Positions 1 to 40,465 of a stretch of 40,465 nt of DNA are shown in pieces. Position 1 is the first letter of the stretch; the number at the start of each line of letters is the position of its first letter. Source of the DNA: Sphaerobacteraceae bacterium (lineage in GTDB: Bacteria; Chloroflexota; Chloroflexia; Thermomicrobiales; Thermomicrobiaceae); assembly GCA_007695115.1 (NCBI GenBank), contig REEK01000092.1:1-40465 (forward strand), read 5' to 3'. The translations under genes were made by a program, and so were the position numbers. The notes under the pieces are model-generated. The model saw only the letters and a program-made list of their open reading frames with translations. It was not told the DNA's origin and ran no database searches.

Positions 1-1193
1 GCCTCGTCCACCAGATCGATCGCCTTGTCGGGCAGGAAGCGATTGGTAATGTACCGATCAGACAGCATTGCCGCCGACACCAGCGCGGAGTCGAGAATCC
101 GGACGCTATGATGCAGCTCGTAGCGCTCACGGAGTCCTCGAAGGATGCTGATCGTGTCCTCTACCGTTGGTTCGCCGATCGTCACTGGCTGGAAGCGTCG
201 CTCCAGTGCGGCGTCCTTCTCGATGTGCTTGCGGTACTCATCGAGCGTGGTGGCGCCGATGGCGTGGAGCTCGCCTCGAGCCAGCATCGGCTTCAGCATG
301 TTGGAGGCATCCATGGCACCTTCAGCGGCCCCGGCCCCCACAACAGTGTGAAGCTCATCAATAAAGATGATGATCTCACCCTCGGCGTCCTGAACTTCCT
401 TGAGGACCGCTTTGAGGCGCTCCTCGAATTCGCCACGGAACTTGGCACCGGCTACCATGGCACCGAAATCGAGCTGAATCAGCTTCTTGTTCTGCAGGCC
501 CTCCGGAACGTCACCGCGAACGATGCGCTGCGCCAGTCCTTCAGCAATCGCCGTCTTGCCCACTCCGGGCTCACCGATCAGCACCGGATTGTTCTTGGTG
601 CGACGTGACAGCACCTGGATGACCCGGCGGATCTCCTCGTCCCGGCCGATAACCGGATCGATCTTCCCGGCACCTGCCTGCAGGGTGAGATCACGGCCGT
701 ACTTTTCCAGCGCCTGATAGGTGTCTTCGGGGTTCGGGTCAGTCACCCGGTGCGAGCCCCGAATCGTTGCCAGCGTCTCCTGAACCCGTTCACGAGTAAC
801 CCCGTGACGCTGAAGTGCCTTGACCGATCGACTGTCTGGAGCAGCATCGAGTGCCGCCAGCAAGAGATGCTCTGCGCTGACGTACTCATCGCCAAACTGC
901 TCCATCTCCTTCTGTGCGCGCTCCAGGGTCTTGCGCAGGTTTCCGCTCACCGCGGTCTCCGCGCTGTACTGCAGCTTAGGTGCGGCGGAAACAGCTTCCT
1001 TGAGCTCTCGCAAGAGCTCATCGCTACGGATCTCGAGCCGCTGAACGATCTGATGGACAATCCCATCGGTCTGCGATGCCAGCGCGTATAGCAAATGATC
1101 GACATCCAGTTGAGAGTGTCGCTGCTCCTCGGCCATCTGCTGCGCCTGCAGCACGGCCTCCTGTGCTTTTTGCGTAAATCGTTGTGTACTCAT
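1..1193 (-). CDS. clpB: ATP-dependent disaggregase ClpB, N-terminal part (runs off the left edge)
   Basis: ClpB is a cytoplasmic Hsp100 AAA+ disaggregase that pulls polypeptides out of aggregates together with DnaK. The window holds its first 397 residues; the rest lies beyond position 1. Visible are the Clp N-domain (about residues 1-150), then the first AAA+ module with Walker A GEPGVGKT (about 207-214), Walker B IIIFIDE (about 274-280) and the pore-loop region [12 protein letters not shown]. The start ATG at 1193 has an AGGAGAG ribosome-binding site about 10 nt upstream. The middle domain that separates ClpB from ClpC/ClpA is not in view, so the name rests on the N-domain, the NBD1 sequence and the adjacent hspR. 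The gene lies 115 bp downstream of hspR on the same strand, with a hairpin between them. Confidence 0.93.
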
Positions 1194-1246
1194 AATCAGT
1201 CTCTCTCCTGATTGATTGGTCCGTTCAATAGCGCTGAGCGAAACAA

Positions 1247-1276
1247 AACCGACCTCCTGTGATGTGGAGATCGGTT
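1247..1276 (-). terminator. Terminator-like hairpin between hspR and clpB
   Basis: Read on the minus strand, this is an 11-bp stem with one G-U pair (arms AACCGATCTCC and GGAGGTCGGTT) and an 8-nt loop, followed by TTTGTTT. It sits after the hspR stop and about 53 bp before the clpB start, so it could partly terminate hspR transcripts or attenuate clpB. The tail is not a pure U-run, so efficiency is uncertain. Confidence 0.5.
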
Positions 1277-1308
1277 ACCTTGGTTCTGCAATGAGGGCAC
1301 TGGCTCGT

Positions 1309-1665
1309 TCAACGCCTCACGGAGTAGCCCAGCAATCGCAAGGTATCTTCAACCTCCTCGACCACCTCTCGCAGTGGTGAGTTTTGTTCTCCATCGAGCG
1401 CCGCCAGACGCTGATGAATCCTGTGTAGCCGCTTTGTCACCTGCAACGCCATCTCGACACCCGCCAGGTTGATGCCCCGGTTCTCTACCAGGTGCTTTAC
1501 CTGCCGGAGCGATTCCAGATCCTCGGCTGAATACAGACGCAGGTTACCGGTCGTCCGCGATGGAGCAACGAATCCCTCACGCTCATATTTCCGGAGCGTC
1601 TGTGGATGCAATTCCAGCAGCCGGGCTGCCACACTTATGACGTATAGCGGTTCATTGTGGCGCAT
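1309..1665 (-). CDS. hspR: MerR-family heat-shock repressor HspR
   Basis: This 118-aa protein is a small MerR-type DNA-binding regulator. The N-terminal winged helix-turn-helix carries the family signature (YVISVAARLLELHPQTLRKYE, then a wing ending in GNLRLYSAEDLESL). A dimerisation helix follows with the HspR-like stretch VKHLVENRGINLAGVEMAL. HspR normally represses dnaK and clpB operons by binding HAIR inverted repeats and is titrated by DnaK. It is encoded directly upstream of clpB, which fits autoregulation of a heat-shock unit. I did not find a clear HAIR box in front of it. The ATG at 1665 has GGGGAG about 6 nt upstream and a very good sigma-70-type promoter 38 bp further up. Confidence 0.9.
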   Translation of the reverse strand: MRHNEPLYVISVAARLLELHPQTLRKYEREGFVAPSRTTGNLRLYSAEDLESLRQVKHLVENRGINLAGVEMALQVTKRLHRIHQRLAALDGEQNSPLREVVEEVEDTLRLLGYSVRR

Positions 1666-1702
1666 TGTTGCTCCCCGATAACCCGATTCCTGACTAGTGC
1701 GT

Positions 1703-1731
1703 AGTATAACAGCTTACACAGACCATATCAA
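1703..1731 (-). promoter_or_regulatory. Sigma-70-type promoter of hspR(-clpB)
   Basis: On the minus strand TTGATA (1731-1726) and TATACT (1708-1703) are separated by exactly 17 bp. Predicted transcription starts near 1696, about 30 nt upstream of the hspR ATG. This is one of the two best -35/-10 matches in the window. No HAIR operator overlaps it visibly. Confidence 0.7.
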
Positions 1732-2058
1732 CTTTGATTCAGGCGTCGAGGCGGGGTTAGTCCCTGCATTGCACGACCAAACCCTGGTCGAAGCCAGGAC
1801 TTCGCTGCGTCTATTCGAAGTAGCGACGGTGTATGGACAGTCGCGAACTAGTTTCCGCTGATCAGCTCCAGTTGCCCGCGGATTTCACCGGCTGGATTCT
1901 GAGTTGTGTGCACGTTGACTTACGCATTGCCAGCGATGTTGCCGTTGGCCGGGGGTCGCTGCAGGAACTCATCATCGCCAATCTGCAGTTTCGAGCAAGT
2001 CGAGATCTGGATCACTCGATGCTCTGAGAAGGTGGAGATTTGAAGTGGTGTGGGGCGT
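1732..2058. other. Non-coding gap between alkA 3' end and hspR promoter
   Basis: This 327-bp interval has no gene I can support. A 64-codon open frame (1833-2027, plus) and an antisense frame lack ribosome-binding sites and recognisable sequence. Short inverted repeats occur (CCTGG-6 nt-CCAGG near 1783-1798 and ACTTCG...CGAAGT near 1799-1821). They could serve as a weak terminator for alkA, but no U-run follows. Confidence 0.4.
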
Positions 2059-2970
2059 TCAGGGCTGGAGTTGAAACCGCTCTGCGGACAGGATGAAGTA
2101 GGCGATGTAGGCGCGACGTTCACCAAACGGCTCGTAGAGTTCGCGGACTTCGGCCTGGGTCGGCATTCGACCACCCATCATCCAGAGACCGGTAGAGCGC
2201 CGGATGCCGAGGTCACCCGCTGGTACGACCGACATCCGACCCATGACGTTCACCAGAAACCACTCGGCGGTCCATGGCCCGATACCTGGCATGGCTACCA
2301 GGTGGGTCGCGATCGCCTGATCGGACTCGCGGTCGAGCTGTTCGAGTGAGAGCTCGCCACGTTTACAGGCCTCGGCAACGGCGAGAATCGCCTTCGTCTT
2401 GTTTCCGGTCATCCCGAGCGAGGCCAGTCGATCCCGGCTGACGCCACCCAGTGATTCAGGGGCCGGAAACGTCCAGTATTCCTCTCCATCGTGAGAGACG
2501 AACTGGCCGAACGCCTCGACGAACCGGCCGCGGACCACAGCCGCACCGGCGATGCTGATCAGCTGGGCGAGAATCGAGGACACCAGGCCTTCGAACGGTG
2601 TGGGGTCAATTGTCCGGCGCAATCCGGCAAGAGCACCTGTGAGGGGCCACAGGTCTGGTGAAGAATCGAGTGTTGCATGAACGTCGGCAATTGGCTCATC
2701 GATCGCCAGCTGGCGGTGAAGTTGGCCGATTGCATGATCGACATCAGCGAAATCATCTGCTGAAACGACCTCGATTGAAACTGGTGCGCTGAGTTGGGGA
2801 TCTTCCGCCTGAGATGCTTCCAGAAGGACCACTCCGCCATCGGTGGCGAAGGCCCGCCGAAACCCGGAGGCGGTAACACGATCGACGCGTTCTGCCGGAA
2901 ACCGACTGAACGCGCCGATCGTTCGAGAGAGTGAATATGGAGCCATCGGAGTGACGCTCCAACCGGTCAC
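2059..2970 (-). CDS. alkA: DNA-3-methyladenine glycosylase II (AlkA-like)
   Basis: A base-excision-repair glycosylase of the HhH-GPD superfamily, 303 aa, which removes alkylated purines from DNA. The C-terminal half shows the helix-hairpin-helix LVAMPGIGPWTAEW, followed by the catalytic aspartate in VVPAGDLGIRRS. The upstream helices (SSILAQLISIAGAAVVRGRF) fit the GPD fold. The N-terminal ~100 residues would be the AlkA-type beta domain. The start is GTG at 2970, overlapping the upstream carboxypeptidase stop as GTGA, so translation is probably coupled. This pairing of DNA repair with cell-wall metabolism probably reflects co-transcription rather than a shared pathway. Confidence 0.88.
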   Translation of the reverse strand: MTGWSVTPMAPYSLSRTIGAFSRFPAERVDRVTASGFRRAFATDGGVVLLEASQAEDPQLSAPVSIEVVSADDFADVDHAIGQLHRQLAIDEPIADVHATLDSSPDLWPLTGALAGLRRTIDPTPFEGLVSSILAQLISIAGAAVVRGRFVEAFGQFVSHDGEEYWTFPAPESLGGVSRDRLASLGMTGNKTKAILAVAEACKRGELSLEQLDRESDQAIATHLVAMPGIGPWTAEWFLVNVMGRMSVVPAGDLGIRRSTGLWMMGGRMPTQAEVRELYEPFGERRAYIAYFILSAERFQLQP

Positions 2971-4649
2971 TCCTCGTTTTCCAGTTCCTGGATGACCATG
3001 CCGAACAGGTGGGACAGTTCTTCATTCTGCTTGAAGGCCAACTGGACAACCGTCAGCAATCGTCTCGCGTCATTACTTCTCTGATTCATCGAATACGCCT
3101 TGGCAACCGCCACGTAACCCATCGGCTGCATTCGCCAGAAACCGGGGCACTTCGTGACATCAACGTCTGGATCACGCTCGAGCGCCAGGCGGAACTCTTC
3201 AGTCGCCAGATGATAGCGGCCCTGCATTGCCAGCTTGATCGCGTTCTCGGCGCGCCAGCGTGCCGGGGACACGGAAACCGTCGACGGGAGTGATCCCGCG
3301 TTGGTCTTTTGCAGATCTTCGCGCAACGTCGGACGGCGATCCCGCTGTGATGTGCGCAGGCGTTCGATTCCTTCGGATGACCCGTGAAGCTCGCTCGTCG
3401 TGGTTGGTTCCCAGCCACCGGTCGGGCGCTCGTGGCGCTGATGGCGAGTTGATCGCTTGAATATTCGATCTGTTGATGGCAATGACGGCGGCGATGGCAG
3501 GCGCCAGCGCAATCGTGTGCCCTGCGCGAAGACCAGCGCACCCATGCCGATGATGGCCTGATGATAGAGAACCAGTGCCAGCGCTACGGCCATCATCCCG
3601 AAGACGATGACTGCCCAGCGCCAGGACGCCGAATCCTCGGCACCCATCGGAGTACTCGGGCGCACCACGGCTTCATGGTCGCTCACCCGATCGACGGTCA
3701 GATTACCGCCCACCGATGTTCCGGCCGCCAGGTCTGGAACATCGAGTCCGGTGACTCCGGCTACACCGATGACTGGCCGCGTTGAATCGTCCGGATTCTC
3801 AGCCAGTTGCTCAAAGCCGTAGTTCAGCAGGTACTCCGCGTCGGAATACCAGTGCTCGCGGGTGCTGCCCAGCAAGACCACGATCACTCGATGACCGTCG
3901 CGCTCGGCAACCTGAACGAGACTGTGACCCGCTTTGGTGGTAATCCCTGTCTTGCCACCGATCAGGCCCGGGTAAACATCGAGGAACTGGTTGACGTTGT
4001 AGAACTCGCGGCCATCGCCCGAATAGTACGGGGTCGAGATCAGCTGCTCGAAGACCGGATTGTCGAGCGCGTACATCGTCATCGCAGCGACATCGCTTGC
4101 AGACGAAAGGTGGCCACTCTGATCAAGTCCGTGCGGGTTTCGCAGCGTGGTGTTGCTCAGTCCGAGCCGCTCGGCAGTCGCGTTGGCACGATCGACAAAC
4201 CGAGCCACCGACTCTTGAGGAGAATCTCCCGGAAGGTACCCGAGCTCTCGTGCAATCGTCATCGCGGAATCGTTACCAGATGTCAGAAGCAGTCCGTGAA
4301 GCAGGGTTTCCAGCTTCACGGTTTCGCCAGCGGTCAACCCGATCGACGCCTCGCCGACGAGATCGTACTCGTCCACGGTCACTTCAGCTTCCAACGCCGC
4401 TGTTTCCAGCGCAACGATCGACGTGAAGATCTTGGTCAGGCTGGCCGGTGGAACCGGATCGTCCATCCCCTGGTCGAAGAGGACCTGTCCGGACTCCGCA
4501 TCCACCACGATCGCATTCCGAGCCATCAATGGCGAATCGGCGTCATCCGTCTCCTGAGCTGCAATGTTTGTGATCGCGCCAGGCTGAACCAGCACGCTGA
4601 CGACCAGTAGTGTGACGACGAGAAGGACTCGCGGCATCATCCGATTCAC
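2967..4649 (-). CDS. D-alanyl-D-alanine carboxypeptidase (DacF/PBP5 type) with cytoplasmic TPR-like tail
   Basis: A penicillin-binding-protein-family enzyme (S11) expected to trim the terminal D-Ala of peptidoglycan stem peptides outside the membrane. Numbering from GTG 4649: signal peptide about 4-32, SLTK (S70, K73), SGN 124-126 and KTG 233-235, all intact. A beta-rich domain follows, then a membrane segment about 343-375. After it come about 185 residues: a basic, low-complexity linker and a helical C-terminus (from about 465, RAENAIKLAMQGRYHLATEEF...) that looks like TPR repeats and would be cytoplasmic. Ordinary family members end with a short amphipathic anchor. GTG 4649 is preferred because GGAAGGGG lies 8 nt upstream; a further upstream GTG (4694) has no ribosome-binding site. 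It overlaps alkA. Confidence 0.88.
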   Translation of the reverse strand: MNRMMPRVLLVVTLLVVSVLVQPGAITNIAAQETDDADSPLMARNAIVVDAESGQVLFDQGMDDPVPPASLTKIFTSIVALETAALEAEVTVDEYDLVGEASIGLTAGETVKLETLLHGLLLTSGNDSAMTIARELGYLPGDSPQESVARFVDRANATAERLGLSNTTLRNPHGLDQSGHLSSASDVAAMTMYALDNPVFEQLISTPYYSGDGREFYNVNQFLDVYPGLIGGKTGITTKAGHSLVQVAERDGHRVIVVLLGSTREHWYSDAEYLLNYGFEQLAENPDDSTRPVIGVAGVTGLDVPDLAAGTSVGGNLTVDRVSDHEAVVRPSTPMGAEDSASWRWAVIVFGMMAVALALVLYHQAIIGMGALVFAQGTRLRWRLPSPPSLPSTDRIFKRSTRHQRHERPTGGWEPTTTSELHGSSEGIERLRTSQRDRRPTLREDLQKTNAGSLPSTVSVSPARWRAENAIKLAMQGRYHLATEEFRLALERDPDVDVTKCPGFWRMQPMGYVAVAKAYSMNQRSNDARRLLTVVQLAFKQNEELSHLFGMVIQELENEE

Positions 4650-4954
4650 CCGGCATTCCCCTTCCGAACCCAAAATCCCTTGACAATCTGTCACGCTAGC
4701 AAAGTTTCGTATATGTGATCACCGGGAGCGATCACTGTTCACCCGTGCATGGCGCTCATCAGAATGTTGATGACAGTGTAGCACCCTGAACGTGTACGTA
4801 CAAGTAGTTCTTCCGTGGTATTTTCGGGCTAGTTTCGCTCGATCCGGTGCCGGTCAGCACAGGAAACAGGCGTGGTACCATCATTTCCAGCAATTCGCGG
4901 GATTACCCACTGCCTTGACCACTCGATCAACTATTGGTTCCGGAAGCGAGCGAC
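4650..4954. other. Divergent intergenic region between dac and the DUF362 gene
   Basis: This 305-bp interval separates two divergently transcribed genes. It holds an inverted repeat GTGATC-9 nt-GATCAC (4715-4735), a TATACG hexamer on the minus strand next to that repeat, the palindrome TGTACGTACA (4793-4802) and, on the plus strand, an extended -10 TGG-TATTTT (4816-4824). I see no gene in it. Confidence 0.5.
4793..4802. promoter_or_regulatory. Palindromic operator candidate TGTACGTACA
   Basis: A perfect 10-bp palindrome sits at the -35 position of the extended -10 element TGG-TATTTT (4816-4824) that would drive the DUF362 gene. The half-motif TGTACGTA recurs as an inverted pair at 8204-8232, upstream of the MFS gene. 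A shared repressor is inferred from this recurrence. Confidence 0.4.
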
Positions 4955-6169
4955 ATGATGAGTTATGACTTCCTCGGCAAGGGAAAGGTCGCGGTTACGA
5001 AGTCACGACCCGAGACCGTTCTCGACGATATCGGCGAGCTGATGACTCTTGCAGACTACCAGTCCGCATTGCGAAGCGACCTTGCCACGATCCTCAAGAT
5101 CAACACGTCCTGGCAAACCTGGTACCCCTCCGCTTCCTCCAGTCCATGGCAGATCGAAGGGGTTGTTCGCCAGCTCCAGAAGGATGGCTATAAACGACTC
5201 ATCGCCGGTCAGAACGACACAGTCATGGTCGATACCTACGCCGGAGAGCGAAACAACAAACACAAGTACGTCATCGACAAGTACGGTGTCGAGAACGTCC
5301 ACCTCAATGAACCGCATGTGGAGTGGATCACCTACGAGCCGCAGGCAGAGATGTTGGTTCTCCATGACATCTTCCCGGAGGGGATCAAGATTCCCCGAAT
5401 GTTCGTTGACAAGAACGTCATCCAGCTTCCGACAATCAAGACGCATGTCCTGACCACGATCGCCGGGGCGATGTCGAACGCCTTCGGCGGATTGCTGGAT
5501 CATCGACGTCACTGGACGAATTCCGTGATCCACCAGGCGCTGGTCGATCTTCTCGTGATCCAGCGCGAGATTCATCCGGGAATCTTCGCCGTAACCGACG
5601 GTACGTTCGCTGGAGACGGCGCCGGACCACGCGCTATGCGAGTTCACGAAAAGGATATTCTGCTGGCAAGTGCTGACCAGGTGGCAATCGACGCCATCAG
5701 CGCCAGATTGCAGGGATTCGATCCGATGGAGATCGACTTCATCCGGTTGGCCCATGATCGAGGTCTGGGTATCGGTGATCCGAAAGAGATCGAGATCGTC
5801 GGCTATGACATCTCGCTCGAGGAAGCCTGGAACTTCAGTCAAGACGACACGGTGATCAGCAGAGGTCAGAAGCTGATCCATCATGGCCCACTGAAGCCGG
5901 TCGAGAAGCCGTTGCTCCAGTCACCGGTATTGAGCTGTGCGAGTTTCGCGTCGAACGTCTATCACAACGTCTACTGGTACCCGTTCGTTGGGCGGGAACG
6001 CGCCAGAGCAGCCCTGGAGACGAAATGGGGCAAGCTGTTCAAGAGTTACGATGATGGTCGAGTAACGCTACCCGGGCCAGAGCCTAAAGCTACCGCAATC
6101 GCGCTTGCAATGGTTGCCGTGCTGATCTGGCTCGTTGCCACGGTGATCACAAAACTGTTTCGACGCTAG
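4955..6169 (+). CDS. DUF362-domain protein with C-terminal membrane anchor
   Basis: A 404-aa member of the DUF362 family of unknown function. Recognisable family blocks are the N-terminal VAVTKSRPETV, ILKINTSW, the central LPTIKTHVLTTIAGAMSNAFGG, and VTDGTFAGDGAGPR followed by ADQVAIDA. Many DUF362 proteins carry ferredoxin-type cysteine clusters; this one has none. The last ~20 residues (MVAVLIWLVATVITKLFRR) form a single hydrophobic helix with a basic end, so the protein is probably tail-anchored facing the cytoplasm. ATG 4955 is chosen because GGAAG lies 8 nt upstream; an upstream in-frame TTG (4934) lacks a ribosome-binding site. The 3' end overlaps the convergent deacetylase gene by 4 bp. 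Confidence 0.75.
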   Translation: MMSYDFLGKGKVAVTKSRPETVLDDIGELMTLADYQSALRSDLATILKINTSWQTWYPSASSSPWQIEGVVRQLQKDGYKRLIAGQNDTVMVDTYAGERNNKHKYVIDKYGVENVHLNEPHVEWITYEPQAEMLVLHDIFPEGIKIPRMFVDKNVIQLPTIKTHVLTTIAGAMSNAFGGLLDHRRHWTNSVIHQALVDLLVIQREIHPGIFAVTDGTFAGDGAGPRAMRVHEKDILLASADQVAIDAISARLQGFDPMEIDFIRLAHDRGLGIGDPKEIEIVGYDISLEEAWNFSQDDTVISRGQKLIHHGPLKPVEKPLLQSPVLSCASFASNVYHNVYWYPFVGRERARAALETKWGKLFKSYDDGRVTLPGPEPKATAIALAMVAVLIWLVATVITKLFRR

Positions 6170-7116
6170 CGGAACCGGCTCTCGCTCGACCACACGCCAG
6201 CAGCCGCGTCATCCTGAACTTCGCTCCCGGAGATCACGCTCGTCGTGAAATCCCAGACGCGTGCCTGGATCAGCGCACGCATCTGATTCAGGGCATCCGA
6301 TAGTTCCGATCCGGTCTCTGCGCGAAACCGGGATGCCGGATCAGCATATTGACCTTCAACGAAATCCTCGACAGTTGCGAACTCATAGCCGAGATCACGG
6401 AAGCCCTCGATGATCTTGCGCAGCGCCATTCCGTCAGTCGAACCGTGGCCTATGTGCATCAGAATATTGGCGCCCGGTTCGGCAGCGTCCAGCGCGCGCC
6501 GCGTGACGTCCGATACGTCATGCCCGTACCACCCATAGGTGTCGACAGTCCACATGATGTTCTCAGTGAATCCAGCCTCGGCGAACGCTTCCAGCGTTGC
6601 GTCATCATAATCACCGTATGGAGGTCGGACATACGGGCGGGTGGTTACGCCGACCTGCGACATCACCAGTTCATCGGTACGCACCAGCTGCTCGATGATT
6701 TCGTCGCGGGACAACGGCTCAGTTGGTTCATGGATACTGGAGCCGGTGTACTCTCCGGTGAACGAGAAATGGTGCCACGTGTGATTGATCAGGTGGTGAC
6801 CTTCATCCACGATCCGCCGCATCAGATCGGGGTTGTTCTCGGCCCAGACGCCGGTGATCGCCCATGTGGAGACCACTCCGTATCTCCGGAGGATGTCGAG
6901 CACCTCCGCCCCATCTCCGCGATCGAAGGTCACATCGAACGTCAGGGCAACGACCTTTTCGTCCGTCTCGAACGTATCCCGCGTGATTACCTTTCCCGAC
7001 TCCGCGGATCCAGAAGGTGCGGCAAACACGCCAACGAACAAGCCGGCGACAAGAGTGCTGAGAAATACGGCAAACGTCAGTGAGCGGAGCATAATGGCCT
7101 GACCGGTTCTCGTCAT
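6166..7116 (-). CDS. Secreted polysaccharide deacetylase (NodB homology domain)
   Basis: A carbohydrate esterase family 4 protein (316 aa) expected to deacetylate peptidoglycan or another N-acetylated glycan outside the membrane. A signal peptide or anchor covers about residues 10-38. Motif 1 reads VALTFDVTFDRGDG instead of the usual TFDDG. Motif 2 is NHTWHH, motif 3 is RPPYGDYD, and the C-terminal histidine motif is LMHIGH. The metal-binding histidines are therefore present, but the second aspartate of motif 1 is valine, as in PdaB-like branches. The start could be ATG 7116 or ATG 7092; neither has a strong ribosome-binding site. It lies 14 bp after the GNAT gene and is probably co-transcribed with it. 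Confidence 0.85.
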   Translation of the reverse strand: MTRTGQAIMLRSLTFAVFLSTLVAGLFVGVFAAPSGSAESGKVITRDTFETDEKVVALTFDVTFDRGDGAEVLDILRRYGVVSTWAITGVWAENNPDLMRRIVDEGHHLINHTWHHFSFTGEYTGSSIHEPTEPLSRDEIIEQLVRTDELVMSQVGVTTRPYVRPPYGDYDDATLEAFAEAGFTENIMWTVDTYGWYGHDVSDVTRRALDAAEPGANILMHIGHGSTDGMALRKIIEGFRDLGYEFATVEDFVEGQYADPASRFRAETGSELSDALNQMRALIQARVWDFTTSVISGSEVQDDAAAGVWSSESRFR

Positions 7117-7130
7117 TAGCAGGAATGAAT

Positions 7131-8102
7131 TCAGTGCGCGTGGGATGGTGCCGGGCGCTCATGCACGGCGGTATCTTCGCGTCTTCTCCGCCATGGCAAC
7201 ACTCGTCTGATGGATCGCGAGGAGAGTATCTTTCGGGTGCTCCTGAACGCGAACCGGGCTATACGCTTCAAGACAGGTCCGGGTGCATCGTACCTGTAGA
7301 CCTCGATGAAGCAGCGAGACTCGAAGCCGAGCGACTCATAGATCGATCTGGCCCGGGCAGTCGATTGCAGAACTGCCAGCCGACATCCCATCTCGCGAGC
7401 CTGGGTCAGCGCGAACCAGGTCAAATAGGTCCCGAGCCCCATGCCCCGCATTTCGGGAATGGTGGAGACGAGATAGACCCCGGCAACACCATCTTTCACG
7501 AACAGAGAACAGGCCGCAACCGGCCGATCTCCGAGAAACGCCAGGAGATGACGCATGTCCTGGTTCGAACCCGCGTCCAGCGATTGCGCAAGGCGGCTGC
7601 GAGCGGACCGGGGAAACCGGAAACTCCGCGCCACGACGTTAGTCCAGTCATCCCGGTGGCTAGATGTATTCACCCGGGTGACCGTCAGTCCATCAGGGAC
7701 GGCCGGCGGAGTTCCGAGGTTTTCGAGATCATGTGACATGCCGATCCAGTCATCGTAGCGGCTGAATCCGTGCTCGACCAGCCTCGTCCCGAGGTCCGAC
7801 GGACTCACGGTGGGGCCGACGAACCAGGTCACGGCGGCGCTTCGTTGCCGGAAGGTGCGCTTGACCCTCTCGATCGCAGAGTCGGCGGTCTGTCGATCGA
7901 GATGAGATTCCAGCACCCTGTTGAGGTAGGCACAACCGCTGTACTCCCAGCGAATGTCGTCACCGCTGTAGAGCTCGCCTCCCTCTGCCTCACCGAGGCG
8001 AACCCAGTAATCAGAGAGATTTGACTCGATCAATGCAGAAATTGAATCGACTCGTGGCGTTTGATCCGTTGAAAGATCGCTCGAATGGACTGAATCAACC
8101 AC
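7131..8102 (-). CDS. GNAT-family N-acetyltransferase
   Basis: A 323-aa protein with a C-terminal GNAT domain. The acetyl-CoA-binding motif A is clear (VYLVSTIPEMRGMGLGTYL, containing RGMGLG), followed by the motif B stretch QSTARARSIYESLGF. The N-terminal ~130 residues resemble a degenerate second GNAT-like half, as in double-GNAT proteins, though this is an impression only. The last ~45 residues are very basic (RRVLPWRRRRED). The substrate cannot be told. The start is GTG 8102 with GGGGAA about 5 nt upstream. It precedes the deacetylase gene by 14 bp on the same strand. Confidence 0.75.
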   Translation of the reverse strand: MVDSVHSSDLSTDQTPRVDSISALIESNLSDYWVRLGEAEGGELYSGDDIRWEYSGCAYLNRVLESHLDRQTADSAIERVKRTFRQRSAAVTWFVGPTVSPSDLGTRLVEHGFSRYDDWIGMSHDLENLGTPPAVPDGLTVTRVNTSSHRDDWTNVVARSFRFPRSARSRLAQSLDAGSNQDMRHLLAFLGDRPVAACSLFVKDGVAGVYLVSTIPEMRGMGLGTYLTWFALTQAREMGCRLAVLQSTARARSIYESLGFESRCFIEVYRYDAPGPVLKRIARFAFRSTRKILSSRSIRRVLPWRRRREDTAVHERPAPSHAH

Positions 8103-8203
8103 AAAGTTCCCCGTTCAGATGAAAGCCTGGTCAGACAGGAATTACTCCGATCCTGTGCGCTATCGATGCCGCCCCCAAGAGCAACGGCTTTCGTCTCAGT
8201 CTA

Positions 8204-8232
8204 TACGTACATAATACATAAAGTTGTACGTA
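8204..8232. promoter_or_regulatory. Inverted-repeat operator candidate TACGTACA-13 bp-TGTACGTA
   Basis: Two perfect 8-bp half-sites in inverted orientation lie 21 bp apart centre to centre, that is two helical turns, between the divergent GNAT and MFS genes. The same half-motif forms the palindrome at 4793-4802. The spacing fits a dimeric or tetrameric repressor. The regulator is not identified. Confidence 0.45.
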
Positions 8233-8382
8233 CGTTACTGCTCAGCAAGGCCATGCAGAAACGATGCCAGCACTCTTAGCCAAGAATCCTGTATCGAGGA
8301 TGCCATGGGGTAATCGGGCGATTCTCGTACAATGAGCGGGCGAACTGACTGGATCGCGCCCGGATCTCAGGAGGGACCAAAA

Positions 8383-9591
8383 TTGGAAGCCTCGATGCCG
8401 AGAGAGAAAATCAACGTCGCCCTGCTGACCGCAAGCCAGGCGTTGTTCCTGATCGCCGCTACCACGGTCCTCACCCTGAGTGGTGTAGTCGGACAGCGGC
8501 TGGCGCCGGATCCATCATTCGCAACCCTTCCGGTTGCGCTGATGCAGATCACAACGTTGTTCGTGACATTTCCGGCATCGATTCTCATGAAACGGCGAGG
8601 GAGACGCACCGGCTTTCTGATCGGCACCATTCTCGGCGGAGTAACTGGCGGGAGTATCTCCGCGCTCGGGGTGATCACCGGGAGTTTCGCGATCTTCTGT
8701 CTGGGGAATATGCTTCTCGGCGTCTACCAGGCGTTTGCGATGTACTATCGATTTGCGGCCGTGGAGTCTGCAAGTGATGGGTTTCGTGCCCGGGCGATCT
8801 CGCTGGTGATGGCCGGTGGAGTCGTCGCCGCGATCTTCGGTCCCTGGAACGCCAGCTATAGCCAGTCGCTGACAAGCGGCAATCCAGAGGCCGGCCCGTT
8901 CTTCGTCGCCGCAGGACTGGCGGTCTTGGCAACGATTCTCATCGGCATGCTGGAGATTCCGAAAGTCAGCGAACCCGAGGGGAGTGGGTCGGGGCGCAAC
9001 CTCGGATTGATCGCCGGTCAGCCAGCTTTCATCGTTGCGCTGCTTGCCGCCGCAATCGGGTACGCGGTGATGGTGCTCATCATGACGGCTACACCGATCG
9101 CGATGAATCAGGACGGGTTTACCATCAGCCAGACCGCGCTCGTCATGCAATTCCACGTGATGGGTATGTTCGCCCCGTCATTCATCACCGGTTCGCTGAT
9201 CGCCCGGGCGGGGGTGCTGAACATTCTGCTGGCAGGGGGTGTTATCATGCTCGGCGCAATCGGTATTGCACTCTCCGGAGTTGCACTCTGGCAGTACATG
9301 ATCGCGCTACTGCTCCTCGGCGTAGGGTGGAACTTCCTGTTTATCGGCGGAAGCACGCTCCTGACCGAGACCCACACGCAGCAGGAACGAGGAAAGGTCC
9401 AGGGGCTCAACGATTTCGCAATTTTCTCACTGGTGGCGCTGGGGTCGGCACTTTCTGGCGTATTGCTGAACAGTCTGGGATGGCTGACGCTCAACGCAAT
9501 GGCAATTCCGATCGTGGCCGTCACGCTGGTTGCCACACTCTGGATTCGCCTTGGCCAGCGCCAGGAATCACCCAGCCCGGCCGCAGACTGA
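8383..9591 (+). CDS. Major facilitator superfamily transporter
   Basis: A 402-aa polytopic membrane protein with about 12 hydrophobic segments and the MFS loop 2-3 signature region (MKRRGRRTGFLIG). A central hydrophilic loop (about residues 190-205, EIPKVSEPEGSGSGRN) separates the two six-helix halves. It probably works as a secondary transporter or efflux pump; the substrate is unknown. TTG 8383 is preferred as start because a perfect AGGAGG lies 8 nt upstream. The longer in-frame ATG at 8332 overlaps a TACAAT -10-like hexamer (8328-8333) and has no ribosome-binding site. The inverted TGTACGTA repeat about 150 bp upstream suggests repressor control, as is common for efflux genes. Confidence 0.85.
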   Translation: MEASMPREKINVALLTASQALFLIAATTVLTLSGVVGQRLAPDPSFATLPVALMQITTLFVTFPASILMKRRGRRTGFLIGTILGGVTGGSISALGVITGSFAIFCLGNMLLGVYQAFAMYYRFAAVESASDGFRARAISLVMAGGVVAAIFGPWNASYSQSLTSGNPEAGPFFVAAGLAVLATILIGMLEIPKVSEPEGSGSGRNLGLIAGQPAFIVALLAAAIGYAVMVLIMTATPIAMNQDGFTISQTALVMQFHVMGMFAPSFITGSLIARAGVLNILLAGGVIMLGAIGIALSGVALWQYMIALLLLGVGWNFLFIGGSTLLTETHTQQERGKVQGLNDFAIFSLVALGSALSGVLLNSLGWLTLNAMAIPIVAVTLVATLWIRLGQRQESPSPAAD

Positions 9592-9611
9592 CGAGGGCCT
9601 GGATAGAAGAT

Positions 9612-9641
9612 GCTACGCGCGATCGCAGGATCGCGCGTAGC
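9612..9641. terminator. Perfect stem-loop between convergent MFS and plsC genes
   Basis: Arms of 13 bp (GCTACGCGCGATC and its exact complement) with a GCAG loop lie in the 55-bp gap between convergent genes. No U-run follows on either strand, so it may act with Rho or as an RNA 3'-end stabiliser instead of a classic intrinsic terminator. Confidence 0.5.
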
Positions 9642-9646
9642 TGCCC

Positions 9647-10381
9647 TCAAACCGGGGTGGACACCTCTTCGACGGTCTCCTGAACGGATTCCCGCACCCG
9701 ATCGGCGTAGATGCCGCGATAGTTCTCCGGTAGCAGCCGTGCGACCTCGATCATCATCTGATCGGTGATCTCGGCCAGATCCGGTCGAGAGCCATCTTCA
9801 GTCTCCCGATGCAGGTAGAACGGCTTACCGATGCGTACTGTCACTCGTCTGGGGCCAGGTCGACGCGGCTTGGATCCGTTGCCCGGTAGCGTATCGGTCC
9901 CGATAATCGCCGTCGGAATAACCGGCACGTTGGCGCGAAGCGCAATTGCAGCAGCTCCCGGGAAGACGTCTTTGAGACCCCCGGTTGTGCTCCGGGTACC
10001 TTCCGGAAACATGCCGACGATCACACCGCCCAGCAACCTCGTCTGGGCGTGACGGAGTGCCGCCCGGTCCGGATTGCCACGGTCCACCGCAAATGAATCG
10101 GTCATTCGTGCAACCCATTCGGCGAACGGGATAGAGAACACTTCCTTCTTCGCCATGAACCGGACTGGGCGGGGAAACACCGCTTCGAGCAAGACCGGGT
10201 CCACATTGTGCAGATGATTCGACACCATCAACGCCCCGCCCGACTTCGGCACATTCTCAAGCCCTTCGACCTTCAAACGTGTCGTGATCTTGAAGAAGAG
10301 CATGAAGAACGGGCGAAGAATACAGTAGATCAAGTATCGAAGTCGTCGATGCGAAACCTGATACTCTGCCTGCTTGCTCAC
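9647..10381 (-). CDS. plsC: 1-acyl-sn-glycerol-3-phosphate acyltransferase (PlsC family)
   Basis: A membrane-associated acyltransferase of 244 aa that adds the second acyl chain to lysophosphatidic acid, giving phosphatidic acid. Family motifs are in order: NHLHNVD (the NHx4D catalytic motif), the Gly/Arg region around FAVDRGN, FPEGTRS (substrate binding) and VPVIPTAI. The N-terminus has a hydrophobic stretch (YLIYCILRPFFMLFF). The start is GTG 10381, sharing GTGA with the cmk stop, so it is translationally coupled as the last gene of the dac-rluB-cmk-plsC run. Its phosphatidic acid would feed the pssA pathway encoded further along. Confidence 0.9.
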   Translation of the reverse strand: MSKQAEYQVSHRRLRYLIYCILRPFFMLFFKITTRLKVEGLENVPKSGGALMVSNHLHNVDPVLLEAVFPRPVRFMAKKEVFSIPFAEWVARMTDSFAVDRGNPDRAALRHAQTRLLGGVIVGMFPEGTRSTTGGLKDVFPGAAAIALRANVPVIPTAIIGTDTLPGNGSKPRRPGPRRVTVRIGKPFYLHRETEDGSRPDLAEITDQMMIEVARLLPENYRGIYADRVRESVQETVEEVSTPV

Positions 10382-11097
10382 GAAGACGGGCTCCCTTCCT
10401 CGGCGATCGCCGGAATCAGCGATGCAAGCTGAAGAATCTGCTTGACCACATCCTCGATCTCACGACCGTCGGTCTGGATTACCACCGCATCTGGCGATGG
10501 TTCCATAGGCGCCTCGCTCCGAGACGCATCACGCTGATCACGCTGGCGCATGCTCTCCCGAATTTCTTCAACGGATACGTCGATGCCCCGTTCGAGCAGC
10601 TCTGCGCGTCGACGCCGAGCCCGCTCGTTGAGCGAAGCATCGAGCCAGATCTTGAGATCGGCATCTGGCATGACCACCGTGCCGACATCTCGACCCGGCA
10701 TCACAACCTGCCCGGAGTTACCGATCTTGCGCTGGAGCTCCAGCAGCCCGGCACGCACTCTGGCGTGAACCGAGACCGGTGAAACTGCACGATCAACCTC
10801 CGGGTCACGAATGGCCCAGGTCACGTCGGCATCGTCGATATAGACATCGTACTGCCGGCCATCGTCGACCGAAGGAGTGGTGATAGCAATGTCGATCTTA
10901 TCGATCAGCGCCGCGAGTTCGTCTTCATCATCCGGCGACACTCCCCGCGCCAGCGCAACGAGTGTCAGAACTCGATATACCGCACCCGTATCGAACATAA
11001 GGGCATCGAGCTGATCAGCTATCTCTGCGGCGACCGTGCTCTTTCCGGACGCCGCCGGGCCGTCGATCGCGATCACGAACTTGCCGAGATTGTCCAC
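10378..11097 (-). CDS. cmk: (d)CMP kinase
   Basis: Cytidylate kinase phosphorylates CMP and dCMP with ATP. The P-loop IDGPAASGKST is near the N-terminus, followed by the FDTGAVYR segment, the VMPGRDVGTVVMPDADLKIWL substrate region and the LID-like ERARRRRAELLERG. Length is about 239 aa, slightly above the usual ~225. GTG 11097 is chosen because GGAGGA lies 6 nt upstream. The ATG two codons earlier directly abuts that site, and a longer open frame (to 11214) has no support. The first 83 bp, including the P-loop codons, overlap the 3' end of rluB in another frame. The 3' end overlaps plsC (GTGA). Confidence 0.9.
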   Translation of the reverse strand: MDNLGKFVIAIDGPAASGKSTVAAEIADQLDALMFDTGAVYRVLTLVALARGVSPDDEDELAALIDKIDIAITTPSVDDGRQYDVYIDDADVTWAIRDPEVDRAVSPVSVHARVRAGLLELQRKIGNSGQVVMPGRDVGTVVMPDADLKIWLDASLNERARRRRAELLERGIDVSVEEIRESMRQRDQRDASRSEAPMEPSPDAVVIQTDGREIEDVVKQILQLASLIPAIAEEGSPSS

Positions 11098-11968
11098 TGG
11101 CATTCCTCCGGTCTCTATTGCCACCCGGGCTCGATCGCCGTGGTGGTGCATCTCGACGAAATGAGCGATCGCCGTCTCGCGGCCGTGCCGGGGGTCCAGC
11201 GGGACGATCTTCACGACGCTCAGGTTGTCGGACTACGTTATTGCCTGGTTCCTGATCCCGTCCGACCGCTTCCCAGAGCTGCTCCAGCTCACCCGGGGTC
11301 AGATCCCGCCACGAACCGCGCGGAACCCCTTGCAGAACAATCGGTCCGAGCCGGATGCGCGAGAGTCGCACCACGTTGTATCCGATATGTTCGATCATTC
11401 GCCGAACGATCCGGTTCCTGCCCTCATGAATGACGATCCGTAGCAAGGTACCTTCAGGTTCATTGCTCACGGCTCGAACTTCGCTCGGAACCACCTTGAC
11501 ACCGTCGATCGTCACACCTCGAACAAGTTCATCGAGCGTCCGCCGCGGCGGATGGCCGTCAAGCAGAATCTCGTACTCCTTCTCGAGCTCGAACCGCGGA
11601 TGTGTCACGCGATGAGCCAGATCGCCATCATTGGTCAGCAACAGCAGTCCGGTCGTCGGGCGATCGAGTCGACCAACCGGTACGACGCGCTCGCGGACAT
11701 CCACAAGATCCAGGACCGTGCGACGGCCTCGCTCATCCTGGGACGTCGTAATGTAGCCCGGTGGCTTGTTGAGCATCAAGTAGCGTTTTGGCTCCACCCG
11801 GACAATCCGGCCATCGACCTCGATCTTCTGGTTGTCCGGGTCTACCCGGAAACCCTCGGTCTGAACGACCTCGCCATCGACCTTTACCCGGCCTTCGGCA
11901 ATCATCTTCTCGGCTTTTCTTCTGGATGCGACACCACGTGCCGCCAATACTTTGTGCAGGCGTTCCAT
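11015..11968 (-). CDS. rluB: rRNA pseudouridine synthase, RluB/RsuA family
   Basis: A 317-aa enzyme that isomerises a specific uridine in rRNA (23S U2605 for RluB). The N-terminal S4 RNA-binding domain (MERLHKVLAARGVASRRKAEKMI) is followed by the catalytic domain with VGRLDRPTTGLLLLTNDG, which contains the catalytic Asp, and then KEYEI. The family core ends around residue 245. The remaining ~70 residues are an Arg/Gly/Pro/Asp-rich basic tail of low complexity, probably a disordered RNA-binding extension. The last 27 codons of this tail overlap cmk out of frame. ATG 11968 has GGAAGGA 6 nt upstream and lies 36 bp after the second carboxypeptidase gene. Confidence 0.9.
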   Translation of the reverse strand: MERLHKVLAARGVASRRKAEKMIAEGRVKVDGEVVQTEGFRVDPDNQKIEVDGRIVRVEPKRYLMLNKPPGYITTSQDERGRRTVLDLVDVRERVVPVGRLDRPTTGLLLLTNDGDLAHRVTHPRFELEKEYEILLDGHPPRRTLDELVRGVTIDGVKVVPSEVRAVSNEPEGTLLRIVIHEGRNRIVRRMIEHIGYNVVRLSRIRLGPIVLQGVPRGSWRDLTPGELEQLWEAVGRDQEPGNNVVRQPERREDRPAGPPARPRDGDRSFRRDAPPRRSSPGGNRDRRNASGQSRQVRDRDRRPGGVRKEHGRRRDS

Positions 11969-12004
11969 TTTCGATCCTTCCCACGCCAGAACCAGGCGCA
12001 GGTT

Positions 12005-13237
12005 CTAGTTCGCACTGATGCCCGCTCGTAATACGGGAACCTGGTACAGTTCCACGCCATCATTCAAGAATACAACGTGCCCCCATCGTATGGGCAGCGT
12101 TCCGCGCGGCCTCGGGCCAAGCTCGAGTTCCGCGTAAAGTCGATCTACTTCCGTGCGAAGATATGGCCTGACGAAAGGCACCGCAAGAACGAAACCGTAC
12201 CGCTCCGCAGCGCGTTCGATTCCTGGAAAATCGCTGGATGGACCGAAATTCACCCAGTGTATACGCTCATCAAGGAATTGGAGCAACGTCAGCGTATCAG
12301 CATATCGCTGTGAGCTTCCCATTACAACGGTAATTACCTGATTGCCTTCTCGACGCGTCACAAGAACGACCGATTCCCCTGCTCCGCCGGTGGTCCCCGT
12401 CTTGATCCCGTGAACGCGTTCGACCCCGATGAGATCGTTGGTGTTGATGACGGTATACGTCCGCGCGTTGGCGCCAGTTACCGTGATCGTCCAGCCCGAT
12501 GATCCGACGATTTCTGACAGGAGTCGCGAATCCAGAACCGCTTTCCCGGCAATGGCCAGATCGCGCGCTGTAGAGAACTGCTCGGGGTGATCCGGCCCGT
12601 CTGGATTGACGAAGTTGGACCCGGTCATACCCAGATCCTGCCCGACCTCATTCATCTCTTCGACGAAACGCCCGGTCGGCGACTGGCCAACTTGCGGACC
12701 CAACTGACCCCCGGCAACCCGCGCCAGCGCGTTCGCCGCGTCGCCGCCGGACGGTAGCATCAATCCGGCGAGCAGATCACGAACGGTAACCTGATCTCCG
12801 GGCTGCAATTGCGCATTAGAGTAGACGGCCGTATCCACCAGATCGCCTTGCACGATCTCGACGATATGATCAGGATCCAGCACCGCTAGCGCGGTCAACG
12901 CCGTGACCATCTTCAGGGTGCTTGCCGGAGCGACAGGCTCATCGGCATTGTAGGAATAGAGGAGTTCGTCACTGGTGATGTCAACGGCGTAGATCGCATT
13001 CGCAGTCACGCCGGGAATCGCTGTCTGTCCCACCATCGGCTCACGATCGCTGTTTCCAGGGGGTTCCGACACCGGTTCACCCAGAGGCCAAAGGGTCTGA
13101 CCAGTCATTCCGACTGCCCGATGTCGAGTCTCTGACGAGAAGTCCTGGTCGGCGATCACGAGCGGTTGCCAGAGCGATCCAGACAGCACGATCAATGCGA
13201 TAGCCACGATCAGTGCGCGCACCTGGTCCAACTCCAT
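12005..13237 (-). CDS. D-alanyl-D-alanine carboxypeptidase-like protein (S11 family), variant SxN motif
   Basis: A second S11 PBP-fold protein, 410 aa from ATG 13237, with an N-terminal hydrophobic export segment (ALIVAIALIVLSGSLW). Catalytic motifs: STLK (S106, K109) and KTGTT (279-283) are intact, but the middle motif is SGG (163-165, PSGGDAAN) where SGN is expected. The loss of the Asn may alter catalysis or the substrate. It lacks the transmembrane and TPR-like tail of the paralogue at 2967-4649. The upstream in-frame GTG (13306) would put 23 non-signal-like residues ahead of the export segment, so ATG 13237 is preferred, although neither start has a clear ribosome-binding site. It heads the run into rluB-cmk-plsC. 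Confidence 0.82.
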   Translation of the reverse strand: MELDQVRALIVAIALIVLSGSLWQPLVIADQDFSSETRHRAVGMTGQTLWPLGEPVSEPPGNSDREPMVGQTAIPGVTANAIYAVDITSDELLYSYNADEPVAPASTLKMVTALTALAVLDPDHIVEIVQGDLVDTAVYSNAQLQPGDQVTVRDLLAGLMLPSGGDAANALARVAGGQLGPQVGQSPTGRFVEEMNEVGQDLGMTGSNFVNPDGPDHPEQFSTARDLAIAGKAVLDSRLLSEIVGSSGWTITVTGANARTYTVINTNDLIGVERVHGIKTGTTGGAGESVVLVTRREGNQVITVVMGSSQRYADTLTLLQFLDERIHWVNFGPSSDFPGIERAAERYGFVLAVPFVRPYLRTEVDRLYAELELGPRPRGTLPIRWGHVVFLNDGVELYQVPVLRAGISAN

Positions 13238-13409
13238 CACTGCTATGATCGATGACCCTGCACTGGCTCGTGGTAGATCGTTCCCACCAGAACTGCACAT
13301 CGCCACAGGGTCGTGCTACGATCTCTTCAACTCATGGATTGTACCGTGAGTCACGCCCTTGCATGTGAGGACGTTTCGAACCAACAGTGATTGGCTGGGG
13401 ATCGTGAGC

Positions 13410-14507
13410 GTGCCGAAGGCAATTCAGCGTCTCATCAAGGAATCGGTGCTGGAATCAGACGGCTATGCAGCCGTGAAATCGATCGAGGAGACGGCCGACG
13501 AACTGGGCATCCCGGTTTCAGACATTATCAAGCTCGACCAGAACGAGAACCCGTATGGCACCACGCTCCGGGTCTTCGATACTCTGGCGACGTACGACCA
13601 TCTCCATCAGTATCCTGATGCCACCCACCGGGTAGCCCGGGAACGTATCAGCGAGTATGCAGGCGTTCCGGCTGATCGGATCATGATCGGCAATGGATCT
13701 GACGAAATCATCGACATGCTGTTCATGCTGACGATCGAGCCGGGTGATGAAGTTATCGTTCCCATGCCGACGTTCGGTGTCTATGCCGCACGCCCACCGC
13801 TGTATGGCGGCGTCGTGAAAATAGTCGAGCGCAAGCCGAACTTCGATCTGGACGTCGATGCGATCCTCAATGCCGTCACCGATCGCACAAAGTTGATCTT
13901 TCTGGCACATCCCAACAACCCCACCGGCAATCTGGTGAGCACCCAGCAACTGGTTCGGATCCTTCGCACTGGAGCGCTGGTAGTGGTCGATGAGGCCTAC
14001 TTCGAGTTCTCGGATAACACCCTGCTGCCGATGCTCGGAGAATGGGAAAACATGGTCATTCTCCGGACGTTCAGCAAGTGGGCCGGTCTGGCCGGTTTGC
14101 GCGTTGGCTATGGGATCTTTCCGGAAAAACTCGGGCAGCAGATCTGGAAGGTCAAGCCGCCGTTCAATGTGTCTGTCGCCGGGCTCAAGTCGATCGAAGC
14201 AGTGCTCGACGATATCGAATACCTGCGAGAGACCGTCAGCCGGATTCGCGTTGAACGTGGACGGCTCTATCGCAGTCTCCGCAAGCTCAACTTCGTCGAT
14301 CCGTACCCATCACACGGCAATTACATTCTCTGCCGGGTAACGCGCGGCGACGCCCATGATGTCTACGGACGATTGAGAAAACAGGGTATTCTGGTTCGAA
14401 GCTACCGCGATCCCTGGCTCAGGGACTTTATCCGGATCAGTGTCGGAACGCCGGAAGACACGACGACTCTGCTCCGGGCACTCCGGGCGATGGTGGAAGA
14501 GGTCTGA
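13410..14507 (+). CDS. hisC: Histidinol-phosphate aminotransferase
   Basis: A PLP-dependent class I/II aminotransferase that converts imidazole-acetol phosphate and glutamate to histidinol phosphate. Seen: KLDQNENPYG at the N-terminus, HPNNPTGN (about 167-174), DEAYFEF (about 194) and the PLP lysine in TFSKWAGLAGLRVGYG (K223). The arginine of the C-terminal FIRISVGT binds the carboxyl/phosphate. Length 365 aa is normal. The start is uncertain: GTG 13410 lies 9 nt after GGGG, GTG 13404 is closer, and a TTG at 13359 is unlikely. It is followed by hisB after 3 bp. Assignment to HisC over related aminotransferases is supported by hisB next door. Confidence 0.9.
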   Translation: MPKAIQRLIKESVLESDGYAAVKSIEETADELGIPVSDIIKLDQNENPYGTTLRVFDTLATYDHLHQYPDATHRVARERISEYAGVPADRIMIGNGSDEIIDMLFMLTIEPGDEVIVPMPTFGVYAARPPLYGGVVKIVERKPNFDLDVDAILNAVTDRTKLIFLAHPNNPTGNLVSTQQLVRILRTGALVVVDEAYFEFSDNTLLPMLGEWENMVILRTFSKWAGLAGLRVGYGIFPEKLGQQIWKVKPPFNVSVAGLKSIEAVLDDIEYLRETVSRIRVERGRLYRSLRKLNFVDPYPSHGNYILCRVTRGDAHDVYGRLRKQGILVRSYRDPWLRDFIRISVGTPEDTTTLLRALRAMVEEV

Positions 14508-14510
14508 TCA

Positions 14511-15113
14511 ATGCCAGCGGAACGAATTGCAACGGTCACACGCACCACCGGCGAGACATCCGTCAAACTGACGCTCGGCATAGATGGGCGCGGTTCGAGC
14601 GCGATTTCGACCGGCGTCGCCGCGCTCGATCATTTTCTGACGCTCTTTTCCCGCCATGGCCAGTTCGATCTGACCATCGACGCGCACGGCGATCTGGAAA
14701 TCGACGCGCATCATACCGTGGAAGATATCGGCATCTGTCTGGGCCAGGCAATCCGTCAGGCGCTCGGCGATCACAAGGGTATTCGCCGAACCGCCGACGT
14801 GGCGAACCCGATGGATGAGGCGCTGGCACATATCGCCGTCGATTGTGGGGGGCGGGGCTATTTCGTCCAGCGTGCTCCGTTTATCGAGGGATCAGTAGGG
14901 CCGCTCGATACCGATCTGGTTCGCCACTTCTTCGAACAGATCGCATTCGAAGCCCGTATGAACCTGCACATCGTCACGCTGTACGGTTCAAACGTCCACC
15001 ATCAGATCGAAGCGGTGTTCAAAGGGTTCGGGCGGGCGCTCGACGCCGCCACCCAGATCGATTCCCGGTTGGAAGGTCGCCTGCCGTCCACCAAGGAACA
15101 CATCGAGAGCTAA
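14511..15113 (+). CDS. hisB: Imidazoleglycerol-phosphate dehydratase
   Basis: HisB dehydrates imidazole glycerol phosphate to imidazole acetol phosphate, the substrate of the HisC encoded 3 bp upstream. The 200-aa monofunctional form shows the conserved metal-binding blocks LDHFLTLFSRHG, DAHHTVEDIGI and, in the second half, ARMNLHI followed by NVHHQIEAVFKGFGRAL. No phosphatase domain is fused. Start ATG 14511. The rest of the his pathway is not in the window. Confidence 0.95.
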   Translation: MPAERIATVTRTTGETSVKLTLGIDGRGSSAISTGVAALDHFLTLFSRHGQFDLTIDAHGDLEIDAHHTVEDIGICLGQAIRQALGDHKGIRRTADVANPMDEALAHIAVDCGGRGYFVQRAPFIEGSVGPLDTDLVRHFFEQIAFEARMNLHIVTLYGSNVHHQIEAVFKGFGRALDAATQIDSRLEGRLPSTKEHIES

Positions 15114-15127
15114 TCCGGGGCCGTGAC

Positions 15128-15149
15128 GCTCGGGATCTAGATCCCGAGC
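15128..15149. terminator. Perfect 22-bp palindrome shared by convergent hisB and rph ends
   Basis: An uninterrupted 11+11-bp palindrome (half-site GCTCGGGATCT) lies between the convergent hisB and rph genes and includes the rph stop codon. It could fold on either transcript, making a bidirectional 3' end. No U-run follows, so intrinsic termination is only suggested. Confidence 0.4.
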
Positions 15150-15868
15150 ACCGCACGCTGCATCGCGAACAACTGCTCGATCCCTGACTGGCTGACCCGC
15201 AACATCTCATTGAGCTGTTCATGCGTGTAGGCACCATCCTCAGCAGTGGCCTGCAACTCGACGAAGGCCAGCGCGTCGGTCATCACGACATTGAGATCGA
15301 CGGCCGCAGTGCTATCTTCGACGTACTCGAGATCCAGACGCACCTCGCCAGCCACCACACCGGCGCTGACTGCTCCGATCATGCAGGTGATCGGTGACTC
15401 CGCCAGAAGCCCACGCTGGACGACTCGCTGCAGCGCCATGTGCAAGGCAACGTATCCGCCGGTGATCGAGGCGGTGCGCGTTCCTCCATCAGCCCGCAGC
15501 ACATCACAGTCGATGATGACCGACCGTTCACCGAGCGCGTTGAGATCCACCGCCGCCCGCAGCGATCTGCCAATCAGACGCTGGATTTCCTTGGTTCGAC
15601 CGGAACTCGCTGAGCGGCTGCGTGGAATTCGCACGGGTGAGCTGCGTGGCAGCATTCCGTATTCGGCTGTCACCCAGCCTTGTCCGCTGCCCACCAGAAA
15701 CGGAGCGGTCGACTCTTCTACCGTGGCCGTGCAAAGCACATGCGTCTCGCCCATCTGGATGAGCGCCGATCCCTCGGCATAAGGGGCAAAATCGGGTTCG
15801 ATCGATACCGGTCGCATCTGATCGATCGGTCGTCCCAGCGGTCGTGCATTGGATCCCGCCTCAGCCAT
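15137..15868 (-). CDS. rph: Ribonuclease PH
   Basis: A phosphorolytic 3'-5' exoribonuclease that trims tRNA 3' ends. Family features are RPLGRPIDQMRPVSIEPDF at the N-terminus, GSALIQMGETHVLCTATVE, EYGMLPRSSPVR and the C-terminal RADGGTRTASITGGYVAL with DLEYVEDSTAAVDLNVVMT. Length 243 aa is normal. ATG 15868 is preferred because AGGAG lies about 5 nt upstream; the ATG at 15883 would contain that site. It overlaps the rarA stop by 8 bp, so the two are translationally coupled. Confidence 0.93.
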   Translation of the reverse strand: MAEAGSNARPLGRPIDQMRPVSIEPDFAPYAEGSALIQMGETHVLCTATVEESTAPFLVGSGQGWVTAEYGMLPRSSPVRIPRSRSASSGRTKEIQRLIGRSLRAAVDLNALGERSVIIDCDVLRADGGTRTASITGGYVALHMALQRVVQRGLLAESPITCMIGAVSAGVVAGEVRLDLEYVEDSTAAVDLNVVMTDALAFVELQATAEDGAYTHEQLNEMLRVSQSGIEQLFAMQRAVLGI

Positions 15869-17213
15869 TCTCGCTCCTGTCATCGTTTTCCCGCCGTCGA
15901 GCTAGCAGAATCTCCCGCCAGCCTCGCAAGCGCTCCTGAATCTCTCGTTCATATCCACGGTCGGTTGGCTGATAATAGCGGGTTCCTCGCAAGTTATCAG
16001 GCAGATTCTGCTGCTCCACTAGCGCGTGATCGTAGTCATGCGCATAGCGATAGTCCTCGCCATACCCCAGTTCGGCCATCAGCTTCGTCGGCGCGTTCCG
16101 TAGATGAATCGGAATCGGCTCGTTACGCGTCTCTCGCACATCACGCAGTGACTGGTTATAGGCGGTGTAGAGCGCGTTGCTTTTCGGGGCAGTGGCCAGA
16201 TAGACCGCCGCCTCGGCCAGCGCCAGACCACCTTCCGGCATTCCGATGAAATGGACCGCTTGCTGGGCCGCCATCGAAACCTGCAGCGCCTGTGGATCGG
16301 CCAGACCGACGTCCTCGCTGGCGGCTCGCACCAGACGTCGAGCCACGAACAGCGGATCATCGCCTCGCTCCAGCATCCTCGCCAGCCAGTACAGCGTGGC
16401 TTGCGGGTCGGACCCGCGAATCGACTTGTGAAGCGCCGAGATCGTGTCGTAGTGGGCATCTCCGGCTCGATCGTATCCAGACGCTCGCTGGGCAGCCGCC
16501 TCGCGGATGAGATCGACGCTGATCTCTTCGCCCTCATCGACACCAACCGCCGCCAGTTCCAGGGTATTCAACGCAAATCGAGCATCGCCGTTGGCGAGGT
16601 TCACCAGACTGGACCGGGCTTCATCGGAGATGTGGATCTTCGTCATTCCGAGTCCGCGCTCGTCATCGATCAGGGTCCGATCGATCAGCGCCGCGATCGC
16701 CTCATCGCCGAGTGCCTGAAGCACCAGCACCCGTGATCGCGACAGAAGCGGAGCATTGACCTCGAACGATGGATTCTCCGTGGTGGCTCCGATCAGAATG
16801 ATCGTTCCATCCTCGACGAACGGGAGAATCGCGTCCTGTTGGGATTTGTTGAACCGATGGATCTCGTCGATGAAGAGTATGGTGCGCTGATCGTGCATGC
16901 CGAGCTGATCGCTGGCCTCTTTTACCTCACGACGAAGATCGGCAACCCCGGCGGATACCGCCGACAGTTGTACGAACCGGCCTTTCGTCGTTGAGGCGAC
17001 GATCCGGGCCAGCGTGGTCTTCCCGCTGCCGGGTGGGCCCCAGAGAATCAGCGAGCTGATCCGGTCTCGTTCGATCGCCCGACGCAGTAGCGACCCCTCG
17101 CCGATCAGGTGCTCCTGGCCGACCAGTTCTCCGAGTGAACGCGGGCGCATTCGATCAGCCAGCGGCGCCCGTTTCGACAGGAGCTGACGGCGATTCGCTT
17201 CGAACATGTCCAT
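15861..17213 (-). CDS. rarA: Replication-associated recombination protein A (RarA/MgsA AAA+ ATPase)
   Basis: A clamp-loader-like AAA+ ATPase acting at stalled replication forks. Visible: the N-terminal [20 protein letters not shown], Walker [11 protein letters not shown], Walker [11 protein letters not shown] with FNKSQQDA, sensor [11 protein letters not shown], and the C-terminal tetramerisation domain ([35 protein letters not shown], and the C-terminal [12 protein letters not shown]). Length 450 aa is typical. ATG 17213 has AGAGG 10 nt upstream; an in-frame TTG (17237) is weaker. Its 3' end overlaps rph, and a membrane-protein gene ends 48 bp upstream on the same strand. Confidence 0.94.
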
Positions 17214-17261
17214 TGCGGGATTACCTCTGACATTCAAGGGATTCAGGGCAGGCCGGGGCGA

Positions 17262-18107
17262 TTACATATACAGAGAGTACACAATGATGCCGAACGCAAT
17301 GACAGATACGCTTCCGTACTCCAGGACATCCCGGGCATCCACGCCGCGTCGGAGGTGGGTCAGAATCAGTCCACCATAGAGATAGAAACAGACCAGCAGC
17401 ACCGCGCCACCGACCCATCCGGTCGCCTGCCAGTAATTCAGGCTCCAGGTTACCTGTCCCAGCATGATTCCGCCGACGAGTGCGTAGACAAACCGTCGGA
17501 TAAACAGACCGTCTTCGCCCTCACTCAATGCGATGAGTAGCAGTATCCCGACGATCAGCACCGCGCTGGCCGAGAACACACTGCGGACCTTGTGGATATA
17601 GATCATTGCTAGCGTCAGGAACGCAATACCGTGAACCAGCAGGGTGAAAATGACCCGGGCACGTTCACGGCCGTCCGGCCCGGCGAAAATCATCAGTTGC
17701 CGGGTAACGGGACCAAACGTTAGCCCAAAGAAGCTGATTAGCGATGCCGCACCGATTGCCGTGGTTCCCCGATAGACACCAAGCACAAGTACCGAGGACA
17801 GCACCACCAGCAACGGCAGCACCCAGTTCGTTGCCAGCTCTCCAGCGCTCTGAGAAGGTTCGGCCCGAACAGCTCGTCGAGGCTCGACGCCGGGAGGCGG
17901 CGAATCCAGCAATCGATAGAAGATCCCGGCCAGCGCCACCAGAATGAGGCCAGCCAGCCAGAAACTCCGACCTTCAGGATCCCAGACAGGAACAAATCCT
18001 GGCTGCACATCGATTTGATCTCCGAACCAGCCCAGCCCGGCCACCAGTCCAGAAAAGACCAGTGCCATAGCGACGCTTCGGAGATAGAGCCAGCGAAACT
18101 CGACCAC
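17262..18107 (-). CDS. Multi-pass membrane protein of unknown function
   Basis: I do not recognise a family. The 281-aa product from GTG 18107 has about eight or nine hydrophobic helices (for example around SVAMALVFSGLVAGLGWF, WLAGLILVALAGIFY and LPLLVVLSSVLVLGVY, ending with SVSVIAFGIIVYSLYM). A hydrophilic loop sits near residues 70-95. No catalytic or transporter signature is visible. GTG 18107 is chosen because GGGAG lies 6 nt upstream; the open frame extends to a TTG at 18212, but those codons read as leader and lack a ribosome-binding site. It precedes rarA by 48 bp and may be co-transcribed with rarA-rph. Confidence 0.65.
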   Translation of the reverse strand: MVEFRWLYLRSVAMALVFSGLVAGLGWFGDQIDVQPGFVPVWDPEGRSFWLAGLILVALAGIFYRLLDSPPPGVEPRRAVRAEPSQSAGELATNWVLPLLVVLSSVLVLGVYRGTTAIGAASLISFFGLTFGPVTRQLMIFAGPDGRERARVIFTLLVHGIAFLTLAMIYIHKVRSVFSASAVLIVGILLLIALSEGEDGLFIRRFVYALVGGIMLGQVTWSLNYWQATGWVGGAVLLVCFYLYGGLILTHLRRGVDARDVLEYGSVSVIAFGIIVYSLYM

Positions 18108-18347
18108 CGGTTTCTCCCGACTTCTCAGCAATCCGGCATTCGTGACCGTACACACCTGCAATAGTAGCCTACACAGCCAAATCGAACCATGCACGATCCA
18201 AAAAATTCCCAATACGCATCGCCGGAATTACGTGATCGGGATGGAACGAATCATGCGTTCTGATGGGCTAAGTACTCATTCGAGGCAGGTGAGTTCTGAC
18301 CTTGCCTGACCCTCGCAGGGCTTTTTACTACTAGGAGGAGAGCGACT

Positions 18348-19349
18348 ATGCCGACGATACACCCTCGCTTCTGGGATATCGCATACGCGGCGATTCTGAT
18401 CCTGGCCGTTCCCGTTGCCGTGTTTCATGCCGTGCAGGACCGCTGGGCCCAGGCGATCCTTGTCACATTGGCAGCCGCTGGTGGTGCGTTCATGCTCATC
18501 ACTGGCTGGAATCAGACTCCTGCGCCATCACGCGCACGCACGAATCAGGATGATCGATCAGACATCACGGAGACCGCCCGCCTCACGAAGATCGAACTGG
18601 AGCGATATCGCGAACCGAGCGGACGAGTTGGTGGATGGCTGCCAATGGGTGCCGTCTCGGGCTTTGTGGCTACCGGCATCATGACCGCTGTAGTCCTCAT
18701 TGGCTATGGCTTTGCCGCACTGTTGGGGAGCACCGCGTCTGGCGCAAATCAGTTTCAGGTCTGGATGGCCGGGCTGGTGAATAACACCGTCACGGAGATC
18801 GCCACCGTAAACCTGGCGATGGCGATCGGTATTCATCTTGTTGCCGGTATCCTCTGGGCGATCGTCTACGCCGCCATATTCGAACCGCGTCTACCCGGTG
18901 GCGGGTTCCAGCGTGGGATGATCTTCGCGATGGTCCCGTTCATCCTGTCGATATCGATCTTCTTCCCGCTAATCGGCGCAGGAATCTTTGGCATGGGCAT
19001 CGAAGCTGGCCCACTGCCAGTACTGGGAAATCTGATCCTTCACCTTATCTATGGTGCCGCGCTCGGTAAGGTCTTTGCCTCCAACGCAGTCTGGGCAGAG
19101 CCGGTCCGAGACGTCAGCGCCACGAATGTCAATGTGCTGGAAGTCGCACACCGGGGTATGGCAATCGGCCTGCTGCCAGGAGCAATTCTGGGCCTGATTA
19201 CGTCGATTGTCTTCACCACCGTGTTTACGTCAGAAACGGACCTGCTGATGGCCGGCGTTCTTGGTGCGGTTGTTGGTAGCGCAGTCGGGGTCTGGATTGG
19301 TTCACTGGCTGGTTTGAACCCGGACCTCGCGGAAAATGGCACAGACTAG
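18348..19349 (+). CDS. Multi-pass membrane protein of unknown function
   Basis: This 333-aa protein starts at ATG 18348 behind a very strong AGGAGGAG ribosome-binding site. Two N-terminal helices (about 8-55) are followed by a hydrophilic, charged cytoplasmic-like segment (about 56-95, SRARTNQDDRSDITETARLT). About six or seven helices come next, rich in Gly and Ala (GAVSGFVATGIMTAVVLIGYGFAALL, HLVAGILWAIVYAAIFEPRLPG). The second part faintly resembles small Gly-rich membrane proteins of the DUF1440/DUF6789 kind, but I would not assign it. It converges on tsaC with only 13 bp between the genes. Confidence 0.65.
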   Translation: MPTIHPRFWDIAYAAILILAVPVAVFHAVQDRWAQAILVTLAAAGGAFMLITGWNQTPAPSRARTNQDDRSDITETARLTKIELERYREPSGRVGGWLPMGAVSGFVATGIMTAVVLIGYGFAALLGSTASGANQFQVWMAGLVNNTVTEIATVNLAMAIGIHLVAGILWAIVYAAIFEPRLPGGGFQRGMIFAMVPFILSISIFFPLIGAGIFGMGIEAGPLPVLGNLILHLIYGAALGKVFASNAVWAEPVRDVSATNVNVLEVAHRGMAIGLLPGAILGLITSIVFTTVFTSETDLLMAGVLGAVVGSAVGVWIGSLAGLNPDLAENGTD

Positions 19350-19362
19350 AGGAGTCCGTGCT

Positions 19363-20004
19363 TTAGTGTGGATGTTTGCGAAGGGCGGCTGCGATGTCAT
19401 TACTCGTAATCGCCCCTTCACGAAGGACCTCGAAATCGTCCCGCTGAGGAATCAGCTTCACAACCGTTGAGGGAACACCTCCCGGCGAGACTCCACCATC
19501 GAGAACCAGATCGACTCGATCACCGATCGATTCCGCCGCCGCCGTTCCGGTGCGGGTCTCGCCTTCACCGGAACGATTCGCACTCGTCGTTGCCAGCGCT
19601 CCACCGCTCCGCTCGATCAACTCCAGCGCAATCGGATGATCCGGCATACGAACGCCAACACCGCCTGTATCGCGGACGATCTCTTCCGGCAACCAGTCAG
19701 CCGCAGGGAGAACGATCGTCAGCGGCCCGGGCCAGAATTGCGACATGAGTAGCCGGGCAACGTCAGACGTCTCACTGGCGAGCCGGATCGCCGACTCAGG
19801 GCTCGACACCAGCACCGGGATCGCGCGATCCAGTGGCCGCCCCTTGGCAACATACAGGCGTGCGACCGCGTCAGGTCGATCCACCGAGGCGCCTACTCCG
19901 TATACCGTGTCCGTGGGGAACACCACGAGACCGCCCTGCTCCAGCACCTGAAGCGCCTGTTCGATTGCCCCGGTCGTCTCCTGATATGAAATGACGTTGT
20001 TCAT
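19363..20004 (-). CDS. tsaC: L-threonylcarbamoyladenylate synthase (TsaC/YrdC/Sua5 family)
   Basis: This enzyme makes threonylcarbamoyl-AMP from threonine, bicarbonate and ATP for the universal t6A37 modification of ANN-decoding tRNAs. The 213-aa YrdC domain shows VVFPTDTVYGVG, the KGRPLDRAIPVLV ATP/threonine-binding region, FWPGPLTIVLPA, GVGVRMPDHP and ATTSANRSGEG. There is no C-terminal Sua5 domain, so it is the short TsaC-like form. ATG 20004 overlaps the uvrC stop as ATGA. Confidence 0.93.
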   Translation of the reverse strand: MNNVISYQETTGAIEQALQVLEQGGLVVFPTDTVYGVGASVDRPDAVARLYVAKGRPLDRAIPVLVSSPESAIRLASETSDVARLLMSQFWPGPLTIVLPAADWLPEEIVRDTGGVGVRMPDHPIALELIERSGGALATTSANRSGEGETRTGTAAAESIGDRVDLVLDGGVSPGGVPSTVVKLIPQRDDFEVLREGAITSNDIAAALRKHPH

Positions 20005-21833
20005 GCGGAACCCAGCTCTGTCTTGATCTGCTCCGCCAGCGCCGGTCCGATACCGTCCACACTCGACAGGTCATCGACCGATGCCTCGCGGATCTTCTTC
20101 ACCGAACCAAACATCCGCAGCAGGGACTTCTTCCGGGCCGGTCCGAGCCCACGCACCTCGTCCAGCGCCGAACGGAAACTCGTCTTCTTCCGCTTGCTCC
20201 GGTGGAATGTCACCGCAAAGCGATGGGCCTCATCCCGAACCCGCTGCACCAGATAGAGCGATTGCGCATCGCGCGGCAGGATGACTGGATCACTTCTACC
20301 CGGCAGGAAAATCTCTTCGTTTTCCTTGGCAAGACCGACTACGGCGACCGAAACGTCGAGTTCGTGAAAAACGGCCAGCGCCGAATTGAGCTGCCCTTTG
20401 CCACCGTCGACTATTACGAGATCCGGCAGTTCACGCCACTCCTCGGTCGATTCCAGATCCTTGGCACGCTTGAAACGACGACGCAGCACCTCCTGCATCA
20501 TCGCGTAATCGTTCGGCCCCTGGATTCCCTTGATGCTGAACCGGCGGTAGTCGCTCTTCTTCGGTTTGCCGTCCTCGAACACCACCATACTGGCTACAGG
20601 CGAATCGCCTTGCAGGTTCGAGATGTCGTAGCACTCGATCCGCCGTGGTGTCTTTTCCAGTTGCAGTCGGTCACCCAGCTCAGCGAGTGCCATCGTCGTA
20701 CGCTGTTCGTCGTTCAACCAGCGAACACTTTCGTCTTTCAGGTTCTCATCGGCCGACTTCGCTACCATGTCGACAAGCTGCCGGCGGGTGCCGCGTCTCG
20801 GCACCGTGAGTTTGACTGGACCTCCCCGTCGCTCAGCCAGCCAGCCGCTGACGATATCTGCGTCATCGATCGGATGCTGCAGCACCAGTTCTCTGGGTAC
20901 CAGCGCCGCTTCGTTGTAGAACTGCGTGACGAATGAGCCGAGAATATGCGACGGCGCGTCATCGATCCGGGCACCGGTCATCAGGAAATGCTCGGAGCCG
21001 AGCATTTTGCCTTCCCGAATGGTGGCCACCTGAACACAGGCATCACCACCCTCTCCCTGAGCGATCGCCAGCACATCAAACGTCTCCCGCTTGCTGGAGG
21101 TGATCTTCTGCCGTTCCAGAACGTGCTCGATCGCCTTGATCTCATCCCGAAGATTGGCTGCCTGTTCGAAATCGAGCGCCTCGGCGGCTCGTTCCATCTG
21201 CTCGCGAAGTTCCGGCAGAAACTCATCTGACCGACCTTCCAGAAACATCTGGACCTTCTGGATGACTTGCCCGTACTCATCCTTATCGGCCGCACCGATA
21301 CAGGGTCCATTGCACCGACCGATGTGGTAGTAGAGGCAGGGGCGTTCAGATTTGCCGGTAATCTCGATATCGCACAGTCGATAGGGAAAGAGCTTGTTGA
21401 GCGATTCGAGCGTCCGATTGACTCTTGCAGCGCTGGTGAATGGTCCGAAGTAGCGACTGCCGTCGTTGACGACTCGCCTGGTGCTGATGACGCGGGGGAA
21501 CGGCTCCGCCGTAATCCGGATGAAGGGGTAACTCTTGTCATCCCGCAACATCACGTTGTACTTGGGTTGGTATCGCTTGATCAGCTCGTTTTCGAGGATC
21601 AGCGCCTCACTGGCGGTATCGGTGCGGATGACCTCGAAATCGGAGATGTGGTTGACCAGATCCCTGGTCTTGTGATCCATCCCCTTGCGGCTGCCGAAAT
21701 AGGAACGCACGCGGCTGCGCAACGAGGCAGCCTTGCCGACGTAGATCACTCCACCATGCTGGTTTTTCATGAGATAGACGCCTGGCTCAGCTCCGAGCGC
21801 GGCCAGACGCTGCTCCCGCAGTTGCTCGTTCAT
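20001..21833 (-). CDS. uvrC: Excinuclease ABC subunit C
   Basis: UvrC makes both incisions around a bulky lesion in nucleotide excision repair. Domains in order: GIY-YIG endonuclease (PGVYLMKNQHGGVIYVGKAAS, about 14-36), four cysteines in YRLCDIEITGKSERPCLYYH and GRCNGPC that match the UvrC Fe-S cluster region, the UVR motif near 210-235 (ALDFEQAANLRDEIKAIE), the RNase H-like nuclease (RIECYDISNLQG, then VIVDGGKGQL), and tandem helix-hairpin-helix at the C-terminus (GLGPARKKSLLRMFGS and VDGIGPALAEQI). Length 610 aa is standard. ATG 21833 has no Shine-Dalgarno, but TAGAAT ends 6 nt upstream, so translation may be leaderless. The stop overlaps tsaC. Confidence 0.96.
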   Translation of the reverse strand: MNEQLREQRLAALGAEPGVYLMKNQHGGVIYVGKAASLRSRVRSYFGSRKGMDHKTRDLVNHISDFEVIRTDTASEALILENELIKRYQPKYNVMLRDDKSYPFIRITAEPFPRVISTRRVVNDGSRYFGPFTSAARVNRTLESLNKLFPYRLCDIEITGKSERPCLYYHIGRCNGPCIGAADKDEYGQVIQKVQMFLEGRSDEFLPELREQMERAAEALDFEQAANLRDEIKAIEHVLERQKITSSKRETFDVLAIAQGEGGDACVQVATIREGKMLGSEHFLMTGARIDDAPSHILGSFVTQFYNEAALVPRELVLQHPIDDADIVSGWLAERRGGPVKLTVPRRGTRRQLVDMVAKSADENLKDESVRWLNDEQRTTMALAELGDRLQLEKTPRRIECYDISNLQGDSPVASMVVFEDGKPKKSDYRRFSIKGIQGPNDYAMMQEVLRRRFKRAKDLESTEEWRELPDLVIVDGGKGQLNSALAVFHELDVSVAVVGLAKENEEIFLPGRSDPVILPRDAQSLYLVQRVRDEAHRFAVTFHRSKRKKTSFRSALDEVRGLGPARKKSLLRMFGSVKKIREASVDDLSSVDGIGPALAEQIKTELGSA

Positions 21834-21839
21834 GTATCG

Positions 21840-21845
21840 ATTCTA
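21840..21845 (-). promoter_or_regulatory. -10 element suggesting a leaderless uvrC mRNA
   Basis: TAGAAT on the minus strand ends 6 nt before the uvrC ATG, which would put the first transcribed base at or next to the start codon. No Shine-Dalgarno is present, and no good -35 was found. This is a candidate only. Confidence 0.35.
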
Positions 21846-21906
21846 GCAAACCCCGAGCACCACGATTATCCGCAGAATGCGAGAGCAGCGTTAGCTCGCC
21901 TGTCGA

Positions 21907-23541
21907 TCAGAAGGACGAAACCTCGATCTCTTTCTGGGTGATGAACTCGAGCAGCACGGGCGTCCCCTGCTGGGTCTGTTCGATTCCTCGCTTGATGGCC
22001 GGAATAATCTCGGATGGCTGGGTGACGCGTTCACCGTAACCGCCCAGCGCAATGGCGAAATCCGCGTAGTTCCCGCTGATATCCGTACTGCGATACTTCT
22101 CCGTTGCCACCTTCATAATCGGCAGCTCGATCGCCATCGAGAAGTTGTTCAGCAGGATCGACATGATCGGAATTCGCTCCCGGACAGCGGTCTCGAAGTC
22201 CATACCGGTGAACCCGATCGCCGCATCGCCCCAGACATTGATGCAGAGCTTGTCCGGCGCAACGAGTTTAGCGCCCATGGCAAGCCCCAGCCCGTAGCCC
22301 AGCTGAGTGGTCTTGCCCCAGCCGAGGTAGGTCAGCGGCTCGGTAGTCTGCCAGAACGGGGAGAGCTGGTCTCGTGGGCTACCAGCATCGTGCGTGATCA
22401 CCGTGTTGGCAACGTCAACGGTATGGAGCAGGTCCCAGATCACACGATATGGTGAGAGCGGCGCTTCGTCAGACGTCAGCTTGGGCATCCACTGGTTCAG
22501 CCAGGACTGGCGAATTTCGGCAATTTCTGCAGCAACTCCGTCGGCCCGACCGCGTGTCTTGCCACCGAGGAGCCCACTGACGGATTCGATGAGCGCTTCA
22601 AGCACCAGCGCGGCATCGCCGATCAAGGCATGGTCGGCCACGATGTACTGGTTCAGATCAGCCGAATCGGCCGTTGCGTGAATCATCGTCTTGCCAGCAG
22701 GAAAGCTGATTCCGTAGTTGGTGGTGGCGAAGCTACAGCCGATCCCGAAGATCACGTCCGATTTCTGCAGGAATTCATGGACCGGTTTCGGCATCGATTT
22801 CCCACCCGAGCCCAGCGACAGCGGATGGGTTTCCGGAAACGCGCTCTTGCCTTGCAGGCTGGTGGTCACCGGTGATTCCAACAGTTCGGCAAGTTGACGC
22901 AGCTGCGTCCAGGCCTTCGCGTAGTGCACGCCCTGGCCAGCGTAGATAACCGGCCGCTCGGCGTTGACCAGAGCCTGGGCCACCTCGGCGACCGCCGCTG
23001 GATCCGGACCGCTGCGATACCGTCTGGCGGGGACATAGTCGACCGGATCGTCTACCTCGGCATCCAGCAGGTCAACCGGAAGCTCCACCAGGACCGGGCG
23101 AGGTCGACCGTTCCGCACGCTGCTGAACGCGCGGCGCATTGCCGGAACCGCCTGTTCGGCATGGCTCAGCTTTTCGGCAGACTTTGTGATGTGCCGGTAA
23201 TTCAGCGATGAATCGAAGTGTGGCTGCACACTGGCAACACTACGCGGATAGCCGCCGGGCAGGACCACGATCGGCGAAGAATCGCCATACGCCTGAGCCA
23301 CTCCGCCGAAGGAGTTTTCCGTTCCCGGGCCGTGCTGCATGGTGAAAACCCCGATGCGATCTCCAGAGGTCATCCGGCTGACCGCATCAGCCATGTGGAT
23401 ACCGGTTCGCTCCTGCCGCACGATAATCGTCCGGATATCTTCTTCTGCGCTCGCCTCGATCACATGGTTGACCGGGTATCCGATCAGGAACTCCGTGCCC
23501 TCAGCTTTGAGGATACGCGCGATTGCTCGTTTGACATCCAT
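21907..23541 (-). CDS. Thiamine-diphosphate-dependent enzyme, acetolactate synthase-like
   Basis: A 544-aa protein with the three-domain ThDP decarboxylase/synthase layout. The N-terminal PYR domain has the activating Glu in VRQERTGIHMADAVSRMT and the block MQHGPGTENSFGG. The central domain includes RPVIYAGQGVHYAKAW and GSGGKSMP. The C-terminal PP domain has the cofactor motif GDAAIGFTGMDFETAV, closed by SILLNN. The resemblance is to large-subunit acetolactate synthase and related lyases; no ALS regulatory gene is nearby, so the substrate is open. ATG 23541 has a GGAAGGG stretch upstream. A terminator at 23712-23746 separates it from the betaine transporter genes, so it probably has its own promoter. 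Confidence 0.8.
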   Translation of the reverse strand: MDVKRAIARILKAEGTEFLIGYPVNHVIEASAEEDIRTIIVRQERTGIHMADAVSRMTSGDRIGVFTMQHGPGTENSFGGVAQAYGDSSPIVVLPGGYPRSVASVQPHFDSSLNYRHITKSAEKLSHAEQAVPAMRRAFSSVRNGRPRPVLVELPVDLLDAEVDDPVDYVPARRYRSGPDPAAVAEVAQALVNAERPVIYAGQGVHYAKAWTQLRQLAELLESPVTTSLQGKSAFPETHPLSLGSGGKSMPKPVHEFLQKSDVIFGIGCSFATTNYGISFPAGKTMIHATADSADLNQYIVADHALIGDAALVLEALIESVSGLLGGKTRGRADGVAAEIAEIRQSWLNQWMPKLTSDEAPLSPYRVIWDLLHTVDVANTVITHDAGSPRDQLSPFWQTTEPLTYLGWGKTTQLGYGLGLAMGAKLVAPDKLCINVWGDAAIGFTGMDFETAVRERIPIMSILLNNFSMAIELPIMKVATEKYRSTDISGNYADFAIALGGYGERVTQPSEIIPAIKRGIEQTQQGTPVLLEFITQKEIEVSSF

Positions 23542-23570
23542 TGTCAACTCGCCCTTCCCATTCTGATGAA

Positions 23571-23605
23571 TCACCGCGCAGTGATAACCGAATAGAGTGC
23601 GGTGA
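23571..23605. repeat. Inverted repeat upstream of the ThDP enzyme gene
   Basis: TCACCGC and GCGGTGA are separated by 21 bp, just upstream of the start at 23541. The position fits an operator or a leader structure, but the arms are only 7 bp and could arise by chance. Confidence 0.3.
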
Positions 23606-23711
23606 CCTGAATCAACCGGGTGGTCAACGTCTGCGCGGTTCGATCTCGTTCAGTTTCCCGTGTGGCTCCAGAATAGCACAGGATTGACCCGTCAGAAGTG
23701 AGGATCTTTTG

Positions 23712-23746
23712 CACAAGAAAACACGGCGGCCGAATGGCCGCCGTGT
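23712..23746 (-). terminator. Rho-independent terminator after the betaine-binding lipoprotein gene
   Basis: On the minus strand a perfect 11-bp GC-rich stem (arm ACACGGCGGCC, 4-nt loop) is followed directly by TTTTCTT. It lies about 50 bp after the stop of the substrate-binding protein gene and ends the transporter operon before the ThDP enzyme gene. Confidence 0.85.
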
Positions 23747-23797
23747 CTCTGCGATTCCTCTTGAATGTGCAGTCAGGCGCGGGCTAGAAAATTCAGG

Positions 23798-24937
23798 CTA
23801 GTTCATCCAGCCATCGACGATATCCTGGCCACCATCTTCGAGCCACTGGCGAGCGTAGTCCATCTGCTCACCATCTTCGGCCTGCACGGTGACGTAGTCC
23901 ATGAGCTCACCGATTTCTTCGGTTTCCATGTAGAAGTTCGCCAGCATGTCGGCGACTTCCGGATACTCGTCACTGAAACCGGCCCAGGCGACGGATTCGA
24001 TACCATCAGCTTCGCCCCAGGCGCCTTCCGGATCTTCCAGGTTATGGACATCCCACTCGGCATATGCCCAGTGCGGCTCCCAGAGGGTCACAACGATTGG
24101 CTCTTCAGAATCGTATGCGCCGCCCCACTCGGTGAGCATGGCCGCGGTGCTGCTTTCCAGAAGCGTCCAGTCTTCCAGACCATACGTCGGCATGACTTCT
24201 TCCATAGCGATTTCCATCATGCCAGCGCCCGGCTCAATACCAGTGATCGTGGAGTCGAACAGATCGGCGTTATCGGCCAGATCTGCCAGCGAGGTGATTC
24301 CGTGCTCGTCCGCAACATGCTGCGGGACGGACAGTGCCAGAACTGCATCCTCGTACCAGACGTTCAGCGATTCCAGGTCATCGCCAAAGTTATTCCAGTA
24401 GCTTTCGTGAGTCAGCGGGAGCCAGGCAGCGATGTAGATATCGATGTCCTGCGAAGCAACGCCCTGATACAGGATCCCGGCCTCAGCGATTGGCTCCATG
24501 TTTACGGTCATGCCGTGATCTTCGAGGATCGCTGCCCAGAGATAGCTGGAAGCAACGCCTTCGTCCCAGCCTTCGATATAGCCGAGGGTGATTTCGCCCT
24601 CAAGCTGGGGAGCGTCTGCGACAGCGTCATCATCTTCGACCGCGTCGTCCTCGTCGTCCATCACGGCGTCGTCATCATCTTCAACAACGGCGTCGTCGTC
24701 TTCGACCATTTCGTCGTCGTCTTCCACAACGCCGTCATCGTCTTCAACTACCGCATCGTCGTCCTCTGGTTCTTCTGCGATAGCGTCATCAGCAGCATCG
24801 TCGTCAACGACGTCGGTCGCCACATCATCAGCAACATCATCGGTTGCGTCGTCATCGCCATTACAGGCCGCAACGACCGGCAGAAAAAGTGCAATTGCTG
24901 CAATCGTCAGCAACACACGCTTCGAAAACAAACTCAC
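23798..24937 (-). CDS. Glycine betaine/proline ABC transporter substrate-binding lipoprotein with acidic tether
   Basis: An OpuAC/ProX-type solute-binding protein that captures compatible solutes outside the membrane for the adjacent permease and ATPase. From GTG 24937 the product is 379 aa: signal peptide with lipobox LPVVAAC (lipidated Cys25), then about 85 residues made mostly of Asp, Glu, Ala and Val in imperfect VVEDDD-type repeats, then the binding domain from about residue 112 (GEITLGYIEGWDEGVASSYLW, with aromatic residues in AAWLPLTHESYW and VVTLWEPHWAYAEWDV). AGGAGGT lies 3 nt before GTG 24937, a tight spacing but far better than the ATG-like codons upstream. The tether is much longer than in ordinary homologues. 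Third gene of the operon. Confidence 0.88.
   Translation of the reverse strand: MSLFSKRVLLTIAAIALFLPVVAACNGDDDATDDVADDVATDVVDDDAADDAIAEEPEDDDAVVEDDDGVVEDDDEMVEDDDAVVEDDDDAVMDDEDDAVEDDDAVADAPQLEGEITLGYIEGWDEGVASSYLWAAILEDHGMTVNMEPIAEAGILYQGVASQDIDIYIAAWLPLTHESYWNNFGDDLESLNVWYEDAVLALSVPQHVADEHGITSLADLADNADLFDSTITGIEPGAGMMEIAMEEVMPTYGLEDWTLLESSTAAMLTEWGGAYDSEEPIVVTLWEPHWAYAEWDVHNLEDPEGAWGEADGIESVAWAGFSDEYPEVADMLANFYMETEEIGELMDYVTVQAEDGEQMDYARQWLEDGGQDIVDGWMN
24608..24856 (-). repeat. Degenerate tandem repeat encoding the Asp/Glu-rich tether
   Basis: Within the lipoprotein gene, GAC/GAT-rich units repeat with a period of about 7-8 codons (DDDAVVE, DDDGVVE and similar). About 47 of the 83 encoded residues are acidic. 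On the plus strand this appears as GTC/TCG-rich tracts. Such tracts can change length by replication slippage. Confidence 0.7.
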
Positions 24938-25065
24938 ATTACCTCCTCGTTCGGCAAAATAGCCTCGCGCCTTTACAGGAAACTCTATCATCTTCCTGCT
25001 TTGTGTGCCCTTGCACATCCACGGACTCGCGACACACAGTTCTCTCTTAGCAAGTCCCGTTCCTG

Positions 25066-25902
25066 CTATGCCGGCGGCTGCCCCCGAGTACTCAGCGCTT
25101 CAGACACGCGATCAAGGAAGATAGCCAGGATCACCACTGAAATACCACTCTCGGCACCCAGGCCGATGTTGACCGTGGAGACCGATCGGACCACCTGGGA
25201 ACCCAGGCCGCCAGCGCCGGCCATCCCGGCAATAACCACCATCGAAAGCGCGAGCATAATGACCTGATTGATTCCGGCCATAATCGTCGGCAGCGCCAGC
25301 GGGAACTGCACACGGAACAGAATCTGGTTGGGCGTTGCACCGAAGGCGTGCGCTGCTTCCACGACCTCCGCGTCAACCTGTCTGATCCCGAGATTCGTCA
25401 ACCGGACAGCTGGAGGCATCGCGAATACCAGCGTTGCAACTGCGCCGGGCACCGTACCGATTCCGAAGAACATGATCGCCGGAAGCAGGTAGATAAACAC
25501 CGGCAACGTCTGCATGAAGTCGAGTATTGGCCGGACGATCGCGTGCACCAGCGCGTTTCTCGCAGCCAGGATTCCGACCGGCACACCGATCGCAACGGCA
25601 AAGAGTGTGGCAATCAGGACCAATGCCAGCGTGTCCATCGTTGCTTGCCACATACCGACACTGTCGATCAGCAAGAACGCAAGCAGCGTGTACAGCGCGA
25701 ACGGAGCACCCCGGAGCCAGAATGCCAGGAGAATGAATAACGCTATTGTGACCAGTGATGGAGGGAAGTTGAACGCCCATTGAAGCCCGGAAACGAGCCC
25801 GCTGATCGTCCACGTTATCGCATCGAATAAAAAGGCAAGATTATCCCGCAGGAAATCGACGAGATCGGCTACCCATCGCCCCAACGGTATCTCAGGAACC
25901 AT
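25066..25902 (-). CDS. Glycine betaine/proline ABC transporter permease
   Basis: A ProW/OpuAB-type inner-membrane permease, 278 aa from ATG 25902. About six helices are visible after an N-terminal amphipathic region. The binding-protein-dependent transport signature lies in the EAA loop (EVVEAAHAFGATPNQILFRVQFPLALPTIMAGINQ), where the cytoplasmic loop meets the ATPase. ATG 25902 is chosen because GGGGAGG is 9 nt upstream; the ATG at 25911 directly abuts that site. The 5' end overlaps the ATPase gene by 11 bp. The lipoprotein gene follows after 128 bp. Confidence 0.93.
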   Translation of the reverse strand: MVPEIPLGRWVADLVDFLRDNLAFLFDAITWTISGLVSGLQWAFNFPPSLVTIALFILLAFWLRGAPFALYTLLAFLLIDSVGMWQATMDTLALVLIATLFAVAIGVPVGILAARNALVHAIVRPILDFMQTLPVFIYLLPAIMFFGIGTVPGAVATLVFAMPPAVRLTNLGIRQVDAEVVEAAHAFGATPNQILFRVQFPLALPTIMAGINQVIMLALSMVVIAGMAGAGGLGSQVVRSVSTVNIGLGAESGISVVILAIFLDRVSEALSTRGQPPA

Positions 25903-27088
25903 TCGTACCATCCTCCCCGCTCAATGCTGCCAACAGAGACACGCGGGGAACGATCCCGAGCATTCTGCCATCTTCATTCTCGATCACAATCGGAATCGTG
26001 GTCTCGGCCGCAGCAGCGTACAGATCAGCAATCGGCGCATCCGGGGCGGATCGTGGCACGTCAGTATTGATCACCGATTCGATCGATTCGGCGCGCTCCC
26101 TGGAGAGTCTGGCCAGATCATCGTCACGAACGACTCCGACGACTTTCCGGTCACGGTCGAGCACCAGACACTCGGAAAGCTGTGCGTCCTTCATCTTGCG
26201 CAGTGCCACCGTCGGGCCATCTGCGGCACCTACCGTCTCTCGAGGATTACGCATCACCGATGACGCGATGATCACTCTCGTTCGGTCCACGTCTTCGATG
26301 AACGATGCAACGTAGTCGTCCGCCGGGTTGGTAAGGATGTCTTCTGCGGTACCGATCTGGACGATCGCGCCATCACGCATGACCGCGATGTGGTCACCGA
26401 GTTTCATCGCCTCGTTCAGATCGTGCGTGATGAAGACAATCGTCTTCTTGAGTTCACTCTGCAGTCCCAGCAACTGATCCTGCATTTCACGCCGGATGAG
26501 AGGATCCAGTGCGCTGAACGCTTCGTCCATCAGCATGATGTCTGAATCGACTGCCAGCGCTCGCGCCAGGCCGACCCGTTGCTGCATACCGCCAGAGAGC
26601 TCACCGGGATAATTGTTGTCCCAGCCTTCGAGCCCCACACGCTTGAGCGACTCGGAGCCACGCTCTATCCGCTCTGCTTCAGGTACTCGATGCACCTCGA
26701 GTCCGTAGGATGCGTTCTCGACCACCGTCCGATGAGGGAACAGCGCGAAACGCTGAAATACCATGCTCATTTTGCGGGAGCGCAAAGCTCGAAGCTGTTC
26801 AGGATTCATCTTCGTGATATCTTCGCCGTCGATCTCCACCGTGCCATAGGTTGGTTCGATCAGACGATTGAGCAACCTGACAACCGTGGACTTGCCGGAG
26901 CCCGACAATCCCATGATGACGAAGATCTCACCCTCTTCCACATTGAAAGAAGCGTTGTTCACCCCGACTACCTGTCCGGTCTTCTCCTGAATCTCGGCCT
27001 TGGATGCCCCTTCTTTGAGCATCTTTAGCGCAGTATCCGGGTCATCTCCGAAAATCTTGTAGACACCGTCTACGCGAATCTTGCTCAT
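25892..27088 (-). CDS. Glycine betaine/proline ABC transporter ATP-binding protein with CBS domains
   Basis: A ProV/OpuAA-type ATPase of 398 aa that energises solute uptake. Walker A is MGLSGSGKST (about 60), followed by the Q-loop MVFQRFALFPHRTV, the signature LSGGMQQRVGLARAL, Walker B DIMLMDEAFSALDPL and the switch histidine VFITHDLNE. The C-terminal ~120 residues form tandem CBS domains (ALRKMKDAQLSECLVLDRDRKVVGVV; SAPDAPIADLYAAAAE), which in OpuA sense ionic strength or nucleotides. ATG 27088 has GGAGGT close upstream; the longer open frame to 27151 is unlikely. First gene of the operon. Confidence 0.93.
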   Translation of the reverse strand: MSKIRVDGVYKIFGDDPDTALKMLKEGASKAEIQEKTGQVVGVNNASFNVEEGEIFVIMGLSGSGKSTVVRLLNRLIEPTYGTVEIDGEDITKMNPEQLRALRSRKMSMVFQRFALFPHRTVVENASYGLEVHRVPEAERIERGSESLKRVGLEGWDNNYPGELSGGMQQRVGLARALAVDSDIMLMDEAFSALDPLIRREMQDQLLGLQSELKKTIVFITHDLNEAMKLGDHIAVMRDGAIVQIGTAEDILTNPADDYVASFIEDVDRTRVIIASSVMRNPRETVGAADGPTVALRKMKDAQLSECLVLDRDRKVVGVVRDDDLARLSRERAESIESVINTDVPRSAPDAPIADLYAAAAETTIPIVIENEDGRMLGIVPRVSLLAALSGEDGTNGS

Positions 27089-27675
27089 CCCACCTCCACT
27101 TCCGATAACGTTCGTCACCACTTCCGACAACAAGAGCTGGCCACGTCTCAAACGACTAACCAGTAGTTCCCTGGAACGCGAATGAAGTTCCCGGATATCT
27201 CAAAACCGGTCGGGCCTGATCACTTCTTGTTCGAAAGCTATGGCAGTAGCCTGATTGCACCTCGCTGTTGCGAGCGTGTCCTCTCAGCGCGCGCATCTGG
27301 ACGGAACGAAAAAACACCGCCCACGAAAGCGATGTGCGCAGAAATCAGGTCCCCGCCGACTGTTCACCGTACTACTCAACCACAGAATCGCGTCATTTGC
27401 ACGCCGCCGGGTTGCTGCGGCGCGTCTCGAGATTCTTCAATGCTGGTAAGATATTAAGGGAAGTACGATGAATGTTTTCGGCAAGACTTCGTGATGAGTG
27501 ATGCTCATCACGTCGCCGGGTTGTAAGTTGGTATGTCTGAACGAGTACAGACCGCACCCGGGAGATCCGTTACAATACGTCCAGTTCATTACTTGCCCGA
27601 CACGTCCGTGCGTCGCATCGAAGGCAGTATCAGCGATACAGGGTCTGTTCGGGTCATCGCTCCTGGGGGGGACGA
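27089..27675. other. Non-coding divergent region between the betaine transporter and pssA operons
   Basis: 587 bp without a supportable gene; small open frames on both strands have no ribosome-binding sites or recognisable sequence. Contents: a direct repeat TCGGAAGTGG (minus strand, 27096-27105 and 27118-27127, 22 bp apart) in the transporter leader; a perfect hairpin GTGATGAG-5 nt-CTCATCAC at 27491-27511; and a TACAAT hexamer at 27571-27576 on the plus strand that could be the pssA -10, without a good -35. Confidence 0.45.
27491..27511. promoter_or_regulatory. Inverted repeat GTGATGAG-N5-CTCATCAC
   Basis: A perfect 8-bp inverted repeat with a 5-bp centre, about 60 bp upstream of the candidate pssA -10 hexamer. 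Its symmetry and position suit a dimeric regulator's operator. No regulator is encoded alongside. Confidence 0.35.
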
Positions 27676-28431
27676 GTGAATCCACTACGCCGATTTGCAC
27701 CCAGTCTGGTGACCATGCTAACCCTGAGCTGTGGCCTCGCAGCGATCGAGTCTGCCCGAACCGGAAACTGGGACTGGGCACTTCGATTCATCCTGCTTGC
27801 CACGATTGCCGATGGCCTCGACGGCGCGCTGGCGCGTCAGCTCGACGCCACCAGTGACATGGGTGAGCAACTTGATTCGCTGGCCGATATCGTGGCGTTC
27901 GGGGCCGCACCAGCGGTGTTGTTCGTCACCGTGTTCACGTCGGCGCCCACGCCAGTTATCTATTCGGTTGGACTCTTCTTTGTGCTGGCCGGTGCCTACC
28001 GATTGGCGAGATTTCACGCAGTTCCGGCCGATGGCGTCTTCCTCGGGTTACCGATAACCGCCGGCGGCGCGCTCCTGGCACTCATTGCAGCTGGACCGTT
28101 CGGGCTGAACTACTGGCTGGCGACGATACTCGCCGTATCAACCGCCGCCCTGATGGTCTCCCGGGTTCCATTTCCGAAGATGTCCGGCGTCAAGCCAAAC
28201 CCGATCGGCATGATGGCCGTTGGTGCGCTGCCGATCGTGATGTGGCCAACAATTGAGACCCTCGCAATTGTCGCCGCTCTTATCATGCTCGCGTACATTA
28301 TCTGGGGCCTCATTCGCCGGATCGACATGGAAGAAGATGCTTCGATCGTGGCCGAAGAGGAAGAATACGACTGGGCCAACGAATTTGGATTCGAAGAAGA
28401 GGAATATGAACCAAGCCAGCAGCCACGATAA
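27676..28431 (+). CDS. pssA: CDP-diacylglycerol-serine O-phosphatidyltransferase (phosphatidylserine synthase)
   Basis: A CDP-alcohol phosphatidyltransferase of 251 aa that joins CDP-diacylglycerol and serine. The family active-site motif D-G-x2-A-R-x8-G-x3-D-x3-D is present as DGLDGALARQLDATSDMG followed by EQLDSLAD, near residues 45-70. Six to seven hydrophobic segments follow, and the C-terminal ~40 residues are very acidic and cytoplasmic-like. The start is GTG 27676 behind a run of seven G. PssA specificity is supported by a phosphatidylserine decarboxylase gene two genes downstream. The 3' end overlaps the methyltransferase gene by 26 bp. Confidence 0.88.
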   Translation: MNPLRRFAPSLVTMLTLSCGLAAIESARTGNWDWALRFILLATIADGLDGALARQLDATSDMGEQLDSLADIVAFGAAPAVLFVTVFTSAPTPVIYSVGLFFVLAGAYRLARFHAVPADGVFLGLPITAGGALLALIAAGPFGLNYWLATILAVSTAALMVSRVPFPKMSGVKPNPIGMMAVGALPIVMWPTIETLAIVAALIMLAYIIWGLIRRIDMEEDASIVAEEEEYDWANEFGFEEEEYEPSQQPR

Positions 28432-29017
28432 GCCGCCAGAACAACGTTTGTCCAACCGGGAATTCCTGCGCTCATTTTTTCAGGATTACAAGACAGTCGG
28501 TGCTATCCGCGAAACCAGTCGTGGAGTTGCCCGAAAGATCTGTGAACTGGCGGATGTTCCCAGCGCCGCGCGCGTTGCGGAGTTCGGTTGCGGCACTGGG
28601 CCCATCACCGGAGAAATCCTGGCTCAACTCCCTGAAGACGGCCTGCTCTGGGGATATGAAGTTCATGAGCCGTTTGCCGAACATCTCCGGCAGACGATTG
28701 ATGATGAACGATTCCACCTGTACGAAGAGTCGGCAACAAACATTGTCGAGCATCGGCGCGATGCCTCACTGCCACCCTTCGATGCGGTGATCTCAACAAT
28801 TCCGTTCAGCTATCTGTCGCATCAGCAATCGACCGCGCTCCTTCACGCGGTCATCGACACCATGTCTGATGACGGTGTCTTCGTAGCGCTGCAGTACCAT
28901 CCCACCTATCTTCCGCCACTGCTGCACCGGCACTTCGATAGCGTTACCAGAGACATCTATCTCTGGAATGTGCCACCGGCCAACCTCTTCAAAGCGACGA
29001 AACCGAGGCGGCTCTAA
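28406..29017 (+). CDS. pmtA: Phospholipid N-methyltransferase (PmtA-like, SAM-dependent)
   Basis: A class I SAM methyltransferase of about 203 aa, resembling rhizobial PmtA, which methylates phosphatidylethanolamine stepwise towards phosphatidylcholine. Seen: SAM-binding motif I VAEFGCGTGPITGEIL, an acidic motif II around WGYEVHEPFAEHL, then FDAVISTIPFSYLS (compare the ISGLP block of PmtA) and the C-terminal NVPPANLFKATKPRR, similar to the NIPPA end of rhizobial PmtA. ATG 28406 follows AGAGGA at short distance inside pssA; the open frame extends further upstream but only antiparallel to PssA coding sense. Its TAA overlaps the psd ATG (TAATG). The genomic position between pssA and psd is strong support. 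Confidence 0.8.
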   Translation: MNQASSHDKPPEQRLSNREFLRSFFQDYKTVGAIRETSRGVARKICELADVPSAARVAEFGCGTGPITGEILAQLPEDGLLWGYEVHEPFAEHLRQTIDDERFHLYEESATNIVEHRRDASLPPFDAVISTIPFSYLSHQQSTALLHAVIDTMSDDGVFVALQYHPTYLPPLLHRHFDSVTRDIYLWNVPPANLFKATKPRRL

Positions 29018-29655
29018 TGCCCGACAGTCCATTTTTGCGACCGTTCCAGCAGGGCTGGAAGATTCTGCTGCCGCTGGCAATCGGGAGTATTCTGCTGGCG
29101 AAGCGGTTTCCACTCATCGCCGGCGCCGTGATGGTGCTCAACGCGCTGATCGCCCTCACCTTTCGTGACCCCGAACGCGAGATCCAGACCGACTCTGAGC
29201 TGGCACTCGCGCCCGCCGATGGCCGGATCATGCGGGTCGAAACGATCTGGGACGATTACTGGCAGCGGGAAATGCTGGAGATCGCGATTTTTCTGGCGAT
29301 CTGGGATGTTCATGTGCAGCGAGTTCCGGTGGATGGAAGGGTCGTTGGCCAGGTCCGCAAGCACGGCGCCAATCGCCCGGCGATGACCAGCGCGGCCGCG
29401 CAGTTGAACAATCAACTCCTGACCTACTATGAGTCACCGGCTGGACCGGTAACGGTGAATCAGATCACCGGGATGGTCGCCCGGCGTCTTGTCAACTGGA
29501 CGCCGGTTGGCACCGAATCCCGTCAGGGTGATCGCCTGGGGATGATCGTGCTGGGGTCGCAGGTGACGCTCCACGTCGATCCACACAGTCAACCGCTCGT
29601 CTGGCCCGGAGACGTGGTCAGAGCTGGCGTTACGCCCCTCGTGAAGTTCCGCTAG
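29017..29655 (+). CDS. psd: Phosphatidylserine decarboxylase proenzyme (short type)
   Basis: This 212-aa pyruvoyl enzyme converts phosphatidylserine to phosphatidylethanolamine. An N-terminal hydrophobic region (about 15-48) attaches it to the membrane. The catalytic part shows FRDPEREI, APADGRIMRVE, AIFLAIWDVHVQRVPVDG and, near the C-terminus, GDRLGMIVLGSQVTLHVD. The Gly-Ser of LGS is the expected self-cleavage site that generates the pyruvoyl group. The size fits the short PSD-A form. Last gene of the pssA-pmtA-psd operon, with ATG overlapping the pmtA stop. Confidence 0.92.
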   Translation: MPDSPFLRPFQQGWKILLPLAIGSILLAKRFPLIAGAVMVLNALIALTFRDPEREIQTDSELALAPADGRIMRVETIWDDYWQREMLEIAIFLAIWDVHVQRVPVDGRVVGQVRKHGANRPAMTSAAAQLNNQLLTYYESPAGPVTVNQITGMVARRLVNWTPVGTESRQGDRLGMIVLGSQVTLHVDPHSQPLVWPGDVVRAGVTPLVKFR

Positions 29656-29688
29656 CGCTCACCTGCGCAACAGTGAAATACAGACAGG

Positions 29689-29721
29689 CGACGTCCGATC
29701 AGCTTTGCTGACCGGGCGTCT
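29689..29721. terminator. Stem-loop between convergent psd and SDR genes
   Basis: Arms GACGTCCGATCAGC and GCTGACCGGGCGTC form a 14-bp stem with one mismatch and one G-U around a TTT loop. It covers the end of the convergent SDR-DUF2867 gene. No U-run follows, so it is a possible bidirectional 3' end only. Confidence 0.35.
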
Positions 29722-31183
29722 CTGGTTGAAGATTCTTTCCATTCGTCTGCACTGGCTCGTGTTCTGCGCGCCGAACGATCTCACGGGCCATACCCGAAAA
29801 GATCATCTGATGAATCGGATACAGCGCGTACCAGTAGAGAACTCCGGTCAGCCCGTGCGGCTCGTAGAACGCGGTCTGGATGAGCGAAGAACCGCCATCG
29901 TCCCGGGGATGAACCTCGAACTGCAACCACGCCAGCCCGGATACCCGCATCTCTGCACGGAGACGCAGTACCTGATCCGGCACCACTGCCTCGACGCGCC
30001 AGAAATCGAGCGCATCGCCCGGCCTCAGATCGAACTGATTGCGCCGTCCTCGACGCATCCCGATGCCGCCAACGATACGATCGAGAATCCCGCGAGCCTT
30101 CCAGAGCGAATCCGCGTAGTACCAGCCACGTCTTCCGCCAATCGAACTGACTTCAGCGAAGACAGCCGACGGAGAGGCTGAGCTCTCAACCCGGCGACGC
30201 TCCGCGATCACTCCCTCTTTCTCTTCGAGCGTCACGCCTGGTTTCAGCGGCGTCTGCGCACCAGACCAGGACGTCTCGATGTTGTCGGCACGGGTTCTCT
30301 GCAGCGCCCGGCTGACTGCCCGGGAATACGGGAGCAATTCGATGTCGAACAATTTAGCACCGCTGGGGTCGTTGACGATGACTTCGCTTCTCAATCCCTC
30401 GATCAGAGGGCGGGAGATCGCCGCGGGAATCGGCGTCACCAGATCGACCCAGTAGGACGACAGGCGGGGCGTGAGAAATGGGACCGGGATCATGTATCGC
30501 CGAAGTCCACGTACCCTGGCATACCCGAGCATCATCTCACCGTAGGTCAGCACGTCGGGTCCGCCGATCTCGACGATTCGACCCGCCGATTCCTCGATTT
30601 CCAGGCACTGAACAAGGTACTCCAGCACATTGGCGATGGCGATAGGCTGACAACGGGTGGATACCCATTTCGGCGCCACCATGATGGGAACGCGTTCGGT
30701 GAGATAGCGAATCATCTCGAACGACACACTGCCGGACCCGACAACTACGGCTGCCCGGAACTCCGTTACCGGGATCCCGGACTCACTCAGCACATTGCCG
30801 ACTTCCTGCCGAGACGCGAGATGCGGGGAAAGATCCTGATCGGCAGTGCCGAGCCCGCCGAGGTAAATGATCCGTTTCACGCCCGCCTCGCGTGCCGCAT
30901 CGGCAAAATTGCGGGCCGCTTCTCGATCCCGACGCTCGAATCCCTGGGCTTTGTTCGACATGGAGTGAATCAGGTAATAGGCGACGTCGATTCCTTCTAG
31001 CGCTGGCCCGAGAGAGGCAGGCTCGAACACATCGCCCTGCCGAATTTCGACAGAGTCCCACTTTCGACCGTCCAGCCGGGCAGGCTCGCGCGCCATGCAG
31101 GCAACATCATGCCCCGATTCGACCAACCTCGGGATCAGTCGCCCACCGATATAGCCAGTGGCACCAGTAACCAGAACCTTCAT
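29699..31183 (-). CDS. NAD(P)-binding SDR protein with C-terminal DUF2867 domain
   Basis: A 494-aa atypical short-chain dehydrogenase. The N-terminal Rossmann fold begins MKVLVTGATGYIGGRL (GxxGxxG), with the stretch VAYYLIHSMS and the block GVKRIIYLGGLG. The C-terminal ~140 residues (from about VESSASPSAVFAEVSSIGGRRGWYY) match the DUF2867 arrangement seen in YbjT-like proteins: GGRRGWYYADSLWKARGILDR, RPGDALDFWRVEAV, then FYEPHGLTGVLYWYALYPIH. The function of this fusion is unknown; roles in quinone or lipid-linked redox chemistry have been guessed for relatives. ATG 31183 gives the Rossmann motif directly at the N-terminus; there is no good ribosome-binding site. Confidence 0.8.
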   Translation of the reverse strand: MKVLVTGATGYIGGRLIPRLVESGHDVACMAREPARLDGRKWDSVEIRQGDVFEPASLGPALEGIDVAYYLIHSMSNKAQGFERRDREAARNFADAAREAGVKRIIYLGGLGTADQDLSPHLASRQEVGNVLSESGIPVTEFRAAVVVGSGSVSFEMIRYLTERVPIMVAPKWVSTRCQPIAIANVLEYLVQCLEIEESAGRIVEIGGPDVLTYGEMMLGYARVRGLRRYMIPVPFLTPRLSSYWVDLVTPIPAAISRPLIEGLRSEVIVNDPSGAKLFDIELLPYSRAVSRALQRTRADNIETSWSGAQTPLKPGVTLEEKEGVIAERRRVESSASPSAVFAEVSSIGGRRGWYYADSLWKARGILDRIVGGIGMRRGRRNQFDLRPGDALDFWRVEAVVPDQVLRLRAEMRVSGLAWLQFEVHPRDDGGSSLIQTAFYEPHGLTGVLYWYALYPIHQMIFSGMAREIVRRAEHEPVQTNGKNLQPETPGQQS

Positions 31184-31338
31184 TTTATTGGTCTGTCCAA
31201 TCTGTAAAACACGACCTGCCCCTGCCACAGATTAACGCACAACGGTGACCAGCGAACTGGACGACTCCGCTATACTTCGTCGCAGGATATATAGCATGTA
31301 GATGCGACGCTCGACCAATGGCTGGAGCCCGGCACGTG

Positions 31339-32382
31339 ATGCTCGTGGAGACAATGCAGGACATTGAGAACCAGACGCTGCACCCGGTTGCGGCGAGGAG
31401 TCGCGACGCCGATCGTCTGCATCCCGATGAACCGAGCCCGGTGCGGACTCCGTTCCAGGTCGATCGCGACCGTGTGATCCACTCCAAGGCGTTCCGGCGA
31501 CTCAAGCACAAGACGCAGATGTTTCTGGCTCCGGATGGCGACCACGTCAGAACCCGCATGACCCACACGCTGGAAGTCACCCAGATCGCCAGAACAATCG
31601 CCCGTGCGTTGCGGCTCAACGAGGATCTGGTAGAAGCGATCGGCATGGCCCATGATCTGGGTCATACGCCGTTTGGTCACGCCGGCGAACGGGTCCTGAA
31701 CGATCTGCTGCCCGGATTCATCCACGCCGAACAATCGTTGCGGGTTGTCGATCGCATCGAGAAAGATGGACGTGGCCTGAACCTGACCAATCCGGTCCGG
31801 GACGGCATTATTCATCACTCCAAGCCCAGAGCCGGGATTACTGGTGAGACGTCCGGCCGACCACCTACTCCGGAAGCGCAGATCGTGAAAATCAGCGACG
31901 GTATCGCCTACATCAATCACGATCTGGATGACGCAATCCGCGGTAATCGTGTCTCACCAGAAGACGTACCCGCCGAGGTTAACGACATCCTGGGGACGCG
32001 TCACAGCCAGCGAATCAACACGCTTGTCTGCGACATCGTTCAACGATCAGCGCCAAATATCGAGGCGTTCCAGCCGGGCGACCAGGCGATCATGCTTTCC
32101 GAGCCAGTCCAGCAGGCAGCTGACGTGCTCCGGAACTTCCTGTTCGAGAACGTTTACGGGCCGATCAACGAGGAACGCTCCACCCACCAGGCGCAGCGAA
32201 TCGTTCAGGTGTTGTTCGAAGAAGCAGTGCGCAATCCTGAGACGATCCCGGAGGAGTTCTCGCGGAATCTCGAGAATGAGCCCGTTGAGCGCGTCGCGGC
32301 CGATTACGTCGCCGGGATGACCGATCGGTACGCCCTGCGCCGATTCAAGGAAATCTACCTCCCGACATTCTGGTCAGGCTGA
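31339..32382 (+). CDS. dgt: dGTPase-like HD-domain deoxynucleoside triphosphate triphosphohydrolase
   Basis: This HD-superfamily enzyme splits dNTPs (classically dGTP) into deoxynucleoside and triphosphate. Seen: FQVDRDRVIHSKAFRRLKHKTQMF, the HD metal motifs RMTHTLEVTQIARTIA and MAHDLGHTPFGHAGE, then KISDGIAYINHDLDDAIR. It is the type-2 deoxyguanosinetriphosphate triphosphohydrolase-like form, about 347 aa. ATG 31339 aligns with starts I recall for close family members; an ATG at 31318 is possible, and neither has a strong ribosome-binding site. A TATACT hexamer at 31271-31276 may be the -10. It is followed 5 bp later by dnaG, a common dgt-dnaG pairing that links dNTP pools to replication. 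Confidence 0.9.
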   Translation: MLVETMQDIENQTLHPVAARSRDADRLHPDEPSPVRTPFQVDRDRVIHSKAFRRLKHKTQMFLAPDGDHVRTRMTHTLEVTQIARTIARALRLNEDLVEAIGMAHDLGHTPFGHAGERVLNDLLPGFIHAEQSLRVVDRIEKDGRGLNLTNPVRDGIIHHSKPRAGITGETSGRPPTPEAQIVKISDGIAYINHDLDDAIRGNRVSPEDVPAEVNDILGTRHSQRINTLVCDIVQRSAPNIEAFQPGDQAIMLSEPVQQAADVLRNFLFENVYGPINEERSTHQAQRIVQVLFEEAVRNPETIPEEFSRNLENEPVERVAADYVAGMTDRYALRRFKEIYLPTFWSG

Positions 32383-32387
32383 TTCAG

Positions 32388-34250
32388 ATGGCAAACGATT
32401 CCGTTGAACAGATCAAGGATCGACTCGATATCGTCGATATCATCGGTCAGACCGTCCAGCTCCGGAAGGCTGGCCGGAGCTTCAAGGGGTTGTGCCCATT
32501 TCACCAGGAGAAGACACCATCATTCATCGTCTTCCCTGAGAGTCAGACATTCCATTGTTTCGGTTGTCATGCCGGCGGCGATCTCTTCAATTATGTCATG
32601 CAGCAGGACCGCATCGACTTCAGCGAGGCGCTGACGACTCTGGCGCGACAGGCTGGAGTGGAGCTCGAGGAGCGCACAGCTCGCGAAGATGCTCCGCCAC
32701 CTGACCAGTACGACCATCTCTACGATCTCAATCAGCGGGCCGCGAGCTTCTTCAGTCACGTCCTCTGGCGCACATCTCATGGCGAAGAGGGACGGAAATT
32801 GCTCGAGGAGCGGGGAGTCGATCAGCAGACGGCCGAAACGTTCCAGCTCGGGTTTGCTCCGGACCGGTGGGATGCCCTGCTGACGCGTTTTCGCAAGAAT
32901 GACGTGCCAGTGGAACACGCCATGGAAGCCGGGCTGGTAACCGAGAACGACTCCGGGCGGACCTATGATCGCTTCCGCAATCGCCTGATGTTTCCGATTT
33001 CAGACGCTGACGGGCGGATCATCGGTTTCGGTGCCCGGGCGCTCGGCGACGCGATGCCGAAGTACCTGAACTCACCGCAATCACCGATCTTCGACAAGAG
33101 CAGCTCGCTCTACGCCCTGGATCTCGCGCGTGATGCGATTCGCGAGAAGCGAGACGTTGTGGTGGTTGAGGGGTACATGGATGCAATTGCCGCCCATCAG
33201 CATGGCTATCGCAATGTCGTTGCATCGATGGGAACAGCCCTCACCGAGCAGCAGGTACGGCTGATTCGACGTGGTGTGGATCGGATCATCCTGGCGCTCG
33301 ACTCGGACGTGGCCGGCCAGATGGCGACGATCCGCGGCCTCGACGTGATGCGGGATACCCTTTCGGAAGATCAGCGCGCGGTGGTCGATGGACCCAATAT
33401 CGTCCGGTTCGAGAAACAGATGAAGACCGACATCCGGATCGTCAAACTCCCAGAAGGCACCGATCCCGACGATCTCATCCGGTCCGACAGGGAGAACTGG
33501 GAACGCCTGACCGCGAATCCGATCCCGTTCCTCGATTTCTACGTCGACGCGGTCATCGGAGATCCCCCACCAACGGACCCTCGCGAGAAATCCGAGATCG
33601 TCAACCAACTCGGCCCGGTTCTTCGGGAGATCAGCGACAACGTCGTGCGGGAGCACTACGTGGGGCAGGCCGCCCGCAAGCTCGGATTGTCCGAGCGCGT
33701 GATACTCACTTCAGGCGCCTCACCCCGGCGGCAGCGCCAACTGCAACCGGCTCAGGTAACCCGGCCAACGCCGGCCACTCCTGAGGAACACCTCGTTGGA
33801 CTACTGATTCGCTACCCGGAATTTCTGGGCAATACGCTGGATCGCGTGGTCGAATCAGACATCCACGATCCCCGAAGCCGGGAGGCGCTGACTGCCATCA
33901 GACACCAGGCCCCGGACACTATCCCCGGAATCATCGAGGGCCTGCCTGAGCAGGTCAGAGAACACGTGGAACGTCTGATCGAGAGCATTGGAGAGCGCCC
34001 GCAGACCTATCCGGGACAGCTCCGCCGAGAGGCCGAGCAGGTACTCACCCGCTTGCGCAAACAGCGACATGATCAACAGATCCGCCAGCTGATGTCCGAC
34101 CTGAATCATGCCGAGTCCGAGAAAGACCGGGACACGGTCGTCGAGCATCTGGCATTGATCGACCAGATGAAGACGCGCTATCCGGAGTTCTACCCCGAAA
34201 AAAGCCCATATTTCCGGGACAGCCGCGATACGGGGCTGCCGTCGGGATAA
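32388..34250 (+). CDS. dnaG: DNA primase
   Basis: DnaG makes RNA primers at the replication fork. Domains in order: CHC2 zinc finger (CPFHQEKTPSF and TFHCFGCHAGGD, about 36-66), the primase core (GFAPDRWDALLTRF, FRNRLMFPISDADGRIIGFGARAL, KYLNSPQSPIFDKSSSLYAL), TOPRIM (VVVVEGYMDAIAAHQHG near 259, then LALDSDVAG), and a C-terminal helical region about 470-610 that would contact the DnaB helicase. Length 620 aa is typical. Start ATG 32388, 5 bp after dgt. In many genomes rpoD follows dnaG; here a convergent selA gene does. Confidence 0.96.
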   Translation: MANDSVEQIKDRLDIVDIIGQTVQLRKAGRSFKGLCPFHQEKTPSFIVFPESQTFHCFGCHAGGDLFNYVMQQDRIDFSEALTTLARQAGVELEERTAREDAPPPDQYDHLYDLNQRAASFFSHVLWRTSHGEEGRKLLEERGVDQQTAETFQLGFAPDRWDALLTRFRKNDVPVEHAMEAGLVTENDSGRTYDRFRNRLMFPISDADGRIIGFGARALGDAMPKYLNSPQSPIFDKSSSLYALDLARDAIREKRDVVVVEGYMDAIAAHQHGYRNVVASMGTALTEQQVRLIRRGVDRIILALDSDVAGQMATIRGLDVMRDTLSEDQRAVVDGPNIVRFEKQMKTDIRIVKLPEGTDPDDLIRSDRENWERLTANPIPFLDFYVDAVIGDPPPTDPREKSEIVNQLGPVLREISDNVVREHYVGQAARKLGLSERVILTSGASPRRQRQLQPAQVTRPTPATPEEHLVGLLIRYPEFLGNTLDRVVESDIHDPRSREALTAIRHQAPDTIPGIIEGLPEQVREHVERLIESIGERPQTYPGQLRREAEQVLTRLRKQRHDQQIRQLMSDLNHAESEKDRDTVVEHLALIDQMKTRYPEFYPEKSPYFRDSRDTGLPSG

Positions 34251-34260
34251 CGCATTCACC

Positions 34261-35652
34261 CTACTTACCCGCGTGAGCGATTGCCCGGGTCAACCCGTCT
34301 ACCAGGGCTGAATCCTGACCGGGCAACACCGTTCGTGCATCGATGATGAGACGATCGTGGTCGATATGCGGCATGATCGATGGCGTGCCAGTTCGCAGGG
34401 CGCGGGCAAGCTGATCGGGGTGTGGCGTATTGATTGCCAGGCCCCAGGACGGTATCACCTCATCCGGAAGCGATCCGCCACCGATCGTGGAGCTCGTCTC
34501 CACAATCGACACACCTTCCAGGTCCGACAACTGGTAGATCCAGTCTTCACAACGCAACCGGAGATATGCGCTGCTGGCCGAGATCATCTGCCAGACCGGC
34601 ACCTGCTCCAGCGCTTCACCCTTGATGTAGTGCCGCAGTGTCTCGGCGATCCCGGCCAGGGCAGTCTTGTCGGCTCTCATCGCCCGTGCCAGCGGATGAG
34701 CGCTGATTCGTTCAATGAGATCCTTCCGACCGGAAATGATCCCGGCCTGTGGCCCGCCGAGGAGTTTGTCACCGGAGAAACAGACGACATCGACCCCGTC
34801 ACGGATGCTCTCGGTCACCGTCGGCTCGTGGGGCAGGCCATACGGCGCGGTATCCAGAAGTGATCCTGAACCAAGGTCTTCAATCAACGGGATATGATGT
34901 CGATCGGCCAGTGCTGCCAGCTCAGCCTGAGTCGGCTGGGCCGTGAATCCAATGATCCGGAAGTTGCTCCAGTGAACGGTCAGCAGCGCCCCGGTTGAGT
35001 CGGATATCTCATGCTCATAATCCCGGACATAAGTCTTGTTGGTTGTGCCGACTTCGATCAGCGTAGCCCCACTCTGGGCAAGCACATCAGGAATGCGGAA
35101 CCCACCGCCGATCTCCACCGCCTGACTTCTGGAGAGAATGACCTCTTTGCCGGCGCAAAGTTCACTGAGGGCAAGCATCACCGCTGCAGCATTGTTGTTG
35201 ACCACCAGGCTGGCATCGGCACCAGTCAACAGCCGGAGCATCTCGCTGATCTCGGACATACGCCCACCTCGCTTGCCGGACTCGATCTGCAGTTCGAGCG
35301 GGGTATATCGACTGGCGGCCAGCGACATCGCCTCGGCGGCCGTTCTGCTCACCGGGGCACGACCGAGATTGGTATGAACGATTACCCCGGTGCCATTGAT
35401 GACTTCGTGAAGACGCTGCGAAACAACCCGTTTGGCGAGCATCTGGAGGTGTTCGCGAACCACACTCAACGGGTCTTCGGGAAGGTGGTCGCCGAGAATT
35501 CGGGATCGAACGTGATCCACAGATTCCCGGGCGAGCTGAGTGGTGATCGCCCGGTCGAGCTGAATCGTCACATCCCGGACGGCCGGATCACTGAGAACGG
35601 TATCTACTGATGGCAATCGACGGAGGGCACTGGCCTGCGACTCGGAGATCAC
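34261..35652 (-). CDS. selA: L-seryl-tRNA(Sec) selenium transferase
   Basis: SelA is a PLP enzyme that converts Ser-tRNA(Sec) to Sec-tRNA(Sec) with selenophosphate. The 463-aa protein has the N-terminal SelA domain (LPSVDTVL, then VINGTGVIVHTNLGRAPVS), the Fold-I core with TTNKTYVRDYE and the PLP lysine in FSGDKLLGGPQAG (K296, matching K295 of E. coli SelA), and the C-terminal block TGTPSIMPHIDHDRLIIDARTVLP. The start is GTG 35652 with a weak upstream site. No selB, selD or tRNA(Sec) is in the window. It lies downstream of a tRNA-Pro gene on the same strand, with a terminator between. Its presence implies selenocysteine use somewhere in the genome. Confidence 0.93.
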   Translation of the reverse strand: MISESQASALRRLPSVDTVLSDPAVRDVTIQLDRAITTQLARESVDHVRSRILGDHLPEDPLSVVREHLQMLAKRVVSQRLHEVINGTGVIVHTNLGRAPVSRTAAEAMSLAASRYTPLELQIESGKRGGRMSEISEMLRLLTGADASLVVNNNAAAVMLALSELCAGKEVILSRSQAVEIGGGFRIPDVLAQSGATLIEVGTTNKTYVRDYEHEISDSTGALLTVHWSNFRIIGFTAQPTQAELAALADRHHIPLIEDLGSGSLLDTAPYGLPHEPTVTESIRDGVDVVCFSGDKLLGGPQAGIISGRKDLIERISAHPLARAMRADKTALAGIAETLRHYIKGEALEQVPVWQMISASSAYLRLRCEDWIYQLSDLEGVSIVETSSTIGGGSLPDEVIPSWGLAINTPHPDQLARALRTGTPSIMPHIDHDRLIIDARTVLPGQDSALVDGLTRAIAHAGK

Positions 35653-35727
35653 GGGACACTCTTTCGTTGCGGGGAAACGCCAATCGAAGCTCGAGTGGAT
35701 TCATCCCCGATTGGGAAAACTCAACGC

Positions 35728-35754
35728 AAAAGGCACAGTCGAAAGACTGTGCCT
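35728..35754 (-). terminator. Rho-independent terminator after tRNA-Pro
   Basis: Read on the minus strand, a perfect 10-bp stem (arm AGGCACAGTC, loop TTTC) is followed by TTTTGCG. It begins 4 nt after the encoded CCA of tRNA-Pro and so ends that transcript before selA, probably allowing some read-through. Confidence 0.75.
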
Positions 35755-35757
35755 GGC

Positions 35758-35834
35758 TGGTCGGGGAGAGAGGATTCGAACCTCCGACCTCCGCGTCCCG
35801 AACGCGGCGCGCTGCCGGGCTGCGCCACTCCCCG
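35758..35834 (-). tRNA. tRNA-Pro (anticodon CGG), CCA encoded
   Basis: The cloverleaf is complete on the minus strand: acceptor CGGGGAG/CTCCCCG, D-stem GCGC/GCGC, anticodon stem CCGCG/CGCGG around the loop TTCGGGA with anticodon CGG (decodes CCG), T-arm GGAGG-TTCGAAT-CCTCT, discriminator A, and an encoded CCA (35758-35760). A strong promoter and a terminator flank it. Confidence 0.95.
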
Positions 35835-35849
35835 TATTCGACTCCGCAG

Positions 35850-35878
35850 AGTATACCAGCGGATCCCAGAGGTGCCAA
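35850..35878 (-). promoter_or_regulatory. Sigma-70-type promoter of tRNA-Pro
   Basis: TTGGCA (35878-35873) and TATACT (35855-35850) on the minus strand are 17 bp apart, placing the start of transcription near 35843, about 9 nt before the mature tRNA. Confidence 0.75.
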
Positions 35879-35931
35879 CGCAAACTGGCCATACCATCGG
35901 CACGGTACCAGTTCTGCGAAGATACTCCCGA

Positions 35932-35940
35932 TGGTAAAAT
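35932..35940 (+). promoter_or_regulatory. Extended -10 promoter of tRNA-Arg
   Basis: TGG-TAAAAT forms an extended -10 on the plus strand, with a predicted start near 35947, about 30 nt upstream of the tRNA 5' end. The -35 region is poor, as extended -10 promoters allow. Confidence 0.5.
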
Positions 35941-35977
35941 CCTGGGGAACAATGGGTGAACAGGATCGTTCCTCATT

Positions 35978-36051
35978 GCCCGCGTAGCTCAGGGGATAGA
36001 GCCGGGGCGTCCTAAGCCCTGTGGTCGGGGGTTCGAGTCCCTCCGCGGGCG
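35978..36051 (+). tRNA. tRNA-Arg (anticodon CCU), CCA not encoded
   Basis: Cloverleaf: acceptor GCCCGCG/CGCGGGC, D-arm GCTC-AGGGGATA-GAGC, anticodon stem GGGGC/GCCCT around the loop GTCCTAA with anticodon CCT (decodes AGG), T-arm GGGGG-TTCGAGT-CCCTC, discriminator G. The following bases are CCG, not CCA, so the 3' end must be added enzymatically, unlike the neighbouring tRNA-Pro. Confidence 0.95.
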
Positions 36052-36057
36052 CCGATA

Positions 36058-36082
36058 TCCAGTGATGCCCGTCATCACTGGA
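36058..36082 (+). terminator. Hairpin between tRNA-Arg and hpf
   Basis: A perfect 10-bp stem (TCCAGTGATG and its complement) with a CCCGT loop starts 7 nt after tRNA-Arg and ends about 31 bp before hpf. The tail is TTCTCCTC, so termination would be partial. hpf may be expressed by read-through from the tRNA promoter. Confidence 0.45.
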
Positions 36083-36113
36083 TTCTCCTCACACCTTTCG
36101 GAAGGGAGTCCAC

Positions 36114-36713
36114 ATGGACGTTCAGATCAAAACTCGCGATCTGAAAATGACTGACGGACTGCAAGCGTACATCGATAATCGCGTCGAACGACTGGGCCGT
36201 GTTCAGGAACCGGTAATCGACGCTGTTCTTGAACTTCGTGGTGAAAAGAGGCGAACCGGCGGGGAGCTTACCGTCGCGCAATTCACCATTCGTACCCGCA
36301 GTACCATCCTTCGAACCGAGGAGAGAGACCACGATCCACACGTCGCCATCGACCGATCTGTCGATCGTATGGAACGGCAGATCCGGCGATATCGCGATAA
36401 GAAGATCTTCGTACCCCGTCGACGTCGACGAGCACAGGCCAACGAGGCGATGGAAGTCGACACGCCTCCAACCGACGAGGTGTTCGACATACTCGAAGAA
36501 GAAGAAACCCAGGAGCAAGACTGGCAGCCACAGTCACCGGTCCGTCACAAGCGCTTCACGGTGCTGCCGATGGATGAGGCCGAAGCGATCGAGCAGATGG
36601 AACTGCTCGGCCATGACTTCTTCGTCTTCTTCAATCCGGAAGATGGACAGATCAACGTTATGTATCGCCGGCACGACGGCGAGTACGGCGTGATTCAGCC
36701 GGAAGTCAAGTAA
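36114..36713 (+). CDS. hpf: Ribosome hibernation promoting factor, long form (HPF/RaiA)
   Basis: Long-form HPF binds the 30S decoding centre and joins 70S ribosomes into 100S dimers in resting cells. The N-terminal S30AE domain (MDVQIKTRDLKMTDGLQAYI, RVERLGR, then AIDRSVDRMERQIRRYRDKK) is followed by a charged linker (about 100-142) and the C-terminal dimerisation domain (HKRFTVLPMDEAEAIEQMELLGH, FFVFFNPEDGQINVMYRRHDGEYGVI). Length 199 aa fits the long form. ATG 36114 has GGAAGGGAG about 5 nt upstream. Confidence 0.95.
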   Translation: MDVQIKTRDLKMTDGLQAYIDNRVERLGRVQEPVIDAVLELRGEKRRTGGELTVAQFTIRTRSTILRTEERDHDPHVAIDRSVDRMERQIRRYRDKKIFVPRRRRRAQANEAMEVDTPPTDEVFDILEEEETQEQDWQPQSPVRHKRFTVLPMDEAEAIEQMELLGHDFFVFFNPEDGQINVMYRRHDGEYGVIQPEVK

Positions 36714-36734
36714 CACAATTGCTCTCGATGCGTC

Positions 36735-36788
36735 ATCGCACGTCACCAGCCCCCGGGTCATCCAACCCTGGTATATGTGGCGTGCGAT
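36735..36788 (+). other. Structured hairpin downstream of hpf
   Basis: A 12-bp stem with one G-U pair (arms ATCGCACGTCAC and GTGGCGTGCGAT) encloses 30 nt that can itself pair (GGGT-6 nt-ACCC flanked by CCA/TGG). It begins 22 bp after the hpf stop. It could be the hpf terminator (followed by TTTGCG), or a leader element of the glycosyltransferase gene. Confidence 0.4.
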
Positions 36789-36950
36789 TTGCGTTGTGCC
36801 ACTTCGAATGGAATAGAAATGACCGCTGATGCGTGTTAAAGTATCGGATGGCACAGTCACGAGCAGATCAGCATCCGAGCACGACAGCCATCACCGGAAG
36901 ATCCGCATCGAGAAAGGCAACGTTACTGCGTGCAGGGTCAATTGGAAAGC

Positions 36951-38252
36951 ATGAGTGAGCCGTCAGCTGAACAGCCGCTGATTGAGCGCGTAGCGATGCT
37001 CAGCGTGCATACCTCCCCGGTTGCCGCACTTGGCGGGCCCGACAGCGGCGGAATGAACGTTTATGTCAATGAGCTAAGCCGCTGGCTGGCCCGGACTGGA
37101 ATCAATGTCGACGTGTTTACACGTCGGTTAGATCAGACTACCCCGCGAATTCTCGAGCTCGAAGAAGGGCTTCGCCTGATTCAGGTGGAAGCCGGTCCTC
37201 CGCACCCAGTTCACAAAGATGAGCTCTTCTGCCACATTCCGGATTTTGCCAGCGATATGGCGTTTTTCGCTCTCCAGCAGGGTGTTCGCTACGATATTGT
37301 TCATGGGCACTACTGGCTTTCAGGGTGGGCAGCTCAGCTCCTGAAGGAGCACTGGCACGCTCCAACCGTGCAGATGTATCACACCATGGCCCACCTGAAG
37401 AACGCCGTCGCCACCGATGCCCATCGCGAAACGATTCTGCGCCTTCAGATCGAGCGTCGACTCGTCGAGATCTCTGACGGTCTCATAGCCGCGAATCCAG
37501 ACGAGCGCCAGGAGATGATCCACAAGCTCGGTGCGCCGTCTGACCAGATCCATCTGGTCCCGCCGGGAGTCGACCTCGAGCTATTCCAGCCACATGATCC
37601 AGAACAGGCCCGCACAGAACTCGACCTTCCCGACGGGCCGATCGTGCTCTTTGTCGGGCGCATCGATCCGGTCAAGGGAATCGACACGCTGTTCGCCGGC
37701 TTCAAACGGTTGCTGGACCAGCGCGACTGGGCCGGTGCCGAACCGACGCTCGTCTTCGTGGGTGGCGAGCTCGATGATTCAGGGGAGAGCCCGATCTTTG
37801 GCGATGCACTCCAGAAACTTCAGCAAGAAACCCGCGAACTCGGCATCGAGTCGCAGGTGCTCTTCCGGGGCTCACAAACTCGTGAACGCCTTCCACTGTA
37901 TTACAGCGCAGCGGATGTCTGTACCGTGCCGTCGCGCTATGAGTCGTTCGGGCTGGTCGCAGTCGAGGCGATGGCCTGTGGAACGCCGATCGTCGCCTCT
38001 CGCGTCGGTGGTCTGCAATTTACCGTGCGCGATGAGCAGTCAGGACTTCTGGTTCCGCACTCCGATCCTGTGGCACTTGCGGCCGGACTGGAGCGCGTGC
38101 TGACCGATGAACGCCTCTCCCGGACGCTCTGTGCTGGAGCCCGACGAGCAGCCATCCGATACTCATGGCAGATGGTCAGTACTTCGATGGTCGAGGTCTA
38201 TCAGCAGCTAGCGAATATCGAAGCTACAGCCCCGATCAAGGTCGCTCGTTAA
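36951..38252 (+). CDS. Glycosyltransferase family 4 (MshA/sucrose-phosphate-synthase-like)
   Basis: A 433-aa retaining GT-B glycosyltransferase. The N-terminal acceptor domain has LSVHTSPVAALGGPDSGGMNVYV, the pattern of MshA-type enzymes and sucrose-phosphate synthases, and HGHYWLSGWAA. The C-terminal nucleotide-sugar domain has LFVGRIDPVKGIDTL, then PSRYESFGLVAVEAMACGTPIVAS with the E-x7-E motif, and GLLVPHSDPVALA. MshA would imply mycothiol synthesis, but no other mycothiol gene is present, so only the family is assigned. ATG 36951 is chosen; a GTG at 36930 is possible and neither has a strong ribosome-binding site. Confidence 0.85.
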   Translation: MSEPSAEQPLIERVAMLSVHTSPVAALGGPDSGGMNVYVNELSRWLARTGINVDVFTRRLDQTTPRILELEEGLRLIQVEAGPPHPVHKDELFCHIPDFASDMAFFALQQGVRYDIVHGHYWLSGWAAQLLKEHWHAPTVQMYHTMAHLKNAVATDAHRETILRLQIERRLVEISDGLIAANPDERQEMIHKLGAPSDQIHLVPPGVDLELFQPHDPEQARTELDLPDGPIVLFVGRIDPVKGIDTLFAGFKRLLDQRDWAGAEPTLVFVGGELDDSGESPIFGDALQKLQQETRELGIESQVLFRGSQTRERLPLYYSAADVCTVPSRYESFGLVAVEAMACGTPIVASRVGGLQFTVRDEQSGLLVPHSDPVALAAGLERVLTDERLSRTLCAGARRAAIRYSWQMVSTSMVEVYQQLANIEATAPIKVAR

Positions 38253-38393
38253 CCGTTCTGGCGATTGACGTCCCAGCATAGCTATACTCAGGGTGTTCAA
38301 CCGGGCACTCAATCGGCAAGCAGTACACTCCAGCCTGGCCCGCAACGTTGACGAAACCGACGGCAGTTGCGCACAGAAAGGATCTGCACGCCG

Positions 38394-39101
38394 ATGCCAG
38401 CAATCATTGATTCGAATGTCTGCGACAAGAACTGGGCAGCCTGTTTCCCGGCCCGTATGTGTCCGGAAAGCGCCTTTTCCTACGATCCCGACGCCAACCT
38501 GGTTAACATCGATTTTTCACTGTGCGGCGACTGTCCCGGACCATGTGTGAACTTCTGCGACCAGTACGCGATCCGCTACACACCGGATCACAACGAGTTC
38601 GACGTCCTCAAGAAGCTGACACTGGGTGAGATCACCGAGGAAGAAGCGATCGAGGAGCGTGAGCAACTCAAGGAGACGGCGGAGGCCGAACAGGAAGCCG
38701 AAGATATCCAGGTCGATTCGACGATCAACGCCACGGCCGAGACGTTCAATGATGTCGTGTTGAAGTCAGACATCCCGGTCATCGTCGATTTCTGGGCTCC
38801 GTGGTGCGGTCCGTGCCAGCAGATGGGCCCGATCTTCGAAAAACTGGCCGAGCAGTATCAAGGCAGCATCAAGTTCGTGAAGGTCAATACCGACGAGGAA
38901 CAGCAACTGGCAGCCCAGTATCAGATCACCTCACTACCCACCACCGCGCTGTTCTGGCAGGGTCAGGCGCTGGACACCTTCGCCGGTGCGCTGTCTGAAC
39001 AACAGCTCCAGTCACTCGCCTATCAGTTCCTTGCGGCAGTGCAGTCGCATCAGGGCGCGGCCCCGCCACCTCAGGGCAACCCGGACGACATTATCCGGTA
39101 G
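38394..39101 (+). CDS. Cysteine-rich ferredoxin-like domain fused to thioredoxin
   Basis: This 235-aa protein has two parts. Residues 1-65 hold seven cysteines: C10, C17, C23 (CPESAF) and C44, C47, C51, C55 in CGDCPGPCVNFCDQYAI. The second group resembles a [4Fe-4S] ferredoxin motif with one extra residue; the first looks like a degenerate partner. An acidic helical linker covers about 70-105 (ITEEEAIEEREQLKET). Residues about 107-215 form a thioredoxin domain with active site WAPWCGPCQQMGP (C138, C141) and the cis-proline segment TSLPTTALF. The tail is Pro/Gly-rich. It is probably cytoplasmic, as no signal peptide is seen. ATG 38394 follows AAAGGA by about 11 nt. Electron flow from an Fe-S centre to the thioredoxin disulfide is an inference. 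Confidence 0.82.
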   Translation: MPAIIDSNVCDKNWAACFPARMCPESAFSYDPDANLVNIDFSLCGDCPGPCVNFCDQYAIRYTPDHNEFDVLKKLTLGEITEEEAIEEREQLKETAEAEQEAEDIQVDSTINATAETFNDVVLKSDIPVIVDFWAPWCGPCQQMGPIFEKLAEQYQGSIKFVKVNTDEEQQLAAQYQITSLPTTALFWQGQALDTFAGALSEQQLQSLAYQFLAAVQSHQGAAPPPQGNPDDIIR

Positions 39102-39142
39102 CGATCCAACGCTCGGACAATTCATGCACCAGATTCGCCAGT

Positions 39143-39166
39143 TGGCCGACCATTCCGGGTCGGCCA
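39143..39166 (+). terminator. Hairpin after the thioredoxin fusion gene
   Basis: A 9-bp GC-rich stem (TGGCCGACC and complement) with a 6-nt loop lies 42 bp after the stop and is followed by CTATTCGTTCTCTC, pyrimidine-rich but without a U-run. A moderate terminator candidate. Confidence 0.5.
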
Positions 39167-39275
39167 CTATTCGTTCTCTCCCCGTGAACCTGCCTGCGTC
39201 AGTGCGCATGGCACCATGATTGCACCCGTTTGTTCCAACATCGCACCCGCCCGATAGCCTCCATGGAGGAAACTG

Positions 39276-40361
39276 ATGATTTCTGTGCAGCGAATCCTTA
39301 ATCCGAAAGCCGCAATCACGGTCGGAGCAGCAGTCGCTGCCGGGCTGGTAGGCAAGCGGGTTCTACAGCGAGAACCCGGGGCCGATCTCTCCGGCGAAGT
39401 CGCCGTGGTCACCGGGGCGTCCAGTGGACTCGGCTACCTGATCGCACGGGAGTTCGGTCGCGAGGGCTGCAAGCTTGTCATCTGCGCCCGTGATTCGGAT
39501 GCGCTGGAGTCCGCCCGGACACAGCTCCTCGATGATGGCGTCGAGGTCCTGGCGGTGAAGTGCGACGTCAGCGATCAGGAGCAGGTGGATCAACTGATCA
39601 CACAGGCAACGGAACGCTTCGGGAAAATCGACATTCTGGTGAACAACGCCGGGGTCATTCAGTTCGGCCCGATGCAATCGACAACGCGCGAAAACTTCGA
39701 AAACGCAATGGACACAATGTTCTGGGGAACGGTTCAACCGACGCTCGCCGTGCTACCGCAAATGACCGAGCGTGGGCACGGGCGGATCGTCAACATTACC
39801 TCGATCGGCGGAAAGGTCTCCGTTCCGCATCTGTTGCCCTACAACTCGGCGAAGTTCGCTGCACTCGGGTTTTCCGAAGGGTTGCACGCAGAAGTCGGCA
39901 AAGATGGCATCGCTGTGACTACCATCGTACCCGGGCTCATGCGCACCGGCTCGTTCGTCAATGCGCAGTTCGTCGGCGACGTGGAGAAGGAATACACGTG
40001 GTTCAGTCTGGGCTCGTCGCTGCCGCTGATCACGATCGATGCGGAGAGCGCGGCCCGGCAGATCGTTGAAGCAACCAGGCGCGGAGAATCCGAGCGAATC
40101 ATCTCGTTGCCGGCCAAGATACTGGCTCGCATTCACGGCGTGGCTCCAGCGACCACTGCCAGGATTCTCAGCGCAGTCGATAAATGGATCCTGCCTGATC
40201 CGCCTGACGATCCAGAGCACAACGTTCCCGGGAAGGATCTTCAGGAACGAATTGATTCAAATGCTCAGGAAGCCGCAACAACGCTCGGGCGAGAAGCAGC
40301 ACAGCAGTATCAACCAGCCGATAACCTTCCCCCGGGTCTCCGATCCGATTATCGCGACTGA
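39276..40361 (+). CDS. Short-chain dehydrogenase/reductase (classical SDR) with N-terminal hydrophobic segment
   Basis: A 361-aa oxidoreductase. A short hydrophobic Ala/Gly/Val stretch (about 12-28) may anchor it. The SDR core then shows the cofactor motif VVTGASSGLGYLIAREFG (TGxxxGxG), the NNAGV motif, the catalytic Ser in NITSIGG, YNSAK (Tyr-x3-Lys) and PGLMRTG. CARD after the second strand suggests NADP preference (Arg). The C-terminal ~90 residues are hydrophilic and Gln/Pro-rich at the end, longer than in ordinary SDRs. ATG 39276 has GGAGGA about 5 nt upstream. The substrate is unknown. The remaining ~100 bp to the window end show nothing recognisable. Confidence 0.88.
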   Translation: MISVQRILNPKAAITVGAAVAAGLVGKRVLQREPGADLSGEVAVVTGASSGLGYLIAREFGREGCKLVICARDSDALESARTQLLDDGVEVLAVKCDVSDQEQVDQLITQATERFGKIDILVNNAGVIQFGPMQSTTRENFENAMDTMFWGTVQPTLAVLPQMTERGHGRIVNITSIGGKVSVPHLLPYNSAKFAALGFSEGLHAEVGKDGIAVTTIVPGLMRTGSFVNAQFVGDVEKEYTWFSLGSSLPLITIDAESAARQIVEATRRGESERIISLPAKILARIHGVAPATTARILSAVDKWILPDPPDDPEHNVPGKDLQERIDSNAQEAATTLGREAAQQYQPADNLPPGLRSDYRD

Positions 40362-40465
40362 CACCAACACAGGCCTCACTGATTGCGTCGGAGCTTGCCT
40401 GTATGGTCAGTAAAGCACAGTAGTGATCATCACGATTGTCGAGGTCTGTGGGCTGGAGTAGTTCA

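Follow-up and report, generated by a model that had tools for sequence, protein, structure and literature searches.

Among small redox carriers, ferredoxin and thioredoxin are the two principal ones, and they are known as separate proteins that are bridged by dedicated reductases. Passing electrons directly from an ordinary Fe-S cluster to a disulfide is a two-electron step, for which the known systems use the special cluster of FTR or a flavin. Cys-rich extensions of thioredoxin are also known; the N-domain of E. coli Trx2 (TrxC) is a short zinc motif with four Cys, not a ferredoxin domain. In the FTR system, ferredoxin, FTR with its catalytic [4Fe-4S] subunit and Trx m/f are separate proteins. 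In FFTR, ferredoxin electrons reach Trx through a flavoenzyme (PMC12796991, PMC10880999). FTR and flavin enzymes are the links between ferredoxin and thioredoxin described so far (PMC12796991, PMC10880999).

The DNA analysed here (the window) is a stretch of 40,465 nucleotides from a Sphaerobacteraceae bacterium, and it encodes a protein in which a ferredoxin-type head, an acidic linker and a thioredoxin are joined in one chain. Similar to the FTR system, the fusion would combine ferredoxin and thioredoxin along one electron path, but in a single chain. Its proposed flow of ferredoxin electrons to Trx is that of FFTR, although the fusion has no flavin domain. Like Trx2, in which the N-domain binds metal, it places a Cys-rich N-domain before a WCGPC thioredoxin. 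The fusion is a new domain architecture made from known modules: the combination is unusual, and both halves belong to known superfamilies. Our literature search, which left subscription journals mostly outside its reach, found no published description of a ferredoxin-thioredoxin fusion.

Architecture of the fusion protein

The ORF, its coordinates and its frame were checked and found to be correct (Table 1).

Table 1. Features of the fusion gene and its flanks (positions in the window).
Feature	Position	Strand	Evidence
Fusion gene, 235 aa: ferredoxin-type head + linker + thioredoxin	38394..39101	+	ORF/translation; full-length homologues
Ferredoxin-type domain, residues 1-62	38394..38579	+	7 invariant Cys; profile matches to ferredoxins
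Head Cys codons	38421 (C10), 38442 (C17), 38460 (C23, then Pro), 38523 (C44), 38532 (C47), 38544 (C51), 38556 (C55)	+	
Acidic linker, residues 63-108, predicted helix 82-106	38580..38717	+	
Thioredoxin domain, residues 109-213	38718..39032	+	PF00085, TIGR01068, structural match
WCGPC active site, residues 137-141	38802..38816	+	
GAAAGGA, Shine-Dalgarno-like, 11 bases 5' of ATG	38376..38382	+	Read from sequence
Terminator-like hairpin, 42 bases 3' of stop codon	39143..39166	+	1 found vs 0.7 expected by chance: weak
MshA-like GT4 glycosyltransferase, upstream neighbour	36930..38252	+	TIGR03449 359 bits, below cut-off 462

A first-pass annotation of this DNA had described seven Cys within the first 55 residues, four of them spaced C-x2-C-x3-C-x3-C ahead of an AI pair. 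The Cys count is correct, and the last four have this spacing and are followed by DQYAI. When the head was searched as a single sequence, no Pfam model reached its cut-off; the matches were sub-threshold Fer4 models, with PF12838 as the best (E=0.02, 15.5 bits against a gathering score of 27). Direct Pfam and PDB sequence searches were set aside, as they returned these sub-threshold matches together with chance ones such as the IL-7 receptor. The heads of other family members reached E=0.0014 at best against Pfam Fer4.

Profile comparisons were more informative. A profile of the head finds stand-alone Chloroflexota ferredoxins that have a first motif of C-x5-C-x5-CP and a canonical second motif, and that themselves exceed the Pfam Fer4 cut-off. 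Profile-profile alignment of the head with these proteins gave a score of 68.5 (probability 98%, residues 2-61). Since E-values of pairwise profile alignments are not database-wide, shuffles were used as the control: with the Cys columns fixed and the others shuffled, the maximum in 100 shuffles was 29.9. Aligned with FdxA, the 7Fe-type ferredoxin of this genome, the head scored 41.2, and the maximum in Cys-kept shuffles was 22.4. The real scores exceeded those of all Cys-fixed shuffles, and therefore the likeness of the head to ferredoxins is not due to cysteine spacing alone.

Structural predictions point in the same direction with less force. The predicted secondary structure, of modest confidence, is strand-(helix)-strand-strand-strand, which is the ferredoxin order. 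The structure model of the head has a low confidence (pLDDT 63). All 18 structures that matched its fold at Z>=2 carry a 4Fe-4S ferredoxin, with weak Z values of only 2-3, and Foldseek returned nothing under E=1 with this model. Taken together, these analyses identify the head as a ferredoxin domain of bacterial type, though a divergent one. It was placed outside the existing models as a divergent ferredoxin relative because it falls below the Fer4 gathering scores.

Alignment to 7Fe ferredoxins assigns C23, C44, C47 and C51 to the ligands of a [4Fe-4S] cluster, and C10, C17 and C55 to those of a [3Fe-4S] cluster; where ferredoxin motif 1 usually has its second Cys, the head has no conserved one. 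This pattern of three plus four Cys suggests a head with [3Fe-4S][4Fe-4S] clusters, in which the C10, C17 and C55 site would hold either [3Fe-4S] or a site-differentiated, open-site [4Fe-4S]. The FdxA of the same genome (L126) shares the seven-Cys ligand set, the C-P after the fourth motif-1 ligand and a similar core length. The two differ in the first motif (C-x6-C-x5-CP in the head, C-x7-C-x3-CP in FdxA) and in the second (C-x2-C-x3-C and C-x2-C-x2-C), which ends in D in the head and P in FdxA, and only the head is fused to Trx. Four stand-alone ferredoxins of 59-60 aa (L078, L083, L084, L098; CPQNHxCP-x4-C) have an odd first motif, C-x5-C-x5-C, in common with the head. Unlike the fusion, they have a canonical second motif and no thioredoxin domain.

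The other half of the protein was more easily assigned. Its thioredoxin domain matched PF00085 with 106 bits (E=1e-30) and TIGR01068 with 117 bits (cut-off 96.8), and structural comparison with solved thioredoxins gave Z values of about 20-21. The key residues are all present, with the buried Asp132, Lys163 and cis-Pro182 accompanying WCGPC. As annotated earlier, then, the thioredoxin domain is complete, and its sequence is that of an active-looking, reductase-type protein. The acidic helical linker was likewise borne out, with 17 D/E against 4 K/R in residues 63-109 in addition to the predicted helix.

Distribution and conservation

Proteins of this architecture form a family that is conserved across at least 21 genomes of Chloroflexota/Thermomicrobiota. 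Full-length homologues were found in a total of 21 genomes, with one copy cut by a contig end. Within the genus to which the window belongs, all five genomes carry it; the others are three Sphaerobacter-like genomes, two from another family of the order, nine further genomes of the class and two outside it (G169, G184). Beyond Chloroflexota, the survey consisted of one pattern scan (C[LTV]NFCDxxA[LI]) over a collection of 84,980 species genomes. It found 17 relatives, which were titled Chloroflexi, Chloroflexia, Chloroflexaceae, Chloroheliaceae, Sphaerobacter or Thermomicrobiaceae.

The first-pass annotation had named homologues without conserved N-terminal Cys as grounds for refuting its reading, and such losses were specifically looked for. 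None was seen: in an alignment of 18 proteins, all seven Cys are invariant within the first 65 residues, along with M1, P2, P24, N53, F54, D56 and A59. The G184 homologue has a second motif of CARACPMN and also keeps the seven Cys. The fusion is therefore real, and the shared MP start and invariant positions show that the head is neither a chance occurrence nor the product of a mis-called start. CGPC is lost in one of the 18 aligned homologues (L062), which retains every head Cys; the constraint on the head is thus no weaker than that on the active site of the thioredoxin. In a tree of thioredoxin domains, the 18 from fusion proteins cluster together. This is compatible with a single origin of the fusion, which the clustering neither shows nor excludes.

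The exceptional homologue (L062:6001-6702) has SPRAGQ in place of CGPC. A separate active thioredoxin gene lies 0.3 kb 3' of it (L062:7035-7373), an arrangement that looks like a transfer of the dithiol function to a second protein.

Thioredoxin reduction in the host and in other carriers

Candidate systems for thioredoxin reduction were sought in the genome of the window (G000), which was searched one family at a time. There was no match to the FTR catalytic subunit (PF02943) in this genome, while the controls were positive, and no flavin thioredoxin reductase of the FFTR type was recognised in it. One candidate for an FFTR partner, L109, was rejected: its closest solved relatives are 3fbs (3e-96) and DepH (5e-92), GliT comes next, and the Gloeobacter-type reductase 5j60 reaches just 1.9e-16. 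No NADPH thioredoxin reductase (NTR/TrxB) exceeded the curated cut-off in G000, nor in any searched genome of Thermomicrobiaceae and the Sphaerobacter relatives, including sister genera that have no fusion. TrxB absence in MAGs may reflect gaps; G000 is 98.5% complete, however, and the absence agrees in all genus members and in a two-contig Sphaerobacter-like genome (G005). What G000 does carry is a TrxR-type reductase without CxxC, which we take from knowledge of the family to be a ferredoxin-NADP reductase, and two main Trx-domain proteins, the fusion and a normal TrxA. Having neither FTR nor TrxB, this gene set favours a ferredoxin-linked supply of electrons.

Other carriers are equipped differently. 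Canonical TrxB exceeded the cut-off in seven of the 19 fusion carriers of the class. In G184, outside the class, the fusion gene, a canonical NADPH trxB directly downstream and a glutaredoxin-like gene follow one another on one strand. The fusion is therefore not simply a substitute for thioredoxin reductase. A role as replacement for the NADPH enzyme was discarded for the same reason and because the fusion-less sister genera also lack NTR.

Proposed role of the fusion

Three electron routes were weighed: from the head to Trx; from NADPH and TrxB to Trx, with the head as a sensor or dock; and a route in which Trx protects the head. The reading that we consider most likely, with about even confidence, is that of a single-chain, tethered ferredoxin/thioredoxin redox carrier. 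The head, a divergent ferredoxin domain with the ligand pattern of 7Fe ferredoxins, would be tethered by the flexible acidic helix to a fully equipped, reductase-type thioredoxin. It would dock to ferredoxin partners of the cell, such as the ferredoxin-NADP reductase-like protein of G000, and electrons at the ferredoxin level would be coupled to the thioredoxin disulfide. The coupling may occur by contact between head and dithiol, or a separate reductase may be offered donor and acceptor side by side. Where a lineage has TrxB, this enzyme could reduce the thioredoxin half as it does other thioredoxins. Several points weigh against the carrier: the sub-threshold Pfam scores and low-confidence model of the head, the two electrons needed for direct cluster-to-disulfide transfer, the TrxB of seven carriers of the class and of G184, the NTR-less sister genera that have no fusion, and the loss of CGPC in L062.

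The main rival, which we regard as possible but clearly less probable, is that the head is regulatory or targeting: it would sense oxygen or redox state, or dock Trx to an Fe-S enzyme or a ferredoxin-binding client, while an ordinary reductase reduces Trx and no electrons pass between the halves. The trxB adjoining the fusion gene in G184 and the TrxB of the f10/f11 carriers agree with this, as do the head kept on a CGPC-less Trx scaffold in L062 and the finding that no neighbour of the fusion gene is conserved across lineages among the neighbourhoods compared. On the other hand, the window's own genus has no recognisable NTR, and pure docking would not require seven invariant ligands. It was the gene set of G000, set against the TrxB carriers, G184 and L062, that led us to choose the tethered carrier and to keep the regulatory or docking head as its chief competitor. 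A stronger form of electron transfer appears improbable, namely that the chain by itself acts as a ferredoxin-dependent disulfide reductase and serves the TrxB-less Thermomicrobiaceae as their thioredoxin-reducing system. Here, the head would be charged by ferredoxin-NADP reductase or 2-oxoacid:ferredoxin oxidoreductase and would reduce its own Trx without FTR or a flavin thioredoxin reductase. L062, with seven Cys and no CGPC, and the trxB next to the G184 fusion speak against obligatory transfer within the chain. The original proposal is thus supported in part: the intact Trx, the invariant Cys and the matches tested with Cys-kept shuffles bear out the joining of a ferredoxin-like head to a full thioredoxin, and an Fe-S centre with passage of electrons to the dithiol is a prediction.

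The first-pass annotation had also offered zinc or persulfide chemistry for the head Cys, and neither drew support from the sequence. A zinc-binding N-domain like that of Trx2, with the Cys holding Zn and tuning the thioredoxin, is rather unlikely. Trx2 is a known case of a Cys-rich N-domain before Trx, and TrxC (NF008229) was among the best whole-protein matches. The score of 123.9 bits falls short of the cut-off of 125, however, and the match covers the linker and Trx (residues 89-207) and includes no head Cys. Further, seven Cys with a C-P motif suit 3+4 cluster ligands rather than Zn4 sets, and the profile matches of the head are to Fe-S ferredoxins and to no zinc family. Least likely, and very improbable in our view, is that the head Cys serve sulfur or persulfide chemistry or a transient cluster in Fe-S assembly or repair, kept reduced by the thioredoxin. 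A tied thioredoxin could indeed keep many Cys reduced, but nothing specific favours this; the Cys are spaced like the ligands of a ferredoxin, and no isc or suf genes were found near any fusion copy when the neighbourhoods were read by eye.

That such a fusion occurs naturally and is conserved suggests that these lineages have their own way of coupling electrons at the ferredoxin level to the control of thiol redox state. The fusion is also relevant to the maintenance of reduced thioredoxin in those Thermomicrobia in which no thioredoxin reductase is recognisable, and it makes electron exchange between an ordinary ferredoxin-type cluster and a tethered dithiol testable.

Gene surroundings

No plasmid copies of the fusion gene were found. 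Its downstream neighbour in the window is an SDR dehydrogenase. In Thermomicrobiaceae, in Sphaerobacter and in two other lineages, the MshA-like glycosyltransferase adjoins the fusion gene, and it may belong to a low-molecular-weight thiol or sugar pathway. A link to mycothiol was considered and set aside: the adjacency is kept in Thermomicrobia only and the protein scores below the MshA cut-off.

Elsewhere in the window, a gene at 34261-35652 (minus strand) was read by eye as selA (selenocysteine synthase), and selenocysteine may therefore be used in this lineage; neither of the two tRNAs near it is for Sec, as they are Pro(cgg) and Arg(cct). In agreement with the tethered carrier, G315 has a stand-alone ferredoxin of the head's type and, about 0.8 kb away in the same orientation, a trx gene. 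A 59-aa stand-alone ferredoxin of the unusual type was observed near a trx gene in a distant Chloroflexota genome (L103:5498-5677 and 6490-6831, minus strand), with a PerR/Fur-like regulator nearby by eye.
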